From Thermococcaceae archaeon (GTDB taxonomy: Archaea; Methanobacteriota_B; Thermococci; Thermococcales; Thermococcaceae), in NCBI GenBank assembly GCA_030156945.1, contig JASGLT010000011.1, forward strand, positions 1-60,756: a DNA stretch of 60,756 bases, read 5' to 3'. A program made the translations under genes and the position numbers. Shown here piece by piece: positions 1-60,756 of the stretch (position 1 is the first letter of the stretch; each line of letters starts with the position of its first letter). Below the pieces are notes generated by a model that worked only from the letters and a program-made list of their open reading frames with translations, was not told where the DNA came from and did not search any database.

Positions 1-1
1 G

Positions 2-2881
2 GTCGCCGCAGACCCGGCCAAGAGGCAGCGCTTCGCCGAGACCGCCATAGAGATCCTCAGGAAGTACGACCTCGACGGAATTGATATCGACTGGGAGTAC
101 CCGGGCGGCGGGGGCATGGAGGGCAACTACGAGAGCCCCGACGACGGCAAGAACTTCGTCCTCCTCCTCAAGGATTTGAGGGAGGCCCTCGACAAAGCTG
201 CAAAAGAGGACCACAAGGACTACCTCCTAACGGCCGCAACGCCAGCAGACCCCGTTAAGGCCGGCAGGATAGATTGGGTGGAGGCGAGCAAGTACCTCGA
301 CTCGATAAACATCATGACCTACGACTACCACGGCGCCTGGGAGACCATAACCGGCCACCTTGCCCCGCTCTACTGCGATCCAAACGCACCCTACACCGAT
401 GAGAACGTCAAGTACCACTTCTGCGTCAACTACACTGTCCAATGGTACATCCAGCACGTTCCAGATAAGACCAAGATAACCGTCGGGCTCCCGTTCTACA
501 GCAGGAGCTTCGCAAACGTCCCGCCCGAGAACAACGGCCTCTACCAGCCCTTCAGCGGCACTCCGGCTGGAACCTGGGGACCGGCCTACGAGACCTACGG
601 CGTAATGGACTACTGGGACGTTGCCGAGAAGAACCAGAGCAGCGAGTACGAGTACCACTGGGATCCGATAGCCCAGGTGGCCTGGCTCTACTCCCCGAGC
701 AAGAGGATATTCATAACCTTCGACGACCCGAAGGCGATAGGAATAAAGGTTGACTACATGCTGAAGAACGGCCTCGGCGGAGTGATGATATGGGAGATCA
801 CCGCCGACAGGAAGCCCGGAACCAACGACCACCCGCTTCTCGATACTGTTCTCCAGCACCTCGGCGAGAAACCGCCGGCGTGGATTCCAGACACCTACTA
901 CATCGGCTCGAACATCCCGAGCAACATAACCGTTCCAGAGCCGACCCCACTGCCGCCGAGCAACGAGACCAACCCGAACCCATCACCGGGTAACGAAACC
1001 AATCCAAACCCGTCACCCGGCAACGAAACCACACCCTCGGACAACCAGACGACCCCATCCACCGGAGATCTGGTCAAGCCAGGTTCGTTGAGCGTAAAAG
1101 TGACCGACTGGGGCAACACGGAGTACGATGTTACCCTCAACCTCGGTGGAACCTACGACTGGGTGGTCAAGGTCAAACTCAAGGAGGGTTCAACCGTATC
1201 GAGTTTCTGGAGCGCTAACAAGGCCGAGGAAGGTGGTTACGTTGTCTTCACGCCGGTGAGCTGGAACAAGGGGCCAACCGCAACCTTTGGCTTTATCGCT
1301 ACTGGCAGTGAACCCGCTGAAGTGATCTACCTCTACGTGGACGGCCAGCTCTGGGATGCCTGGCCCTCAAACGCCCAGCAACCAGAGGAAAACCAGACAG
1401 CCCCAAGCCCATCACAGGGCAATGAAACCACACCAAATCCAAGCCCCAGCAACGAGACGACTCCCACACCCTCCCCCGGAAACGAGACCGCACCCTCAGA
1501 CAACCAGACGACCCCATCCACCGGTGATTTGGTCAAGCCGGATGCATTCAGCGTTAAAATCCAGGACTGGGGAAGCACGGAGTACGATGTGACTTTAAAC
1601 CTCGGTGGAACCTATGACTGGGTTGTCAAAGTCAAGCTCAAGGACGGATCAACCGTATCGAGCTTCTGGAGCGCTAACAAGGCCGAGGAAGGCGGTTACG
1701 TCGTCTTCACGCCGGTGAGCTGGAACAAGGGGCCGACGGCAACCTTCGGCTTCATTGCCACAGGGAGCGAACCCGTTGAGGCAATGTACCTCTACGTGAA
1801 CGGCCAGCTCTGGGACGTCTGGCCAGAAACAGCTCCCAGTCCAAGCAACGGGACCACTCCATCCGACAACCAGACCAGCCCGAACCCATCACCTGGCAAC
1901 GAAACCAATCCAAATCCCAGCCCAGGAAACGAGACTGGTCCGTACGTTCCAGCAGGCCCTGGACTTCCGGAGCACTTCTTTGCTCCGTACATCGACATGA
2001 GCCTCGGCGTCCACAAGCCGCTCGTTGAGTACTACAACCTCACGGGAACACCGTACTTCACACTCGCCTTCGTCCTCTACAGTTCAGTCTACAACGGACC
2101 TGCTTGGGCCGGAAGCATTCCCCTGGATGCCTTCGTTGATGAGGTAAAGGAGCTCAGGGAAGCTGGGGGAGACGTTATTATAGCCTTCGGAGGCGCAGTT
2201 GGCCCCTACCTCTGCCAGCAGGCAAAAACTCCAGAACAGCTCGCCCAGTGGTACATTCAGGTCATAGACACCTACAACGCCACATACCTTGATTTCGACA
2301 TCGAATCTGGTGTGGACGCCGACAAACTTGCGGATGCCCTCCTGATCGTCCAGAGGGAGAGGCCGAACGTCAGGTTCAGCTTCACACTCCCGAGCGACCC
2401 GGGAATAGGGCTCGCGGGCGGATACGGAATAATAGAGACCATGGCAAAGAAGGGGGTCATCGTCGACAGAGTCAACCCGATGACCATGGACTACTACTGG
2501 ACGCCAGCGAACGCTGACAACGCCATAAGCGTGGCGGAACACGTTTTCAAACAGCTCAAGCAAATCTATCCCAACAAGAGCGACGACGAGATATGGGGCA
2601 TGATCGGCCTGACCCCTATGATAGGAACCAACGACGACAAGAGCGTCTTCTCGCTCCAGGATGCTGAAAAGCTCGTTGACTGGGCCATACAACACAGAAT
2701 ACGCTCACTTGCCTTCTGGAGCGTTGACAGGGATCATCCAGGGCCGACAGGAGAGGTCTCACCTCTCCACAGGGGAACCAGCGACCCCGACTGGGCTTTC
2801 AGCCACGCCTTCCTGAGGTTCATGACCGCCTTCCAGCAGGTTGCCAGCACCGCCCAAGTGGCAGTTGCAGTCCCGGTTTGA
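2..2881 (+). CDS. chiA: Chitinase with two GH18 domains (5' end outside window)
   Basis: Secreted enzyme that hydrolyses chitin. The reading frame is open from base 2, so the N-terminus lies outside the window and 959 codons remain. The first GH18 domain carries the catalytic DGIDIDWE motif at nt 74-97. Two chitin/cellulose-binding modules of CBM2-like type follow at about nt 1075-1365 and 1534-1824, separated by Pro/Thr/Asn/Ser-rich linkers with repeated SPGNET units. A second GH18 domain covers about nt 1960-2860 with LDFDIE near nt 2288-2305. This matches the T. kodakarensis ChiA architecture, in which the first domain is known to act as exochitinase and the second as endochitinase. The two binding modules are near copies at a 459-bp offset. 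No C-terminal anchor is seen. The product is certain; the symbol rests on family resemblance. Confidence 0.95.
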   Translation, partial: VAADPAKRQRFAETAIEILRKYDLDGIDIDWEYPGGGGMEGNYESPDDGKNFVLLLKDLREALDKAAKEDHKDYLLTAATPADPVKAGRIDWVEASKYLDSINIMTYDYHGAWETITGHLAPLYCDPNAPYTDENVKYHFCVNYTVQWYIQHVPDKTKITVGLPFYSRSFANVPPENNGLYQPFSGTPAGTWGPAYETYGVMDYWDVAEKNQSSEYEYHWDPIAQVAWLYSPSKRIFITFDDPKAIGIKVDYMLKNGLGGVMIWEITADRKPGTNDHPLLDTVLQHLGEKPPAWIPDTYYIGSNIPSNITVPEPTPLPPSNETNPNPSPGNETNPNPSPGNETTPSDNQTTPSTGDLVKPGSLSVKVTDWGNTEYDVTLNLGGTYDWVVKVKLKEGSTVSSFWSANKAEEGGYVVFTPVSWNKGPTATFGFIATGSEPAEVIYLYVDGQLWDAWPSNAQQPEENQTAPSPSQGNETTPNPSPSNETTPTPSPGNETAPSDNQTTPSTGDLVKPDAFSVKIQDWGSTEYDVTLNLGGTYDWVVKVKLKDGSTVSSFWSANKAEEGGYVVFTPVSWNKGPTATFGFIATGSEPVEAMYLYVNGQLWDVWPETAPSPSNGTTPSDNQTSPNPSPGNETNPNPSPGNETGPYVPAGPGLPEHFFAPYIDMSLGVHKPLVEYYNLTGTPYFTLAFVLYSSVYNGPAWAGSIPLDAFVDEVKELREAGGDVIIAFGGAVGPYLCQQAKTPEQLAQWYIQVIDTYNATYLDFDIESGVDADKLADALLIVQRERPNVRFSFTLPSDPGIGLAGGYGIIETMAKKGVIVDRVNPMTMDYYWTPANADNAISVAEHVFKQLKQIYPNKSDDEIWGMIGLTPMIGTNDDKSVFSLQDAEKLVDWAIQHRIRSLAFWSVDRDHPGPTGEVSPLHRGTSDPDWAFSHAFLRFMTAFQQVASTAQVAVAVPV
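1021..1829 (+). repeat. 459-bp tandem duplication inside the chitinase gene
   Basis: Linker plus binding module at about 1021-1370 recurs at about 1480-1829. Landmarks such as CCTCGGTGGA (1141 and 1600) and GACGACCCCATCCACCGG sit exactly 459 bp apart and remain in frame. Divergence is mostly at third codon positions, with some changes at the module start. This is an internal duplication of a domain-plus-linker unit. Confidence 0.9.
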
Positions 2882-2883
2882 TT

Positions 2884-2902
2884 CCCTTTTCTTCTCTTTT
2901 TG
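2884..2902 (+). terminator. T-rich terminator after the chitinase gene
   Basis: Runs of T on the plus strand (CCCTTTTCTTCTCTTTTTG) lie just behind the stop codon, as archaeal oligo-T terminators do. The next gene is convergent, which makes termination here useful. No hairpin is needed or seen. Confidence 0.5.
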
Positions 2903-2912
2903 ATAGAAAAGC

Positions 2913-3998
2913 TTATGGGAGCGGAATCCTTTCTACCTCAAGTCTGTCCCACGTCGGGTACTCCTCCACTATAAAGAACTTCACGTCCCCTTCAATCGCA
3001 TCAGCAAGTTCAACTGCTACTTCCTCGGGCATCTCTATCCTGCCCTTCTCGCGGTTGATGTAGAGCCACTCGGCTGGGACTTCTGCCTCCTCAATGAGGA
3101 ACTCGTAGAGCTCGTCAAGGTCATCGTATTCCGCTATGCCAAAGCGGAGAGTGCCCTCTTCCGTTATCTCCATGTAAGGCCTCGCCACGTTCCTCGCCAT
3201 CCTCCTAAGCCTGTTCCTGAGCTGAACGGCATCCTTCAGCTTCGCAGTGCACAGGTGGTAGCTAAGGGATGTGTTCTCCTCACCCCATTCCAGGAACTTG
3301 AGGCCAAGTTCAAGGGAACCTTTTATGGCAGAGCTCTCGTCGCTGACCGGCTGGAAGCCCATATCCAAGAGCGTTTTAAGCGTCATCTCACTGAACTCAA
3401 GCTCGTTCACGTTGAGGAATTTAGCCCCGTGTTTGTCTAAAAACTCCGCGTACCACTTCATCCTGTCAAGCTGACCAGGAATAGACGGTATTTCCCCACC
3501 CACGTCCCAGTCGAAGTCGAAGGCCCTCTTTATGTTCCCCATCTCAACCTTGAAGAGCTTTGAGTTCGGCTTGAAGAGGTCGGGGTGAAACCTTATCTCG
3601 TCCAGTCCGGCGTCGTAGAGCTTTGAGAGGGCCTTTTCGGTCGCGAGCGCTCCGGTGGTGTAGAGGTGGATGTGGAAGTCCTTCCCAAAGTTCTCCTTCA
3701 GGACTCTGATGTACTCAACAGTCCTCTCAAGCCTCGCCAGCGGGTCTCCTCCCGTAATTCCAGCGCCTTTGGCTTCCTGAATCCTCGCCTCTTCAATGAC
3801 GTCATCAAAGATCTTAACGGGCCTCTCGTTGGCGTAAACGACGTCCCCCCTCCTCCAGGGGCTCAGAGGGCAGTAGAAGCAGTCCCTCGGACAGGCACCT
3901 GTGGTGAAGAGGACTAACTTTTCACCCCTAACGCAGAGCTGACAGCCCTTAGGAAGGTCTCTCACGGCGTATGAAAAGTGAGGCGTCTCCCAGACCAA
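2913..3998 (-). CDS. Radical SAM protein, COG2108-like
   Basis: Iron-sulfur enzyme predicted to cleave S-adenosylmethionine; substrate unknown. The cluster motif CPRDCFYC (CX3CX2C) is near the N-terminus, preceded by a second Cys pair in GCQLCVRG, and GITGGDPL is the usual glycine-rich SAM-binding strand. A start upstream would add about 39 unlikely residues. I chose the TTG at 3998 because a good ribosome binding site (GAGGTGA) lies five bases before it and a TATA box lies upstream; this gives 361 residues. It diverges from rnp2 and converges on the chitinase gene. The family assignment as an archaeal COG2108-type protein is from pattern memory; the radical SAM call itself is secure. Confidence 0.82.
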
Positions 3999-4030
3999 CC
4001 ATCTCACCTCGCAAGCCCAGGTAGGAGGAG

Positions 4031-4044
4031 GGCTTAAAAAGGTT
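4031..4044. promoter_or_regulatory. Shared TATA region of the radical SAM gene and rnp2
   Basis: GGCTTAAAAAGGTT reads as a TATA-like box on both strands (CTTAAAAAGG plus, CTTTTTAAG minus). Start sites about 25 bases away would fall near 4060 for rnp2 and near 4010 for the radical SAM gene, matching both gene starts. Confidence 0.55.
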
Positions 4045-4071
4045 GGTGGCCAAATCCGTGAAGGTGTTGGG

Positions 4072-4419
4072 ATGAGGGAGAAGCCGAAGTACCTGCCGCC
4101 GACGCTCAGGGACAAGCACCGCTACATTGCCTTCCAGGTTATTGGAGAGAGGCCCTTCAAGAAGGATGAGGTAAAGAAAGCGGTCTGGGAAGCCAGCCTC
4201 TCGGCTTTGGGGTTCCTCGGATCGGCAAGGGCGAAGCCGTGGTTCATCAAGTTCGACGAAAAGACCCAGGCTGGAATAGTTAGGGTTGACAGGAAGCACG
4301 TTGAGGAGCTACGCTTTGCACTGACAATGCTCACAGAGATAAACGGCTCAAGGGCCATCTTCAGAACTTTAGGCGTTTCGGGGACGATAAAAAGGTTGAA
4401 AAAGAAGTTCCTGGAGTGA
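4072..4419 (+). CDS. rnp2: Ribonuclease P protein component 2 (Pop5)
   Basis: Protein subunit of archaeal RNase P, which trims the 5' leader of pre-tRNA. The 115-residue protein has the basic N-terminus and the YIAFQV strand of Pop5/Rnp2, a central [14 protein letters not shown] segment and a lysine-rich C-terminus, with the family's usual length. The family forms a heterodimer with Rpp30 that stimulates the catalytic RNA. That RNA gene is also in this window on the minus strand, about 18 kb away. GGTG precedes the ATG. It converges on the TrmBL1-like gene with only two bases between the stop codons. Confidence 0.93.
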
Positions 4420-4421
4420 GC

Positions 4422-5447
4422 TCACTCAAGCAACATGAATTTTTCTCCCTCAACGTCCTCAACGTAGCTCTCAACACCGCCAACCTTGAACTCCCCTTTT
4501 TCAGTCTTTATGGTTACGTTGGCCACAAGGGGAGTATACTCGTAGTCTATTATCTCCCCTTTGAGCGTCACCGGATCCCTCGTGTCAACCATGTAGCCCG
4601 ATATCTCCGCCTTCCTCGGGAGACCCGCCATCTTCAGGGTCGTTATGACCGTCCTGATGTTAACGAGGGTAAGCGGCTTGGGAAGGGCCTCATAGTTGAG
4701 CTTCTTCACCAGCTCACTGTTGTCAAAGTACATGGTGTAGAACCAGTGCATGTACTGGAAGACCACGTTCGGACTCTTCGCCCAGAAGGAATAGAACTTT
4801 TCCTTTCTTTTGTCCCTCGGAAGTGTCCCAAAGAATATAGCGTAGTCCGAATCCCCTATTATCCAGCTTGCCATGAGCCATGGAGCCCCGCTGGTCTTTG
4901 CCAGGATTACGTTGTCGCCCATCAGCCAGTCGGGAATCTCGTCCTCCAGCGTCGTCACGATAACAAAGACGATGTCTTTCCTCGCCCTTATGTCGTTCTT
5001 CAGCAGCTTCAGGAACTCGAAAGGAGTGTTGATGAGAACTTCGTGCTTTGCGTTTCTAATAACGTAAGAGACCCTCTCAACGGTGTTGTCAAAGCCCTGT
5101 ATAGTCCATATCTCGGGAAGCTCCCTACCGTGGGTCTCCCTGTAAAGCTCCGCGAAATCCTCCTTAAGCTTTTCTATGTCCCTTGTAAACTCCTCTTTAA
5201 GTCTTTCCAGCACTACTTCAGGATTAACTGGACGATAAAGCCTCGGTGAGCCGTTTATAACATCCACAAACCCCCTCCTGTGAAGGGAGCTCAGAACGTC
5301 GTAAACCCTCGTGTGGGGAATGCCGCTCTCCCTTGTTATGTCGGTGGCCTTACTGGGCCCTATTTTTATGAGGCTTAAATAAGCAAGGCTCTCGTATTTT
5401 GTTAGGCCCAGTTTCTGAAGCTTTTCGATTATGTCTTCCTCTCCCAT
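4422..5447 (-). CDS. trmBL1: TrmB-family transcriptional regulator, TrmBL1/Tgr type
   Basis: Sugar-responsive transcription factor of 341 residues. Residues about 1-90 form a TrmB winged helix (EKLQKLGLTKYESLAYLSL, then GIPHTRVYDVLSSLHRRGFV). A short coiled linker and the C-terminal sugar-binding region follow, giving the full TrmB/TrmBL1 length; the shorter TrmBL2 chromatin protein is excluded. In T. kodakarensis the ortholog (Tgr, TK1769) lies near the chitinase, as here. It represses sugar uptake and glycolysis genes and activates gluconeogenic genes through TATCAC-N5-GTGATA sites. Start chosen at the ATG behind GGTGAGG. A degenerate copy of that motif lies between its own TATA box and its start codon. 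Confidence 0.88.
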   Translation of the reverse strand: MGEEDIIEKLQKLGLTKYESLAYLSLIKIGPSKATDITRESGIPHTRVYDVLSSLHRRGFVDVINGSPRLYRPVNPEVVLERLKEEFTRDIEKLKEDFAELYRETHGRELPEIWTIQGFDNTVERVSYVIRNAKHEVLINTPFEFLKLLKNDIRARKDIVFVIVTTLEDEIPDWLMGDNVILAKTSGAPWLMASWIIGDSDYAIFFGTLPRDKRKEKFYSFWAKSPNVVFQYMHWFYTMYFDNSELVKKLNYEALPKPLTLVNIRTVITTLKMAGLPRKAEISGYMVDTRDPVTLKGEIIDYEYTPLVANVTIKTEKGEFKVGGVESYVEDVEGEKFMLLE

Positions 5448-5476
5448 AATCCTCACCCACTAACTTCCCAGAGTTT

Positions 5477-5493
5477 AATCATTCCCGGTGATG
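5477..5493. promoter_or_regulatory. Degenerate Thermococcales glycolytic motif (TGM-like)
   Basis: AATCAT-TCCCG-GTGATG has the same 6-5-6 layout as the TrmBL1 site TATCAC-N5-GTGATA and matches 9 of its 12 fixed positions. For the minus-strand regulator gene it falls where transcription should begin, 20-30 bases from the TATA box GTTTTATACG near 5509-5518, the position expected for repression. Autoregulation is inferred. Confidence 0.45.
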
Positions 5494-5565
5494 AAATATC
5501 CAGACAAGCGTATAAAACTTTCGTCGGCCATCAAACTTTTTAGGCCCCAAGCAGAATAAAGGACC

Positions 5566-5970
5566 ATGTCAATTGAATACTTCGCCGAATTCATTGCCAA
5601 AAATGTGCCCCCGGGGAAGGTAGTCGAGATAGGAATCGGATTCCAGTTCAAAGTGGCACTGAGGTTAAAAGAGCTCGGCTACGATGTGTTTGCAGTTGAC
5701 TGGAACCCCCTGTCGGTTGAGAAGGGGAGAGAACTCGGCATAAAAACCTTCAGGGACGACGTATTCAATCCGAATATCAGTCTTTACACCGGAGCCAGGG
5801 CCATTTACTCAATCAGACCTACTCCCGAGATAGTTAAACCCATAATTGAGCTCGGGAAGAGGCTTAAGGTTAAGACGTACATCCTGCCCCTGGCTGGAGA
5901 CGTCATGCCCCACGGATTGACCCTTACAAACTATCGGGGACTTCCTGTCTACGTTGCGAGGTTCGGGTGA
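5566..5970 (+). CDS. UPF0146 family protein
   Basis: Conserved archaeal protein of 134 residues with no established function. The N-terminal half reads like a shortened Rossmann methyltransferase core: VVEIGIGFQFKVALRL resembles SAM-binding motif I and VFAVDWNP resembles motif II with its acidic residue. The usual C-terminal half of such enzymes is missing. A TATA-like CTTTTTAGG lies 25-30 bases before the ATG, so the mRNA is probably leaderless. The mutase gene follows after 21 bases, probably in one transcript. Identification is by family resemblance; SAM binding is inferred. Confidence 0.8.
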   Translation: MSIEYFAEFIAKNVPPGKVVEIGIGFQFKVALRLKELGYDVFAVDWNPLSVEKGRELGIKTFRDDVFNPNISLYTGARAIYSIRPTPEIVKPIIELGKRLKVKTYILPLAGDVMPHGLTLTNYRGLPVYVARFG

Positions 5971-5991
5971 ACTGTCCAAGAGGTGTGAAAA

Positions 5992-7344
5992 ATGAAGCTC
6001 TTCGGAACGGCCGGAATCAGGGGGACCCTGTGGGAGAAGGTCACCCCCGAGCTCGCCATGAAGGTTGGAATGGCGTTGGGGAGTTACAAGAGCGGAAAGG
6101 CCCTCGTCGGGAGGGATGGGAGAACCTCAAGCGTCATGCTCAAGAACTCCATGATCTCTGGACTCCTGAGCACGGGGATGGAAGTCCTCGACGCGGACCT
6201 GATACCAACTCCCGCACTAGCGTGGGGAACGAGAAAGCTGGCCGATGCGGGGGTTATGATAACGGCCAGCCACAACCCGCCCACCGACAACGGGGTAAAG
6301 GTCTTCAACGGCGATGGGACGGAGTTCTACGTCGAGCAGGAGAGGGAGCTTGAGGATATAATCTTCTCCGGAGACTTCAAAAAAGCAAGATGGGACGAGA
6401 TAAAGGCCGTTAGAAATGTGGAGGTTATCTCGGACTACATAAACGCCGTTCTGGACTTCGTGGACCACGAGACGACCCTTAAAGTTCTCTACGACGGTGC
6501 CAACGGTGCCGGAAGTCTCGTCGCCCCCTACCTCCTGCGCGGGATGGGTGCTAAAGTCTTCAGCGTCAACGCCCATGTAGATGGTCACTTCCCGGGCAGG
6601 AAGCCGGAGCCACGCTATGAGAACATAGCCTACCTCGGAAGGATGGTGAGGGAGCTGGGTGTTGATCTCGCGATAGCCCAGGACGGGGACGCTGATAGAA
6701 TAGCGGTCTTCGACGAGAAGGGGAACTACGTTGACGAGGACACGGTTATAGCACTCTTCGCGAAGCTCTACGTGGAGGAGCGCGGCGGCGGAACCGTAGT
6801 TGTGTCAATAGACACCGGCTCGAGGATAGACGCGGTCGTTGAAAGGGCAGGGGGAAAAGTCGTGAGAATCCCGCTCGGACAGCCGCACGACGGCATAAAG
6901 CGCTATAAAGCCATCTTCGCCGCAGAGCCCTGGAAGCTCGTCCACCCGAAGTTCGGCCCCTGGATAGACCCGTTCGTAACGATGGGTCTCCTAATAAAGC
7001 TTATAGACGAGAGCGGCCCGCTGAGCGAGCTCGTAAAGGATATTCCGACCTACTATCTGAGAAAGGCCAACGTTCTCTGCCCCGATGAATACAAGGCGGA
7101 AGTTGTCAGAAAGGCCGCCGAAGAGGTCGAGAGAAAGCTCTCAGGAGAGATAAAGGAGGTTCTGACAATATCTGGCTTCAGGATTGCACTGGACGACGGC
7201 TCGTGGATACTGATAAGGCCGAGCGGGACTGAACCCAAGATAAGGGTCGTGGCCGAGGCCCCAAGCGAGAAGCGCAGAGATGAGCTTTTCAAGATGGCAT
7301 ACTCGACTGTTTCCAGAATGGCGAAGGAGACAGAAAAGAAATAA
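5992..7344 (+). CDS. Phosphohexomutase-family enzyme, probable phosphopentomutase
   Basis: Cytoplasmic alpha-D-phosphohexomutase-family enzyme of 450 residues. The phosphoserine loop is TASHNPP (Ser93), the metal-binding loop DGDADR is at 231-236 and the phosphate-binding loop RPSGTEPK is at 409-416. The sugar-specificity loop, usually GExSGH, reads AEPWK at 311-315, so hexose-phosphate specificity should not be assumed. The T. kodakarensis relative TK1777, in the same gene neighbourhood, was shown to be a phosphopentomutase linking ribose-1- and ribose-5-phosphate in nucleoside metabolism. GlmM or phosphomannomutase activity is the alternative. GAGGTGTG precedes the ATG. Translation follows the UPF0146 gene. 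Confidence 0.85.
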   Translation: MKLFGTAGIRGTLWEKVTPELAMKVGMALGSYKSGKALVGRDGRTSSVMLKNSMISGLLSTGMEVLDADLIPTPALAWGTRKLADAGVMITASHNPPTDNGVKVFNGDGTEFYVEQERELEDIIFSGDFKKARWDEIKAVRNVEVISDYINAVLDFVDHETTLKVLYDGANGAGSLVAPYLLRGMGAKVFSVNAHVDGHFPGRKPEPRYENIAYLGRMVRELGVDLAIAQDGDADRIAVFDEKGNYVDEDTVIALFAKLYVEERGGGTVVVSIDTGSRIDAVVERAGGKVVRIPLGQPHDGIKRYKAIFAAEPWKLVHPKFGPWIDPFVTMGLLIKLIDESGPLSELVKDIPTYYLRKANVLCPDEYKAEVVRKAAEEVERKLSGEIKEVLTISGFRIALDDGSWILIRPSGTEPKIRVVAEAPSEKRRDELFKMAYSTVSRMAKETEKK

Positions 7345-7349
7345 AAGCC

Positions 7350-8165
7350 TCAAACGAACCTCGCGGGCCTGAGCGTCCGCACCGATATTTCCTTTCTGTC
7401 AACCATGACCCTAAACCCCTCCTTCGCCACGTAGGTCTTGACCCCAGTCACGTTCTCGATGTACTTCGCCTCCTTGTAGGGGTTGGCGAAGTGCATCTTC
7501 ATGCCGATGTGGCTCATTACGAGTACGTCGGGCTTCTTCTCCATGCTTTTGAGCATCTCAACGGCGTCGTCGGTGCTCAGATGATAGGGAATGCCCATGT
7601 CCCTCGGCCTAGTTATTGCCGCTATGATGATCCTCGCCCCGTCATGCCAGCGGATAAGGTCATCGAAGTAGGCCGTGTCCGGGATGTAGGAAATGTCCCC
7701 TAAGTTCGTCCTCATCCTGAAGCCGATGGTTGTTGGATCGGAGTGTCTGCTGGGAGTTATTATGAACTCCTCCTCGCCGATTGGAATCTTGCTCCCCGGT
7801 TCGGGAATGTGCACGCTCTCGAGAACGTTTATGTGGTACTCGCTTATCGCAGGCGTGTGCTCCTCGTCACCGTAGACCACGCTCTTCGAGGCTATCAAAC
7901 TTCCCCTCTTTTTCAGCGCCCCTCCAGTCATGGCCTCAACCATTATCTCAAGGTCGTTGCAGTGGTCTACGTGCCTGTGGGAGACGAAGATGGCATCGAG
8001 CTTCCTTGGATCGAGCTTGTAGCGCCAAGTCCTCACGAGTGCCCCAGGACCCGGGTCGACGTAAACCCTTTTGCTCGCACTGATGTGAAAGCCCCCGGTG
8101 GAGCGGAACTGGGTTATGGTGATGAACCTCCCGCCCCCGCTCCCGAGGAACGTTATCTCTATCAA
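7350..8165 (-). CDS. Metallo-beta-lactamase-fold hydrolase
   Basis: Predicted zinc-dependent hydrolase of 271 residues. The metal motif SHRHVDHCND (HxHxDH) follows the FLGSGGGR strand of this fold. SRHSDP and later SHIGMKM supply further histidines, and IPDTAY the bridging aspartate. The substrate is unknown; relatives include RNase Z-like and phosphodiesterase-like proteins. The annotated start is a TTG preceded by GGGAGGTG, which puts the conserved strand at residue 4; longer starts add residues with no family match. A TATA box (CTTATATACC on the minus strand) is at about 8210-8219. It converges on the mutase gene with five bases between stops. Confidence 0.85.
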   Translation of the reverse strand: MIEITFLGSGGGRFITITQFRSTGGFHISASKRVYVDPGPGALVRTWRYKLDPRKLDAIFVSHRHVDHCNDLEIMVEAMTGGALKKRGSLIASKSVVYGDEEHTPAISEYHINVLESVHIPEPGSKIPIGEEEFIITPSRHSDPTTIGFRMRTNLGDISYIPDTAYFDDLIRWHDGARIIIAAITRPRDMGIPYHLSTDDAVEMLKSMEKKPDVLVMSHIGMKMHFANPYKEAKYIENVTGVKTYVAKEGFRVMVDRKEISVRTLRPARFV

Positions 8166-8310
8166 CTCAACACCTCCCGGTTCTTCTGCAGACGTAAGAG
8201 TATCACCCAGGGGGTATATAAGACATTGCCCAAAAGCACGTCCATTAGCCTGCAATGAGGAGAAACCTCAATCCCGCTGCAACACAAGTTCGACGTCAAA
8301 TCAGCAGATA

Positions 8311-8378
8311 TTCGACAATGCAAAACGTTTTTATACACGAGAGTATTTCGACCAAAACGTTTTTATACACGAGAGTAT
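8311..8378 (+). repeat. Tandemly duplicated promoter/operator before the OPT remnant
   Basis: The 26-mer beginning CAAAACGTTTTTATACACGA occurs exactly twice, at 8321-8346 and 8353-8378, each preceded by TTCGAC. Each copy has a TATA-like TTTTTATAC, placing transcription starts near 8358 and 8390 ahead of the ATG at 8416. In the second copy TTATAC and GTATAA form an inverted repeat with a six-base spacer (8363-8380), a plausible operator overlapping the TATA box. Confidence 0.8.
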
Positions 8379-8415
8379 AAGGTTATATGCCCTTTAATAC
8401 AGGGGGGTGCAACTC

Positions 8416-9029
8416 ATGGAGTTCAGACCATATATTCCCCCAGAGAAGTCCCTGCCTGAATATACTGTAAAGGCGTTTTTTCTGGGCGTCCTTCTATCGA
8501 TAGTGATGGGCGCCGCCAATGCATACCTCGGAATGTATGCAGGAATGACCGTGAGCGCAAGCATTCCCGCAGCGGTTATCTCGATGGCGATTCTCTTTGC
8601 CTTCAAGGACAGGAACATCCTTGAGAACAACATGGTGCAGACGGCATCTACATAGGTGCAGGCATTGCAATAGCCCTCATAATCATTGATGAGATACTCG
8701 CAATGAAAAATGCAAAGTTCAGGACTCCCGTAATGCCCGTTGCGGTCGGTATCTACCTCCCGCTCAGCCTTGGCGTCCCAATATTCGTAGGCGGCCTGAT
8801 AAGGCACTTTGTCAGCAAAGCCAAGGGCAACGGCGGAGAGGAGATGACCGACGCCGGAGTCCTCGGTGCAGCAGGACTAATAGCCGGTGAGGCCCTAATG
8901 GGCATTATCTTTGCGGCCCTCATCGTTACCAACGTGGCGCCGAGCGTTGGGTTCACCAGCAACGTCCTTGGAGTCCTCCTCCTGGCCGGAATTGTGATTT
9001 GGCTCTACATGATGGGCAAGAAAAAGTGA
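8416..9029 (+). pseudogene. OPT-family oligopeptide transporter, internally deleted
   Basis: Remains of a proton-coupled oligopeptide transporter of the OPT family. The first about 77 codons (EFRPYIPPEKSLPEYTVKAF, first membrane segments, ending ENNMVQT) run into the last about 128 codons in another frame (DGIYIGAGIAIALIIIDEIL to KKK). Intact archaeal members are about 600 residues, so roughly 400 internal residues are gone. The junction is at CAGACGGC, nt 8638-8645. The reading frame shifts there and stops at nt 8653-8655. Both remaining parts are otherwise undamaged, with good codon use, so the deletion looks recent. GGGGGGTG before the ATG serves as ribosome binding site. Function is almost certainly lost. 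Confidence 0.88.
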
Positions 9030-9078
9030 TTTCTCTTTTCCACTTCTTTGATTTAATTTTGCACCCGGAGGAATAATC

Positions 9079-9444
9079 ATGGAGGAGTACCTGAACTTGA
9101 TTCCAGTAAGAAACGAGAAGATCGAGCTGAGGAAGATTGACGGAAAATATTACCTCCTCGTTCCCATGGACTCGATGCTTGACTTTCTCGCGAGAAAACT
9201 CCACGGGGATTACCGAAGAATAGAACTCGACGAAGTAGGTGCGTACATATTGGAGCTCTGCGACGGGCGGAGAACGGTCAGGGAAATCGGAAAGGCCCTC
9301 AAAGCTCGGTTTGGGGATGAAGTCGAACCCCTCTATGAGCGCCTCGTTGTTTTTCTGCTCAACCTCCACAAAAGGTACCTGATTACGTTTATTAAACCCA
9401 ATGAAGAAATCGCGAATGGTGATTACTATGAGCGAAGTCCTTGA
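9079..9444 (+). CDS. Stand-alone PqqD-like (RiPP recognition) protein
   Basis: Protein of 121 residues. Residues about 25-105 match the PqqD fold: a YYLLVPMDSM strand, LDEVGAYILELCDGRRTVRE (the hallmark Leu-Cys-Asp-Gly turn) and a helical LLNLHKRYLI end. PqqD domains bind leader peptides and hand them to modifying enzymes, usually radical SAM proteins. No precursor peptide or dedicated maturase lies next to it here, so its partner is unknown. It follows the broken peptide transporter. The M20 peptidase gene begins inside its last 17 bases, so the two are translationally coupled. GGAGGAATAATC precedes the ATG. The fold call is good; a role in peptide modification is inference. Confidence 0.78.
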   Translation: MEEYLNLIPVRNEKIELRKIDGKYYLLVPMDSMLDFLARKLHGDYRRIELDEVGAYILELCDGRRTVREIGKALKARFGDEVEPLYERLVVFLLNLHKRYLITFIKPNEEIANGDYYERSP

Positions 9445-10693
9445 AAAAGTCTCTCTGGAGATTGAGGGGCTCCGAGAAGAGATGGTGAATACACTCGTCG
9501 AACTCATCAAAATTCCGGCCATAAGCCCGGACTACGGCGGCGAGGGAGAGTACGAAAAGGCCCAGAAGCTCCTCGAAACGATAAAGGACTGGCCCTTCGA
9601 CAGAGTCGAGGTCTACGAGGCCCCCGACGAAAGAGCAAAGAACGGCGTAAGGCCGAGCATCCTGGCGTACTACTACGGAGAAGAAGGCGAAAAAAGCCCG
9701 CGCCTCTGGATTCTGACTCACCTCGACGTTGTCCCGCCCGGAGACCTGAGCAAGTGGGAGACTGACCCGTTCAAGCCAGTCGTTAAGGACGGAAAGGTCT
9801 ACGGGAGAGGAGCAGAGGACAACGGACAGAGCCTCGTTGCTTCCCTCTACGCAGTTAAAGCACTAATGAACCTTGGAATCAGGCCCAAGAGAACGATAAT
9901 CCTTGCCTTCGTCAGCGATGAAGAGACTGGAAGCCACTACGGAGTTGAGTGGCTGATAAAGAACCACCCGGAGCTCTTCAAGAAGGACGACCTCGTCCTC
10001 GTCCCGGACGGTGGAAACGAAGACGGAACCTTCATAGAAGTTGCTGAAAAGAGCATCCTCTGGTTCAAGCTGAAGGTCAAGGGCAAGCAGGTTCACGCAA
10101 GCATGCCCGACAAAGGACTGAACGCCCACCGCGTCGCCCTTGACTTAGCGTACCACCTCGACAAACTCCTCCACGAGAAGTACAACAAAAAGGACGAGCT
10201 GTTTGAGCCCCCAGAGAGTACCTTTGAGCCAACGATGGTCAGGAACCCAGCCGACAGCCCAAACATAGCACCTGGAGAACACGAGGTCGTTTTCGACTGC
10301 AGGGTTCTGCCGGATTACAGCCTCGATGACATTCTCAACGATGTTAAAGCCCTCGCTGAGGAGGTTAAGGAGAGACACAGGAAGGAGATAGAGGACAAAG
10401 TTCTGCCCGAGATAGACGTTGAAATTCTCCAGAGGCTCGACGCTCCAGCTCCAACCGACCCAAACAGCGAGATAGTGGTTCTCCTGAAGGAAGCTATCAA
10501 AAAGCTCCGTGGAAAAGAAGCCAAGGTTGGAGGAATCGGCGGTGGAACTTTCGCGGCCTTCTTTAGGAAGCTTGGGGTTCCAGCCGTTGTGTGGGCTACC
10601 CTTGACGAGACCGCTCACCAGCCCAACGAGTACGCCAAGATAGACAACATGGTGGAAGACGCGAAGGTCATGGCTGCGCTGGCGCTTCTTTAA
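9428..10693 (+). CDS. M20-family metallopeptidase
   Basis: Cytoplasmic dinuclear zinc hydrolase of 421 residues. Metal ligands and catalytic residues are visible in order: THLDVVP (His98, Asp100), GRGAEDNGQ (Asp131), SDEETGS (Glu165, Glu166), VPDGGN and a late AHQPNEY histidine. A lid/dimerisation domain is inserted at about 205-320. The family covers ArgE/DapE-type deacylases, aminoacylases, carboxypeptidases and dipeptidases; the sequence alone does not decide among them, so names such as succinyl-diaminopimelate desuccinylase should be treated with caution. The ATG is preceded by GGTGAT within the end of the PqqD-like gene. Confidence 0.9.
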   Translation: MSEVLEKVSLEIEGLREEMVNTLVELIKIPAISPDYGGEGEYEKAQKLLETIKDWPFDRVEVYEAPDERAKNGVRPSILAYYYGEEGEKSPRLWILTHLDVVPPGDLSKWETDPFKPVVKDGKVYGRGAEDNGQSLVASLYAVKALMNLGIRPKRTIILAFVSDEETGSHYGVEWLIKNHPELFKKDDLVLVPDGGNEDGTFIEVAEKSILWFKLKVKGKQVHASMPDKGLNAHRVALDLAYHLDKLLHEKYNKKDELFEPPESTFEPTMVRNPADSPNIAPGEHEVVFDCRVLPDYSLDDILNDVKALAEEVKERHRKEIEDKVLPEIDVEILQRLDAPAPTDPNSEIVVLLKEAIKKLRGKEAKVGGIGGGTFAAFFRKLGVPAVVWATLDETAHQPNEYAKIDNMVEDAKVMAALALL

Positions 10694-10705
10694 TTCTTTT
10701 TCTCA
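10694..10705 (+). terminator. T-rich terminator after the M20 peptidase gene
   Basis: TTCTTTTTCTC directly follows the stop codon. The serpin gene then has its own TATA box, so a transcript boundary is likely here. Confidence 0.4.
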
Positions 10706-10735
10706 ACTCCAAATTATTTTGAAGCTGTGGCAACC

Positions 10736-10747
10736 GACTTAAATAAT
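10736..10747 (+). promoter_or_regulatory. TATA box of the serpin gene
   Basis: GACTTAAATAAT places the transcription start near 10765. The ATG at 10746 would then lie upstream of the mRNA, which decides in favour of the later ATG at 10776, behind GGTGGG. Confidence 0.6.
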
Positions 10748-10775
10748 GGGACGGAATATTTGTTTGGTGGGTCCT

Positions 10776-12470
10776 ATGCAGAGAAAGAGGATAATTTTCG
10801 TGTTCCTCCTTTCGATCATTATTTTAAGTAGCGGTTGCGTCTCATCTCCGAACAATTCTGGGGCATCCTCCGCTTCAAGCTCTACTAACGGGGAAAATCC
10901 AAGCTATGCATCTTCTACCACAAACTCTACGGCATGGGGGAACACGAACACAACCCCAACACCCACACCAAATTCCATTCACGAGAACGCGAATGACTCC
11001 TCGGGACCGCAGGAAGTCACGATAGTCGTGCTGGGGCCTAAACCAAATGTGAAGCCGGAAGATTCGATGTTCTTGGTAGAGGGCTCCACCCGGTCTTACG
11101 GGATGGCCTTAGCACCCCTCCAGTCGGGAGCACTGGTGTTTCTATGGTTGTTGGATCCCAACGGCCCAGCCAATCGGAGTGCCACCTTTAGGCTGATAGA
11201 CGCCAAAACGGAAAGAATGCTCACGGCTAAAAACATCACCCTATTCAGAAATGGGGACTCCAAAGGTGTTTTCATCAAAATAACGGTTCCCCAACGGGGT
11301 TACTACATAATTGAAGCAACTGTGGGAAACTTGACTCTGAGTACAAAAATCTCGATTCCTCCGACTTCTATAATCGATTCGATCAACGCATTTGCCCTCG
11401 ACCTCTACCGCAAACTGGCAAAGGGAGATGAGAACGTCTTCTTCTCGCCCTTCAGCATCGAAACTGCTTTGGCTATGGTCTACGAGGGAGCTAGGGGCAA
11501 AACCGCGGAGGAGATGGCAAACGTCCTTTACCTTCCAGAAGACAGGGAGGAAAGGCTGAATAGTTTTAGCTTCTTGATGCATTCGCTGAACTTGAACGAT
11601 ACCCCTTACGTACTCTCCACAGCAAACGCTCTCTGGGTTCAGAAGGGATACCCAATCAAGAAGGATTACGTTGAGACGATAGAGACCTACTACCTTGGGG
11701 AACTTCACGCCCTCGACTTCGTGGGCAACCCCAGGGGAGCGGAGGACGAGATAAACTGCTGGGCCGAGGAGGAGACCAAAGGCAGGATCAAGAAACTCGT
11801 GAAGGGGCTAAGCTCCGACACGAGGCTCGTACTGACCAACGCTATCTACCTCAAGGCCAACTGGAGCAGTCGCTTCAATCCTTCTGAGACCCACAACGGC
11901 ACTTTCTTCTTCCTCGGAGGGAGCGTGGTTGTTCCGTTCATGGAGCAGGTTGGCCTCTTCAACTACGCCGAGGGGGACTCCTTTCAGGCCCTTGAGATGC
12001 CCTACGAAGGGGAGAGGCTCTCCATGGTAATCCTCCTGCCGAAGAAGATGGACGGCCTTGGGGAACTGGAAGCGAACCTTACGCCCCAGTTCCTTGATGG
12101 GGTCATCAGAAGCCTCAAGCCCGAGAAGGTCGCGGTGATGATTCCGAAATTCAGGTTCGAGGCTTCGTACAAGCTCAGGGACGTTCTCATTGACATGGGA
12201 ATGAAGAGCGCCTTTACCAGCGCGGACTTCTCTGGAATCTCCGATGAGCCTCTGGTCGTCAGTCAGGCCGTCCACAAGGCCTTCATCAGTGTGGCGGAGA
12301 ACGGGACGGAAGCGGCCGCGGCAACCGCCGTTACGATAACGCTGGCGGCCCCACCGGAGAGCGAGAAGCCCAAGGTCTTCAACGCTGACCATCCGTTCAT
12401 CTTCCTCATCTACGACAGGGAGACCGGAGCGGTGCTTTTCATGGGGCGCATGATGAACCCAAAGGGCTGA
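10776..12470 (+). CDS. Serpin (serine protease inhibitor), lipoprotein
   Basis: Predicted cell-surface protease inhibitor of 564 residues. A hydrophobic signal with lipobox-like SSGC is followed by a Ser/Thr/Asn-rich linker and a beta-rich domain at about 75-190. The serpin domain runs from about 195 to the end, with NALWVQKGYPI, LTNAIYLKANW and the C-terminal DHPFIFLIYDRETG signature. The reactive-loop hinge GTEAAAATAV is intact at 510-519, as in inhibitory serpins. Counting from the hinge puts P1-P1' at about Ala524-Ala525, small residues that would suit subtilisin-like proteases. T. kodakarensis Tk-serpin inhibits Tk-subtilisin. The start was chosen from the TATA position. Confidence 0.92.
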   Translation: MQRKRIIFVFLLSIIILSSGCVSSPNNSGASSASSSTNGENPSYASSTTNSTAWGNTNTTPTPTPNSIHENANDSSGPQEVTIVVLGPKPNVKPEDSMFLVEGSTRSYGMALAPLQSGALVFLWLLDPNGPANRSATFRLIDAKTERMLTAKNITLFRNGDSKGVFIKITVPQRGYYIIEATVGNLTLSTKISIPPTSIIDSINAFALDLYRKLAKGDENVFFSPFSIETALAMVYEGARGKTAEEMANVLYLPEDREERLNSFSFLMHSLNLNDTPYVLSTANALWVQKGYPIKKDYVETIETYYLGELHALDFVGNPRGAEDEINCWAEEETKGRIKKLVKGLSSDTRLVLTNAIYLKANWSSRFNPSETHNGTFFFLGGSVVVPFMEQVGLFNYAEGDSFQALEMPYEGERLSMVILLPKKMDGLGELEANLTPQFLDGVIRSLKPEKVAVMIPKFRFEASYKLRDVLIDMGMKSAFTSADFSGISDEPLVVSQAVHKAFISVAENGTEAAAATAVTITLAAPPESEKPKVFNADHPFIFLIYDRETGAVLFMGRMMNPKG

Positions 12471-12500
12471 GCTTTTTAAATCATTTTCCAACTTTCTTTC

Positions 12501-13247
12501 ATGCCCGCCTGGAAGGACGGAAAACTAGGACTGCCAGTAAAGGAAGCGGTAAAGCTGTTCCCGGAGCTTGAGAGATACATTGATGAGCGCGGAAAATTAG
12601 ATTTCTCGAACAGAGAGGCAAGGATACTCTACAACAGGGCCATAGCAAAGGCAATCTTCGGACTGGATATACAGTACCATCCAAAGGGCCTCGTGACAAC
12701 TCCGATCTCGCGCTACCTCTTCCTGAGGACTTTTCTAAGGGGAGGCGAAAAAGTCCTCGAAATAGGAACCGGACACACGGCTATGATGGCCCTCATGGCC
12801 GAGAGGCTCTTTAACTGCTACGTTACCGCTACGGAACTTGACGATGAGTTCTTTGAATACGCAAAGCGGAACATCGAGAAGAACGGGGCAAATGTGAAGC
12901 TCATCAAAAGTGACAGCGGAATCATCAGAGACGTCGTCCCCAAAGGGGAGGGGTTTGACGTCATCTTTTCGGCACCGCCCTACTACGAGAGTCCGACTAA
13001 AGGAGTCTTAACGGAGAAGGAGGGTGTCGGTGGCGGAAGATACGGCGAAGCGTTTTCCGTAAGGCTCATAGAGGAGGCGCTCGAATACCTCAACCCAGGG
13101 GGCAAAGTTGCCCTCTTCCTTCCGGACAAGGAGCCGCTGATAGAGGCTATCGCGGAAAAGGGAAAAGAGCTCGGTTACTCCGTTAGGGACGTTAAGTTCA
13201 AAGTAGGGACGAGGTGGAGGCACAGCCTCCTACTACATAAGCCCTAA
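12501..13247 (+). CDS. RlmF/METTL16-like N6-adenine RNA methyltransferase
   Basis: Class I SAM-dependent methyltransferase of 248 residues. Motif I is VLEIGTGHTAMMA, followed by an acidic motif II (TATELDDEF). Motif IV, SAPPYYES, is of the (N/D/S)PP(Y/F) type used by N6-adenine methyltransferases, and the overall arrangement matches the RlmF/METTL16 family. The target, presumably an adenine in rRNA or another structured RNA, cannot be read from sequence. A TATA-like GCTTTTTAAATC ends about 20 bases before the ATG, so the message is probably leaderless. The end overlaps the convergent AAA ATPase gene by 15 bases. Confidence 0.84.
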   Translation: MPAWKDGKLGLPVKEAVKLFPELERYIDERGKLDFSNREARILYNRAIAKAIFGLDIQYHPKGLVTTPISRYLFLRTFLRGGEKVLEIGTGHTAMMALMAERLFNCYVTATELDDEFFEYAKRNIEKNGANVKLIKSDSGIIRDVVPKGEGFDVIFSAPPYYESPTKGVLTEKEGVGGGRYGEAFSVRLIEEALEYLNPGGKVALFLPDKEPLIEAIAEKGKELGYSVRDVKFKVGTRWRHSLLLHKP

Positions 13248-14525
13248 GAAAGCCCACCAGGGTATCATGAGCAAGTTCCCCTTCATTTCGAACTCTTTCC
13301 CAATCACGATTCCAAACTCGGCCCCAAGGCGCTCCATGCTCCTCCTTACCTGGGAGTAGTCGTCCTTTCCAAGCCCAACTTCAACAACGTAGCGCCTTCC
13401 GTTTCGGGTCAAAACGAAATCGGCACCCCCTTTTCCAGGCTCATATTCCAGAGTCCCCTCTCCGGACAGATAGAGGGCAACGGCGTCTTCGAGGAGAGGC
13501 GCTGTCTCGACAACATCGAACTTTGAGAGCAGGGCGGCTCTGAAAGATGGAGCCAGAAACTTGAGCTTGGGGCTCTTCCGTATCTTCTTGGAAACGCTTC
13601 CTACAGGTGGTATCTCAAGCAGAAGGTCGCTCGCAACGAACGCCTTCACGAGCCCTATGGTGGTACCCTTTGATACGCCCAAGACTTTGGACAGCTTCTC
13701 ATAGCTGAAGCGCTCCCCTTTTGGATTGGAGAGGAGCACGAGGAGCCTCATGGCTGAGTCCAGGGTCGATGAATCAAAGTTCCTGACCTCGGGCAGGTCT
13801 TTGTAGACTATCCTCTCCATCAAAGAAAATATCAGCTCATATGCCGTCCTCTCGTCGAATTCGAGGGCCACTGGGAGTGAACCAGTTCGCAGATACATTT
13901 CAACCCTATCCCCAAACCTAGCTGTTCCTGAAACGGCTTTTTCTAGTTTATCAATCTCCCACTCAAAGAGTGCTTCCAGCTGTTGAGGTAACGTGTCTTC
14001 CCCGATGAGGTGAAGGTACTCATTGAAACTAAGCGGCTTTATACCTATATGAATAGCCCTCCTCGCCAAATCAGCGCTCTCCCTGAGTTTTATGGCCGAC
14101 GAACCAGTTGCGATAATAAGGGCCCTTTTGCTGTCGTGGAGGACTTTTAGGGTCAAATCCCAATTATCATCGTACTGGACTTCGTCCAGGAGAATAACGG
14201 GTCTTTCAGGCCGAAACAGCTTGAAATATCTATCCACAGCCTCATGTAGGCTGAATCCAAGCAGGTGGAGTTCATCGGCTGAAAAATAGATGACGTCTGA
14301 GGTCTGGGAGAGAACATGGAAGTAAAGCTGGGCGAGAAGCGTTGTTTTACCCGTACCTCTCAGCCCGGGAAGGAGGATGGTTTTTGGAAGTCCACCGTTG
14401 AGATATTCATCAACAACGAGAGCAAGTTTTTCGAAAAGAAACCTCCTTCTCAACTTCCTCGCATAGTCAAACCTCACCGGAAGTTCGGCTGAGAGCTTTA
14501 AAATATAGTCATTTAAATCAACCAT
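13233..14525 (-). CDS. Archaeal AAA ATPase with winged helix and DUF4143-like C-terminus
   Basis: ATPase of 430 residues. Walker A is GLRGTGKTT (54-62), Walker B ILLDE (111-115), and TGSSAIKL is the sensor-like motif of this archaeal family. A winged-helix segment (SYEKLSKVLGVSKGTTIGLV) lies near 275-300. The C-terminus (GADFVLTRNGRRYVVEVGLG) resembles the nuclease-like DUF4143 tail with its D/E-xV core. Such proteins are abundant and often mobile in Thermococcales; their roles are mostly unknown. The ATG used is the second one, behind GGTGGG. The promoter carries three copies of a TGGTCA-type palindrome, one overlapping the start codon, which suggests tight and possibly self-made control. 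Confidence 0.85.
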   Translation of the reverse strand: MVDLNDYILKLSAELPVRFDYARKLRRRFLFEKLALVVDEYLNGGLPKTILLPGLRGTGKTTLLAQLYFHVLSQTSDVIYFSADELHLLGFSLHEAVDRYFKLFRPERPVILLDEVQYDDNWDLTLKVLHDSKRALIIATGSSAIKLRESADLARRAIHIGIKPLSFNEYLHLIGEDTLPQQLEALFEWEIDKLEKAVSGTARFGDRVEMYLRTGSLPVALEFDERTAYELIFSLMERIVYKDLPEVRNFDSSTLDSAMRLLVLLSNPKGERFSYEKLSKVLGVSKGTTIGLVKAFVASDLLLEIPPVGSVSKKIRKSPKLKFLAPSFRAALLSKFDVVETAPLLEDAVALYLSGEGTLEYEPGKGGADFVLTRNGRRYVVEVGLGKDDYSQVRRSMERLGAEFGIVIGKEFEMKGNLLMIPWWAFLGLM

Positions 14526-14592
14526 TGGACCCACCATTTGGTCATTTAAATGACCAAATATAAAAGAATTTTGGTCAGCTAAATGGCCATAA
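14503..14592. promoter_or_regulatory. Three operator-like palindromes at 33-bp spacing
   Basis: The central site, 14536-14559, is a perfect 24-bp palindrome built on TTGGTCATTTAAATGACCAA. Copies matching 18 of 24 positions lie at 14569-14592 and 14503-14526, each shifted by exactly 33 bp, about three helical turns. On the minus strand the TATA box (CTTTTATATT, 14557-14566) lies between the first two copies, and the third covers the start codon of the ATPase gene. Confidence 0.8.
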
Positions 14593-14601
14593 TAAAGGGA
14601 A

Positions 14602-14670
14602 GGGACTCAGACCGTGGGCGTCTCAGCACTCGCGCCGGTCTCAGAGGAGGTGCTTTCTCCTCATCGTCCC
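14602..14670 (-). ncRNA. Candidate C/D-box guide sRNA
   Basis: On the minus strand, 7 bases beyond the stop codon of the m5C methyltransferase gene, the order is: GGGAC stem, GATGA C box (14661-14665), 16-nt spacer, CTGA D' box (14641-14644), GTGCTGA C' box (14623-14629), 12-nt spacer GACGCCCACGGT, CTGA D box (14607-14610), GTCCC stem. The closing five-base stem and box spacing fit archaeal C/D sRNAs, which guide 2'-O-methylation. By the fifth-nucleotide rule the D guide would direct methylation of U in a target reading ACCGUGGGCGUC. The first C box is one base off the full consensus, and the target was not identified. Confidence 0.7.
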
Positions 14671-14676
14671 CAAACT

Positions 14677-15867
14677 TCACTTCATGTCCTCAACGTAGAG
14701 GAAGAGAGCCTTTAAGTATTCGGTGTCCTTTGAGGCCATCAATATTGGGTGGTCTGGGGCCTGCGTCCTGTACGGTTCGAGCATCTTAAGGAACTTGCCG
14801 GCCTTTGCTGCGGCCGCTATGACCATGTCCCTGAAGGTCTGCATGTCGACGTGCTGTGAGCAGGAGGCGGTAACGAGTATTCCCCCCTCTTTGACCAGCT
14901 GCAAACCGGCGTAGTTAACGTTGAAGTAGGCCCTGAGTCCGCGCTTTAGGTCTTTCTCGTGCTGGACGAATGCTGGAGGATCAAGGATAACGATGTCGAA
15001 CTTCTCCCCCTTCTTTATCATCTCCTCCATAACCGGAAAGGCGCTCCCAACGATGTACTTCATCTTATCCTCGACGCCGTTCAGCTTCGCGTTCTCCTTC
15101 ACCATGTTGATCGCCCATGGTGACTTGTCTACCGCCACGACCTCCTCGGCACCCGCAACAGCCGCGTGAATGGCAAAGCCGCCCGTGTATGTGAAAACAT
15201 CAAGAACTCTCATGCCTGGCTTGACGTACTTCTCAAGGGCTATCCTGTTCTCCCTCTGGTCGAGGAAGAAACCCGTTTTCTGGCCGCGCATGTCAACTAT
15301 GAACTTAGCCCTTCCTTCCTCAATTACAGTCCTATATTTTTCCTTCCCCAAGAGGACGCGCTCTATCTCGGGAAGGCCCTCCCTTCTCCTGCTCCTGCCG
15401 GTGTTCTTCTCGAAGACGGTCTCGATTTCGGGCTCGGCTTCCATTATGGCCTCGGCAAGGTCGAGCTTGAACCTCTCCATTCCGACACTTGAAATCTGGA
15501 TTGAGGCTATTTCGTTGAAGCGGTCAACTATTAAGCCCGGGAGGTAGTCGGCCTCACCGTAGACCATACGATAAGCCTTATCGTAGCCGAGGACACTCTT
15601 CCTGTACTCGTTGGCCTTCCTTATCCTCTCGCGGAACAGCTCCTTGTTTATCTCGGTGTCCTTATCCTTTGTGACGAGCCTGACCATAATGTTTGAGTTC
15701 GGGTTGGCAAAACCTTTCCCGAGGAACTTGCCGCCCCTTGTGTAAACCTCAACGATATCTCCAGGGTTTATCTCGCCCTCGGTCCTCACAACACCTTTCT
15801 TGAAGACTATCATCGCGCCTTTGCCTATCGCCCTCGCGGCCTGCGCATCAACTATAACTCTCGCCAT
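14677..15867 (-). CDS. PUA-domain class I rRNA m5C methyltransferase, RlmI-like
   Basis: SAM-dependent methyltransferase of 396 residues, similar to E. coli RlmI and the P. horikoshii PH1915 protein of known structure. Residues about 1-75 form a PUA domain (MARVIVDAQAARAIGKGAMI onward). An EEHAD-like middle domain and the catalytic domain follow, with motif I VLDVFTYTGGFAIHA, motif IV DPPAF and the catalytic cysteine in TASCSQHV. The expected product is 5-methylcytosine in 23S rRNA; the exact base is not known from sequence. ATG chosen behind GGTGGTGAG. The candidate C/D sRNA lies directly downstream on the same strand and could share the transcript. Confidence 0.9.
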   Translation of the reverse strand: MARVIVDAQAARAIGKGAMIVFKKGVVRTEGEINPGDIVEVYTRGGKFLGKGFANPNSNIMVRLVTKDKDTEINKELFRERIRKANEYRKSVLGYDKAYRMVYGEADYLPGLIVDRFNEIASIQISSVGMERFKLDLAEAIMEAEPEIETVFEKNTGRSRRREGLPEIERVLLGKEKYRTVIEEGRAKFIVDMRGQKTGFFLDQRENRIALEKYVKPGMRVLDVFTYTGGFAIHAAVAGAEEVVAVDKSPWAINMVKENAKLNGVEDKMKYIVGSAFPVMEEMIKKGEKFDIVILDPPAFVQHEKDLKRGLRAYFNVNYAGLQLVKEGGILVTASCSQHVDMQTFRDMVIAAAAKAGKFLKMLEPYRTQAPDHPILMASKDTEYLKALFLYVEDMK

Positions 15868-16010
15868 TCTCACCACCGTTGCGGTTTGGTTGGGAGCTTT
15901 AAAAACTGTTGCTTCTCATTGCAGAATTTTCAAACCCTTCAAAAGCCCCCAATGATGCCCGAGCGATAGGTATTTAACCACCGGTACCCTATAATTCTAA
16001 GGGTGGTTCT

Positions 16011-16319
16011 ATGCACTTCGAGGTGATTAAGGAGTTTCTGGAGGACATAGGAGCCGACTGGATTGAGCTTGAGGGGGAGATACACCTCGACCCCGAGGTC
16101 TTCTATGAGGTGTGGAAGTACGTGGGCCAGCCAGACCTTAAGACGTACATCGTTGAGGATGAAGTCGTCGAACCGGGCTCCTATGACCCTCCAGAGATGA
16201 AGTACACGGACGTTAAGAAGGTCAAAATCAAGAAGGTCTACTTTGAAACACTCGACGGCAAAAGGATAGTTACCGACTATTCCGAGTTTCAGAGGATTCA
16301 AAAAGAAAAATCTGCATGA
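16011..16319 (+). CDS. Conserved Thermococcales protein of unknown function
   Basis: Acidic 102-residue protein. I do not recognise a family with known function. The first half is helical and acidic (EFLEDIGADWIELEGEIHLD). The middle has VVEPGSYDPPEMKYTDV, and the end alternates basic and hydrophobic residues (VKIKKVYFETLDGKRI) like a small beta sheet. No signal peptide, membrane segment or cysteine is present. It has its own promoter (TATA GGTATTTAACC at 15968-15978) and AGGGTGGTTCT before the ATG. Compact size and clean coding character indicate a real gene. Confidence 0.75.
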   Translation: MHFEVIKEFLEDIGADWIELEGEIHLDPEVFYEVWKYVGQPDLKTYIVEDEVVEPGSYDPPEMKYTDVKKVKIKKVYFETLDGKRIVTDYSEFQRIQKEKSA

Positions 16320-16340
16320 CTTCCCCTTACCCTTTTGACC

Positions 16341-17447
16341 TCAAACCCCCATTATTATTGGCATCATTAAAACTCCCATGCACGTCGTTCTCCTAACGCC
16401 AAGCCTCTGCGGGAGCATGCCAACAAGAGAAGCAGCCATGAAAACGAGAAGTCCAAGGAGGCCGTCAAAGACGACCGCCAATGTCAAAATAAAAGCCAAG
16501 ACCCCGGCGTTAACAGCCCTATAGGGTACTTTAGAAAGCGCTCCAACGAAAATGTTCGCAACACGCTCTCCATAGAGAAGGACCATTAGAGATACCGTGA
16601 AAGCTACTAAAGCGTATACAGGGAGCCCTCGAATGGAAACGGGGTTCATGTTCGCAACTACGCCGTTCCGGATTCTCCCGGTAGCTGCATAATTAACGAA
16701 GGAAAACACGAAGTTCGATGTGTTTGTCGAGAAAACGCCGATCAAGAAAGCCCTCCTATCCCTTGAAAATGGAGAGAAAAAGAGAGCTGCCTGGGAAGGT
16801 GTGAAGGACGGGACCAGAGATGCTAACATGCCCGCCAAAGTCCCGAAAAGCGATATAATTATGAACCTGTGGGCAGGGTATTTTATGCTCCCATCACCGG
16901 GCCCAGGTATCTTGCTTCCGCTGGTCAATATTACAGGAACGCCAAAGAGGCCCGTGAAAAGGAGGTAGTACGGATTTCTCAGAGAAAACGAGAAGACGGT
17001 GCAGCCAAGAACTCCAGAGAGGAAGAAGATAAAAGCAGCCAAGTGAGCCTTCTTTCCCGCCGTTAAAATAAGGATGACCGCAAGAAATAACACAAGTGCT
17101 CTACCAGCCCCCGAAAAGTAATGGGGAGCAATAAGCAGATAAAAGGGAGTTAGAAGGATCGAGAACCACACTGAAAGAGCACTTGCCCAGAGGGAAATTT
17201 TTACAACTTCCATCCCTCTGCCCTCCATGACCATTCCGTGCGCCGGGAGCACGGAGAGGGCCGTGCCCTCATCGGGCACCCCAAAAAAGGCCGATGGTAC
17301 GGCGTCAAGAAACGTGTGGGTGATGCCCATGGAAAACAGTTCGAGGTTTCTGCCCGGCTGCAGGCTTCCTATTGTGTTAACATGAATTCCAGGAGTGAGT
17401 CCCGTAAAAGTGCCGAGTAGAATGCCCTTCAGGAGTTCCCAGAGCAT
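16341..17447 (-). CDS. COG1784-type membrane protein (TctA-like permease)
   Basis: Integral membrane protein of 368 residues with about 9-11 hydrophobic segments. The N-terminal GILLGTFTGLTPGIHVNTIG is the TctA signature of tripartite tricarboxylate permeases (GxxxGxxPGxH-like), and a second half-repeat occurs near LAGMLASLVPSFTPSQA. No TctB or periplasmic TctC partner lies nearby, so the transport role is uncertain. The ATG lies 19 bases inside the end of the upstream gene for the OB-repeat surface protein, so the two are coupled. The protein ends close to the convergent small gene. Confidence 0.78.
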   Translation of the reverse strand: MLWELLKGILLGTFTGLTPGIHVNTIGSLQPGRNLELFSMGITHTFLDAVPSAFFGVPDEGTALSVLPAHGMVMEGRGMEVVKISLWASALSVWFSILLTPFYLLIAPHYFSGAGRALVLFLAVILILTAGKKAHLAAFIFFLSGVLGCTVFSFSLRNPYYLLFTGLFGVPVILTSGSKIPGPGDGSIKYPAHRFIIISLFGTLAGMLASLVPSFTPSQAALFFSPFSRDRRAFLIGVFSTNTSNFVFSFVNYAATGRIRNGVVANMNPVSIRGLPVYALVAFTVSLMVLLYGERVANIFVGALSKVPYRAVNAGVLAFILTLAVVFDGLLGLLVFMAASLVGMLPQRLGVRRTTCMGVLMMPIIMGV

Positions 17448-18586
17448 ACGTCATCGCCCGAAGAGACTTCAAATGCCTCCATCCCCCTGTAAGTCGTGAA
17501 GATTCCATAGGCAGTCACGTTTTCCCCCTCATGTAGCGTTAAACCCAGGGATTTCTTCAGTTTTAGGAGAACCCAGCAGTTGCCTTTACTCACGTTTGCA
17601 ATTCCAAAGCCGTTTCCATAAACCTTAACCCACTCCACAATGCCTGAAATCTTGGCTGGGTATGCGTTTTTATCACAGATTGAGTTCTCCAGCTTTTCCC
17701 GAGGTTCCTTCACATCACATTCAATGCATAGCAAAGAACCCCTCCTAACGAGAGCTTTCACTTGTATTCTATCACCGACTCGGGCTTTGAAGCCATAAAG
17801 AGGGAGATTGTGGCAGTCAAGCTTCAAGCTCCTCTTTCCCGAGGAAAGAACGTAACACTCACCCTCGCCGATCTCCCCGGTTTCAGCCTCCCGGAGAGGA
17901 ACGCTCTCCGGATATCCTATGGGTTCAACATCATCCCCCGAATTAACAATCAGAGAGATTTTGGAATAGAACTTAGCTATTCCAAGGACTCTAACCTTCT
18001 CACCGGGGCGAAGGGTGACTCCATAGGGCAGATAAAGAGAAATTTCATCCGTACCGTTCCACAGGCGGGGTTTTGGACCGCCCGAATACACTACACCTTC
18101 AACGAGCCACGGGAGGCCGTCACGGGGCGTAGTGGGGACGCCTTCAGAAGTCCATTCCAGCGGGTAGAACTTTTCCCCGTATGACAGGCCACTGAGAATA
18201 ACTTTTGAACCTTTGGGCACGTCCAAACACCTTGAAAGCCTTATCCTATCGGGCAGAATTAAGCAGCTCCCTGAGGGCCATGACCAGTAGTATCCTTCAA
18301 CCCTCTCCTGAGGAAAATCCGGCTCCGACTCAACTATTCGAGAGGCCTTGATCCGCTTCCCAGAACCATAAAGCCTTCCCTCAACGAGGTACACCTTCCC
18401 TTCCTCAAGATCCTCCCCCAGGGTTACATCATGAGTCCCGTTTGTAAGGACTGAAAAAGAGCCCGAAGAATACACACAGAGGCCAACAAACCTGTCCCTC
18501 GGCGGGTCTCCAAGATAATTGAGGGCTACCAGCGAGAGTACAGCTCCAAGCGCGAGCAACAGAACTACCCGATCCTTCAACACCAT
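17429..18586 (-). CDS. Membrane-anchored protein with five OB-fold-like modules
   Basis: Protein of 385 residues of unknown function. Residues 5-25 are a signal or anchor helix (VVLLLALGAVLSLVALNYL), so the rest should lie outside the cell. Five consecutive beta-rich modules of 55-75 residues follow, each shaped like an OB fold: a G-V strand, a variable loop, then a G-x-x-V-x-V-x-G turn (for example GEKVRVLGIAKFY, GDRIQVKALVRR, GENVTAYGIFTTY). About ten cysteines in the outer part could form disulfides. I see no catalytic motif. It is co-translated with the TctA-like permease downstream. The start is the ATG after a TATA-like GCTTTTAAGG; a TTG two codons upstream is possible. Confidence 0.7.
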   Translation of the reverse strand: MVLKDRVVLLLALGAVLSLVALNYLGDPPRDRFVGLCVYSSGSFSVLTNGTHDVTLGEDLEEGKVYLVEGRLYGSGKRIKASRIVESEPDFPQERVEGYYWSWPSGSCLILPDRIRLSRCLDVPKGSKVILSGLSYGEKFYPLEWTSEGVPTTPRDGLPWLVEGVVYSGGPKPRLWNGTDEISLYLPYGVTLRPGEKVRVLGIAKFYSKISLIVNSGDDVEPIGYPESVPLREAETGEIGEGECYVLSSGKRSLKLDCHNLPLYGFKARVGDRIQVKALVRRGSLLCIECDVKEPREKLENSICDKNAYPAKISGIVEWVKVYGNGFGIANVSKGNCWVLLKLKKSLGLTLHEGENVTAYGIFTTYRGMEAFEVSSGDDVCSGNS

Positions 18587-18623
18587 GAGCAAAAGTAAAA
18601 ATCAAACCTTAAAAGCTTTTTGA

Positions 18624-19373
18624 TCAGTATACCTCACCACTTGGATATACAACTATACCCTCCTCAGTAATCTCGAAGGGGAATTTCTTCATCTGGTGCT
18701 TTGTCTCCCTCATCTTCCTTATTAGGAGGTATCTCTTAAGCTCAACGTTTCTTTCCATGAAATCGAAGAGTATGACTCCCCTTGCAATGTACTCCTCCAT
18801 CCCATATCTGCTTATCTTACCGTGGGCAAGATCAGGGGCTTCGGTGGTTAGTATCGAAGTGACCCCCATTTCGAGAAGTATCGTGTTGAGCTGCAGGAGA
18901 ACGTTCCTGATGTTTTGTTCTTCCTTAAGGCGGAAGGCTATCGACGGGATTGAATCAATAAGGAGCCTCTGGGCGTTTATTGCTTTAACAACACGGTATA
19001 GGTATCTTAAAAAGTCACCGACGTTTAGGTTGTTCTCGAGGACGAACTTCTCCTCGGAGGGGAGCCCAACAACAGAGCTGACGCCATCTATTATGGCAAG
19101 CTTACCTTCCTCCTCGTACTTCTCAATATCCCATCCGAATGCCTTCATCTCCCTCCTAAGATCCTGGGCCCTCTCCTCCAGCGTCACAATAACCCCAGGC
19201 TCGTTGTAGAGCTCCACACCCTTGTAAACGAACTGAACTCCGAAAGTTGTCTTCCCGCTACCGGTGGGACCGGTAACCAAGACTGTCGTCCCCCGGGGGA
19301 ATCCGCCCTCTATCAGCTCATCGAAGCCTTGAATTCCGCTCTTAACGCGGTCAACGTGATAATCACGAGCCAT
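18624..19373 (-). CDS. KaiC-family (RecA-like) ATPase
   Basis: Single-domain KaiC/RadA-like ATPase of 249 residues. Walker A is GPTGSGKT (35-42), preceded by the family's GIQGFDELIEGGFPRG. TLEERAQDLRREMKAFGWDI is the conserved KaiC helix, RLLIDSIPSI is Walker B, and the C-terminus carries LIRKMRETKHQMKKFPFEIT. Such single-KaiC proteins in archaea are thought to be regulatory; targets are unknown. A second member is encoded at 55597-56343. The ATG sits behind GAGGTGG. An inverted repeat overlaps its TATA box, opposite the divergent primase operon. Confidence 0.87.
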   Translation of the reverse strand: MARDYHVDRVKSGIQGFDELIEGGFPRGTTVLVTGPTGSGKTTFGVQFVYKGVELYNEPGVIVTLEERAQDLRREMKAFGWDIEKYEEEGKLAIIDGVSSVVGLPSEEKFVLENNLNVGDFLRYLYRVVKAINAQRLLIDSIPSIAFRLKEEQNIRNVLLQLNTILLEMGVTSILTTEAPDLAHGKISRYGMEEYIARGVILFDFMERNVELKRYLLIRKMRETKHQMKKFPFEITEEGIVVYPSGEVY

Positions 19374-19422
19374 ATTAACCACCTCATTAGATAGCATCCA
19401 CTCGGTGCTCCCTGAAATAGCG

Positions 19423-19439
19423 TATGGCCTTAAGCCATA
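19423..19439. promoter_or_regulatory. Inverted repeat overlapping the KaiC-ATPase TATA box
   Basis: TATGGC-CTTAA-GCCATA, a 6-5-6 inverted repeat, sits between the divergent KaiC-type ATPase and priL genes and touches the minus-strand TATA box TTTTATATGG. It is placed to block the minus-strand promoter. The priL promoter (AGTTTTATGC, near 19461-19470) is separate. Confidence 0.45.
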
Positions 19440-19505
19440 TAAAACTTTTGGAAAAAGCATAAGAGTTTTATGCCCGGGAGACAAAAATCCCCCAAAGGTG
19501 AGCAC

Positions 19506-20693
19506 ATGCTGGATCCATTCGGTGAAGAGGCCAAGAGAATAGTGCGAGAGTTTGGAGGCATAGAGGCCCTCCTTGAGAGGATACCTCGGTATGTCGGGAT
19601 AGATATCGTGCTGGAGAGGGTTAAACAGTGGGAGGGAGAAATTCCCGAGAGAATCCTGAACATGACTCCCCACGAAGATGTGATGAGCTTTTACGCACTA
19701 TTGGGTGCACTCGCTTTCTCACCATACGGGGCGGAGATGGAGCTTGTCAAGAGGACCAACGCCCGTATATACCGGGAGAGGATAAAAAGGAGCGGAGAGA
19801 TTACGGGCATTAGCATTCCGCTGAAGAAAATAGAAAAGGGAGAAATCCCGGATCGTGACAGGATTATTCTCGAAAAACCCCGACACGAAGAGATAACCGA
19901 GGAGGAGCGAGAAAAACTAAAACTAAAGTACAAAATGAGTCTCCCATCTTTCCTTCGGCTTTGGGAAGGCTCACTGAAGAGCGTTTACATCAGAAAGGGG
20001 AATGCATACCTGAGGGAGGAGCAGGCGCTCGAGCTCTGGGAGAAAGCCTTTGAGAGAAACCTCGAACGCTCAGTAAACCTGCTCTACGAACTCAGGGATG
20101 AGCTTCCGCCGTACTACTCCGAACTCCACGAAAAGCTGGGAGAAATCGCGAGAAAGTACTTCAAAGAGAGAATTGGCGGATTCTCAGGGGAGGCCCAGCC
20201 GCTCCGCTTTGAACTTTTCCCGCCATGCATCAAAAACGCACTCGCCGGAGTTCCTGCAGGCCTCAGAAACTACGCCATAACCGTGCTCCTAACGAGCTTT
20301 CTAAGCTACGCCCGCATCTGTCCGAATCCCCCTAGAAAAGACGTTAGAATCAAGGACTGCATAAGTGATCTGAGCGTTATAGAAAAGGAGATACTCCCAA
20401 TCATAATCGAAGCAGGGAACAGGTGCAAGCCTCCCCTCTTCGAAGACCAGCCTCACGAGATAAAGAACATATGGTACCATCTGGGCTTTGGTTTAACAGA
20501 CAAGCCGAGGCTCGAGGACAGCGGTAACTCAACATGGTACTTTCCCCCCAACTGCGATAAAATCAGGGCAAACGCCCCCCAGCTCTGCAAGCCCGACAGC
20601 CACTGCAGGCCGATAAAGAACCCCCTAACCTACTACCTCCGGAGGCTGTATATTGAGAGCAGAAAAGCAGGAGGCGGTGGGGATAATGAGTGA
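19506..20693 (+). CDS. priL: DNA primase large subunit PriL
   Basis: Regulatory subunit of the archaeal/eukaryotic-type primase, which makes RNA or DNA primers for replication. 395 residues, the family's normal length. The N-terminal half is helical. The C-terminal half carries cysteines 241, 350, 361 and 367, the likely ligands of the conserved 4Fe-4S cluster (FPPNC, QLC and SHC motifs), with further cysteines at 272, 285 and 307. GGTGAGC precedes the ATG at 19506; the longer frame adds 12 unlikely residues. Its last 8 bases overlap priS, giving translational coupling and presumably a balanced subunit ratio. Confidence 0.95.
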   Translation: MLDPFGEEAKRIVREFGGIEALLERIPRYVGIDIVLERVKQWEGEIPERILNMTPHEDVMSFYALLGALAFSPYGAEMELVKRTNARIYRERIKRSGEITGISIPLKKIEKGEIPDRDRIILEKPRHEEITEEEREKLKLKYKMSLPSFLRLWEGSLKSVYIRKGNAYLREEQALELWEKAFERNLERSVNLLYELRDELPPYYSELHEKLGEIARKYFKERIGGFSGEAQPLRFELFPPCIKNALAGVPAGLRNYAITVLLTSFLSYARICPNPPRKDVRIKDCISDLSVIEKEILPIIIEAGNRCKPPLFEDQPHEIKNIWYHLGFGLTDKPRLEDSGNSTWYFPPNCDKIRANAPQLCKPDSHCRPIKNPLTYYLRRLYIESRKAGGGGDNE

Positions 20694-21756
20694 GCTTTTC
20701 AGGGAAGCGACGCCCGAGGAGAGGAGGCTTTATTATTCAAAGGAATGGAAGCCAGAGAACATTCCAGAATTCATCGTTGACACGCTCGAGCACAGGGAAT
20801 TCGGCTTCGACCACACTGGGGAGGGCCCAAGCGACAGGAAAAACGTTTTTACCGACTTAAGGGATCTCGAGGACTATATTAGGGCGACCTCCCCATATGC
20901 AGTCTATTCAAGTGTTGCACTCTACACGGAGCCCCAGGAGATGGAAGGGTGGTTTGGAGCGGAGCTCGTCTTTGACATCGATGCAAAGGACCTTCCACTC
21001 CGCAGGTGTCAAGACCTTCACGAATCGGGCCGTGTGTGTCCGATTTGCCTCGAGGATGCCAAGGAACTCGCCCTCGACACTCTGGTCGTTCTAAGGGAGG
21101 ACTTCGGATTTGAGGATATCCATGTCGTTTACTCTGGGAGAGGCTTCCACATAAGGGTGCTTGATGACTGGGTATGGGAGCTTGAATCAAAGGCCAGGGA
21201 GAAGATTCTGGCATACGTCAGCTCCGCCGAGGAGATAACTCCTGGGGACCTGCAGAGCAACAGAATAATGCTCTCCTCCGGATACTTCAGAGTCTTCAGA
21301 TTGCGTTTCGGCTACTTCATCAGGAGAGTGACAGAGAACCATCTCAAAAACTTCGGTCTAAGTGAAAAGCAGATTAGCGACGTGCTCTCGAGCGTTCAGA
21401 GGATTTACCGCGACTTTGTAGCTGAAGCCAAGTCCCCCCTTGTAGCTTTTCCAAGCTCCCTGCGCAGGCCTCCATCAAGGAGTGTAAAAAGGAGCGGCCT
21501 TATGATACTCCTGAACGCCTCAACAACCTTTTCCAAGGCATATTTCGACGGAAAGGTTACAATAGACGTTAAGAGAATCCTACGCCTTCCCTCAAGCCTT
21601 CACTCGAAGGCGGGATTCATTGCAACCTACATAGGCACGAAAGAGGAGAAACTGCGAAAGTTCAATCCCTTCGAGGACGCCGTGCCCGATTTCAGGAGAG
21701 AGGAGGTCAAGGGAGCATACGAGGAATGGCTTGAAGAGCACGGGGATAGACTATGA
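20686..21756 (+). CDS. priS: DNA primase catalytic small subunit PriS
   Basis: Catalytic subunit of the archaeo-eukaryotic primase, 356 residues. The metal-binding motif VFDIDAKD (Asp97, Asp99) and the SGRGFHIRV strand mark the active site. A small zinc knuckle lies between them: Cys108, His112, Cys118 and Cys121 in RRCQDLHESGRVCPIC. GGTGGGG precedes the ATG within the priL end. An ATGA overlap links it to the following EamA gene. The Pyrococcus homolog can make both DNA and RNA primers, which is expected here too. Confidence 0.95.
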   Translation: MSELFREATPEERRLYYSKEWKPENIPEFIVDTLEHREFGFDHTGEGPSDRKNVFTDLRDLEDYIRATSPYAVYSSVALYTEPQEMEGWFGAELVFDIDAKDLPLRRCQDLHESGRVCPICLEDAKELALDTLVVLREDFGFEDIHVVYSGRGFHIRVLDDWVWELESKAREKILAYVSSAEEITPGDLQSNRIMLSSGYFRVFRLRFGYFIRRVTENHLKNFGLSEKQISDVLSSVQRIYRDFVAEAKSPLVAFPSSLRRPPSRSVKRSGLMILLNASTTFSKAYFDGKVTIDVKRILRLPSSLHSKAGFIATYIGTKEEKLRKFNPFEDAVPDFRREEVKGAYEEWLEEHGDRL

Positions 21757-22613
21757 ACGGGAGAGCTAAAATAACAATTTCCATGCTAATATGGGGCAGC
21801 GTGGGAATATTTGGGCGCTTATCGGGACTTTCGGGATTAGGTGTGGCGTTTGCAAGGGTGTCCCTCGGCGCATTAGTGCTTCTCCTCCTGCTCGGGGTGC
21901 TTGATAGGAGCTCGATTCTTGGGCTTCCAGATATCCTGCGGAGAAATTGGAAGCCACTGGTAGGCCTTGGGGCAGCACTGGCCCTTAATTGGGCGTTCCT
22001 TTTCACCGCCTTCAACTACACGACGATAGCCAATGCGGTGCTGGTTTACTACATTTCGCCGATAATAGCGACGTTGATTTCTTGGCGCTTTCTGGGGGAA
22101 AGGATAAGCAGCTGGAGGTGGGGCCTCATAGGGCTGGCCTTCTCTGGATTGCTTCTGATAATGTGGAGCCACGAGATTAGCCTCAGTGACAGGGACTTCG
22201 TGGGAATTTTATTCGCCCTTACGGCGGCCTTTTTCTACGCGCTCATCCCAAACTTTGCGAGGTTTCTGAGGAAGATTGGAGGGGGGCTCCTGACTCTCAT
22301 ACAGCTGACAATTGCTTCAATAATCCTCCTTCCATTTGTGGCAATAACCGATGTTGGAACCCCCGTGTGGTGGGCGATTCTGCTTCTGGTACTGGTCCAC
22401 ACCGTCCTGGCCCTCTTTCTATACATGGACGGCTTAAGAGAAGTGGAAGTTAACGAGGCCGCCCTGCTGAGCTACCTCGACCCCATGAGCGCCGTTATCT
22501 ATGCCTACATCGTTTTTGGTGAGGTACCAGGTGCCAGAACAGTCCTGGGTGGGGCTTTGATACTCCTCGCCTCCGCACTGGACATTCTCAAAAGCAGGGC
22601 GAGGGGGCCGTAG
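21753..22613 (+). CDS. EamA/DMT-superfamily transporter
   Basis: Inner-membrane exporter-type protein of 286 residues with ten predicted membrane segments in two EamA repeats (about 1-140 and 145-286). Typical turns are TTIANAVLVYYISPIIATLI and VNEAALLSYLDPMSAVIYAY. Substrates of this family are metabolites or amino acids and cannot be assigned by sequence. Its ATGA start overlaps the priS stop, so it rides on the primase operon without an obvious functional link. The last 16 bases lie opposite the 3' end of RNase P RNA. Confidence 0.88.
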   Translation: MNGRAKITISMLIWGSVGIFGRLSGLSGLGVAFARVSLGALVLLLLLGVLDRSSILGLPDILRRNWKPLVGLGAALALNWAFLFTAFNYTTIANAVLVYYISPIIATLISWRFLGERISSWRWGLIGLAFSGLLLIMWSHEISLSDRDFVGILFALTAAFFYALIPNFARFLRKIGGGLLTLIQLTIASIILLPFVAITDVGTPVWWAILLLVLVHTVLALFLYMDGLREVEVNEAALLSYLDPMSAVIYAYIVFGEVPGARTVLGGALILLASALDILKSRARGP

Positions 22614-22921
22614 CCCGCCTTCTGTATCAAGGGGGCATTCGACTGAGCGGCCTACCACGGGGCTCACACCGGGAACTCATCGCCCCTCCCTCGGCCTTGC
22701 ACCCCGCGGGACGGCCGTTTCACCGCATCCCCCCGGGTCGTCTGCGGGTTAGCTCGGGCGCCGTCGCCGGGCCCTTCGCCGCTTTCATCCCCATATCCGG
22801 GGGGCCGTGTCGTTTCTGCGCCGTTGCCCGGCCTCTCGGCCGGTGCCTTGCGGCACCGCGGCCCCGGTGCGGTGGGCGGAACTTCCTCGGGAGCACCCCG
22901 GGAGCCCCCGACCCCCTCGCC
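22598..22921 (-). ncRNA. rnpB: RNase P RNA (catalytic RNA, archaeal type A)
   Basis: Catalytic RNA of RNase P, about 324 nt and markedly richer in GC than the neighbouring genes, as expected for a structural RNA of a hyperthermophile. On the minus strand the universal core is visible: GAGGAAGTTCCGCC near the 5' side and GATACAGAAGGCGGGC near the 3' side. The ends GGCGAGGGGGTC and GGCCCCCTCGCC pair as helix P1 and define the boundaries. A TATA-like CTTTTTATTT at about 22943-22952 sits some 25 bases before the 5' end. The 3' strand of P1 is encoded opposite the final codons of the EamA gene. Confidence 0.95.
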
Positions 22922-22958
22922 TGAAGAAGGTTAGAAGAGGAGAAATAAAAAGGTTTGG

Positions 22959-24593
22959 TCATCTCTTGGGGAGTTCCCTGGATTCCCTGAACCTGGGCGG
23001 CTTGGGGGGCCTGAACCTCCCAAGGGGAGAACGCCTCTTCGGTTTTGGTCTTTCCCGCCTTTTTCTCTCACTCTCTTTCGGGGCAAGGTATAGCAGGGCC
23101 GCCGCTATTATCACACTCAATACCACGAGAACAACAACTATCGCGAGAAGGTTATCCCCACCCGTAGACCCCGTAGTTGTGTTGGAGGGTTGTGAGGGCT
23201 CACTTGTTGAAGTGGTTGTTGTGGAAGAGGTCGTGGTTGGCAGGGGTTTTGGAAGGTACAGGGAGCCCTCGAACTTTTCACTCTTCCCCATGACGGTGAG
23301 TAGGAATTTGTAGGTTATCTCCTCCTCCTGAGGGACTTTAATCCTGAGCACTTCAGTGTTGTCTCCAGGCTTAAGGACTACCGAAACCTCTTTCTTGTAT
23401 AGGGCTTCCCCTCCAGCGTAGATGCGGTACTCAAGCGTCCCGTTTACCGGCCCATCGTTAGGATTTGAAATTTCAATCCGGAACTCAACTTCCTCATCCC
23501 CCGTTCTCTCATAGGTTACGTTAACGAGCCTGGGGACGGCCACTACCGTATACTGGGTAGAGAAAGTACCCAATGATCTGCCCAGAACGCTCACTCCCAT
23601 CTTAACTCCTATCCTACCCGTCAGGTTGGTGGGGAGGGGGACCTCGACCACGTTGTTCCCCAAGGAGAGCTGAGCTTCCTTCGTATACTCAACCCCCTCT
23701 CCCTTATTCGAGGTGGCCACAACGCTTATCACGGCCTTTGCCACCCTTTCAGACACTATACTAACGTATGCAATGTTTCCCTCACCGGCCATGACCTCTT
23801 CGGACTTTACCGATACATCCACGACTCTGACACCGAATTTCACAGAAAACTCCCGGGTGTAGGTGTAAGAGTCCCTCCCATAGCTCAGAGTGTAGTTCAA
23901 GGTGTAAGTACCCTCCGGCCATCCCATGCCGACGGGAACTTCAATAGTTAGGGCATTTTCACCGGGACCAACTTTTTCAGCCGTTTTCTTGGAGAAGTAC
24001 ACCTTACCCCCGCTTGAAATGGCGACACTTTGAATCACAGAAACCCGCCTGTGACCGATGTTTTTCAGGTGTGCGACAACCACTATACTCTCACCGTTAA
24101 GCGCGTAAGGGGATTCAGGCCTCTCCTTAACGTAGGCAGTGGCGTATTCAAAATCGATTGGAGACTCATCAACACGGATCGTGACCCGGAGACTGACCAC
24201 CTGATACCCGCTCTGTGAAGAGGTTCCAAAGAACTTCAAGTATAGGGTGTATATCCCAGGTTCAGCTTTATCGGAACAGGAAACGTTGTAGTGGATTATT
24301 TTGGATTCCTTCGAAGCCCAGCTCCCGTAAACAGTCTTCTCAAGTGTCAGGTTGAAGTAGTCAACCTCGTTACCGTTTTCGTCCTTTACGGTGTAACCCC
24401 TGAAGGATAGAATCTCAAAATCGAAGGTGGAGGGGTTCTCAACGTTCAGATATCCCTCGGAGTAGTCTCCCGGCAACACCCTAATGACATCATCCGTTTT
24501 GAAAGATATTATCCCCATCCCTGAGACCGCGGGGATTAACGATGTAAGCATTAAAACCATCAGTATCATACCCGCCCAACCGATGCGCCCCAT
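22959..24593 (-). CDS. Membrane-anchored surface protein with CARDB-like domains
   Basis: Secreted protein of 544 residues. A signal peptide (MVLMLTSLIPAVSGM) is followed by several beta-sandwich repeats of CARDB/NEW3 appearance, with patterns such as ENPSTFDFEI, LKNIGHRRVSV and ISNPNDGPVNGTLEY. Near the end a Ser/Thr stretch leads to one membrane helix (AIVVVLVVLSVIIAAALLYL) and a strongly basic Pro/Arg/Lys tail inside the cell. This is the layout of an archaeal surface protein spanning the S-layer. The start is the ATG behind GGTGGGA, with TATA TTTATATGG upstream. The exact role is not known. RNase P RNA follows on the same strand. Confidence 0.78.
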   Translation of the reverse strand: MGRIGWAGMILMVLMLTSLIPAVSGMGIISFKTDDVIRVLPGDYSEGYLNVENPSTFDFEILSFRGYTVKDENGNEVDYFNLTLEKTVYGSWASKESKIIHYNVSCSDKAEPGIYTLYLKFFGTSSQSGYQVVSLRVTIRVDESPIDFEYATAYVKERPESPYALNGESIVVVAHLKNIGHRRVSVIQSVAISSGGKVYFSKKTAEKVGPGENALTIEVPVGMGWPEGTYTLNYTLSYGRDSYTYTREFSVKFGVRVVDVSVKSEEVMAGEGNIAYVSIVSERVAKAVISVVATSNKGEGVEYTKEAQLSLGNNVVEVPLPTNLTGRIGVKMGVSVLGRSLGTFSTQYTVVAVPRLVNVTYERTGDEEVEFRIEISNPNDGPVNGTLEYRIYAGGEALYKKEVSVVLKPGDNTEVLRIKVPQEEEITYKFLLTVMGKSEKFEGSLYLPKPLPTTTSSTTTTSTSEPSQPSNTTTGSTGGDNLLAIVVVLVVLSVIIAAALLYLAPKESERKRRERPKPKRRSPLGRFRPPKPPRFRESRELPKR

Positions 24594-24640
24594 GAGTTCC
24601 CACCATAAATAGTTGTACATATCCCCATATAAACCCTACC

Positions 24641-24925
24641 CTAAAATGCCCATTCCAGGACAATTATAATGCCCGCTGCAAATAATAGCGTGACAAAGAG
24701 CATGTAAGCCGAATACGCCTTAACCCCAGACAAATGGGGCCTTATTACCAATCCTGATATCGTGAGCATGCCCCCATATAGAATGGCAAAAATTCCCGCG
24801 GCGAGGGGAGGATCTATCCCGAGCAATAGAAGAATCCCAAAGACCGCTCCAGCAAACATGGTGATGTGGGGCACCGTGAAGGCGAGATAATCCCTGAAGA
24901 CCCGCAAATCCCCATCCATTTCCAT
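24641..24925 (-). CDS. Small membrane protein, three helices
   Basis: Protein of 94 residues that I do not recognise. Three hydrophobic stretches (ITMFAGAVFGILLLLGI, LAAGIFAILYGGMLTISGLV and AYMLFVTLLFAAGIIIVL) with short connecting loops suggest a three-pass membrane protein. The ATG overlaps the stop of the UPF0216 gene by one base (TGATG), so the two are translated together. The next gene downstream on this strand has its own TATA box. Confidence 0.7.
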   Translation of the reverse strand: MEMDGDLRVFRDYLAFTVPHITMFAGAVFGILLLLGIDPPLAAGIFAILYGGMLTISGLVIRPHLSGVKAYSAYMLFVTLLFAAGIIIVLEWAF

Positions 24926-25326
24926 CACTCCGTTATGAAGGCGTAGGTGGTGGTAGTGGGCAAAAGTCTCCTGATCCTTGGAAGGAGGTAACGTGGATAG
25001 AGAGCCTCATCCCTATCCTCCAGGCCTTCGCCGAGAATTCTGTCAATAACTTTAACCTCGTACCTTCCCCTGACCCGGAAATATCCCCGGTATAGAGTAC
25101 TTATCTCTATCACTATCGGGAGCCTCAAACTCCTCACGCCTTCCTCTTCCAGAAGAGAACTCAGGTATTCGAGCTCCGAACGTTTGAAGAAGTGCTCACT
25201 CCCATCCCTAAGGCGTACGGAAGGTTTTTCAGAATCCATGAGCTCCGCTAAAGTGGGCCTGCTCGCGGGAAGGTGGCGATTCAGCCCCGATATTTCTCTG
25301 TATATAACCTCCTCCATCTTCGACAT
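24925..25326 (-). CDS. UPF0216 (DUF61) family protein
   Basis: Conserved euryarchaeal protein of 133 residues, family UPF0216/DUF61, function unknown. Recognisable segments are IYREISGLNRHLPASRPTL at the N-terminus, the RLRDGSEHFFKRSELEYLSS core and LPIVIEIS. It has no signal peptide or membrane segment. It is translated just before the small membrane protein and diverges from glutamine synthetase. Either ATG near the start (codon 1 or 4) could be used; I kept the longer because neither has a clear ribosome binding site. Confidence 0.78.
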   Translation of the reverse strand: MSKMEEVIYREISGLNRHLPASRPTLAELMDSEKPSVRLRDGSEHFFKRSELEYLSSLLEEEGVRSLRLPIVIEISTLYRGYFRVRGRYEVKVIDRILGEGLEDRDEALYPRYLLPRIRRLLPTTTTYAFITE

Positions 25327-25544
25327 GGGGTTAAATCTGAAACTCCACCCAAAAAGTTTGTTGCAATTGTTATGTCTAAATCACCGATAAAGGGGTGTTA
25401 TTTTGGCAATTATTTGTCATACCTTTCAACGAACACTTTTATTTTGGCACTAAGACAAAAACATGATGAAAAAGCTTTTATTTGAAATTATGTCTAATGA
25501 TTTCGGAAAAATATGAACAAACATGTAATAGAGAGGGATGAAAA
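25327..25544. promoter_or_regulatory. Control region between UPF0216 and glutamine synthetase genes
   Basis: AT-rich 218-bp region. TTATGTCTAA occurs at 25370-25379 and 25489-25498, and TTATTTTGGCA at 25398-25408 and 25439-25449. The glutamine synthetase TATA box is probably AGCTTTTATTTG (25473-25484), with GAGAGGGATGA as ribosome binding site. Repeated motifs on both sides of the TATA box suggest nitrogen or amino-acid control by an unidentified factor. Confidence 0.5.
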
Positions 25545-26873
25545 ATGAACGAAATCGCCACATATGCCGGGGCTCCCGACCTGCCTGGAAAGACCAAGTT
25601 CCTCCAACTGGTCTTCGTCGACATAAACGGAGTCCCAAAGGGTATGGAAATTCCAGCGGACAGGTTTGAAGAAGCCGTTAGCGAAGGAATAGCCTTTGAC
25701 GGTTCTTCCATACCAGGATTTCAGGGGATAGAGGACAGCGACCTCGTGTTCAAGGCGGACCCCTCCACAGTTGCAGAGATACCCTGGGAGGGCATAACAA
25801 GGGTCTACGGTTACATCTACAAAGATGACAGGCCCTACAGGGCGGACCCGAGGGGAGTTCTGAAGAGGGTTCTCGACGAGCTCAAGGAAGAGGGCTACAA
25901 GGCCTACGTGGGTCCTGAGCCAGAGTTCTACCTCTTCAAAAAGAACGGGAGCTGGGAGCTTGACATACCAGACAGCGGCGGCTACTTTGACCTCGTTACC
26001 CTCGACAAAGCCAGGCTCGTGAAGAGGGAGATAGCCCACTACATGCCCTCCTTTGGCCTCGTACCCGAGGTTCTCCACCACGAGGTTGGAAATGCTCAGC
26101 ACGAGATAGACTTCAGGTTCGCCGAGGCCATGAAAACCGCCGACAACATAGTCAGCTTCAAGTACCTCGTGAAGGCCGTTGCGGAAATGCACGGCTACTA
26201 CGCGACCTTCATGCCGAAACCTATCTACGGCTTCCCCGGGAACGGCATGCACCTGCACGTAAACCTCTCAAAGGACGGCGAGAACGTCTTCATGGGTAAG
26301 GACGGCCTCAGCGAGACGGCTCTTCACTTCATCGCGGGAATTTTAAAGCACGCAAAGGCCCTGGCAGCCATAGTAAACCCGACCGTAAACAGCTACAAGC
26401 GCCTCGTTCCCGGCTATGAAGCTCCCGTCTACATAAGCTGGGGGTACAGGAACAGGAGCGCCCTCATAAGGGTTCCGGCCTTCAGCGGAAAGAGCGCCCG
26501 CATAGAGTACCGCTGCCCAGACCCGAGCGCAAACCCCTACCTCGCCCTCGCGGCCATCCTAAAGGCAGGCCTAGACGGCATTAAGAGGGAACTCGAACCA
26601 GAGGGCTACGTTGAGACAAACGTCTACAAGATGAGCGCTGATGAGAGGGAGGAGCTTGGAATAGAGACCCTGCCAGGAAGCCTTGGGGAGGCTCTTGAGG
26701 CCCTCAAGAAGGACAAGGTTGTTCAGGAAGCCCTCGGAGATGCCTACGAGAACTTCATCTCGTACAAGGAGGCCGAGTGGAAGGCCTACCTTGAGTACCT
26801 GGAGAGCAAGGAGCTCCCAGCCGACACCAAGAAAGTGACCGAGTGGGAGCTTGAGCGGTACTTCTACATCTGA
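25545..26873 (+). CDS. glnA: Glutamine synthetase, type I
   Basis: Makes glutamine from glutamate, ammonia and ATP; a cytoplasmic dodecamer in this family. 442 residues, typical of the shorter GSI-alpha class. Visible signatures are FDGSSIPGF (42-60 region), PEPEFYLF and EVGNAQHEIDFRF with metal-binding Glu and His residues, NGMHLHVNL, the ATP-binding KRLVPGYEAPVYISWGYRNR and the IEYRCPDPSANPYLA segment. The adenylylation tyrosine region of GSI-beta enzymes is not seen. It is monocistronic with its own control region. The last ten bases overlap the convergent EamA gene. Confidence 0.97.
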   Translation: MNEIATYAGAPDLPGKTKFLQLVFVDINGVPKGMEIPADRFEEAVSEGIAFDGSSIPGFQGIEDSDLVFKADPSTVAEIPWEGITRVYGYIYKDDRPYRADPRGVLKRVLDELKEEGYKAYVGPEPEFYLFKKNGSWELDIPDSGGYFDLVTLDKARLVKREIAHYMPSFGLVPEVLHHEVGNAQHEIDFRFAEAMKTADNIVSFKYLVKAVAEMHGYYATFMPKPIYGFPGNGMHLHVNLSKDGENVFMGKDGLSETALHFIAGILKHAKALAAIVNPTVNSYKRLVPGYEAPVYISWGYRNRSALIRVPAFSGKSARIEYRCPDPSANPYLALAAILKAGLDGIKRELEPEGYVETNVYKMSADEREELGIETLPGSLGEALEALKKDKVVQEALGDAYENFISYKEAEWKAYLEYLESKELPADTKKVTEWELERYFYI

Positions 26874-27721
26874 TCCCACTCTTCTCTCCTTTCTCTTATG
26901 TGAACCAGAATCGAGCCCCCTATTATGAGGGCTGCTCCGAGAAGCTGAGAGGTACTCAGCTTTTCCCCGAAGAGGACGAATGCAAGGAATATCGCGACGA
27001 CAGGTTCAACTGTAGCCACTATGCTCGCTCTGCTCACCTCGACTTCCCGCAGGGCATGGTTGTAAAGAATGTAGCCGAGGAAAGTGGGGAAGAAGGCAAG
27101 GCCAAATAGATACGGCAGGGAGCCAGCAGGCACTTTGAAGTCAGTGAAAGGTATCAGAAAAACAAAGCCAAAAAGAAGCGTGTAGAACAGGGCCTTCTCC
27201 GGCTCTTCCTTCCTGATTGCAAATTTTGCGAGAACGCCGTACAAAGCGTAGGTCAGTCCGGTTAGAAGGCCAAAGACCAAAGCTTTCGTGGAAAACGAAG
27301 AGTTTACCCCATTTACCAGAAAAACACCAGAAATAACCATCAGAAGGGAAAGAAACTTTTCAGGGGAAAGCGACTCTTTAAAAAGAAGTCTGCCCAGTAT
27401 TATGGAGTAAACCGGAGCAGTGTAGAGCAGGAGGACTGCAAAAGACACCGAAGATATTGTAACCGTGTAAAAATAGAGCGTGTAAAACAGGAATATGCTG
27501 AAAAAGCCGTATATGGCGTAAAACTTCAGCCTCGAAAACTCGATTGAAAACCCGATTCCCCGGAGTTTGAGGTAGAAACCGAGTAGGGTCAGGGCAAAGA
27601 GAACGCGGTAGAAAACCATAGTAAAGGGGGTAAGCCCGAAGCCATCCAGATATTTGGCAAATATCCCGAGAGTGCCCCACATTGATGCGGCTAGAAAAAC
27701 AAAAAGGTAGCCTCTCTTCAT
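26864..27721 (-). CDS. EamA/DMT-superfamily transporter
   Basis: Ten-helix membrane protein of 285 residues with two EamA halves. The first begins LFVFLAASMWGTLGIFAKYL and the second FGLLTGLTYALYGVLAKFAI, with the late YNHALREVEVSRASIVATVE typical of the family. It is only distantly similar to the EamA protein encoded beside the primase. Substrate unknown; export of amino acids or related metabolites is common in the family. It follows nadE after nine bases behind GAGGTGA and is probably the last gene of that operon. Confidence 0.88.
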   Translation of the reverse strand: MKRGYLFVFLAASMWGTLGIFAKYLDGFGLTPFTMVFYRVLFALTLLGFYLKLRGIGFSIEFSRLKFYAIYGFFSIFLFYTLYFYTVTISSVSFAVLLLYTAPVYSIILGRLLFKESLSPEKFLSLLMVISGVFLVNGVNSSFSTKALVFGLLTGLTYALYGVLAKFAIRKEEPEKALFYTLLFGFVFLIPFTDFKVPAGSLPYLFGLAFFPTFLGYILYNHALREVEVSRASIVATVEPVVAIFLAFVLFGEKLSTSQLLGAALIIGGSILVHIRERREEWDQM

Positions 27722-27730
27722 TGTTTCACC

Positions 27731-28495
27731 TCAGAACTCTGGGCCCACGGGCAGTTTCCTCTTGTGCTCGCTCTTTTTGACGAGGGATTCGACGTACTCA
27801 ACTTTCGCGATATCAATCCCGAGCTCCTCGGCTATCTCTTTCTTTGCCATTCCCAGGTCGACCAGCCTCCACAGTATCTCATCCAGAAGGCGGTATCTTA
27901 TTCCCAGCTCGTCCTCGTCTGTCTGCCCCTCCCAGAGACCGGCGGTTGGCTTCTTCTGGATTATCCTCTCCGGAACGCCGAGGAGCTTCGCTATCTCCCA
28001 TACTTCCGTCTTGTAGAGATTTATGAGTGGTGCGTAGTCGCTCGCCCCATCGCCCCATTTTGTGAAGTAGCCTGTCAAAAATTCGCTCCTGTTGCTCGTT
28101 CCAAGCACGAGGCGGTTAATCTGGTTTGCGTGGGCATAGAGGAGAATCATCCTCGTCCTCGCCATTATGTTGCCGAGGGAGCGCTTATCGGGCGCAAATT
28201 TAAGCTGGAAAACAAAGGAATCGACTATCGGCTTGATGTGTATTAGCTTGCAGTCTATCCCAAGGCTTTCGCAGACGAGTTTTGCATCTTCCACGTCGCG
28301 GTTCTCGTAGTAGGGCATTATCAACCCCAGAACCTTCTCCTTGCCCACGGCCCTTGCCGCGAGGTAGGCCGTGGTGGCACTGTCCACTCCCCCACTTATT
28401 CCAATGACGAAGCCTTCAGCCCGGCTCTCTTTAATTTTCTCCGAGAGAAAGCGAGTGATTTTATCGATGACCTGGCGATGGTCCAGAGCCCTCAT
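27731..28495 (-). CDS. nadE: NH3-dependent NAD+ synthetase
   Basis: Last step of NAD synthesis: amidation of nicotinate adenine dinucleotide with ammonia and ATP. 254 residues without a glutaminase domain, so free ammonia is the nitrogen donor. The PP-loop SGGVDSATT starts at residue 34, [20 protein letters not shown] binds the nicotinate part, and [16 protein letters not shown] is the C-terminal signature. Its 5' end overlaps the preceding membrane-protein gene by 35 bases. Glutamine synthetase is nearby but convergent, so a joint regulation is not implied. Confidence 0.96.
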
Positions 28496-29000
28496 CTTTT
28501 CCTTCCTCCCCTTTTTTTCTAGCCTCTTCTTTTAAACTCTCGAGAAAACTTAGATAGCCCCTAAAGGCAAATACTCCACCAACTGCCATAAGAATAAAGG
28601 CAGGATACGCAAGATATGAATATGGATATTTTAACCAGTAAACTGTATACTCATACTCCACACTGCCACTTAGAACGGTTATCTCCGGTGGTGATGGGAG
28701 TGTCAAGATTTTCTTTTCACCCCTTAAAACGTATTCCAGGTTTTCTCCTCCAACGGAAAGGACGATGGAAGTATTGTCTGACCATATCGTAAGAGTCCTG
28801 TTAATAACATCGTAAGAAGAAATCTCGCCTTCACTAATGTTGTAGCTACCGGGGCCAAATACACCGCGCCAATCGCTTTTTTCTAAGGTTCTGTAAGATG
28901 CTGCAAACGACATAATAAGCGCAGCAAATAGCAGAATCAAACCCACTAATATTGGGGGATACGTGATACCTTTCTTGAATGTAGTCACTTCTATCACCAT
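28461..29000 (-). CDS. Two-helix membrane protein of unknown function
   Basis: Protein of 179 residues that I do not recognise. One membrane helix near the N-terminus ([20 protein letters not shown]) and another near the C-terminus ([18 protein letters not shown]) enclose an outside beta-rich segment of about 90 residues ([16 protein letters not shown]). A charged tail with [10 protein letters not shown] lies inside. A TATA-like CTTTTTATG about 25 bases before the ATG suggests a leaderless message. The 35-base overlap with nadE makes this the first gene of a three-gene operon ending in the EamA transporter. Confidence 0.65.
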
Positions 29001-29031
29001 AATAGATGAAGGAAGAAAACATAAAAAGATT

Positions 29032-30039
29032 TCAATACTTGCCGACCAGGTGGCACTCTGCCCAGTGGTTGTGCTCGTATTCTATTAGCTTCGGTTGCTG
29101 GGCATCACAGAGCCCTTTCTGGGCATATATGCATCTCGGGTGGAAACGGCATCCCGGGGGTATGTCCACAGCGCTCGGAACTTCGCCCTTGATTGGAAGC
29201 TCCTTGATGATGTTCCTCCTCTCTGGCTCAGGCTCCGGAACTGCCGCAAGAAGCGCCCTTGTGTACGGGTGAAGCGGGTTGTCAATCACGCGCTTTACAG
29301 GACCCATTTCCACAATCCGTCCAAGGTACATGACGGCCATCCAGTCGGCGAAGTACCTTGCAGTAGACATGTCGTGGGTGATGTAGAGATAGGTAACTCC
29401 CATCTTCTCCTTGAGCTCCTTCATCAGTTCAAGGATTTCTGCACGTATTGAAACGTCAAGCATTGACACTGGCTCATCCGCAACTATGAACGTTGGGTTC
29501 AGGATGAGGGCCCTTGCTATTGCCACACGCTGCCTCTGGCCACCGGAGAGCATGTGCGGGAACCTTCCAACGTAGTCCTCGGGAGGCGTTATTTTGACCA
29601 TCTCGAGTGCCTTGAATATAAGCTCCTCGCGCTCGGCTTTGGTCTCACCGATGCCGTGAATAAGGAGGGGCTCCTCGAGTATGTCAAAGATTCTAAACCT
29701 CGGGTTCATTGAGCTAAACGGGTCCTGGAATATCATCTGAACTTTTCTCCTGTATGCCAAGACTTCCTCCTTGGTTCTAATGTCCGTAACATCCGTTCCT
29801 TCTAAGTATATCCTTCCATCAGTGGGCTCCAAAAGCTTCACTATGAGCTTTCCGGTCGTGGACTTACCGCAGCCGCTCTCACCCACGAGGGCAAAGACCT
29901 GCTGCTTGTATATCTCAAAGCTTATCCCATCTACTGCATGAACAACCTTCTGGGGCGCTCCTCTAAGAGTGTCAATGAACCCTCTCTTGACGGGGAAGTA
30001 TTTTTTCAAATTTTCAACTTTAAGGATAGGCTCGACCAT
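29032..30039 (-). CDS. oppF: Opp/Dpp-type ABC importer ATPase (OppF-like)
   Basis: Cytoplasmic ATP-hydrolysing subunit of 335 residues. Walker A is GESGCGKST, the ABC signature LSGGQRQRVAIARAL, Walker B FIVADEP and the H-loop TYLYITHDM. The C-terminal oligopeptide-transporter extension carries cysteines (PPGCRFHPRCIYAQKGLC) that in this family bind a 4Fe-4S cluster or form a conserved loop. It pairs with OppD encoded upstream. GAGGTGAG precedes the ATG. The substrate is set by the binding protein OppA and could be peptides or, as for related Pyrococcus systems, oligosaccharides. Confidence 0.93.
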   Translation of the reverse strand: MVEPILKVENLKKYFPVKRGFIDTLRGAPQKVVHAVDGISFEIYKQQVFALVGESGCGKSTTGKLIVKLLEPTDGRIYLEGTDVTDIRTKEEVLAYRRKVQMIFQDPFSSMNPRFRIFDILEEPLLIHGIGETKAEREELIFKALEMVKITPPEDYVGRFPHMLSGGQRQRVAIARALILNPTFIVADEPVSMLDVSIRAEILELMKELKEKMGVTYLYITHDMSTARYFADWMAVMYLGRIVEMGPVKRVIDNPLHPYTRALLAAVPEPEPERRNIIKELPIKGEVPSAVDIPPGCRFHPRCIYAQKGLCDAQQPKLIEYEHNHWAECHLVGKY

Positions 30040-30048
30040 TTTCTCACC

Positions 30049-31008
30049 TCACAGCAGCCAGCATGCGGCGTAGTGGTCTTTATCAACCTCTTTAAGCTCC
30101 GGTTCCTGCTCTCTGCACACCCCCATAACGTAGGGGCACCTCGGGTGGAAGCGGCATCCACTCGGGGGGCTTATGAGGTTTGGTGGTTGTCCAGGGATAA
30201 ACTCGAGCTTTTCAACATCTTCATGAAGTCTGGGTATGGCCGCAAGAAGCTTCTGGGTGTACGGGTGCGCTGGTTCATAGTAAATCTTTTCGCTGTCGCC
30301 TATTTCAACTATCTTTCCGGCATACATTATGGCCAGTCTATCGCTTATCTCCGCCAGGATACTGAGGTCATGAGTGATGAATATCATGGAAAGTCCAAGT
30401 TCTTTCTTTAGCTTTTTCATGAGGTTGATGATCTGAGCCTGAACTATAACGTCCAGTGCCGTAGTTGGCTCGTCGGCGATAACAACCGAGGGGTTCATTA
30501 ACAGTGCCGTTGCAATTATAACACGCTGCTTCATGCCACCGCTGAGCTCGTGTGGATATCTGTAGACGATTTCTGGGTCAAGACCCACGAGTTCAAGGTA
30601 CTTCTGGGCCCTCTCAAGCGCCTCGTCTTTCTCCATTCCCTTATGGTATATCAGCGGCTCTATCATCTGATATCCTACTGTGTATACAGGGTTGAGAGCA
30701 TTCATTGCACCCTGGAATATCATTGATATCTTCTGCCAGCGTATTTCTTTCCTGAGTACATCCTCTGGGAGTCCCACTATCTCTCGTCCATCGATTTTGA
30801 TACTCCCGTCAACGATCTTACCGGGTGGTGTGGGCATTCCCATAAGGGTAAAACCAAGGGAGGACTTGCCGCAACCGCTTTCACCGGCAAGTCCCAGCAC
30901 CTCTCCCTTTTTGAGTTCAAAGCTAATGTCATCCACTGCCTTGACCACTCCGCGGTTTGTGAAGTAATACATTTTGAGATTCTTGACTTCGAGGACATTT
31001 TTTGCCAT
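30049..31008 (-). CDS. oppD: Opp/Dpp-type ABC importer ATPase (OppD-like)
   Basis: Second ATPase subunit, 319 residues. Walker A is GESGCGKSS, the signature LSGGMKQRVIIATAL, Walker B VVIADEPTTALD and the H-loop SMIFITHDLS. It has the same cysteine-containing C-terminal extension (PPSGCRFHPRCPYVMGVC). The ATG at 31008 follows GAGGTGAT at the proper distance; the GTG three codons upstream lies inside that site. Ten bases separate it from oppC and nine from oppF, all in one operon. Confidence 0.93.
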   Translation of the reverse strand: MAKNVLEVKNLKMYYFTNRGVVKAVDDISFELKKGEVLGLAGESGCGKSSLGFTLMGMPTPPGKIVDGSIKIDGREIVGLPEDVLRKEIRWQKISMIFQGAMNALNPVYTVGYQMIEPLIYHKGMEKDEALERAQKYLELVGLDPEIVYRYPHELSGGMKQRVIIATALLMNPSVVIADEPTTALDVIVQAQIINLMKKLKKELGLSMIFITHDLSILAEISDRLAIMYAGKIVEIGDSEKIYYEPAHPYTQKLLAAIPRLHEDVEKLEFIPGQPPNLISPPSGCRFHPRCPYVMGVCREQEPELKEVDKDHYAACWLL

Positions 31009-31018
31009 CCCAATCACC

Positions 31019-32440
31019 TCACATCCTCCTCAACCTCGGGTTGAGAACTCTATCGAGGGCCGTACCTATCAGGACGAACGTGAATCCTACCAAGGCTATT
31101 GCCAGCCCTGGTGGAATAACCCACCACCAGTATCCGTTTGTTGCAGCCCCTGCAGCCTGAGCATCGTGGAGAATCTGACCCCAAGTGACGGCAGTAGGAT
31201 CACCAAGCCCAAGGAAGCTGAGAGATGCCTCTGAAAGGACTGCACCAGGCACACCAAGTGCCATCTGGGCAAAGGCGTATGGCAGAAGCTGTGGCACCAT
31301 GTGCTTGAATATTATCCTACCTGTGCCAGCACCCAGAACCCTCGCAGCCTCTACGTAGGTCTGCTCCTTAATCTGAAGTGCCATGCTTCTTGCAACCCTC
31401 GCAACTCCAACCCAGCCGAACACCACCAGGAGCACCACAATCTGCCAGAGCGCTATATGTCCTCCAAAGTATGTACCCATGAGAATCAGGATTGGGAGGC
31501 TCGGGATTGACGCCATGAACTCCTGGAACCTCATCATCATCTCGTCCGTCCATCCGCCAAAGTATGCACTGGTAACTCCATAGAATATGCCGACTATAAC
31601 ACTGAAGACTGCGACAGACACACCTATAGCAAGGGAGACTCTGGAACCCCAGATGATACCCGCTAGAAGGTCTCTGCCCTTGAAGTCAGTTCCAAGCCAT
31701 CCATAGGTTCTTCCAGTGAATATAATCTTTGCATTATCAAAGTTGACACTAGCATCTTTTGGAACATTGATCTCGAAGGTGAATATGTAAGTTCCCTTGA
31801 GAGCTTCCGGCTTTTCCAATATGTTCTCGTTCAGCTTTCCAAAGAGAACTCTTGTAGCATCCATTAGAGTCTTGTACTGGAATTCCTGCGTCGGGTCAAT
31901 GTAGATCCCTTCGCTTTTGACCCATTTGATAAGGGCATCCCTGACTGCTGGGTTAGTACCCAGTTGGATTACAGTATTACCTGAGAACTTGTAGTTTTCT
32001 AAAAGTGTTACCGTCTTCCCATCGGGTCTCTGCACTTTGACTGTAAGAGTCGGCTTTCTGATTCCTCCCGACTTACCTACCACATCTTTGAACACTATGT
32101 CCTGAGGAGGAATGTCGTATTCGTTGTTATACGGTATTTCAATGACATATCCAGAGTCAGTGCTCCGCATATACTTTTGGAGCTCACTTCCCTCTATTGC
32201 AAGATGGGGAGCCAAATCCTGGCTAGAGAATGCATTGATCCACGTAGGAGGAACGTTCTTTGGATTGCCCAGCCAGAAGGTCTTCCATTTTTCAGGAATG
32301 TCTGGCGAGGTAATCATTGGCGCTGCCAATGCCGTGAATACAAGGAGCACTAAGAGGAAAAGACCCAATATCCCGGTCTTCTCCCTTTTAAAGTCAGTCC
32401 AAAATTCAGAGACTGATTCCTTGAAGTCTACCCAGCGCAT
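31019..32440 (-). CDS. oppC: Opp/Dpp-type ABC permease (OppC-like) with large extracellular insert
   Basis: Membrane subunit of 473 residues, longer than the usual about 300. After the first helix (GILGLFLLVLLVFTALAAPM) there is an outside insert of roughly 190 residues rich in beta strands, before the five-helix BPD permease core. The core holds the EAA loop (EAARVLGAGTGRIIFKHMVP) that contacts an ATPase. GAGGTGA precedes the ATG. The insert may help dock the large binding protein; that is inference. Confidence 0.9.
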   Translation of the reverse strand: MRWVDFKESVSEFWTDFKREKTGILGLFLLVLLVFTALAAPMITSPDIPEKWKTFWLGNPKNVPPTWINAFSSQDLAPHLAIEGSELQKYMRSTDSGYVIEIPYNNEYDIPPQDIVFKDVVGKSGGIRKPTLTVKVQRPDGKTVTLLENYKFSGNTVIQLGTNPAVRDALIKWVKSEGIYIDPTQEFQYKTLMDATRVLFGKLNENILEKPEALKGTYIFTFEINVPKDASVNFDNAKIIFTGRTYGWLGTDFKGRDLLAGIIWGSRVSLAIGVSVAVFSVIVGIFYGVTSAYFGGWTDEMMMRFQEFMASIPSLPILILMGTYFGGHIALWQIVVLLVVFGWVGVARVARSMALQIKEQTYVEAARVLGAGTGRIIFKHMVPQLLPYAFAQMALGVPGAVLSEASLSFLGLGDPTAVTWGQILHDAQAAGAATNGYWWWVIPPGLAIALVGFTFVLIGTALDRVLNPRLRRM

Positions 32441-32451
32441 ATTTCTTCACC

Positions 32452-33501
32452 TCACACCTTCTGTGAAGCACCGACCTTGACCCTCGGGTCGAGGAAACCA
32501 TACGTCAGGTCAGCTATTATTACTGCAGCGAGATAAAGGATAACGTTAACGAAGGTAAGCCCCATTATGAGGTTAGTCTCGTTTGTTTCCAGTGCTATCC
32601 AGTAAACCCTGCCCATGCCCGGCCATGTGAACACACTTTCTGTGATTATTGCGCCTCCGAGAGAACCCAGGAGACCCATGATCACCATGGTTACAACGGG
32701 GGGTGCAGCGGCCCTGAGAGCGTGTCCATAGATTACCTTCCTCTCCGGGACCCCTTTAGCTCTGGCGGCCATGATGAAGTCCTCCTGCATAGTGCCGATC
32801 ATTATGTTTCTTATAACCCAAGCCCAAGCTCCAAAAGATACTATGACTATTGTGGACACGGGCAGTACCATACGCTTCAATATATCGAGTATGTGGGCCC
32901 AACCTGTCAAGTTGGGGTCCGGAATGGATCTCGCGGGGAACCAGCCGAGCTCAAACGCAAATATAAGAAGCATTATCATCCCGAACCACCACATGGGAAT
33001 ACTGCTCATTATGAGGGCGAGCACTGAAAGGGCTCTGTCAAATAGACTTCCAACCATCTGAGCAGCTTTCACACCCAGAAGTATTCCAAGGAATATGATG
33101 ATTATCTGGGCAGTTGTGAACAGCTGTATAGTCCTTGGTATAGCACCCTTCAGAATTGCCTTAACGTCCCTTTCAGAACCGAATACGGGGTTTCTGGTGT
33201 TTCCAAAATCAAACGTTATTGTGCGCTTGAAATAGTACTGAATCCTCCAGAGGTATGAGCGGTCGAGTTTGTATTCATGACGATAGTACGCAATTCTCTG
33301 CGCCCTCCACTCATCAGGATTGTCGGGGGCTTTCCCCTGCTTCTGAAGGGACTGGAATTCGGCATTCACCTGTTCGATTATACGGTTCTCAAGGTCCTTC
33401 TCCGCCACCTTAACGAAAAGTGCGGACATAACTAGAGTAACTAGCGTCAATACTATTATTGCATTCAAGATTCTTATCAACACGTACTTACCAAACCCCA
33501 T
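32452..33501 (-). CDS. oppB: Opp/Dpp-type ABC permease (OppB-like)
   Basis: Membrane subunit of 349 residues with the six-helix permease plan. Helix 1 is near the N-terminus (LIRILNAIIVLTLVTLVMSA), followed by an outside segment of about 60 residues. The EAA loop reads AARAKGVPERKVIYGHALR, and the end (DLTYGFLDPRVKVG) is typical of OppB/DppB. GGGAGGG precedes the ATG. The gene has its own TATA box about 80-90 bases upstream, separating it from oppA. Confidence 0.92.
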   Translation of the reverse strand: MGFGKYVLIRILNAIIVLTLVTLVMSALFVKVAEKDLENRIIEQVNAEFQSLQKQGKAPDNPDEWRAQRIAYYRHEYKLDRSYLWRIQYYFKRTITFDFGNTRNPVFGSERDVKAILKGAIPRTIQLFTTAQIIIIFLGILLGVKAAQMVGSLFDRALSVLALIMSSIPMWWFGMIMLLIFAFELGWFPARSIPDPNLTGWAHILDILKRMVLPVSTIVIVSFGAWAWVIRNIMIGTMQEDFIMAARAKGVPERKVIYGHALRAAAPPVVTMVIMGLLGSLGGAIITESVFTWPGMGRVYWIALETNETNLIMGLTFVNVILYLAAVIIADLTYGFLDPRVKVGASQKV

Positions 33502-33580
33502 GAAGTTCCCTCCCTTCGCATTTTTTGGACGCTAAGACTCATTTTTAGTCATTGTCTTTTTCGGCTTTGTAAATCTTCTT

Positions 33581-33590
33581 TATAAATATT
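33581..33590 (-). promoter_or_regulatory. TATA box of oppBCDF
   Basis: On the minus strand AATATTTATA is followed by GAAAG-type sequence, with a start about 25 bases on, leaving a leader of roughly 60 bases before oppB. It lets the membrane and ATPase genes be expressed apart from oppA. Confidence 0.5.
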
Positions 33591-33631
33591 TTGTGTATGT
33601 CCAATGAAGTTCATGAGAGAACAGCTCAAGC

Positions 33632-33645
33632 AAATAAAAAAGAGG
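33632..33645 (-). terminator. Oligo-T stretch after oppA
   Basis: CCTCTTTTTTATTT on the minus strand, about 40 bases past the oppA stop, fits an archaeal terminator. Partial termination here would give more binding protein than permease, as is common for ABC importers. Confidence 0.5.
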
Positions 33646-33683
33646 CCAAGAATTAAAAACAAAATGCTAGCTCAAAAGCCTAT

Positions 33684-36128
33684 CTACCGCCTTCTCCTGA
33701 GGAGTAGCGGGACTACTGCAAGGCCAACGAGGAATGCCGGGCCGCAGATTCCACCGCCTTCCTCAGAGGTGCTCGTTGTAGTGGATGAGCTGGGAGCTGA
33801 TGTCGTGGTTGTCGGGGAAGTAGTTGTGGTCGTTTCAGTGGGGGTAGTTGTGGTGGTAGTAGTCTGGGGTGTAGCTGGGCGTGCGCTCCTTATAGCCCAG
33901 TCGGATGCAAGGCCAGCCACCGGGTCAACGAGTGTCATTTCAATGTCCTTGCTAGCGGCGTAGAACTCCCAGTTCTCGTATAGGAATGTCCTGTAACCCT
34001 CGTAAATACCAATAGCAGTTCCAAGCCTGTTGAAGTCCCAGTACTTGTCCTCACTGTCCATCTTGACACCGTTAGCCTCACCGGCGTAGATTACAATGGC
34101 GAAGTCATCAGCAGTCCAGGTAAGGAGTGGCTGAATCTTGTCAACGGTAGTGTAGTAGCTGAGGCCAAGGCTGTCAAGTCCAGCCTGAATGTCACCGTTG
34201 CCGAGGAACTTGAGAACCTCCTCGAGGGTAGCCCTCTGAGTGTTCTCCGGAGTCCACTTCCAGCCAACGAGACCCGGAGCGTACCAGTAGCTTGAGTAGT
34301 ACTGGATGATTCTGCTTATTGAGAACTTCACGTTACTTGAGGAGACCCAACCCTCAGTATAGAAGTTCCACTGGTAGGAGCTCGGGTCAGACACGTAAAC
34401 CATGCCGGTCGCAGTCCTCCTGTCAATAATCTTTGCTTCAACCTGGAATCCGAGATTCTTGAGCACCTCGTGGGCAATGTATATGGCAACGTCCTTCCTC
34501 TCATCCTCGACACGTCCAAGACCGACGATCTTGACCGGCTCTCCCTCGAAGTACCACTTTCCATCGGAGCCCTTCTCGAGCGTGTAACCCATCTTGGCAA
34601 GCTCCTGGGCAGCCTCCTGCATGCCCTCCTCAAACAGCTTCATTCCAAGATCCTCGTCGGACTGCTCTGTGAGGCCGTAAGCATCGGCTACTGACTTAAT
34701 GTAGTCAAAGCCTGTCTCGGTTGAAGTCCACGGGGTGAACATCGCGCCAGCACTTCCCTGGAAGATGTTCTGGGTTATGTAAGCCCTGTTAACGAGGTAC
34801 TGAATGGCGAACCTGACCTTCCTGACGGCGAACGGGTTGAAGTACTTCTTGTCACCAACGGTAATAACGTAGGGGTTGTCACTGTCGTGAACCGGGTTCC
34901 AGACGATGTCACCAAAGGCCGCAGTGCTCCTGTAGAGCTTTATGTTGGCCCTCTGCTCGTCGCTCAGGCCAGCGAACCTGTAAGCCGCGAACGGGTACCA
35001 GAGAATGTCGTAGTTGCCGTTGGCAACCTCGAGGATTGCAGTGTCCTCGTTCTGGATACCGTAAATCTCGATGGTCTCATAGTAGGGGTCAACTTGGTAC
35101 TCAGGCTCGGCAAAGGCCGGGATTGTCCACTTGTCGAACTTCTTAATCCTCACGAAGAGGTTCTCCGGCTGGTACTCGTCAACATAGTACGGACCCTGGC
35201 CGATAACGGCATGGTTGTGCTCGTCAATGAACTTGGCTATTGAGTCGTAAGCGGCTATGGCGGCGTTCTCGTCCTCAATGTACGGCTTGAGGAACTCAGG
35301 AATCGGCTTGCTCTGTTTGAGCTCGAGAAGCTTCTCCTTTATGGCCTGAGCGTGGCTCGGGTTGATCTGGTCAAGCTGTTCAACGTCCTCGCTCGCCTCA
35401 CTCCAGGAGTACTTCTTGTTGTGGGCGACGAGCTCACTCATCGCATACCAGAGCTGCCAGGGGGTTCCGGTGAACGGAACAACGTAAGCGGCAGTCATTA
35501 TCTCGCTGGCCGGGAAGTAGTAGTCGTGGTAAACGTCAAAGACCATCCTGTCATCGGTCTGCTCGACGAGCTTGATACCGAGAATAGTGCTCATGTACTC
35601 GCCGCTCCAGTCGGCCTCACTGACATCGTAGTATGGGTCGTCGTCACCGTCCTGGTTAACCCACTCCCAGCTCCAGGCAAAGCTGTGCATGACATCGGCC
35701 GCACTGACTTTGTGGCCAGTGTGGAAGTACGGCCTGTCACACTCAATCCTAGCGTAGGTCTTGGCAGTTTCGCCAGCGTGAGCGGCAACCCAAGTGTCCG
35801 TGGTTGAGTTAAAGATTACTGCATCCTCCGGCACCGTCACGTCGCTCTTGTAATCAACGACGTGGCAGTGATACGGGTGTGGGACACCATCAATTCCGTA
35901 GGGGAAACCACTGTCGAAGACGAGGTCTGCAATTCTCCTTGAGTAGGTATCACTGTAACCCGAGGAGCTCGGGTTCCAGACACCCATAAAGATGGCACCA
36001 CTTGAAGAGTATATGATGGTCTTAAGCACCTTGTCGTCTGCCGCAGCTGCTGGCCTTACCGTCGGTGCTGCAACCAAGCTAAACAACATCAAGCCCACAA
36101 CAAACAGGGCCAAGGCTTTCCTATTCAT
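33684..36128 (-). CDS. oppA: Opp/Dpp-type substrate-binding protein with CGP-CTERM tail
   Basis: Extracellular solute-binding protein of 814 residues, SBP family 5. A Sec signal peptide (ALFVVGLMLFSLVAAP, cleavage near AAA-ADD) leads to a large two-lobed binding domain up to about residue 740. A Thr/Ser/Pro-rich stalk follows, then the C-terminal motif CGPAFLVGLAVVPLLLRRRR: Cys-Gly-Pro, a membrane helix and an Arg cluster. This is the CGP-CTERM sorting tail found in Thermococcaceae. GGAGGCAGTG precedes the ATG. Substrate class (peptides or beta-linked oligosaccharides) cannot be read from the sequence. Confidence 0.93.
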   Translation of the reverse strand: MNRKALALFVVGLMLFSLVAAPTVRPAAAADDKVLKTIIYSSSGAIFMGVWNPSSSGYSDTYSRRIADLVFDSGFPYGIDGVPHPYHCHVVDYKSDVTVPEDAVIFNSTTDTWVAAHAGETAKTYARIECDRPYFHTGHKVSAADVMHSFAWSWEWVNQDGDDDPYYDVSEADWSGEYMSTILGIKLVEQTDDRMVFDVYHDYYFPASEIMTAAYVVPFTGTPWQLWYAMSELVAHNKKYSWSEASEDVEQLDQINPSHAQAIKEKLLELKQSKPIPEFLKPYIEDENAAIAAYDSIAKFIDEHNHAVIGQGPYYVDEYQPENLFVRIKKFDKWTIPAFAEPEYQVDPYYETIEIYGIQNEDTAILEVANGNYDILWYPFAAYRFAGLSDEQRANIKLYRSTAAFGDIVWNPVHDSDNPYVITVGDKKYFNPFAVRKVRFAIQYLVNRAYITQNIFQGSAGAMFTPWTSTETGFDYIKSVADAYGLTEQSDEDLGMKLFEEGMQEAAQELAKMGYTLEKGSDGKWYFEGEPVKIVGLGRVEDERKDVAIYIAHEVLKNLGFQVEAKIIDRRTATGMVYVSDPSSYQWNFYTEGWVSSSNVKFSISRIIQYYSSYWYAPGLVGWKWTPENTQRATLEEVLKFLGNGDIQAGLDSLGLSYYTTVDKIQPLLTWTADDFAIVIYAGEANGVKMDSEDKYWDFNRLGTAIGIYEGYRTFLYENWEFYAASKDIEMTLVDPVAGLASDWAIRSARPATPQTTTTTTTPTETTTTTSPTTTTSAPSSSTTTSTSEEGGGICGPAFLVGLAVVPLLLRRRR

Positions 36129-36487
36129 ACTCCACTGCCTCCTTTATTTTTTGACATTTTTGCCACATGTGGGGTATAATGGCATAGGGTTATACACTCA
36201 CGCCCTATTTAAGGGTTACGTTACCGTACAAATGTCGAGTCTCAAAAAGAATCCCAAATGGAATTTGGCCGCTAATAAGGAATCAAACCCACGGGTTTGT
36301 TTATTGCGTCTGTTTTTGATTATTAAAGACTAAAAAATACTTTAAAAATCCGGCAAATTGGAAATAAAATCCCTAATTTTTTGATGAAAGCCAATAAAAT
36401 GCTTTGAGAGGATTTTCCCTGGAGGGTATTCCCTAATCGTGGGAGAAATATTTAAAATGGTTGCCCAAATATCCCAAGGCGGGCAAA
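36129..36487. promoter_or_regulatory. Divergent control region oppA / pyrC
   Basis: 359-bp AT-rich gap without a gene. For oppA the TATA box is CTTAAATAG (36205-36213, minus), giving a leader of about 54 bases that contains the palindrome CCACATGTGG (36163-36172). GTATAA-N10-TTATAC lies at 36174-36195. Further upstream are the inverted repeats CCAAAT-GGA-ATTTGG (36254-36268) and CAAACCC-AC-GGGTTTG (36284-36299). For pyrC, AATATTTAAAATG (36446-36458) is the TATA region. Confidence 0.55.
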
Positions 36488-37723
36488 ATGTACGATTTAG
36501 TCCTGAAAGGGAAACTCTTAAAGGGTGGGAAATTAATAGAGGGCAGCATAGGCGTGCTGGATGGCAAAATCGTGGAGATTTCACGGAGGGAGCTGAAAGG
36601 GGAGGTCACGATAAAAATACAAGGTAAGGGTGTTGTTTTGCCCGGGCTGATAGACACCCACGTCCACCTAAGGGACTTCGAAGAGAAAAAGAAGGAGACC
36701 GTAGAGAGCGGCACGAAAGCCGCCCTTCACGGAGGGATTACGGCGGTCTTTGATATGCCAAACACGAATCCACCCGTAATTGACACGGAGACCTTCGAGA
36801 AGAGGTTAAAACTACTCGAGAAAAACGCCTACTCGGACTACGCTGCCGGCTTTCTTTTGAGCGGGAACTGTGGGGAGGCAAAAACCGCTAATGCCGACTT
36901 CTACAAAATCTTCATGGGAGCCTCCACGGGGGGCATATACTCCACCGAATTTGGAGAAGACTACTCCTGCGCCCCTGGCTTCGTGAGCGTTCACGCGGAG
37001 GACGGAGAACTTATAAAAGCGTTCCCAGATAGGCCGCCCCTCGTGGAAGCTCGGGCCATTGAAAAAGCCTTATCCTGGGCCGAGAGGCTGAAAAAACCCC
37101 TGAACGTATGCCACGTATCAACGGGAGATGGCTTAAATTCGATAATCAGCAGGGGGCTGCCCTGGGTTACTTTTGAAGTCACCCCTCACCACCTCTTCCT
37201 GGGCAGGAAGGACTACCTCAAAAACCCCCTCCTGAAGGTCTACCCTCCCCTGAGGGACAAGGAGCACCAAAAAGCACTATGGGAGCACTTCAAAGAAATC
37301 CCGATAATCGCAAGCGACCACGCCCCCCACACCCTCGAGGACAAAGAGAACGGCGCTGCGGGAATACCGGGTTTAGAGACTGAAGTTGCCCTCCTCCTGG
37401 ACGCCATAAACAGAGGTTTGGTGACCCTTCAGGAGGTAGTGGAGAAGATGCACGACAACCCCGTCCGCTTCTTCGGAATAAAGGAGAGAGAGTTTGAGGT
37501 TGGGGGTGAGGCCACGTTTACCGTGGTCGACCTCAAAAAGGAATGGGTTGTTCGGGCGGATGAACTTTACACGAAAGCGGGGTGGAGTCCCTGGGAAGGC
37601 AAGAGGCTCAGGGGAAAGGTCACGATGACGATACTCCGCGGTGAAGTCGTTATGGAAGATGATGAGATATTTGGAAAGCCAAAGGGGGTCAGGCTGAATG
37701 TATCGCGTGGTGGAAGTAGTTGA
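36488..37723 (+). CDS. pyrC: Dihydroorotase
   Basis: Third step of pyrimidine synthesis: ring closure of carbamoyl-aspartate to dihydroorotate. Amidohydrolase fold, 411 residues. DTHVHLRD supplies two metal-binding histidines. FYKIFMGAS contains the lysine expected to be carboxylated in type I enzymes. NVCHVSTG and EVTPHH give further histidines, and IIASDHAPH the catalytic aspartate. The ATG at 36488 fits a start about 25-30 bases from the TATA box; the ATG at 36461 would be at the promoter itself. Its last 26 bases overlap pyrK. Confidence 0.94.
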   Translation: MYDLVLKGKLLKGGKLIEGSIGVLDGKIVEISRRELKGEVTIKIQGKGVVLPGLIDTHVHLRDFEEKKKETVESGTKAALHGGITAVFDMPNTNPPVIDTETFEKRLKLLEKNAYSDYAAGFLLSGNCGEAKTANADFYKIFMGASTGGIYSTEFGEDYSCAPGFVSVHAEDGELIKAFPDRPPLVEARAIEKALSWAERLKKPLNVCHVSTGDGLNSIISRGLPWVTFEVTPHHLFLGRKDYLKNPLLKVYPPLRDKEHQKALWEHFKEIPIIASDHAPHTLEDKENGAAGIPGLETEVALLLDAINRGLVTLQEVVEKMHDNPVRFFGIKEREFEVGGEATFTVVDLKKEWVVRADELYTKAGWSPWEGKRLRGKVTMTILRGEVVMEDDEIFGKPKGVRLNVSRGGSS

Positions 37724-38399
37724 AACCTGGGAAGTGGCAAAGGACGTAAAAGCATTCAGGTTCAGCGAGAAGTTTGATTTCACACCGGGCCAGTTCGTAA
37801 TGACCTGGCTCCCCGGCGTGGGGGAGAAGCCCTTCAGCCTCGCCCAGAGAGACCTCATAGTCGTCAAAAAAGTTGGCCCTTTCACGGGAGCCCTTTTTAG
37901 GCTGAAAGAGGGAGACAGGCTCTGGATAAGAGGGCCCTACGGACACGGCTTCGAGAGAAAAGGTAGGAAAATAGCTCTCGCAGGTGGTGGCATAGGCATT
38001 CCGCCCCTCTACGCAATTGCAACATCCTGGAGAAAGTTCTTTGAATCAATATCCCTCTTCTATGGAGCCCGCTCCAAGGAGGAAATCACTCTGATTGACA
38101 TAGAGAATTACGTCGACGAGCTCATTTTATTCACGGACGACGGCTCCGCCGGCAAAAAAGGCTTTCCAACAGAAGCTTTAGCGGAGAGAAAGGGGGAATT
38201 CGGCCAGGTCTACGCCTGCGGCCCTGAGCCGATGCTGAAGGCGGTGCTGAAAGTAATGAACCACAAAAACGTTCAGATTTCGGCTGAGCGCTACATGAAG
38301 TGCGGAATAGGCGTTTGCGGCTCCTGCAACCTCGGAAAATACCTCGTCTGCAGGGACGGACCCGTCTTTGAGGGAGAAAAGCTCACTGGACTTCTGTGA
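37698..38399 (+). CDS. pyrK: Dihydroorotate dehydrogenase electron-transfer subunit PyrK
   Basis: Iron-sulfur flavoprotein of 233 residues that passes electrons from dihydroorotate dehydrogenase to NAD+. An N-terminal FAD-binding barrel (FTPGQFVMTWLPGVGEKPFS) is followed by an NAD-binding fold (LAGGGIGIPPLYA). The C-terminal 2Fe-2S motif is KCGIGVCGSCNLGKYLVCRDG. The catalytic PyrD is not in this window. Start inside the end of pyrC shows coupling, and the shared pathway supports the call. Confidence 0.92.
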   Translation: MYRVVEVVETWEVAKDVKAFRFSEKFDFTPGQFVMTWLPGVGEKPFSLAQRDLIVVKKVGPFTGALFRLKEGDRLWIRGPYGHGFERKGRKIALAGGGIGIPPLYAIATSWRKFFESISLFYGARSKEEITLIDIENYVDELILFTDDGSAGKKGFPTEALAERKGEFGQVYACGPEPMLKAVLKVMNHKNVQISAERYMKCGIGVCGSCNLGKYLVCRDGPVFEGEKLTGLL

Positions 38400-38446
38400 C
38401 CAATCACCTTTTTAAACCCCCTTTTTCTCCTTTCATCGGTGAAAAG

Positions 38447-39358
38447 ATGGGCATGAAAATGAAGTGGGAAGACTTTGCGAGGAGTATGGGTGTTGAGCCC
38501 CAGATTCTCGAAAACAAGGAAGCGAGGCTCTTAAAACAGTTCGTGATGGATTTGAAGTTTCCAACCCACTGCCAGGGCTGTCAGGGACTCGATTTGAGCA
38601 ATCCAAATCCAGTACATCACCCGAGCTACGAGCTGACTCCAGACTGCAACCACGACTGCATCTTCTGCTACTCCAACGTCGCGGTGAAGCTGGGAAAGGC
38701 GCCGAGGCCAGGCTACTACGGCTGGGAAAATCCGTACGCGATAACCGTTTCCCAGTACGGGGAGCCGCTGATAAGCCCGCGAATAGGTGAGGTAAACAAG
38801 ATGCTCCGCGATAGGTTTCCAAACGCGAGACTTGATTTGCAGACCAACGGCTCCCTCCTGACCGAGGAGCTATGGGAGAAGCTCGACTTCGACCTGGTTA
38901 TGATAAGCCTCGATGCAGCAAGTAGGGAAAAGCATCTAAAGATCACTAACGCCGACACCTTTGGGGCCGTTGTCAACGCCCTCAGGATAGTTGGAAACGA
39001 CAAATCAGTCCGCTCAGTCGTGAGAACAATTTTCATGCCAGGCATCAACGACGAAGACATCCCGAAGATAGCGGAGTTAGCGGCTTCCCTTGGAGTTGAC
39101 GAGATGATGCTACAGCCTTTGACCATCCACGAGCTGAACGTTGAAAGGCTGAAGAGGGCCGGTCTAAATTTCGAAAGAGCCGAGAGCATCAGGGAGTTCC
39201 TTAAGGCAGCGATGGAAGCCAAAAAGTACATCGATGTCAGAATAAGCGGCTGCCAGCTCGCTATCTACAGGACGATGGATCCACTGACGCTCTTCAGCGC
39301 GAAGAGAGTAGCCAGGGAAGTTGCTCCCATCGTCAAACGGGACAGGCTTTCTATTTAG
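38447..39358 (+). CDS. Radical SAM protein
   Basis: Radical SAM enzyme of 303 residues, substrate unknown. The cluster motif is CNHDCIFC (CX3CX2C), preceded by an extra CQGCQG pair that could hold another metal site. SQYGEPLI is the glycine-containing SAM strand and LDLQTNGSLL the following strand. A C-terminal ISGCQLAIYR cysteine is also present. A TATA-like CCTTTTTAAACC (38406-38417) and GGTGAAAAG before the ATG define the start; a longer frame adds 17 residues reading through the promoter. It is monocistronic. Confidence 0.85.
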   Translation: MGMKMKWEDFARSMGVEPQILENKEARLLKQFVMDLKFPTHCQGCQGLDLSNPNPVHHPSYELTPDCNHDCIFCYSNVAVKLGKAPRPGYYGWENPYAITVSQYGEPLISPRIGEVNKMLRDRFPNARLDLQTNGSLLTEELWEKLDFDLVMISLDAASREKHLKITNADTFGAVVNALRIVGNDKSVRSVVRTIFMPGINDEDIPKIAELAASLGVDEMMLQPLTIHELNVERLKRAGLNFERAESIREFLKAAMEAKKYIDVRISGCQLAIYRTMDPLTLFSAKRVAREVAPIVKRDRLSI

Positions 39359-39421
39359 CATCCAGGATGTGGAAAGGGCTTGGAAGCAAATTTATAGTAG
39401 CTCCCCAAATAGGGATCCCAA

Positions 39422-40089
39422 ATGGTAATTCCCATGATCGAGAAGCTCCTGGCACTATTCTTCCTTACCCTTTTCCTCCTGAACTTGGCACTGAGGCTCT
39501 TCACACTCCTCGGAAAGAGTGCTTCGCTCTTTTTACGGCCCTTATTCGGACTAAACGTTCCCGAAAACGAGAAGAAGGGCTGGGAACTAATTTACACCAT
39601 CTCTTGGCTTTTGGTCGGAACCTGGGCGTTTCTTGAGCTCAGGGGGGAACTCTCCTGGGAGCGTTTTTGGGCTTGTTTACCTTTAGGAGCGGGGCCAATA
39701 TCGGGAGACTAATAATCTACTCCCACCACGACGCTGAGCTCGTTGAAGAGCTCGGGGGTGAAGGGATTCTGGGCATGATCTCAACGGTTACAAAGCTCTC
39801 CCTCCTCTTTGAAGGCCTCTTCCTCGCATCACTGGCGCTTTCATACAAGGCTCTATCGATTGCACTGAGTATAGGTGGAACGGCCAGAGGATTGCTCCTG
39901 ACCCTATGGCTGGGTGGACTGGCCTTTGGACTTGCCTTCGGCCTTTTCATGGCCAGAAACAACCACGGAGTTCTCCTGAAGGAGGACATCTCCCTACTCG
40001 CGTTTTTCACTATACGAAAGGTTTCAATAAAGACCTCATCCACATATGAGAAGCTCAGAGACAACGTTTTAAAGCGCCTTTCTAAGTGA
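39422..40089 (+). pseudogene. Multi-pass membrane protein split by a -1 frameshift
   Basis: Two adjacent frames together form one membrane protein of about 220 residues with five or six helices and no recognised family. The first frame runs from ATG 39422 (IEKLLALFFLTLFLLNLAL) and the second through RSGANIGRLIIYSHHDAELV to the stop at 40089. Adding one G to the G6 run at 39642-39647 joins them as ELRGGTLLGAFLGLFTF, a natural membrane helix. Both halves keep good coding quality. Causes could be a real mutation, phase variation or a sequencing error. TATA AAATTTATAG lies about 30 bases before the ATG. Confidence 0.75.
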
Positions 40090-40093
40090 GTTC

Positions 40094-40949
40094 ATGCTCA
40101 AGTGCTCGCTCTGCATCCACGACGAGAGGACCGCAAAGATAGACATAATCGAAGGAAAGCCGATTTGCCGGGAATGCCAGGTTTATCTCGAGCATCCCCT
40201 TGATCGTGAAAAAATCCGCGAGGAGCTCCAAGAACTTATGAAGAACGTCAATAGGGCAGTGGTTGCATATTCGGGGGGGAAAGGACAGCACCGTTGCCCT
40301 TTACCTCGCCAAGGAAGTCTACAAAGTCCCAGAAGTGGAGGCGGTTATGGTAGACCACGGTTTCATGGCGAAGGAGGCGATAGAGAACGCCGAGAGGATA
40401 ACCAAAGCTCTGGGAGTGAAACTCACAATCCTGCGCTACGACTATTCGGATGTATTTAGGGAGGCCATCCTGAAGGCTCAAAGCCCCTGCAGGGCATGCT
40501 CCAGGAGGAATATGGAGAAACTGAGAAAATACGCCCTGAGAAACGGCTATAGGTACATAATCACAGGCCACGAGCTCCCGTTTGGACACCACCCATACAG
40601 GCTCATGAGCGGGGGCATAACGCAGATAAGGCTCCTATCGCTAATGCCTGAGAAGGAAAGGCTTGAAATCCTGAAAAAGCTACCTTTCGAATTCCCAGAA
40701 CTCTCCGGCTACACAACTAACTGCCTTATTCTGGGGCCAGCGCTCCAGAGATACTGGGAAGTCCACGGCCACAGCTTCGAACACAGGAGGATAGCGGCGC
40801 TGGTGAGATACGGGCTCATGGAGAGGGAGAAGGCCGAGAAGGAAGTTCAAAGACCGGAAGTCCCCCGGGAGCAGTGGGAGTTCGTCCTCAGAAAGCTCAA
40901 CATAGATCCGAAAACATTTAAAGGAAATAGTAAACCGCAGAAGGGTTAA
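40094..40949 (+). pseudogene. PP-loop ATPase (TtuA/TilS-like tRNA-modifying) split by a +1 frameshift
   Basis: ATP-pyrophosphatase of the COG0037 family, likely acting on tRNA thiolation or a similar adenylation. The N-terminus has two CxxC pairs (KCSLCIHDE, ICRECQV), then VAYS followed by a G7 run at 40273-40279. Removing one G gives SGGKDSTVALYL, the PP-loop. The rest of the protein continues in the new frame with SPCRACSRRN and YIITGHELPFGHH to the stop. As sequenced, the catalytic loop is destroyed. The intact length would be about 284 residues. It starts five bases after the membrane-protein gene. True mutation, phase variation or sequencing error are all possible. Confidence 0.8.
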
Positions 40950-42178
40950 AGCTTCACAACTTTTTTCTCCAACGCTCTAAACGCCCTCTCCAAGACCTCT
41001 TCGGGCGCTGCTCTAAAACCCCCTCCCCTTGCAAGGTTCTCGCTACCTCCTCCGCCCCCGCCCACAGCGAAGAGAACTTCCTTGAGAAGTTCCTTCATGT
41101 TGAGCCCCTCAAATTCCTTGTTCTTGGCAAAAATCACGTAGTTGTCGCCCGCAAAGAGGGCAACCGTGTTGGGGTTCTTATCGACGAGGTAAACCACAAA
41201 AGCTTGGGCGTCCTTAAGGGACCAGCTCTCCCTGTGAACTACCACGTTAAGGCCCCCAATTTTTTTAGAACTACCGAGCAGTGCCCTCGCCTTCCAATCC
41301 CACAGTTCCATGCGAAGGTCCTTCTTTTCCATTTCAAGTCTGGAAATCTCGTTCCTGAGCTCTTCAACCCTCTCGACCAGAGGTCTGTTTTTATTGGGCA
41401 TTCTCTCAAGACTCAACCAGTAGTCCTCAAGGATTCCATCAAGGTATTTCAGTGCCCTGTTTCCGCAGGCGAACTCTATGCGCCAGAGCTTGGTGCTCTT
41501 CCGGTAGAAGTTGGTCACCTTAACGATCCCCACCTCTCCAGTGCTCCTCACGTGGGTCCCACCGCAGGGTATGACGTCCACACCGGGGATTGAAACTATC
41601 CTGATTGGGGGAGTTACCTTCTCGGAAAGCTCTTTCCTAAGCTCCTTCCTGAGCTCATCGGGTAGCTTGCTGTAAACCTGGACCTCAACCGGCAGATCCC
41701 TCCAAACGACCTCGTTGGCTTTCCTCTCGATCTCAAGCACCATATCCCAGCTTACTTCACCGGGATAGTCTATCTCAATCTTGTTGTGATCCTCAAATAT
41801 CTGGAACCCGGTGGTGTTGGCGTCGTAAAGCTCCTTAATGACCGCGGAGAGTATGTGCTGTCCCGTATGCTGGCGCATGTTCTCGTATCTCCACTCCCAG
41901 TCGAGTATTAGGCTGACCTCCTCCCCCTCTTCTGGGAACCTGCCCTTAAGCCTCCCCTCGTGCCATATTTCCTCTTTACCTTTGACTTTATCAACGAGAA
42001 GCCTGAAGCCCTCCCCCTCGATAACTCCCCTGTCGGAGGGCTGACCTCCGCCCTCGGGGTAGAACACAGTCCTGTCGAGAAGAACTGCCACTTTTCCTTT
42101 ACCAAGAGGCTTTATCTCGACTATTCTCGCCTTTGCCTCCCTGAGGTAGGGATCCTCGTAAAACAGCTTCTCAGTCAT
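40946..42178 (-). CDS. alaX: Alanyl-tRNA editing protein AlaX, long form
   Basis: Trans-editing hydrolase that removes mischarged Ser (or Gly) from tRNA-Ala. 410 residues. The N-terminal barrel (FYPEGGGQPSDRG) precedes the editing domain with zinc ligands HTGQH (His104, His108) and CGGTH (Cys205, His209). A coiled segment and a C-terminal DHHA1 domain ending GGGGGGSENLARGGG follow, so this is the large AlaX-L type rather than AlaX-S. It has no aminoacylation domain. It overlaps the convergent PP-loop gene by four bases. Confidence 0.93.
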   Translation of the reverse strand: MTEKLFYEDPYLREAKARIVEIKPLGKGKVAVLLDRTVFYPEGGGQPSDRGVIEGEGFRLLVDKVKGKEEIWHEGRLKGRFPEEGEEVSLILDWEWRYENMRQHTGQHILSAVIKELYDANTTGFQIFEDHNKIEIDYPGEVSWDMVLEIERKANEVVWRDLPVEVQVYSKLPDELRKELRKELSEKVTPPIRIVSIPGVDVIPCGGTHVRSTGEVGIVKVTNFYRKSTKLWRIEFACGNRALKYLDGILEDYWLSLERMPNKNRPLVERVEELRNEISRLEMEKKDLRMELWDWKARALLGSSKKIGGLNVVVHRESWSLKDAQAFVVYLVDKNPNTVALFAGDNYVIFAKNKEFEGLNMKELLKEVLFAVGGGGGGSENLARGGGFRAAPEEVLERAFRALEKKVVKL

Positions 42179-42229
42179 GCAACCACCGGAGAAAAGATGG
42201 AACGGAGAAATAAAAGTGTTGTCGTAGGG

Positions 42230-42883
42230 CTATGCCCCTTCTCCCTGGGCTCTGGCCTCGATGAGGGCCTTTACCCTCTTGAGCCTGAAGAAGTTCTCGC
42301 GCTCCATTTCATCGAGCCTCTGCTTTATGAACCTCACAGTCTCCTCCATGCGCGGAATTATTATGTACTCGAGGGCATTAACACGCCTCTTGGTAGTCTC
42401 TATTTCCTTTGCGAGCCTCTTTAGGGTCTCCTCGACCTCAGCAAGGCGTACTATAAGGTCAAGAACCTCCTCAAACTTCTCGGCAACCACGTCAACCGAC
42501 GAGCTCGTGGATACGAATGCGTACCCCCTTTCTCCCGGAGTTCTCTTAAATGACTCTGCCTCGATTAGGGGAACAGGAACTCCCATAATGTTCCTCTTCC
42601 TTATCTCGACTTCCCTGTTGGGCTGAACCGAGAGTGCAATTTCCCTAAGCCTAACAACGCCCACTTCCATCTGGGCCCGCTGGAGCGCCTTAAAGGCCTC
42701 CTCCATCTTCTGGTTAAGCTCCCTCCTGAGGCTTAGGGCCTCGTCGTAGATCGTGAAGAACTCCATAACGAGGGCATCCTGCTTGTCCTTGAGGAGCTTG
42801 TGGCCCTTCTTGGCTAAAGTAATGCGCCTCTTGAGGTTCAGGAGCTCCATCCTGGTGGGCTTCACGTTGAGCAGTTCTGCCAT
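42230..42883 (-). CDS. atpD: A-type ATP synthase subunit D
   Basis: Central-stalk subunit of the A1Ao ATP synthase, 217 residues, a long antiparallel coiled coil at both ends ([20 protein letters not shown], and EFAREI-like heptads near [20 protein letters not shown]). It turns inside the A3B3 head together with F. The ATG follows AGGTGGTCGAG; an earlier GTG would add three residues. It is the last gene of the operon, 28 bases after atpB. Confidence 0.95.
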
Positions 42884-42911
42884 CTCGACCACCTAAAATT
42901 TTGAAGGGGCG

Positions 42912-44300
42912 TTAAGCCCTCTTCCTGTACTTGGGGTGGTACTTCTCGATGTACTCCTTCCTGACACGCTTGAGCTCGCTCTCCGGAAGCTCCGCCAACA
43001 GCTCCCATCCGAGGTCGAGGGTCTCAAAGATGCTCCTGTCCTCGTCATAGCGCTGGGCGACGAATTCCCTCTCGAACCTATCAGCGAACTTGAGGTACTT
43101 CCTGTCGGTCTCGCTCAAAGCCTCTTCACCTACGACCGCAACGAGGTCTCTCAACGAGCGTCCTTCGGCGTAGGCCGCGTAGAGCTGCTGGCTGAGCTGC
43201 GGGTGGTCCTCCCTCGTCATGCCCTTACCGATACCGTCTTTCATCAGACGGCTGAGAGACGGGAGCACGTCTATTGGCGGGTAGATTCCCTTCCTGTGGA
43301 GCTCCCTGCTGAGGACTATCTGGCCCTCGGTGATGTAACCGGTCAGATCGGGAATCGGGTGGGTGATGTCGTCGTCCGGCATCGTGAGGATTGGCATCTG
43401 GGTTATGGAACCCTTCCTGCCCCTGACACGGCCGGCCCTCTCGTAGATTGTTGCAAGGTCGGTGTACATGTAACCCGGGTAACCGCGCCTTCCGGGAACC
43501 TCCTCACGGGCAGCTGAAATCTCACGAAGGGCTTCGGCGTAGTTTGTCATGTCCGTGAGGATGACGAGAACCTGCATGTCGTAGTCGAACGCTAAATACT
43601 CCGCAACGGTGAGGGCCATACGCGGGGTGATGATGCGCTCTATTGCAGGGTCGTCAGCTAAGTTGAGGAAGAGAACCGCCCTCTCTATTGCTCCAGTCTC
43701 CTCGAAGCTCTTCTTGAAGAAGTTTGCCTCCTCGTAGGTGATACCCATGGCGGCAAAGACAACGGCGAAGCTCTCCTCCTCACCGAGAACCTTTGCCTGC
43801 CTTGCTATCTGGGCCGCGAGCATGTTGTGCGGCAGTCCAGAACCGCTGAATATCGGGAGCTTCTGGCCGCGGATGAGGGTGTTCATCCCGTCTATGGCCG
43901 ATACACCGGTCTGGATGAAGTCCCTCGGGTAGGCACGGGCAACGGGGTTGAGCGGGGCACCGTGAACGTCTCTCCTGTCCTCGGGGATGATCTCCGGGCC
44001 GCCGTCGATGGGCCTACCGATGCCGTTGAATATCCTTCCAAGCATGTCCATTGAAACGGGAACCTTGAGGGTCTCACCGGTGAAGCGGACGCTTGTGGTC
44101 TTAACGTCGAGGTCTCTCGTGCCCTCAAAGACCTGGACTATCGCCATGTCCTCCCTGGCCTCAAGGACCTGTCCCTTCCTCTTCTCGCCGCTCTCGGTCT
44201 CTATCTCAACGACCTCACCGTAGGCAACTCCCTTGACGCCCTCGACGATCATGAGCGGTCCGTAAATCTTGCTAACGGTTGAGTACTCCATTCCCGGCAT
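42912..44300 (-). CDS. atpB: A-type ATP synthase subunit B
   Basis: Non-catalytic head subunit of 462 residues. [17 protein letters not shown] is the typical start, with SGSGLPHN in place of a working P-loop, as in all B subunits. [20 protein letters not shown] and [17 protein letters not shown] are conserved. Three in-frame starts are close; the ATG at 44300 gives the family-standard N-terminus MPGMEYS. It overlaps or abuts the atpA stop, so subunits A and B are made in equal number. Confidence 0.96.
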
Positions 44301-44305
44301 CAGCA

Positions 44306-46063
44306 TCACGCCCCGTACTTCTTAAAGAGCTCCTCAAACTGCTCGTTGGTTTCATCGATGAGCGCAGCGACCTTCTCAACCTCAGCCTCGTACTTCATAC
44401 GGCCTATCTTCTCCCTGACCGGAAGCTTGTTTATCTCCTCGACGGGGACTCCCCTCTCTACTGCCGCCATCGTCTTCTCGTAGAAGTTCAGGAGAACTCT
44501 CATCATGGTGACCTGCTTCTTGGGCGGGCAGTAGGTGTCTACCTCGTCGAAAGCGTCCTGCTGGAGGTAGTCCTCACGAAGCATTCTGGCAACGAGGAGT
44601 ACTGCCTTTTCTCTGTCAGGCAGGGCATCCGGACCGACGATTCTAACTATCTCCTGGAGTTCGGCCTCCTTCTGGAGGAGGGCCATAGCTGTATCGCGCA
44701 TCTTTCTCCACTCGGGGTCAACGTTGCTCTGCCACCAGTCCTGAACGGCATCTACGTATAGCGAGTAGCTCCTCAGCCAGTTGATGGCCGGGAAGTGCCT
44801 CCTCCTCGCTAAGTCAGCGTCCAGCGCCCAGAAGACCTTGACGACACGGAGGGTGTTCTGAACGACCGGCTCGCTGAAGTCACCACCGGGCGGTGAAACT
44901 GCACCGATGACCGAAACGCTGCCGATCCTCTCGTCGCTTCCGAGTGTTACAACACGGCCCGCTCTCTCGTAGAACTCCGCTATCTTCGAGGCGAGGTAGG
45001 CCGGATAACCCTCCTCACCGGGCATCTCCTCGAGACGGCCTGAAATCTCACGGAGGGCCTCTGCCCATCTTGAGGTGGAATCGGCCATAAGGGCAACGTC
45101 GTAGCCCTGGTCGCGGAAGTACTCCGCGATGGTGATTCCCGTGTAGATGGAAGCCTCACGCGCTGCAACCGGCATGTTCGAGGTGTTGGCTATGAGCACG
45201 GTCCTCTCCATGAGCGGCTTTCCGGTCTTCGGGTCCTTGAGCTTCGGGAACTCCTCCAGAACGTCGGTCATCTCGTTACCGCGCTCACCGCAGCCGATGT
45301 AAACGACAACCTGCGCGTCGCTCCACTTCGCGAGCTGGTGCTGGGTGACGGTCTTACCGGAACCGAACGGGCCAGGAATTGCGGCCGTTCCACCCTTGGC
45401 CTGGCTGAAGAAGGTGTCTATAACCCTCTGACCGGTGATGAGGGGAACCTCGGGCGGGAGCTTCCGCTTGTAGGGCCTCTTGAGACGAACCGGCCAGCGG
45501 TGGTACATCTTGAGTTCTTCAATTGTCCCGTCTGGCTTCTTTACCTTGGCTATGACCTCTTCGATGGTGTAGTCTCCTTCCTCGGCTATCTCAACTATCT
45601 CGCCCTCAACCCACGGCGGGACGAGGATTTTGTGCTCGATGATGCTTGTCTCGGGAACTACACCGAGTACGTCTCCACCGACTACTTTGTCGCCGGCCTT
45701 AACCTTTGGAGTGAAGTGCCACTTCTTGTCCCTGGGAAGTGCCGGAGCCGTCAAGCCCCTCGCTATGAAGTCACCGCTGAGTTCCCTTAGAACCTCAAGC
45801 GGCCTCTGGATACCGTCGTACATTGCAGTGAGCAGACCAGGACCGAGTTCGACGCTCAGCGAAGCTCCGGTCCCCTCCACAGGCTCCCCGGGTCTTATGC
45901 CTGCCGTCTCCTCGTAGACCTGTATGACTGCCCTGTCACCTTCAAGACGGATTATTTCCCCAATGAGACCCATTTCGCCAACGCGGACTACTTCGTACAT
46001 CTTAGAGCCCTTCATGCCGTCCGCAACGACAAGGGGTCCGGTTACTCTAATTATCCTCCCCAT
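44306..46063 (-). CDS. atpA: A-type ATP synthase catalytic subunit A
   Basis: Catalytic head subunit of 585 residues. The P-loop GPFGSGKT is intact and uninterrupted, with the non-homologous bulge region at about 110-190. [12 protein letters not shown] and [20 protein letters not shown] are the nucleotide-binding signatures, and [11 protein letters not shown] is typical of A subunits. There is no intein, unlike AtpA genes of some Pyrococcus species. The ATG lies behind GAGGTGA, four bases from the atpF end. Confidence 0.97.
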
Positions 46064-46068
46064 TTCCT

Positions 46069-46377
46069 TCACCTCTTAAGCTCAACACCAATAGCCCTTC
46101 TAACAATCTCCCTAATAGCCTCCTCACCGAAGGCTGAACCGGACTTGTCCGGTATCTGAAGGATGATCGGGAACCTTACATCGGGCAGCTCAACTTTTGC
46201 CGCGAGCCTCTCGGTTATCAGAACTATCCCAATGTCCCCCCTCTCAACCAGCTCCCTGAGTTTATTCCTGAGCCTTTCCAGCTCGAGAGGGGTTTCCTTA
46301 AACGAGTAGACCTCATGAACACCAGCCAGTTTGAATGCCAGTGCAGTGTCGCTGTCGCCGAGCACCGCTATCTTCAT
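46069..46377 (-). CDS. atpF: A-type ATP synthase subunit F
   Basis: Small Rossmann-like central-stalk subunit of 102 residues ([31 protein letters not shown], and a helical C-terminus with [10 protein letters not shown]). It binds D and helps link rotation to catalysis. GGTGATC precedes the ATG, which overlaps the atpC stop by four bases. Confidence 0.95.
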
Positions 46378-47474
46378 GCCAGATCACCTATCATCTCCTT
46401 TATCCTCTCGGGCTCCACACCATCGGCAATAAGCTTAACAATAGCCCTGAGCTTTTTGATCTCCCTCTCCTTCTTCAGGACGTAGACGATCGGGGCCGCT
46501 ATGCTGAGGGGATAGAACCTCGACACCTCAACCATTCTCTGGAGTATGTACTCATCCAGAGCCCTCTCAAGGACTCCAAAGTTCCTCTCGAGCTCCTCCC
46601 TGACCTCCCTTATGACCTTTCCATACCTCGTTGAGTCGAGTTCCGCCAAGGCCATGCCAACATCGTCAACTCGTATTACTCCCTCGAGGTCAACACTACC
46701 CCCGCTCAGGAGCAGCGATCTTATCTCCTCAGCGCTCATCCCGGCGGCTTTTGCCCTTAGTGCCGTCACTATGTTGAGCCTGTCAACCTTCATCCTGAGG
46801 AACTCCAGGAGTATTGTTTTCTCGTCTCCTTTCCTGGAGAGTGCGTAATCGAGCAGCCTGCCGTAGTAAAGTCTGTAAAGCTCAGTTTCGAACTGAGAGG
46901 CAGTGATTTCACCCAGGATCAACTTTCTGAAGGGTTCTTCGTAGGGGGTTCCCTCAAGGATTACGAGGATTTCCTCCATGCTCTTGGCTTCCGCCATCGC
47001 CTTAACCTTGGGTAGCAGGAGACCAATCTCACTCACGTAGTCTATGGCTGGTTCTCCCCTGAGTTTGGCCTTGACAACTGCTGCAATGTTCCTCACGTCC
47101 CACTCCTCAAGGAGGAGCCTGAAAACGTCCCGGGAGCGCTTTGGAAGCATTTTGTAGAGCATCTCGTAGGTGCCGGCCAGGGACTTCTCAAGGGCCCTTT
47201 CAATTTCCTCAACGGAGTACTCAGAGAGCCCAGACAGGTAATCCCTGTATTGGGTGTCCTCAAGGTTCACGACGAAGTTCTGAAGCGTCCTGCTTTCAGC
47301 GAGTTCGTTGAACTTCTGTGAATTGAGCATCTTGGCCTCCATTGCACTAATCCTGGCGTTTGGGTAGGAGTACGGGGTGTACTTGTAGATGTAGCTCCCG
47401 GTTTTGTAGGCTACCCATGTGAATATGAGCGCTATTGTGGAGTTAAGGATTCCAGTGACGACTCCTGTCTCCAT
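46374..47474 (-). CDS. atpC: A-type ATP synthase subunit C
   Basis: Funnel-shaped adaptor between the central stalk and the rotor ring, 366 residues, mostly helical (V-ATPase subunit d/AC39 family). Three similar helical lobes are expected; [20 protein letters not shown] and the C-terminal [20 protein letters not shown] are typical. Its first about 20 residues are hydrophobic but are not a signal peptide in this family. It overlaps atpF by four bases. Confidence 0.94.
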
Positions 47475-47480
47475 TCTACA

Positions 47481-48092
47481 TCACCCGAAGAGGGCCTTGG
47501 CTATGGAAGCCCTTAATTCGCTCTCGAACCTCTCCATTCTGGCCTCGAAGGTGTTGTCAACCCTAACGGAACCATCCACACTTTCAACTACAAGGCCGCC
47601 TATTGTGTTCACGGGGTCGCCCCACTTAATCTTCACCTTCCGGCCGCTCTTCTCCGCCAGCCTGCTTCTGAACTTCCTTGAATGCGACTTCAGCAGCCCA
47701 AGGGTTCTTTCGTTGGATCTTACGACGAGCTCGTCCATGTTGAGTTCCCTAACGGCCTCAGCCCCGAGGCTTACCAGGGTCTCGAAGTACTCCTCCTCCG
47801 GAAGCTCGGCCAGCCTGTCCCTCAGCGCTGCAAGGACCTCCCTTATGAGCTCTTCCTGAAGTTCCAGGCGCTTCTTCCTAACCTCGAGCCTGGCGTTGGC
47901 TATTATCCTCTGCTTCTCCACATCCGCCTGCGTTTGGGCCTTTCTGAGTATCCACTCGGCCCTTGCCTCGGCCCTTTTCCTGGCCTCTTCTTTGATCTTC
48001 TCGGCCTCTTCCCTCGCCTCACTGAGCAGGTACTGTATCTTCTGCTCCGCCTCCCTCTGGATCTCCTGTATTATCAGCTCAGCCCCTTCCAT
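47481..48092 (-). CDS. atpE: A-type ATP synthase subunit E
   Basis: Peripheral-stalk subunit of 203 residues. A long N-terminal helix (IIQEIQREAEQKIQYLLSEA) pairs with subunit H as a right-handed coiled coil, and a globular C-terminal part (VNTIGGLVVESVDGSVRVDN) binds the head. GGGAGG precedes the ATG. It lies 34 bases after atpK and 6 before atpC. Confidence 0.95.
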   Translation of the reverse strand: MEGAELIIQEIQREAEQKIQYLLSEAREEAEKIKEEARKRAEARAEWILRKAQTQADVEKQRIIANARLEVRKKRLELQEELIREVLAALRDRLAELPEEEYFETLVSLGAEAVRELNMDELVVRSNERTLGLLKSHSRKFRSRLAEKSGRKVKIKWGDPVNTIGGLVVESVDGSVRVDNTFEARMERFESELRASIAKALFG

Positions 48093-48126
48093 CCTTCAGT
48101 CCTCCCGTGATGTAAAAATTAGGGGT

Positions 48127-48615
<489 letters not shown>

Positions 48616-50634
48616 TCAAACACCTCCATCAGCTTTCAGTTCAAGTTTTGAAACTTCCCTGCGGGATTTAAAGGGCTCAAAGGGCTTGCCCTCGCCCGAA
48701 TAGAACGTGCCAAAGAACTCAACATAGTGAAGGCGGAGAGAGTGAACAAACGCTCCAAGGGCGTTTATTGCCGTTGAAAACAGCTGGCCTCCGAAGAATA
48801 TTATCAGGCCAATGATGGGGCCTATGTAGAGGAACTTTATGCCCCAGACCATCCCGACCAGCACGTTTATGACCATGGCTATTCCGCCGGTTGCCAGTGC
48901 GAGTGCCATGAGCCTTGCGTAGCTCAGCCATGTGCCAACGAAGCCAAAGAAGTCTGAGATTATCATCAGTGCCGCAAGACCGCCGTTGTTTATGACTTCC
49001 CCTGCCGCAAAGAGCACCAGTCCTGCCCCGAATACCGCCTTGGCCGGGAGGTCGAGGGAAACCTCAAGCATCGAGAGCCTCTCCAGCGCGAATAGTACTA
49101 TGCCCGTTATGACGAGCATCCACGGAAGCTGCTCCAGTACTGCCCCCTTCACGTCGCCGTTCTTCCACCGGACGATGAAGCCGGCGGTGTAGCCGATGAA
49201 CAGGTGGATCAAGCCAATGGCAAGGGCCGCGAGCAGCACGGGCAGAGGTTCCCTGAGAGGGTCGATTATGCGCCATGCCTGGGCGTTGGGGTCGCCACTG
49301 ATGTGCTGGAGAACGACGTCGAGGGCGTTGCCGAAGTAGCTGCCAAAGAGCACTCCCATGACCATGGTGAAAACGGCGCTCCAGAGCAGGGTGTATGCGA
49401 ACTTGTAGGTTCCATCGTTGAACTTCTTGTGGCCGATGACGAGTAGGGCCGCAACTATACCGATTATCAGGCCGTACAGGAAGTCGGTGAGCATAAAGCC
49501 GAAGAAGAATGAGTAGGTGAAAGCCAGTATCGGGGTCGGGTCGATTTCGTTGTACTTCGGAACGCCGTACATTTCCGTGAGCATCTCAAAGGGCCTGGCC
49601 CATCCAGGGTTTTTGAGTTTGATGGGTATCTCGTCGACTTCCCCCTCACTCGGTTCACGGATGTTTATGTAAGCCTTCCCTCCCGTGAGGGCCCTTATGC
49701 CCTCCAGAACCTTCTGAACCTCAATCCTGGGAACCCATCCCGTTATTGCAAACGTCATGTTGGTTCTTGCGAGCATAGGAAGCACGGAGGCCTTGTCGCG
49801 CTCGTTCTCAACGAGCTCCCTGTAGAATACCACGTCATCGTAGTAGAGCTCCGCCATCTTTTCAACTTCTTTCTTGATGGCATCAAGCTCCTTCTCCTTG
49901 GCCTCAAGCTTTTGGGCGTACTCCTTTATGAGCTCCCTGGGCCTTCCGCGCCCCTCGGGCACTTCAACCTTCTCGAAGGAGTACTTCGCAAGCACTGAGT
50001 TTACCCTGCTGTAGTCCCTTTTAAGGAACGCCAGGGCAACGAGAACTCCGTCCGAAACTTCCCTGTGAACCAGGGCAACCCTGTTCTCGGTGGCCTTTTT
50101 CAGCTCCTCCACCATCGGAAGAAACTTGGGCTTCTCCACGAAGCCAACGGCAACCTCAACGAGTCCGCTGTGGCGGAGGTACTCCACTTCAATGTCGAGG
50201 AGGGAGAGCATCTCAAGAACCCTGATTTCGTCCCTCAGCCTCTCCATTTCGCTCTGGATGGAGCTTATTTTACCCTCAGCGCTTTTAACCTCCGGCTCCA
50301 CGACGGAGAGAAAATCCTCGACGTCTTTTATCAGCTTTTCAATGCCCTCATAGCGATACTCGCGCTTTTTCTTTTCCCGGGGGAATATGAAGGCCTTGAT
50401 GCCTCCCCCTGAGGACTTCCTGTAAGAACCGAGGAAATCGGCTATTCTGGATATCGTGATGCTGTAGGATGCCGCCTTCCTGTGATACTCGTTTGGAGAG
50501 TCTTTTTGAACGCTCTCGACATTGACCTCCCTTATCTCAACGACGCCGCTCTCATGGAGATAAGTCAGGAGGGCGTCTTTAAATCGGTTGAGCGTGATTA
50601 CCTCGATTTTTACCATTTCTTCGGGCTTGAACAT
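48616..50634 (-). CDS. atpI: A-type ATP synthase membrane stator, subunit I (a)
   Basis: Stator subunit of 672 residues. About 340 N-terminal residues lie in the cytoplasm with coiled-coil arms that bind the E/H stalks (AKEKELDAIKKEVEKMAELY region). About seven or eight membrane helices follow, forming the ion half-channels; TYSFFFGFMLTDFLYGLIIG is the conserved first pair, and SYARLMALALATGGIAMVIN contains the essential arginine region. AGAGGGATATG precedes the ATG. Confidence 0.95.
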   Translation of the reverse strand: MFKPEEMVKIEVITLNRFKDALLTYLHESGVVEIREVNVESVQKDSPNEYHRKAASYSITISRIADFLGSYRKSSGGGIKAFIFPREKKKREYRYEGIEKLIKDVEDFLSVVEPEVKSAEGKISSIQSEMERLRDEIRVLEMLSLLDIEVEYLRHSGLVEVAVGFVEKPKFLPMVEELKKATENRVALVHREVSDGVLVALAFLKRDYSRVNSVLAKYSFEKVEVPEGRGRPRELIKEYAQKLEAKEKELDAIKKEVEKMAELYYDDVVFYRELVENERDKASVLPMLARTNMTFAITGWVPRIEVQKVLEGIRALTGGKAYINIREPSEGEVDEIPIKLKNPGWARPFEMLTEMYGVPKYNEIDPTPILAFTYSFFFGFMLTDFLYGLIIGIVAALLVIGHKKFNDGTYKFAYTLLWSAVFTMVMGVLFGSYFGNALDVVLQHISGDPNAQAWRIIDPLREPLPVLLAALAIGLIHLFIGYTAGFIVRWKNGDVKGAVLEQLPWMLVITGIVLFALERLSMLEVSLDLPAKAVFGAGLVLFAAGEVINNGGLAALMIISDFFGFVGTWLSYARLMALALATGGIAMVINVLVGMVWGIKFLYIGPIIGLIIFFGGQLFSTAINALGAFVHSLRLHYVEFFGTFYSGEGKPFEPFKSRREVSKLELKADGGV

Positions 50635-50635
50635 A

Positions 50636-50947
50636 TCATATCCCTCTTATCAGTTCTATGCCCGCCGAAATTGCACTCTCAAAGTTTTTAGTCGCCATGA
50701 CCTTGAGCTCTTCGAGCTCCTTCTCCCCCTCTTCAAGGATCTTCCTTGCCTCAGACTCTCCCTCCTCCCTGGCCTTCTTTATTATCTCCTCGGCCTTCCT
50801 CTCGGCATCCTCAATTATCTCTTTCTCAATCAGCTTGGCTTCCTCTCGCGCTTTGGCAACGATCTCCTTTGCCCGGACTTTAGCTTCCTCTATGCGCTCT
50901 TCAGAACGCCTTTCCGCCTCTACAATCTCCCTGATTACTTCCTCCAT
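50636..50947 (-). CDS. atpH: A-type ATP synthase subunit H
   Basis: Peripheral-stalk coiled-coil subunit, 103 residues of nearly unbroken heptads (EEVIREIVEAERRSEERIEE onward). It pairs with E. First gene of the nine-gene operon. The TATA box TTTAAATAG (51006-51014) predicts a start near 50985, so an ATG at 50986 (13 more residues, leaderless) is an alternative. I chose ATG 50947 because GGGGGG lies before it and its length matches the family. Confidence 0.88.
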   Translation of the reverse strand: MEEVIREIVEAERRSEERIEEAKVRAKEIVAKAREEAKLIEKEIIEDAERKAEEIIKKAREEGESEARKILEEGEKELEELKVMATKNFESAISAGIELIRGI

Positions 50948-51051
50948 GATGAGCCCCCCAATGGATTCCAGATGATCCTCAGCCATCTCCGGCTTGTTAG
51001 GGCAGTTTAAATAGTTTACGGTGAACAAAAGCAGCAAAAATGAAAGTTAAA

Positions 51052-51753
51052 TCAATCGTTTGAGTTATTTTCTCCCTCCTTGGGTTTTTCAATGAGAGAT
51101 TTGAGTCCCTCCAGCGCCGAGTTCTTGGCGAAGATTATTATCTGACCTTTCTCAGGCAGTTTCGTGTCCCCTGAGGGTATTATTAGGTTCCCCTTGCTGT
51201 CGTATATTGCAACTATTAGGGCGTCCTTTGGCAGGTGAAGGTCGCGGACGTATTTCCCAGCTATCTCTTTGTTCTCGTCAATCTCAAACTTCACTATTTC
51301 AGCACCCTCCTTGGGGAAAAGGACCCTCTCGTAGCCGGGAGTCACTATGTTCCTGCTTATGTACTCGGCAGCTATCTCTTCGGGAGATATTACGAAGTCA
51401 AAGTACTTCCTGAGGTCAGTAACCTCCTCAAATATCCTCCTGTTCTGAGGGTTGCTTATCCTCAGGGAAGTCCTCACCTTTGGATTGAGGTGCTTTGCGA
51501 GTATGCAGGCAAGCAGGTTTGCATCATCCCTTCCAGTTAGCGCCGCGAAAGCGTCAGCGTTCCTTATGTTTGCCTCCTCAAGGGTTCTGGGATCTGTGGC
51601 ATCGCCCTCTATAACAAGGGCATTAAGGTGGTTGGCAAGCTCGTTTGCCCTCTCCCTGTTGAGCTCAATTATTGTAACATCGTGTCCATCGCTTTCGAGC
51701 ATCCTGGCAACGAGATAACCAACCCTACCGGCACCCATTATTATGACGAACAT
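51052..51753 (-). CDS. trkA: TrkA-type potassium uptake regulator
   Basis: Cytoplasmic nucleotide-binding subunit of Trk/Ktr potassium transport, 233 residues. RCK_N with the Rossmann motif MGAGRVGYLVARML (6-19) and an acidic IIELNRERA end, then a TrkA_C domain at about 145-220 (GAEIVKFEIDENKEIAGKYV). The membrane subunit TrkH is not adjacent. The ATG overlaps the secD stop by one base behind GGTGGGTGA, so the gene is expressed with secF-secD, an arrangement without an obvious functional link. Confidence 0.9.
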   Translation of the reverse strand: MFVIIMGAGRVGYLVARMLESDGHDVTIIELNRERANELANHLNALVIEGDATDPRTLEEANIRNADAFAALTGRDDANLLACILAKHLNPKVRTSLRISNPQNRRIFEEVTDLRKYFDFVISPEEIAAEYISRNIVTPGYERVLFPKEGAEIVKFEIDENKEIAGKYVRDLHLPKDALIVAIYDSKGNLIIPSGDTKLPEKGQIIIFAKNSALEGLKSLIEKPKEGENNSND

Positions 51754-53279
51754 CACTCTTCACCCACCAGATATTTGGCGATTTCCGCATAAGCCGGTCT
51801 CGTGATGAATATTCCTATGAGGACTCCCAGTATGGTCGTCACTGCAAACCCCTTGAGGGTTCCAACGAAGTACACAAGCAGGAAGCTCATTGCCGCTATA
51901 GTAGTGGCAGCTGACGCGAATATTACGAAGAACGCCCTCCCCATTCTCTTTAGAATGCTTGATCTCTTGGCTATCTTTCTTACACCACCGCTCCCGAGTA
52001 GCTCGTCGGTTATGACTATCTGCTGGTCAACGCCGGTTCCAATGGCAGCTATGATACCAGCTATCGCCGGCAGGTCGAGGTCCCATTTAATGAGAGCCGC
52101 AACTCCGAGAATTATTATAGCCTCAGAGAGGCTCGTTGAGGCAACTGGCAGTGCTATCTTCAGCTTCCGGTAGCGGAAATAGACTATGAGGAACACGGCG
52201 ACAAGAGCGGCGAGGCCAGCATAGAGGGCCTGCCTCTTGAAGCTCTCCCCGAGCCTTGGGGATATGAAATCCGTCCTGAGAACCTTCAGTTTTACTGGCA
52301 GAGAACCGCTCTTAAGAACCGTGGCTATCTTTGTCGCTTCCTGCTCGGCCTCATACCTGTTGGAGGCAGTGCCCGTTATCTCGACTTCTGGAGAGGCCTC
52401 ACCGAGTGTCAGCCCTTCAGAGACGGAGTAGGGACCGTATAGACCAAAAACCCTCTTTATAAGAGAGACATCGTCCTCATTTGGCCCCCTGTCTACGTAG
52501 GTCACCGGCAGATCTGAAACCTTGGACAGCTCATCGTAGAGCTCTTTAGGAACGTCCACGAGGACTATCTTGTCCTTGCCCTCGGCCAGCTGAAGGAGCT
52601 CCTCCGGGGTCTGATTCTCGTAAGGAACGACCTTTATGTTAAAGGCCTTGCTCACCCTCTCAAGGAGCGGAAGCTGTTCGGGAACCTGGGGGTTGAAGGC
52701 AGTGCTGTTCATCGTGTTATAGACGCTCTTGGAAACAACGAGGAGGGAGTTGGTTGGCGGGTCAAGGAACATGTCAACGTACCAGCCAGGCTTGCCTTTC
52801 ACGAGCTCCGCAAACTTCTCGGCTGCGGTTTTCGAAACCCTAAAGGGGACGTGCCATCTGTTGCTGCTTTCAATCTTTATGTTACCAACGTACTCAATGT
52901 CCTCACCGGTTCCAAAAACAACCCCGTTGAACTCAAGGTAGAAAACACCCTGGCTCTCAATAAGATTCTTTATCTGCTCCGCCTCGCGAGGATCGGTGAC
53001 GTTTGCAACCTTGACAATAACAATATCGTTTCCCTGGCCCTCTATCTGAACCTGGCGCAGACCGAGAGTGTTAATCCTCCTCTGCAGGGAAGTACTTATG
53101 AGCTCCATCGTGTCAGCAGACACGGGATGTTCAGTCTGGGCTACGATGCTGACTCCACCTGCAATATCGATTCCAAAGCTAAGAGGTCTGACGGCGAGGG
53201 TTATAATGGACCCGATAAGGAAGAACAACAGGAGAAGAACCCTCCCGTTGAGCAGAATGCGCTTAAGTTTCCTGTTCAT
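51753..53279 (-). CDS. secD: Protein-export membrane protein SecD
   Basis: Accessory subunit of the Sec translocon, 508 residues with six membrane helices. The conserved FGIDIAGGVSIVAQTEHPV segment after helix 1 and IIAAIGTGVDQQIVITDELL in the membrane core identify it; the long outside domain at about 40-340 is normal for SecD. It uses the ion gradient to help pull proteins through. ATGA overlap with secF shows coupling. Confidence 0.95.
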   Translation of the reverse strand: MNRKLKRILLNGRVLLLLFFLIGSIITLAVRPLSFGIDIAGGVSIVAQTEHPVSADTMELISTSLQRRINTLGLRQVQIEGQGNDIVIVKVANVTDPREAEQIKNLIESQGVFYLEFNGVVFGTGEDIEYVGNIKIESSNRWHVPFRVSKTAAEKFAELVKGKPGWYVDMFLDPPTNSLLVVSKSVYNTMNSTAFNPQVPEQLPLLERVSKAFNIKVVPYENQTPEELLQLAEGKDKIVLVDVPKELYDELSKVSDLPVTYVDRGPNEDDVSLIKRVFGLYGPYSVSEGLTLGEASPEVEITGTASNRYEAEQEATKIATVLKSGSLPVKLKVLRTDFISPRLGESFKRQALYAGLAALVAVFLIVYFRYRKLKIALPVASTSLSEAIIILGVAALIKWDLDLPAIAGIIAAIGTGVDQQIVITDELLGSGGVRKIAKRSSILKRMGRAFFVIFASAATTIAAMSFLLVYFVGTLKGFAVTTILGVLIGIFITRPAYAEIAKYLVGEE

Positions 53280-54190
53280 GCTCTATCCCCCCTGGAGGCC
53301 TTGAATGCAAGGTACCACCTAAGAACCCCCGCGTTGAGGATCCACGTGTTCATGAAATCCGCGAGGAGACCGAATATCAAAACCATTGCAATGTTGTCTA
53401 TGGTTTGGGAGGTTGATATCAGCCACAGGGCCAGGAGAGCTCCAAGCGTCGTTGAGCTCATCGTCACGCCCGTTGAGACTGCAGACAGATACGCTTCTTC
53501 CACGGTGTCTTCTTTTCTCCGCAGCAGCTTGGTGGTCAGGAGAATATTGCTGTCAACCGTGTAACCTATGAGCATCAGGAGTGCCGCTATAGTTGCAGTC
53601 GTGACCTCTATTCCAAGGATGCTCATGAAGGCCACCGCTATCACCATATCTGAAAGGGCGGAAAATATTATGGTCATTGATGGAACTACGTCCCTGAAGA
53701 AGAGGAACACTACGACTGCCATGGCAAGGAAGGCCATGACTATGGCCCGGAGCCCCTGGCGCTTTGCCATTTCACCGAAGGTGGGATGGACCTCACTAGG
53801 CACGGGCGAAACACCAGGATACTTCTTTTCCAGAAACTGAACTATATCGTTGGCATTTGTCCCCACGGGAGCATAAATCCTGACTCCAGAGGTCTCCAAG
53901 CCCGTGTATTTTTCAACTCTAACGTCAACACCTATAGCGGAGCTTATTTCTTTTGCCAGCTCATCAGGATCCGCTGAGACCCCGTCAGCAATCACAACGA
54001 TTCCACCCTCAAACTCTATCCCCATAATGGGTGGATGGATGGCAATTGTGAGCAGGGCGAGGATGAACACTATGAGTGGAAAAACTATCATCTTTTTTGG
54101 TTCGATCTCTGTAAGAAATGAAAGCCGCTTTTTTCTTCGAGTCATGAAATCCGGTGCAGAGTGAGACTTTGACTTTTTTGATTTAGCCAT
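53276..54190 (-). CDS. secF: Protein-export membrane protein SecF
   Basis: Partner of SecD, 304 residues with six helices. A lysine-rich cytoplasmic start (MAKSKKSKSHSAP) precedes helix 1; GIEFEGGIVVIADG follows it as in all SecF. VAFMSILGIEVTTATIAALL and LMLIGYTVDSNILLTTKLLR are the SecD/SecF signatures. The ATG lies behind GAGGTGTTGAG. It heads the secF-secD-trkA operon. Confidence 0.95.
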   Translation of the reverse strand: MAKSKKSKSHSAPDFMTRRKKRLSFLTEIEPKKMIVFPLIVFILALLTIAIHPPIMGIEFEGGIVVIADGVSADPDELAKEISSAIGVDVRVEKYTGLETSGVRIYAPVGTNANDIVQFLEKKYPGVSPVPSEVHPTFGEMAKRQGLRAIVMAFLAMAVVVFLFFRDVVPSMTIIFSALSDMVIAVAFMSILGIEVTTATIAALLMLIGYTVDSNILLTTKLLRRKEDTVEEAYLSAVSTGVTMSSTTLGALLALWLISTSQTIDNIAMVLIFGLLADFMNTWILNAGVLRWYLAFKASRGDRA

Positions 54191-54492
54191 TCTCAACACC
54201 TCTCGGATTTTTATCTTTAGGGGATAGTAAAAGTTTGGGTTTTTAAAATTAGTGGTGTACTGCGGGAATAAGTCTTCCAGCGTTTGTTCTCTGTGCTCTG
54301 GTCATTTTAGTCGGTTTTGGTTTGTGTTGGGCAGAGAATTACGGCTATAATCAAAAACACCCAAAAAAAGTCGGTTTAAATCATTAGAAAACGGCTGCAG
54401 TTTGTTTAGACCTGAAACGGCCTGTTAATTTTCCTCTATTCGGGGGTTAAATTTAAAAAGGGGGCCTGCAACCAAAGGTTTAGGTGAGAGCC
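54191..54492. promoter_or_regulatory. Divergent gap secF / speD
   Basis: 302 bp without a gene. The speD TATA box is TTAAATTTAAAAAGG (54446-54460). GTCGGTTT occurs twice (near 54311 and 54370) and GAAA(A)CGGC twice (near 54388 and 54414). For secF, TTTTTAAAA near 54239-54247 on either strand is the best TATA candidate. I see no RNA gene: no C-box/D-box pair and no strong hairpin. Confidence 0.4.
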
Positions 54493-54915
54493 ATGAGCGA
54501 GATAGAAACCATAGGGTTCCACTACGTTGTTGAGGCTGCGGGTTGCGATCCTGAGGTTCTCGGTAACGCTGACAAGATAAGGCAGATATTCCTTGAAGCT
54601 GCTAAAGTCAGCAACATGGAGGTTAAGGCAAGCTACTTCTTCAAATTCTCCCCGACCGGAGTCAGCGGCGTTGTCATCGTTGCTGAAAGCCACATCTCAG
54701 TCCACACCTGGCCGGAGAAGGGCTATGCAGCACTCGACGTCTACACGTGCGGGAGCAAGGCCAACCCCGAGAAGGCCGTCGACTACATCCTCGAGCAGTT
54801 TAAGGCAAAGTACGCTCACGTCTCTGAAGTCAAGCGTGGAATCGAGGAAGACGACGGAACTTTCACCCACATGATACTCACCTGGGAAGAGGCACTGAGA
54901 AAAAATGGAGGATAA
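54493..54915 (+). CDS. speD: S-adenosylmethionine decarboxylase proenzyme
   Basis: Makes decarboxylated SAM, the aminopropyl donor for polyamines, which stabilise nucleic acids at high temperature. 140 residues, the short bacterial/archaeal type. Self-cleavage occurs between Glu65 and Ser66 in AESHISVHTWPEKGY, leaving a pyruvoyl group; His71 and Cys86 (VYTCG) are the other active-site residues. AGGTGAG precedes the ATG. An arginine decarboxylase role, as in a crenarchaeal paralog, is less likely but not excluded by sequence alone. Confidence 0.93.
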   Translation: MSEIETIGFHYVVEAAGCDPEVLGNADKIRQIFLEAAKVSNMEVKASYFFKFSPTGVSGVVIVAESHISVHTWPEKGYAALDVYTCGSKANPEKAVDYILEQFKAKYAHVSEVKRGIEEDDGTFTHMILTWEEALRKNGG

Positions 54916-54919
54916 GAAG

Positions 54920-55573
54920 TCAAAGCAGCTTTTCTATTTCCTTTACCCTTTCCAGTGCGTCGTTTAGCACCTCTTTTATGTTCTCAAGCTTTGCCTTGAG
55001 CCCGTGGTTCTCCTCTTCAAGGGCCCTGATCTTTCCTTCAAGTTCTTCCTTCTCTTTCCTCAGCTCCTCTGCCAGCCCCTCCAACTCCTCGACCTTCTTC
55101 TCAAGCTCTTCCTTTTCCGTTATTGCGTCCTTGAGGGCCTTTTCCAGCTCCCTCACTCTTGCCTCGAGCTCCTCCTTCTCCTTCTTGAGCTTCTCGTACT
55201 CCTCCATCGCAACGAGCTGGCCACCCTTAGCCAAGACCTCAACGTTCTTCACGAGCTCGTCGAGCTTGCCCTGCTTGATGAGTTCGTAGGTCTCCCTGAC
55301 GAGCTGACCTGCTTTCGTCTCGCCCTTGAGGTGCTTCCTTATGGTCTGCTCCGTCCTGCCGAGCTCCTCTGCAATTTCCGTAACGGTCATCCCCGCCTTC
55401 TCCCTGGCTATAGCCCCAGCTGCCACTGCCAGGCTGTCGACCCAGGTAAGCCTCTCCGCCGGGTCCTTGATGAGCTCTATGACCTCCGGCCTGAAGAGCG
55501 TCGCGAACAGGAGTACGCTCTCGAGCCTGTGTATTTCCTCCCTTCCAATCGGGTTCAGCGGAACCTCCACCAT
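54920..55573 (-). CDS. HTH and coiled-coil regulator
   Basis: Probable DNA-binding regulator of 217 residues. Residues about 60-95 contain a helix-turn-helix (AGMTVTEIAEELGRTEQTIR, then KHLKGETKAGQLV). The last about 90 residues are an unbroken, highly charged coiled coil (EEYEKLKKEKEELEARVREL onward), suited to dimer or partner binding. I recognise this as a conserved Thermococcales type without known targets. The ATG is behind GGAGGTGA. It follows the KaiC-family ATPase gene by 23 bases in one transcript, so the two may work together. Confidence 0.78.
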   Translation of the reverse strand: MVEVPLNPIGREEIHRLESVLLFATLFRPEVIELIKDPAERLTWVDSLAVAAGAIAREKAGMTVTEIAEELGRTEQTIRKHLKGETKAGQLVRETYELIKQGKLDELVKNVEVLAKGGQLVAMEEYEKLKKEKEELEARVRELEKALKDAITEKEELEKKVEELEGLAEELRKEKEELEGKIRALEEENHGLKAKLENIKEVLNDALERVKEIEKLL

Positions 55574-55596
55574 CTCCATCACCTCCCTCCAGTTTT

Positions 55597-56343
55597 TCAC
55601 TCAAGCTCGATGACGGCCTTCCTCTTGAGGACTTTATCGGGATAGACGATTATCCCCTTGTCGGTGATGTCAAACGGGTGCCTCCTCATGCTGTGGCTCG
55701 TTCCGCGCATCTTCCAGACGATAAGGCTTCTTTTCAGCTCGCCATCGATCTCGTCGAGGTCGAGGCGGATTATGCCGTCGACGCCGTGCTCAACACCTGG
55801 GCCTCCAAATCCTCTCTCGCCGACACTTATCTGGCTGACGAAGATGCTCGTGACCCCAAGTCCGGCCAGAACGCGCTTGAGCTGCATCACGATGCTCCTT
55901 GCCATAGCAGGCTTGTTGATGTAGAGCGTTGTAACTGAGTCAACTACAAGCCTCTTTGCTCCGATGTCCTTGACGGCCGTCCTTAGAACGTCTATGAACT
56001 CCCTGAGGTCCGTTAGGTCGTGGACGATGTACTTCTCATACTCCTTGCTCTTACCAATTCCGGCGGTGAAGGCATCTACCATCGCAAACAATCCCTCTTC
56101 CTCGTACTTTCCGACGTCCCAGCCGAACTGGGCCATGTTTTGTCTCACCTGAACCGGGTGCTCTTCCAGAGCTACGTAGATTCCCGGCTCGCCCATCTGG
56201 AGGCCGTTCCAGAGGAACTGCTGTGAGAAGATTGACTTTCCAGTTCCGGGGCCGCCGCTGAGAAGGACGACGTTCCTCTCTGGAATACCGCCGTGGAGTA
56301 TCTCGTCCATGCCCGGGATGCCGGTCTTTACCCTCCTGATCAT
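55597..56343 (-). CDS. KaiC-family ATPase, PH0284-like
   Basis: Single-domain RecA/KaiC ATPase of 248 residues. [17 protein letters not shown] leads into Walker A GGPGTGKS (30-37). [20 protein letters not shown] is the KaiC helix, [12 protein letters not shown] Walker B, and the end has [19 protein letters not shown]. The catalytic glutamates of KaiC (EE in ALEEHP) are kept, so ATP hydrolysis or phosphorylation is possible. Paired with the HTH/coiled-coil gene. The start is ATG 56343 or the ATG two codons earlier; GGGGGTGAT precedes both. Confidence 0.87.
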
Positions 56344-56363
56344 CGTCATCACCCCCTATTTAG

Positions 56364-56387
56364 TTACTTTTTGTTACCATTTTTTAC
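56364..56387. promoter_or_regulatory. Three TTAC half-sites at exact 10-bp spacing
   Basis: TTAC begins at 56364, 56374 and 56384, separated by T-rich spacers, in the divergent gap between the KaiC-family and methyltransferase genes. One helical turn between copies places them on the same face of DNA. On the minus strand they overlap the likely TATA box (GTAAAAAATGG). Confidence 0.4.
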
Positions 56388-56435
56388 TGGGGCAAAAGGA
56401 TTTAAAAACGTTGCGATAATTCCTCAGGGGATACT

Positions 56436-57281
56436 ATGAGCGGCGATGGGTACTTCTATCCGGATGTTGGAGACAAAATGACCGGGGAGACCGTGGAGAG
56501 GTTCGGAAGAACCAGATGGGCCCTTGAGGAGGCCTACGTTCTGAACGAATTTCGGAAAATCATCGGCTCATCGGATCTGACGGTTGATGCAGGCACTGGA
56601 ATGGGAAGATTGATACCTTACCTGAGGAGTTTCTCCAGGAAAGTCATCGCCATTGACCGCGATCCCATGAGGCTGAGCGTTGCTATGAAAAACTTCGATT
56701 TTGAGGACGTCTTCTTTGCCCAGGGGAGGATAGGGGATCTTAGCTTCATTCCTCCCAGGATAGCTGGCGTTGTGAACTGCAGCCACGTCTTCCAGCACAT
56801 ACCCCACTACGAAGTTCTCCACGGGCTGGCCGAGTTCCAGAGGGTTCTGAAAGTTGGCGGATTCCTAATACTGCTGACCACGCACAGCCCAGAGGGGGAC
56901 AAATACTACCTGGTCGAGCAAGAGGGATCCGTGGAGGTTTCAAAGGAGGAGTTTGAAAAAGCCGCCGAAAATCCCGTTGAGGGTGTTCTGCCCGTCAGAA
57001 AGTTCTCTGTTGAGGGCATCGTGAAACTCCTTAAGGACTTTGGATTCGAGCTCGTGAAAAAGTACTACTATCACATAATGCCCGGCCAGTATCCGGGGGA
57101 ATTCCTCGAAGTCCTGGAGAAACTGCCCGGAAATTCCGTTACCCCACATGAATTCCACAAACTCGTCGAAGAGCCCATCGTGAAAGAGTTCACAGAGCAC
57201 TTCGAGAGGATCAACGGGGACGAAGAATCCGCGAGGAAAAACTCGATAGATATAGCCTTCCTCTTCAGGAGGAGGGAGTGA
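56436..57281 (+). CDS. Class I SAM-dependent methyltransferase
   Basis: Protein of 281 residues. Motif I VDAGTGMGRLIPYL (about 50-63), motif II VIAIDRDPMRL and motif IV GVVNCSHVFQHIPHYEVLHG indicate a small-molecule or lipid-type methyltransferase (Methyltransf_11/25 class) rather than a nucleic-acid one. The C-terminal about 110 residues are an added domain of unknown role. GGATTTAAAAACG (56398-56410) is the TATA box. The stop overlaps the start of the next gene (TGATGG), so the two form a pair. Confidence 0.85.
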   Translation: MSGDGYFYPDVGDKMTGETVERFGRTRWALEEAYVLNEFRKIIGSSDLTVDAGTGMGRLIPYLRSFSRKVIAIDRDPMRLSVAMKNFDFEDVFFAQGRIGDLSFIPPRIAGVVNCSHVFQHIPHYEVLHGLAEFQRVLKVGGFLILLTTHSPEGDKYYLVEQEGSVEVSKEEFEKAAENPVEGVLPVRKFSVEGIVKLLKDFGFELVKKYYYHIMPGQYPGEFLEVLEKLPGNSVTPHEFHKLVEEPIVKEFTEHFERINGDEESARKNSIDIAFLFRRRE

Positions 57282-58858
57282 TGGAGGAACCAAAGAGCCT
57301 GTCGGAACTCGTTGATGATGCACATATGGCCCTTTTCATCCCACTGGAGCTCAGGGCTCCCGATAAAAGCCTTGATAGGCTGGAAAATGTCCTTAAAGAA
57401 GCCTCAACGCATGGACACCCCTGCCCCCGGGACGTACTGGAGTTCACTTTCACCGAGGTCTACTCCAAGAGAACCAGCAGGATCAAAATACCCCTGGAAA
57501 AAGACATCACAATCAGCTACATTCACGAAGGAGAGCAAAGAAGCGTTAAAATGAAAATAACCCCCCTTTTAACCGTATTTTACGATACAGAAAGCGGAAA
57601 TAAGGACAAGATAATCCCGATTACCTATAAGAACACCATCCTTTTCCCCGCCGTCCTTTCGCTGTTGATATCGGAGATTAAAGCCGAACCAGCGGACATT
57701 TTAATAGATGATCTGCTGATTATCCCGCACCACGTCCTCTGGCCGAAGAAAGAGTGCCGTTTTTCAACCGAAGGGAAAGAATTAACCTTGGAGGAGTACC
57801 TTGAATCGCTGAAAACCTCCCTGCAGTCCCATCTTAAAGTCCCCAATCTCAGCATCAAATTCATCGAAGAGGGCAGGATGTTCGTCGTTAACCTGCGCTT
57901 AAAGGAAAAAGCCCTCGGAAGTTCCGAAAGCCTTAGAGACGTCATTCTGGAGAGTTTTCCAAACGAAGTCTATGGACTCTCTGTGACGGATGAAGGCTAT
58001 CACACGGTTCCAAAAGAATACGCCCGGAGGAGAATGGAGGAATGGTCATGGACAACGCGCAACTACATGTTAAACGTTCTATCTCCAGTTTCAATAATCC
58101 AGATAAAGCTAAACGTGGACAGGGAGGGACTGGAGATAAACAGGATGAACAGGTGCCGCACCTGGGAAGGGTACATGAAATCCCAGTCAAGGGGCTCAAT
58201 ATGCGAGCACGGGCTCTACTTTAAAGGCGAGTACATAGCCCTGACCTTTTCGACCTTCCACGCCCTTGAAGACATTTTGAAAGAGACCGTCGGCCGCGCA
58301 ATACCCTCCGCAGAGCTTAGGGAGGGAAAGAGTGCCTCCCAGGAAGACACGGTTATAGACACCGTAAAGGAGCTGAGAGAATTCCTGGAGGAGCTCTACT
58401 CCCTGAAGGCAACCTTCAACAAGTTCCTCGACCTGCTACAGCCCTCGAAGGTCTCCAGGATACCAGAGGTGACGGTTGCGCTTGACAAAATGTACGAGCT
58501 CAGAGGATTAGGTTCCTTCAGCGATTCGGCGAGGGAGAAGATAGGCGACATCTCGGAGATCATACAGGCGGGGAGCGAAATAATAGAGCAGAATATAGAG
58601 AACCAGAGGCTACACAACCTCGAGTTCGGGCTCGGATTAGCGGACACCTTCCCCATCGGCTACCTACTCGAAAGGGTTGGAGTGCTGGACTTCATAAATT
58701 CACATTTCGGAACTGGTCTCAAAATGGAAGACTCCATAGTACTCATGGTTCTGGCGATAATAGCCTGGAGCGCGTGGAGGGGGCGCACACTAAAGGAGAT
58801 GGAGAGGTTCGAGATAAAGAACTTCGTAGAGATGTGCAGGACCAGGGTGTTCAGCTGA
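57281..58858 (+). CDS. Unknown 525-residue protein with C-terminal membrane segment
   Basis: I do not recognise this protein. It has no signal peptide. Residues 1-300 mix beta strands and charged loops and include [20 protein letters not shown] and a small cluster [20 protein letters not shown]. Residues about 345-450 are helical and likely coiled ([20 protein letters not shown]). Near residue 490 is one hydrophobic stretch, [14 protein letters not shown], followed by a basic turn, so the protein may be held at the membrane by its tail. It is co-translated with the methyltransferase. GGAGGGAG precedes the ATG, one base inside the methyltransferase stop. The 3' end overlaps the Nip7-like gene by eight bases. 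Confidence 0.72.
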
Positions 58859-59363
58859 GCTTCCTCCTGATGAACTCCCCAACGTCGGTCACGTTAAGTA
58901 TAAATTTTTTCCTGCTCTCCGGGTTTATTCTGCCTATTCCAAGGATTATACCATTTTCATCGTAGATCACCAGCTTCTTAGTGCCCTGCCAATCGTACCT
59001 TTTCACGCCGCTCCTCGGTACGTCCTTTCCGGTCGTGAAGAGGAACCCGGCCTTTGAACTCAGCACCGCGTAGTTCTTCTGCACATCAACAAAGTAGAAG
59101 AACTCTATGTTCGGATAGAACTTCTCGACAAGGTTCTTATCAACCTTTATCGTGCCGACGAAGGTTCCATAGGAGTAGGGCCTCATTTTGAGCCCTTCTA
59201 TCTCAGCCCAGACCCTCTCGTTGACGGCATAGACATCCCGGAATTTTCCTTCAACGACCGCGAAGAAGTGGTGCTTTAGCTCACCGTACTTATCTGCCTC
59301 GCGGAGTATTAAATCGTACTCCCATGATGAGGCACGCCTGTACCTGAGTTCTTCCCCTCCCAT
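58851..59363 (-). CDS. Nip7-like PUA-domain protein
   Basis: RNA-binding protein of 170 residues related to eukaryotic Nip7, a 60S ribosome assembly factor. Two alpha/beta domains: a pre-PUA part ([36 protein letters not shown]) and a C-terminal PUA domain from about 95 ([32 protein letters not shown]). Archaeal members bind RNA in a uridine-preferring way; the target here is unknown. TATA CTTTTAAGC lies about 25 bases before the ATG, giving a leaderless message. Confidence 0.85.
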
Positions 59364-59665
59364 CGATAAAAATTCGCAGGGGGGCTTAAAAGGTTAGCTC
59401 GAATCCTTGGTTAGATTTGGAAGCGCCGCCAAAACTCTCCCATTTCACGTGACTTTTCGTTCATACGAACCCGGATAGAGTATTCCCAGGCCATCCCGCC
59501 AGAAATAAAGGTGCTGAGGGGGCCAATATGAAAATTTTGGTGAAAGAAAAGTCACAGCCCAACATAATCGGGCTAAGGGAAGCAAGTCGAGGAAGGCAAG
59601 GTGACCAGCCCCCGAACAATGAGGCAGGGAGAAGCAGGGTAGCCTTTCTGGCCTTAAACGTTGCC
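59364..59665. other. Unexplained 302-bp gap with inverted repeat
   Basis: No gene assigned. GTGACTTTTC (59449-59458) and GAAAAGTCAC (59546-59555) form a ten-base inverted repeat with an 87-base spacer. On the plus strand a frame stays open from 59453 past 59665 (FPGHPARNKGAEGAN, then QGDQPPNNEAG), but it has no ribosome binding site or promoter and runs antisense into the next gene. It may be the wreck of a mobile element. Confidence 0.35.
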
Positions 59666-60166
59666 TTATATGAGTTCAGCAAATCTGTCCATATCGGTCT
59701 CTTCCAGCTCCTTCTCGAACTCAAGGCCAAGCTCCGCTATCTCCTCTGGATTTATCCTCGTTTCCGGCTCCTCAGCATTTACTCCCGGGCAGCTCTCGTC
59801 GTAGTACAGCCAGAGCTTTTCTCCCCTGTATTCAAACGGTTCCTCCCCCTCAACGCCGAGTGGCTTCCTCGACACCATGAAGGGGTAAATCTTGCAGATA
59901 AGGGGTCTGGCCTCGTGTATCGTGCATTTTCCGGTTTCGGGATCGTGGAAGACACAGCCCAAATCCCATTCCCGCACGCTGAGCACGAAGCGGATTTTTT
60001 CGCCTTCAATGGAGAAAGTCACGAAGTCCTGAGGGTCTTTTCCAGTTTTAGCTATCCTCTCGATGTCCTTCAGCGTCAGGTAAACGTGCCTCCCCCTGCA
60101 GCAGTCGAGGCAGTAGAGACAGCGGGAGCCAACTGGCCCGGTGAACGGCTTGGGTTTGAATCGCAT
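59666..60166 (-). CDS. YkgJ-family cysteine-cluster protein
   Basis: Metal-binding protein of 166 residues, family UPF0153/CxxCxxCC. Cysteines 16, 19, 22 and 23 (SRCLYCLDCCRG) and 71, 81 and 91 (LGCVFHD, GKCTIHE, RPLICKIYPF) form the family pattern, probably holding zinc or an iron-sulfur cluster. Function unknown. The TATA-like CTTTTTAAGG lies about 25 bases before ATG 60166, indicating a leaderless message; the longer frame reads into the promoter. Confidence 0.85.
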   Translation of the reverse strand: MRFKPKPFTGPVGSRCLYCLDCCRGRHVYLTLKDIERIAKTGKDPQDFVTFSIEGEKIRFVLSVREWDLGCVFHDPETGKCTIHEARPLICKIYPFMVSRKPLGVEGEEPFEYRGEKLWLYYDESCPGVNAEEPETRINPEEIAELGLEFEKELEETDMDRFAELI

Positions 60167-60327
60167 GGAGGTTCTCAAGATAGTCACCTTAAAAAGGCAT
60201 CGAGAAGCCCAAGGCACCTCAAGGAAAAATGACGTGTTTTCCAAGATTTTGGATTAGAACGTGGCAGAAGATTACTAAAATCAGCCTCTATTGTATTTTT
60301 AGTACACCGTTGCTCTCTGATAAGACA

Positions 60328-60339
60328 AAACATTTATAA
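60328..60339 (+). promoter_or_regulatory. TATA box of the interrupted ABC ATPase gene
   Basis: AAACATTTATAA is followed after about 25 bases by CGAACAGGTGAGGGG, with the ribosome binding site AGGTGAGGGG and ATG 60373. The promoter therefore looks intact although the gene is broken. Confidence 0.55.
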
Positions 60340-60372
60340 CTACAAGTCGTTACTCACGAACAGGTGAGGGGT

Positions 60373-60744
60373 ATGAACATGATAGAAACCCGGGAGCTGA
60401 CAAAGGTTTATGGAGACACGCCCGTAGTGGATGGGCTGAACCTTACGGTAAAGAAGGGAACGGTATTCGGCTTCCTCGGGCCAAACGGAGCGGGGAAGAC
60501 AACCACAATACTCATGCTCCTCGGCATGATACAGCCAACCAAGGGGGAGGCCTACGTCAACGGCATAAACGTCCAGGAGAAGCCCGTTGAAGTGAAGAGA
60601 ATAAGCGGCTTTATGCCAGGAGAAAGCAACCTCTACCCCAACATGAGCGCCCTCGACGATACTGTCAGGATAACTGGGGTATCACCTCCTGAAGCCATTC
60701 AGTCACATCACCAGGCGGTCCACCAAACCGAGAATGAATTCTAA
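60373..60744 (+). pseudogene. ABC transporter ATPase, interrupted after about 95 codons
   Basis: N-terminal part of an exporter-type ABC ATPase (CcmA/drug-exporter class). VDGLNLTVKKGTVFGFLGPN contains the start of Walker A (GPNGAGKTTT). GFMPGESNLYPNMSALD is the Q-loop region. From about nt 60658 the frame reads DTVRITGVSPPEAIQSHH, unlike any ABC protein, and stops at 60744; signature motif, Walker B and H-loop are absent. The break coincides with the edge of a reverse-strand transposase-like frame, so an insertion is the likely cause. Confidence 0.82.
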
Positions 60745-60756
60745 CAAAATTATACC
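60658..60756 (-). mobile_element. End of an insertion sequence with transposase C-terminus (runs off window)
   Basis: On the minus strand a frame open from the window edge ends at 60665 with the residues YNFVRIHSRFGG, PPGDVTEWL and QEVIPQLS. The YNxVRxH...GG..P pattern is typical of the C-terminus of DDE transposases of rve type (IS6, IS481 and similar). Its stop lies only a few bases from the point where the ABC gene loses homology, leaving room for a terminal repeat starting near GATACTGTCA. Family and full extent cannot be judged from 99 bases. Confidence 0.6.

What the first reader, a model, noticed from the sequence alone, without database searches (positions are those of the whole stretch)
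14503..14592. Three operator-like palindromes at exactly 33-bp intervals in front of an archaeal AAA ATPase
A perfect 24-bp palindrome (14536-14559) lies between TATA box and start codon. Copies matching 18/24 positions sit exactly 33 bp to each side, one beyond the TATA box and one across the start codon. Equal spacing of about three turns and a shared TGGTCA-type half-site point to a cooperative repressor. The ATPase itself has a winged helix, so self-repression is possible. Proteins of this family have no known operators that I am aware of.
Basis: partly seen in the sequence, partly recalled or inferred. Interest (0 to 1): 0.62.

Follow-up and report, generated by a model that had tools for sequence, protein, structure and literature searches.

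The report
Self-repressor operators of defence-candidate ATPases
The gene for an AAA+ ATPase (a suspected anti-virus protein) carries evenly spaced palindromic DNA sites on its own promoter, and related genes across archaea and bacteria keep the same ~33-bp spacing while the site sequence changes with the protein, which suggests these proteins switch off their own genes.

Summary
The motif occurs nowhere else in the 2.08-Mb genome.

It is conserved. Nearly all orthologs in about 20 Thermococcaceae genomes keep the palindrome just after TATA, and most keep the second copy 33 bp upstream. The third copy lies in codons 1-6 and shows DNA-level constraint (Asp6 is GAC in 34 of 34).

The architecture is much wider than the window. 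Paralog clades, methanogens, halophiles, Bacteroidota, Campylobacterota and Patescibacteria have unrelated palindromes with the same 32-34-bp pitch in front of homologous ATPases. In a PF13635 sample from Patescibacteria, 38 of 86 upstream regions have their top self-similarity at 32-34 bp. Dinucleotide shuffles give 7.4%, other genes 0 of 71, downstream regions 0 of 27 (binomial p about 1e-22).

Best explanation: the ATPase's own winged helix binds as dimers on tandem operators three helical turns apart and represses its own gene. The proteins match PDC-S01, a very common but unproven antiviral candidate. No binding was tested. I found no report of such operators in the literature held.

The parts
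14536..14559 (.). central operator B: perfect 24-bp palindrome between TATA box and start codon
   Evidence: conserved at -31/-32 in nearly all orthologs
14569..14592 (.). upstream operator A: 18/24 copy, 33 bp from B, on the far side of the TATA box
   Evidence: 33-bp spacing kept in nearly all orthologs with a detectable copy
14503..14526 (.). downstream operator C: 18/24 copy across start codon and codons 1-6
   Evidence: repeat at 33-34 bp in clade 2 and synonymous-site constraint
14556..14565 (-). TATA-like box (TTTTATATTT on the minus strand)
   Evidence: sequence; same place in orthologs
14530..14535 (-). ribosome-binding site GGTGGG
   Evidence: sequence; conserved before the aligned ATG in most orthologs
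13233..14525 (-). AAA_14 + winged-helix + DUF4143 ATPase, 430 aa, conserved start at 14525 (a longer ORF starts at 14537)
14013..14384 (-). AAA_14 ATPase domain (residues 48-171)
   Evidence: Pfam PF13173 E=6.8e-25
13611..13772 (-). predicted winged helix (about residues 252-305), proposed operator-reading domain
   Evidence: alignment; HTH_IclR over its cut-off in homolog L031 and HTH hits in most homologs; profile hits to MarR/BirA/AdcR; helix-helix-helix-strand-strand in a low-confidence model
13251..13505 (-). PD-(D/E)XK-like C-terminal domain (about residues 341-425); invariant D369 and E382, Lys at E+2 replaced by Gly
   Evidence: family described as ATPase fused to PD-(D/E)XK in PMC12988326

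Best explanation
The palindromes are operators of the ATPase itself. Its winged helix, as a dimer, binds a palindrome of about 24-26 bp. Two or three dimers bind copies about three helical turns apart (32-34 bp, nearly the same DNA face) and contact each other. In the window the central site sits where polymerase would be recruited or start, the upstream site closes the other side of the TATA box, and the third covers the start codon. Bound protein therefore shuts the promoter and keeps the ATPase at a low, self-limited level. ATP state, oligomerisation or a signal such as infection may release it. Shown here: the sites, their positions, their conservation, the fixed pitch with changing half-sites, and the winged helix in the protein family. 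Inferred: that the protein binds, that binding represses, cooperativity, and any inducing signal.
For: (1) Sites unique to this promoter in the genome. (2) Orthologs keep the palindrome directly after TATA, and most keep a copy exactly 33 bp upstream; both-arm changes such as TGGTCGTTTAAACGACCA exceed shuffles (2 of 2000 shuffles reach the observed count). (3) Paralog clades have different palindromes in the same slot at 34 bp: ATTAACTAAAA-type, GACTAGAC-type. (4) Paralogs 1.6 kb apart in G084, and neighbouring genes in G056, each have their own operator, against one shared regulator. (5) 13 of 13 Patescibacteria relatives show a strong 34-bp repeat, top-ranked in 12. (6) Unbiased PF13635 sample: 38/86 vs 7.4% shuffled, 0/71 other genes, 0/27 downstream, p=1.4e-22; 17/50 after thinning to <50% identity, p=8.5e-9. 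(7) The repeated units have dyad symmetry (p=4e-21 against control shifts). (8) TCC-n20-GGA operators occur upstream of 8/13 proteins with DxKT[VI] in the recognition helix and 0/73 others. (9) HTH hits in the protein family.
Against: No binding or expression data. The operator/recognition-helix link is partly one clade, and the partial Mantel test is weak (35/500 permutations). More than half of the PF13635 genes sampled show no top repeat at 32-34 bp, and some homologs lack it (Acinetobacter, Calditerrivibrio, Runella). Clade-4 Thermococcaceae show it only weakly. At <35% identity the signal is only 4/17 (p=0.02). Good operators persist where the gene is lost (G019, G024, G030, G080), which could mean recent loss or another user.
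Confidence: 0.78

Rival explanations
1. A separate transcription factor, encoded elsewhere, binds the sites and controls the ATPase gene.
For: Many archaeal regulators are winged-helix dimers that bind such palindromes (general knowledge); sites persist in four genomes without the gene at that locus.
Against: The site is found nowhere else in the genome. Paralogs in one genome carry different operators. The pitch is constant from archaea to Patescibacteria while the sequence changes, which would need a dedicated partner to co-evolve with each ATPase. No regulator is annotated beside most plasmid homologs examined.
Confidence: 0.12
2. The tandem palindromes are not regulatory but DNA targets of the ATPase's main activity (recombination, replication or mobility sites) that happen to lie at the promoter.
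For: The ATPase has a nuclease-like domain, is patchily distributed and occurs on plasmids; iteron-like direct repeats exist in replicons (general knowledge).
Against: The sites flank the TATA box at fixed distances from the start codon. No enrichment downstream of the gene (0/27). Gene-loss loci read as deletions: G080 keeps short stretches that match the two ends of the ORF.
Confidence: 0.07
3. The repeats act in RNA (hairpins in the leader) rather than DNA.
For: Palindromes could in principle fold; single-arm changes to G-U occur at one pair.
Against: The upstream copy lies upstream of TATA and should not be transcribed. The perfect palindrome has no loop, and the exact 33-bp pitch has no meaning for RNA.
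Confidence: 0.02

Closest known systems
PDC-S01 (PADLOC phage-defence candidate; single-gene ATPase fused to a PD-(D/E)XK-like domain; PMC12988326)
   Same: The window ATPase and nine scanned relatives match its profiles (E=1.3e-34 for the window).
   Different: No operator or autoregulation is mentioned in the passages on PDC-S01 that I read. Antiviral activity is not yet validated there, and not tested here.
ATPase_2 (PF01637) archaeal ATPases of Thermococcus
   Same: P-loop ATPases in many copies; they too have repeats next to TATA.
   Different: Their repeats have a 15-bp pitch in roughly a third to 40% of the sample and a 32-34-bp pitch in 1 of 30.
Plasmid ParA (type Ia), an ATPase that binds its own promoter cooperatively (PMC8465637, abstract only)
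   Same: A DNA-binding ATPase that autorepresses through cooperative binding.
   Different: Different fold and partner system; no fixed ~33-bp tandem palindromes carried with the gene across domains of life (own knowledge).
MarR/IclR-type winged-helix repressors
   Same: HTH profile similarity and palindromic operators over the promoter.
   Different: Here the winged helix is one domain of an AAA+ ATPase with a nuclease-like tail.

Membership tests
AAA_14 / DUF4143 ATPases | AAA_14 domain above gathering score | tested here: met
   88 bits vs cut-off 27
AAA_14 / DUF4143 ATPases | DUF4143 above gathering score | tested here: met
   28.2 vs 28.1 bits for the window protein (borderline); 12 of 12 aligned relatives match at E<=0.1
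PDC-S01 | match to PADLOC PDC-S01 profile | tested here: met
   PDLC04787 E=1.3e-34 over residues 50-400
PDC-S01 | antiviral activity | not testable with these tools
   described as a candidate, with validation pending for most PDCs, in PMC12988326
PD-(D/E)XK nucleases | D and ExK catalytic residues | tested here: not met
   D369 and E382 invariant but Lys at E+2 is Gly384 (nearly invariant); a Lys stands at E+5. Not filed as an active nuclease.
winged-helix DNA-binding proteins | HTH profile match in the domain | tested here: met
   HTH_IclR over its cut-off in relative L031, weaker HTH hits in most relatives; no hit in the window protein alone
autoregulated repressors | palindromic operator overlapping own promoter, conserved with the gene | tested here: met
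autoregulated repressors | protein binds its operator and represses | not testable with these tools
   needs gel shift, footprint and reporter assay

The most novel reading that the evidence does not exclude
A very common single-gene antiviral candidate family (PDC-S01 / AAA_14-DUF4143), spread over archaea and bacteria, is built as a self-repressing switch. Its winged helix reads a lineage-specific palindrome, and the protein's own assembly geometry fixes the copies three DNA turns apart, so a signal that changes the ATPase's state would both arm the protein and open its promoter.
Probability: 0.55. Interest if true: 0.85.

Novelty: new variant of a known kind. Interest (0 to 1): 0.72.

Why it matters
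Autorepression is common, but AAA+ ATPases with nuclease-like tails are not known for it, and this family is among the most frequent uncharacterised defence candidates (about 10,000 archaeal and 29,500 bacterial occurrences in PMC12988326). A conserved operator layout gives a ready binding assay, a way to predict each protein's DNA target from its promoter, and a handle on what signal these proteins sense.

Tried and rejected
A global regulon was rejected: the motif is confined to this locus in its own genome and, across Thermococcaceae, strong matches are at the ATPase genes or at their deleted remnants. Remaining 2-3-mismatch hits inside genes look like chance. Structure prediction with two sequences was poor (pLDDT 41) and its PDB fold search is not relied on. 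No virus relatives were found. A Mantel test of operator similarity against winged-helix identity was weak. The DxKT / TCC-n20-GGA link was strong but the pattern was chosen after looking and largely falls in one clade. NCBIfam gave no family. Literature searches for DUF4143, COG1373 and autoregulated ATPases found no operators.

Full report
OBSERVATION. The sequence contains exactly what was described. ATTTGGTCATTTAAATGACCAAAT at 14536-14559 is a perfect palindrome, and copies at 14503-14526 and 14569-14592 each match 18 of 24 positions at exactly 33 bp. The 18-bp core with up to three mismatches is expected 0.01 times in the window and occurs only at this locus in the 2.08-Mb genome, with no hit for the reversed control. 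The gene runs on the minus strand. The conserved start is ATG 14525, behind a GGTGGG ribosome site; the ATG at 14537 is not aligned in the orthologs. The order in the direction of transcription is therefore operator A, TATA box, operator B, ribosome site, and operator C over codons 1-6.

PROTEIN. The 430-aa product has an AAA_14 domain and DUF4143. Its profiles match PDC-S01, a phage-defence candidate (E=1.3e-34). The region around residues 252-305 aligns with relatives that hit HTH_IclR, MarR_2, HTH_24 and HTH_36. A profile of 12 relatives finds MarR, BirA and AdcR winged helices there at weak E-values. The C-terminal part has the invariant Asp and Glu of PD-(D/E)XK domains, but Gly in place of the usual Lys, so an active nuclease should not be assumed. 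A two-sequence AlphaFold model was poor overall; it shows helix-helix-helix-strand-strand in the proposed winged helix, but this is not relied on.

CONSERVATION IN THERMOCOCCACEAE. 53 of 94 genomes hold a relative at E<=1e-20. In clade 1 (57-100% identity) the palindrome sits at -31/-32 directly after TATA, and the second copy is 33 bp upstream in nearly all of them, sometimes as a half-site only. The main exceptions are L013 and L087, where the upstream copy is degraded or absent. Changes on both arms occur together, as in TGGTCGTTTAAACGACCA. The count of both-side changes reached the observed value in 2 of 2000 shuffles, a control that does not remove relatedness. Clade 2 (45-53%) keeps the central site, often altered, and several members pair it with the coding copy at 33 bp. 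The coding copy shows constraint on DNA: Asp6 is GAC in 34 of 34 genes and Asp5 is GAT in 20 of 20, while Asp codons in the rest of these genes split 342 GAC to 332 GAT. These counts include related sequences.

DIFFERENT OPERATORS, SAME GEOMETRY. Clade 3 has ATTAACTAAAA-type repeats at 34 bp around TATA, and clade 5 has GACTAGAC repeats at 34 bp. Clade 4 is weak. In G084 a clade-3 and a clade-1 ATPase lie 1.6 kb apart, and in G056 a clade-1 and a clade-3 gene are neighbours; each gene carries its own operator.

BEYOND THE FAMILY. The relative first found in a Falkowbacteria genome (31% identity) has AGTGTTAAGTGGACTTGACACTGAA and AGTGTAAAGTAGAGTTAACACTAAA, 34 bp apart. All 13 Patescibacteria relatives (L003 and L161-L172) show a strong 34-bp repeat with diverse half-sites, and it is the top shift in 12 of them. 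Plasmid-borne relatives from Methanosphaera and Methanomethylovorans (32 bp), Persicobacter (32), Haladaptatus and Haloferax (33), Aliarcobacter (34) and Parabacteroides (33) also show it. Acinetobacter, Calditerrivibrio and Runella do not, and Sulfuricurvum only weakly.

UNBIASED TEST. I took PF13635 genes from a sample of Patescibacteria genomes and found the strongest self-similarity shift between 15 and 60 bp in the 154 bp around each start. It falls at 32-34 bp in 38 of 86 (44%), against 7.4% of dinucleotide shuffles, 0 of 71 regions upstream of other ORFs, 0 of 27 downstream regions and 5 of 86 intragenic windows (binomial p=1.4e-22). After thinning to below 50% identity it is 17 of 50 (p=8.5e-9), and below 35% it is 4 of 17 (p=0.02). 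Repeated units at this pitch show dyad symmetry beyond control shifts (p=4e-21). The sister family ATPase_2 in Thermococcus shows the pitch in 1 of 30, so it is not a property of archaeal ATPase promoters in general. Among 57 window genes the target gene has the highest self-similarity score; six others have a weak top shift at 32-33 bp.

WHO BINDS. Three facts favour the ATPase itself: the site is present only at its own gene, the half-site differs between paralogs of one genome, and the pitch is fixed across domains of life. A direct link between recognition helix and operator is suggestive only. TCC-n20-GGA palindromes are found upstream of 8 of 13 genes with DxKT[VI] in the helix and 0 of 73 others. 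However, the pattern was noticed first and tested on the same set, the held-out half was not significant with a looser spacer, and these genes sit mostly in one clade. A partial Mantel test was not significant (35 of 500 permutations).

GENE LOSS. At the syntenic locus G019, G024, G030 and G080 lack the ATPase but keep one or two recognisable operators. In G080, short stretches resembling the start and end of the ORF remain next to the operator, which fits deletion. Retention may mean recent loss or use by a related ATPase.

MECHANISM. Proposed: dimers on palindromes three turns apart, touching each other, cover the TATA box and start region and repress. In Patescibacteria a TTGAC(A), a possible -35 box, often lies inside or next to the upstream operator, which fits the same logic on a bacterial promoter. 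Binding, repression, cooperativity and signal are inferences.

NOVELTY. Searches of the held open-access literature found no operator described for this family. PMC12988326 describes PDC-S01 as an ATPase fused to a PD-(D/E)XK-superfamily domain, about 10,000 archaeal and 29,500 bacterial occurrences, with validation pending for most PDCs. Subscription literature could not be searched, so prior description cannot be excluded.

Noticed in passing
L275-L304 (Thermococcus PF01637 loci, e.g. L279, L284, L298): ATPase_2 family genes often have AGTAAATTACT-type or TGATAAT-type repeats with a 15-bp pitch just after TATA: a second, family-specific operator geometry that suggests these ATPases are also self-regulated.
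   Followed up: partly
L048 (G019), L051 (G024), L057 (G030), L110 (G080): Operators survive at the syntenic locus after the ATPase gene has gone; G080 keeps short stretches matching both ends of the ORF.
   Followed up: partly
L092 (G084), L088 (G056), L014 (G051): Pairs of PDC-S01-type ATPases from different clades lie next to or near each other, each with its own operator.
   Followed up: partly
window 13251-13505: The PD-(D/E)XK-like domain has Gly at the usual catalytic Lys position and a conserved Lys three residues later in nearly all aligned relatives, possibly a migrated or lost active site.
   Followed up: no
L173 (Methanosphaera plasmid pNP174) upstream of 1399: Three near-identical copies of ATATTTTGTAAAAGATAAAA at 32-bp pitch before the ATPase.
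   Followed up: no
window 10746-12470: The ORF reads by eye like a serpin with a signal peptide, unusual in archaea; not searched.
   Followed up: no
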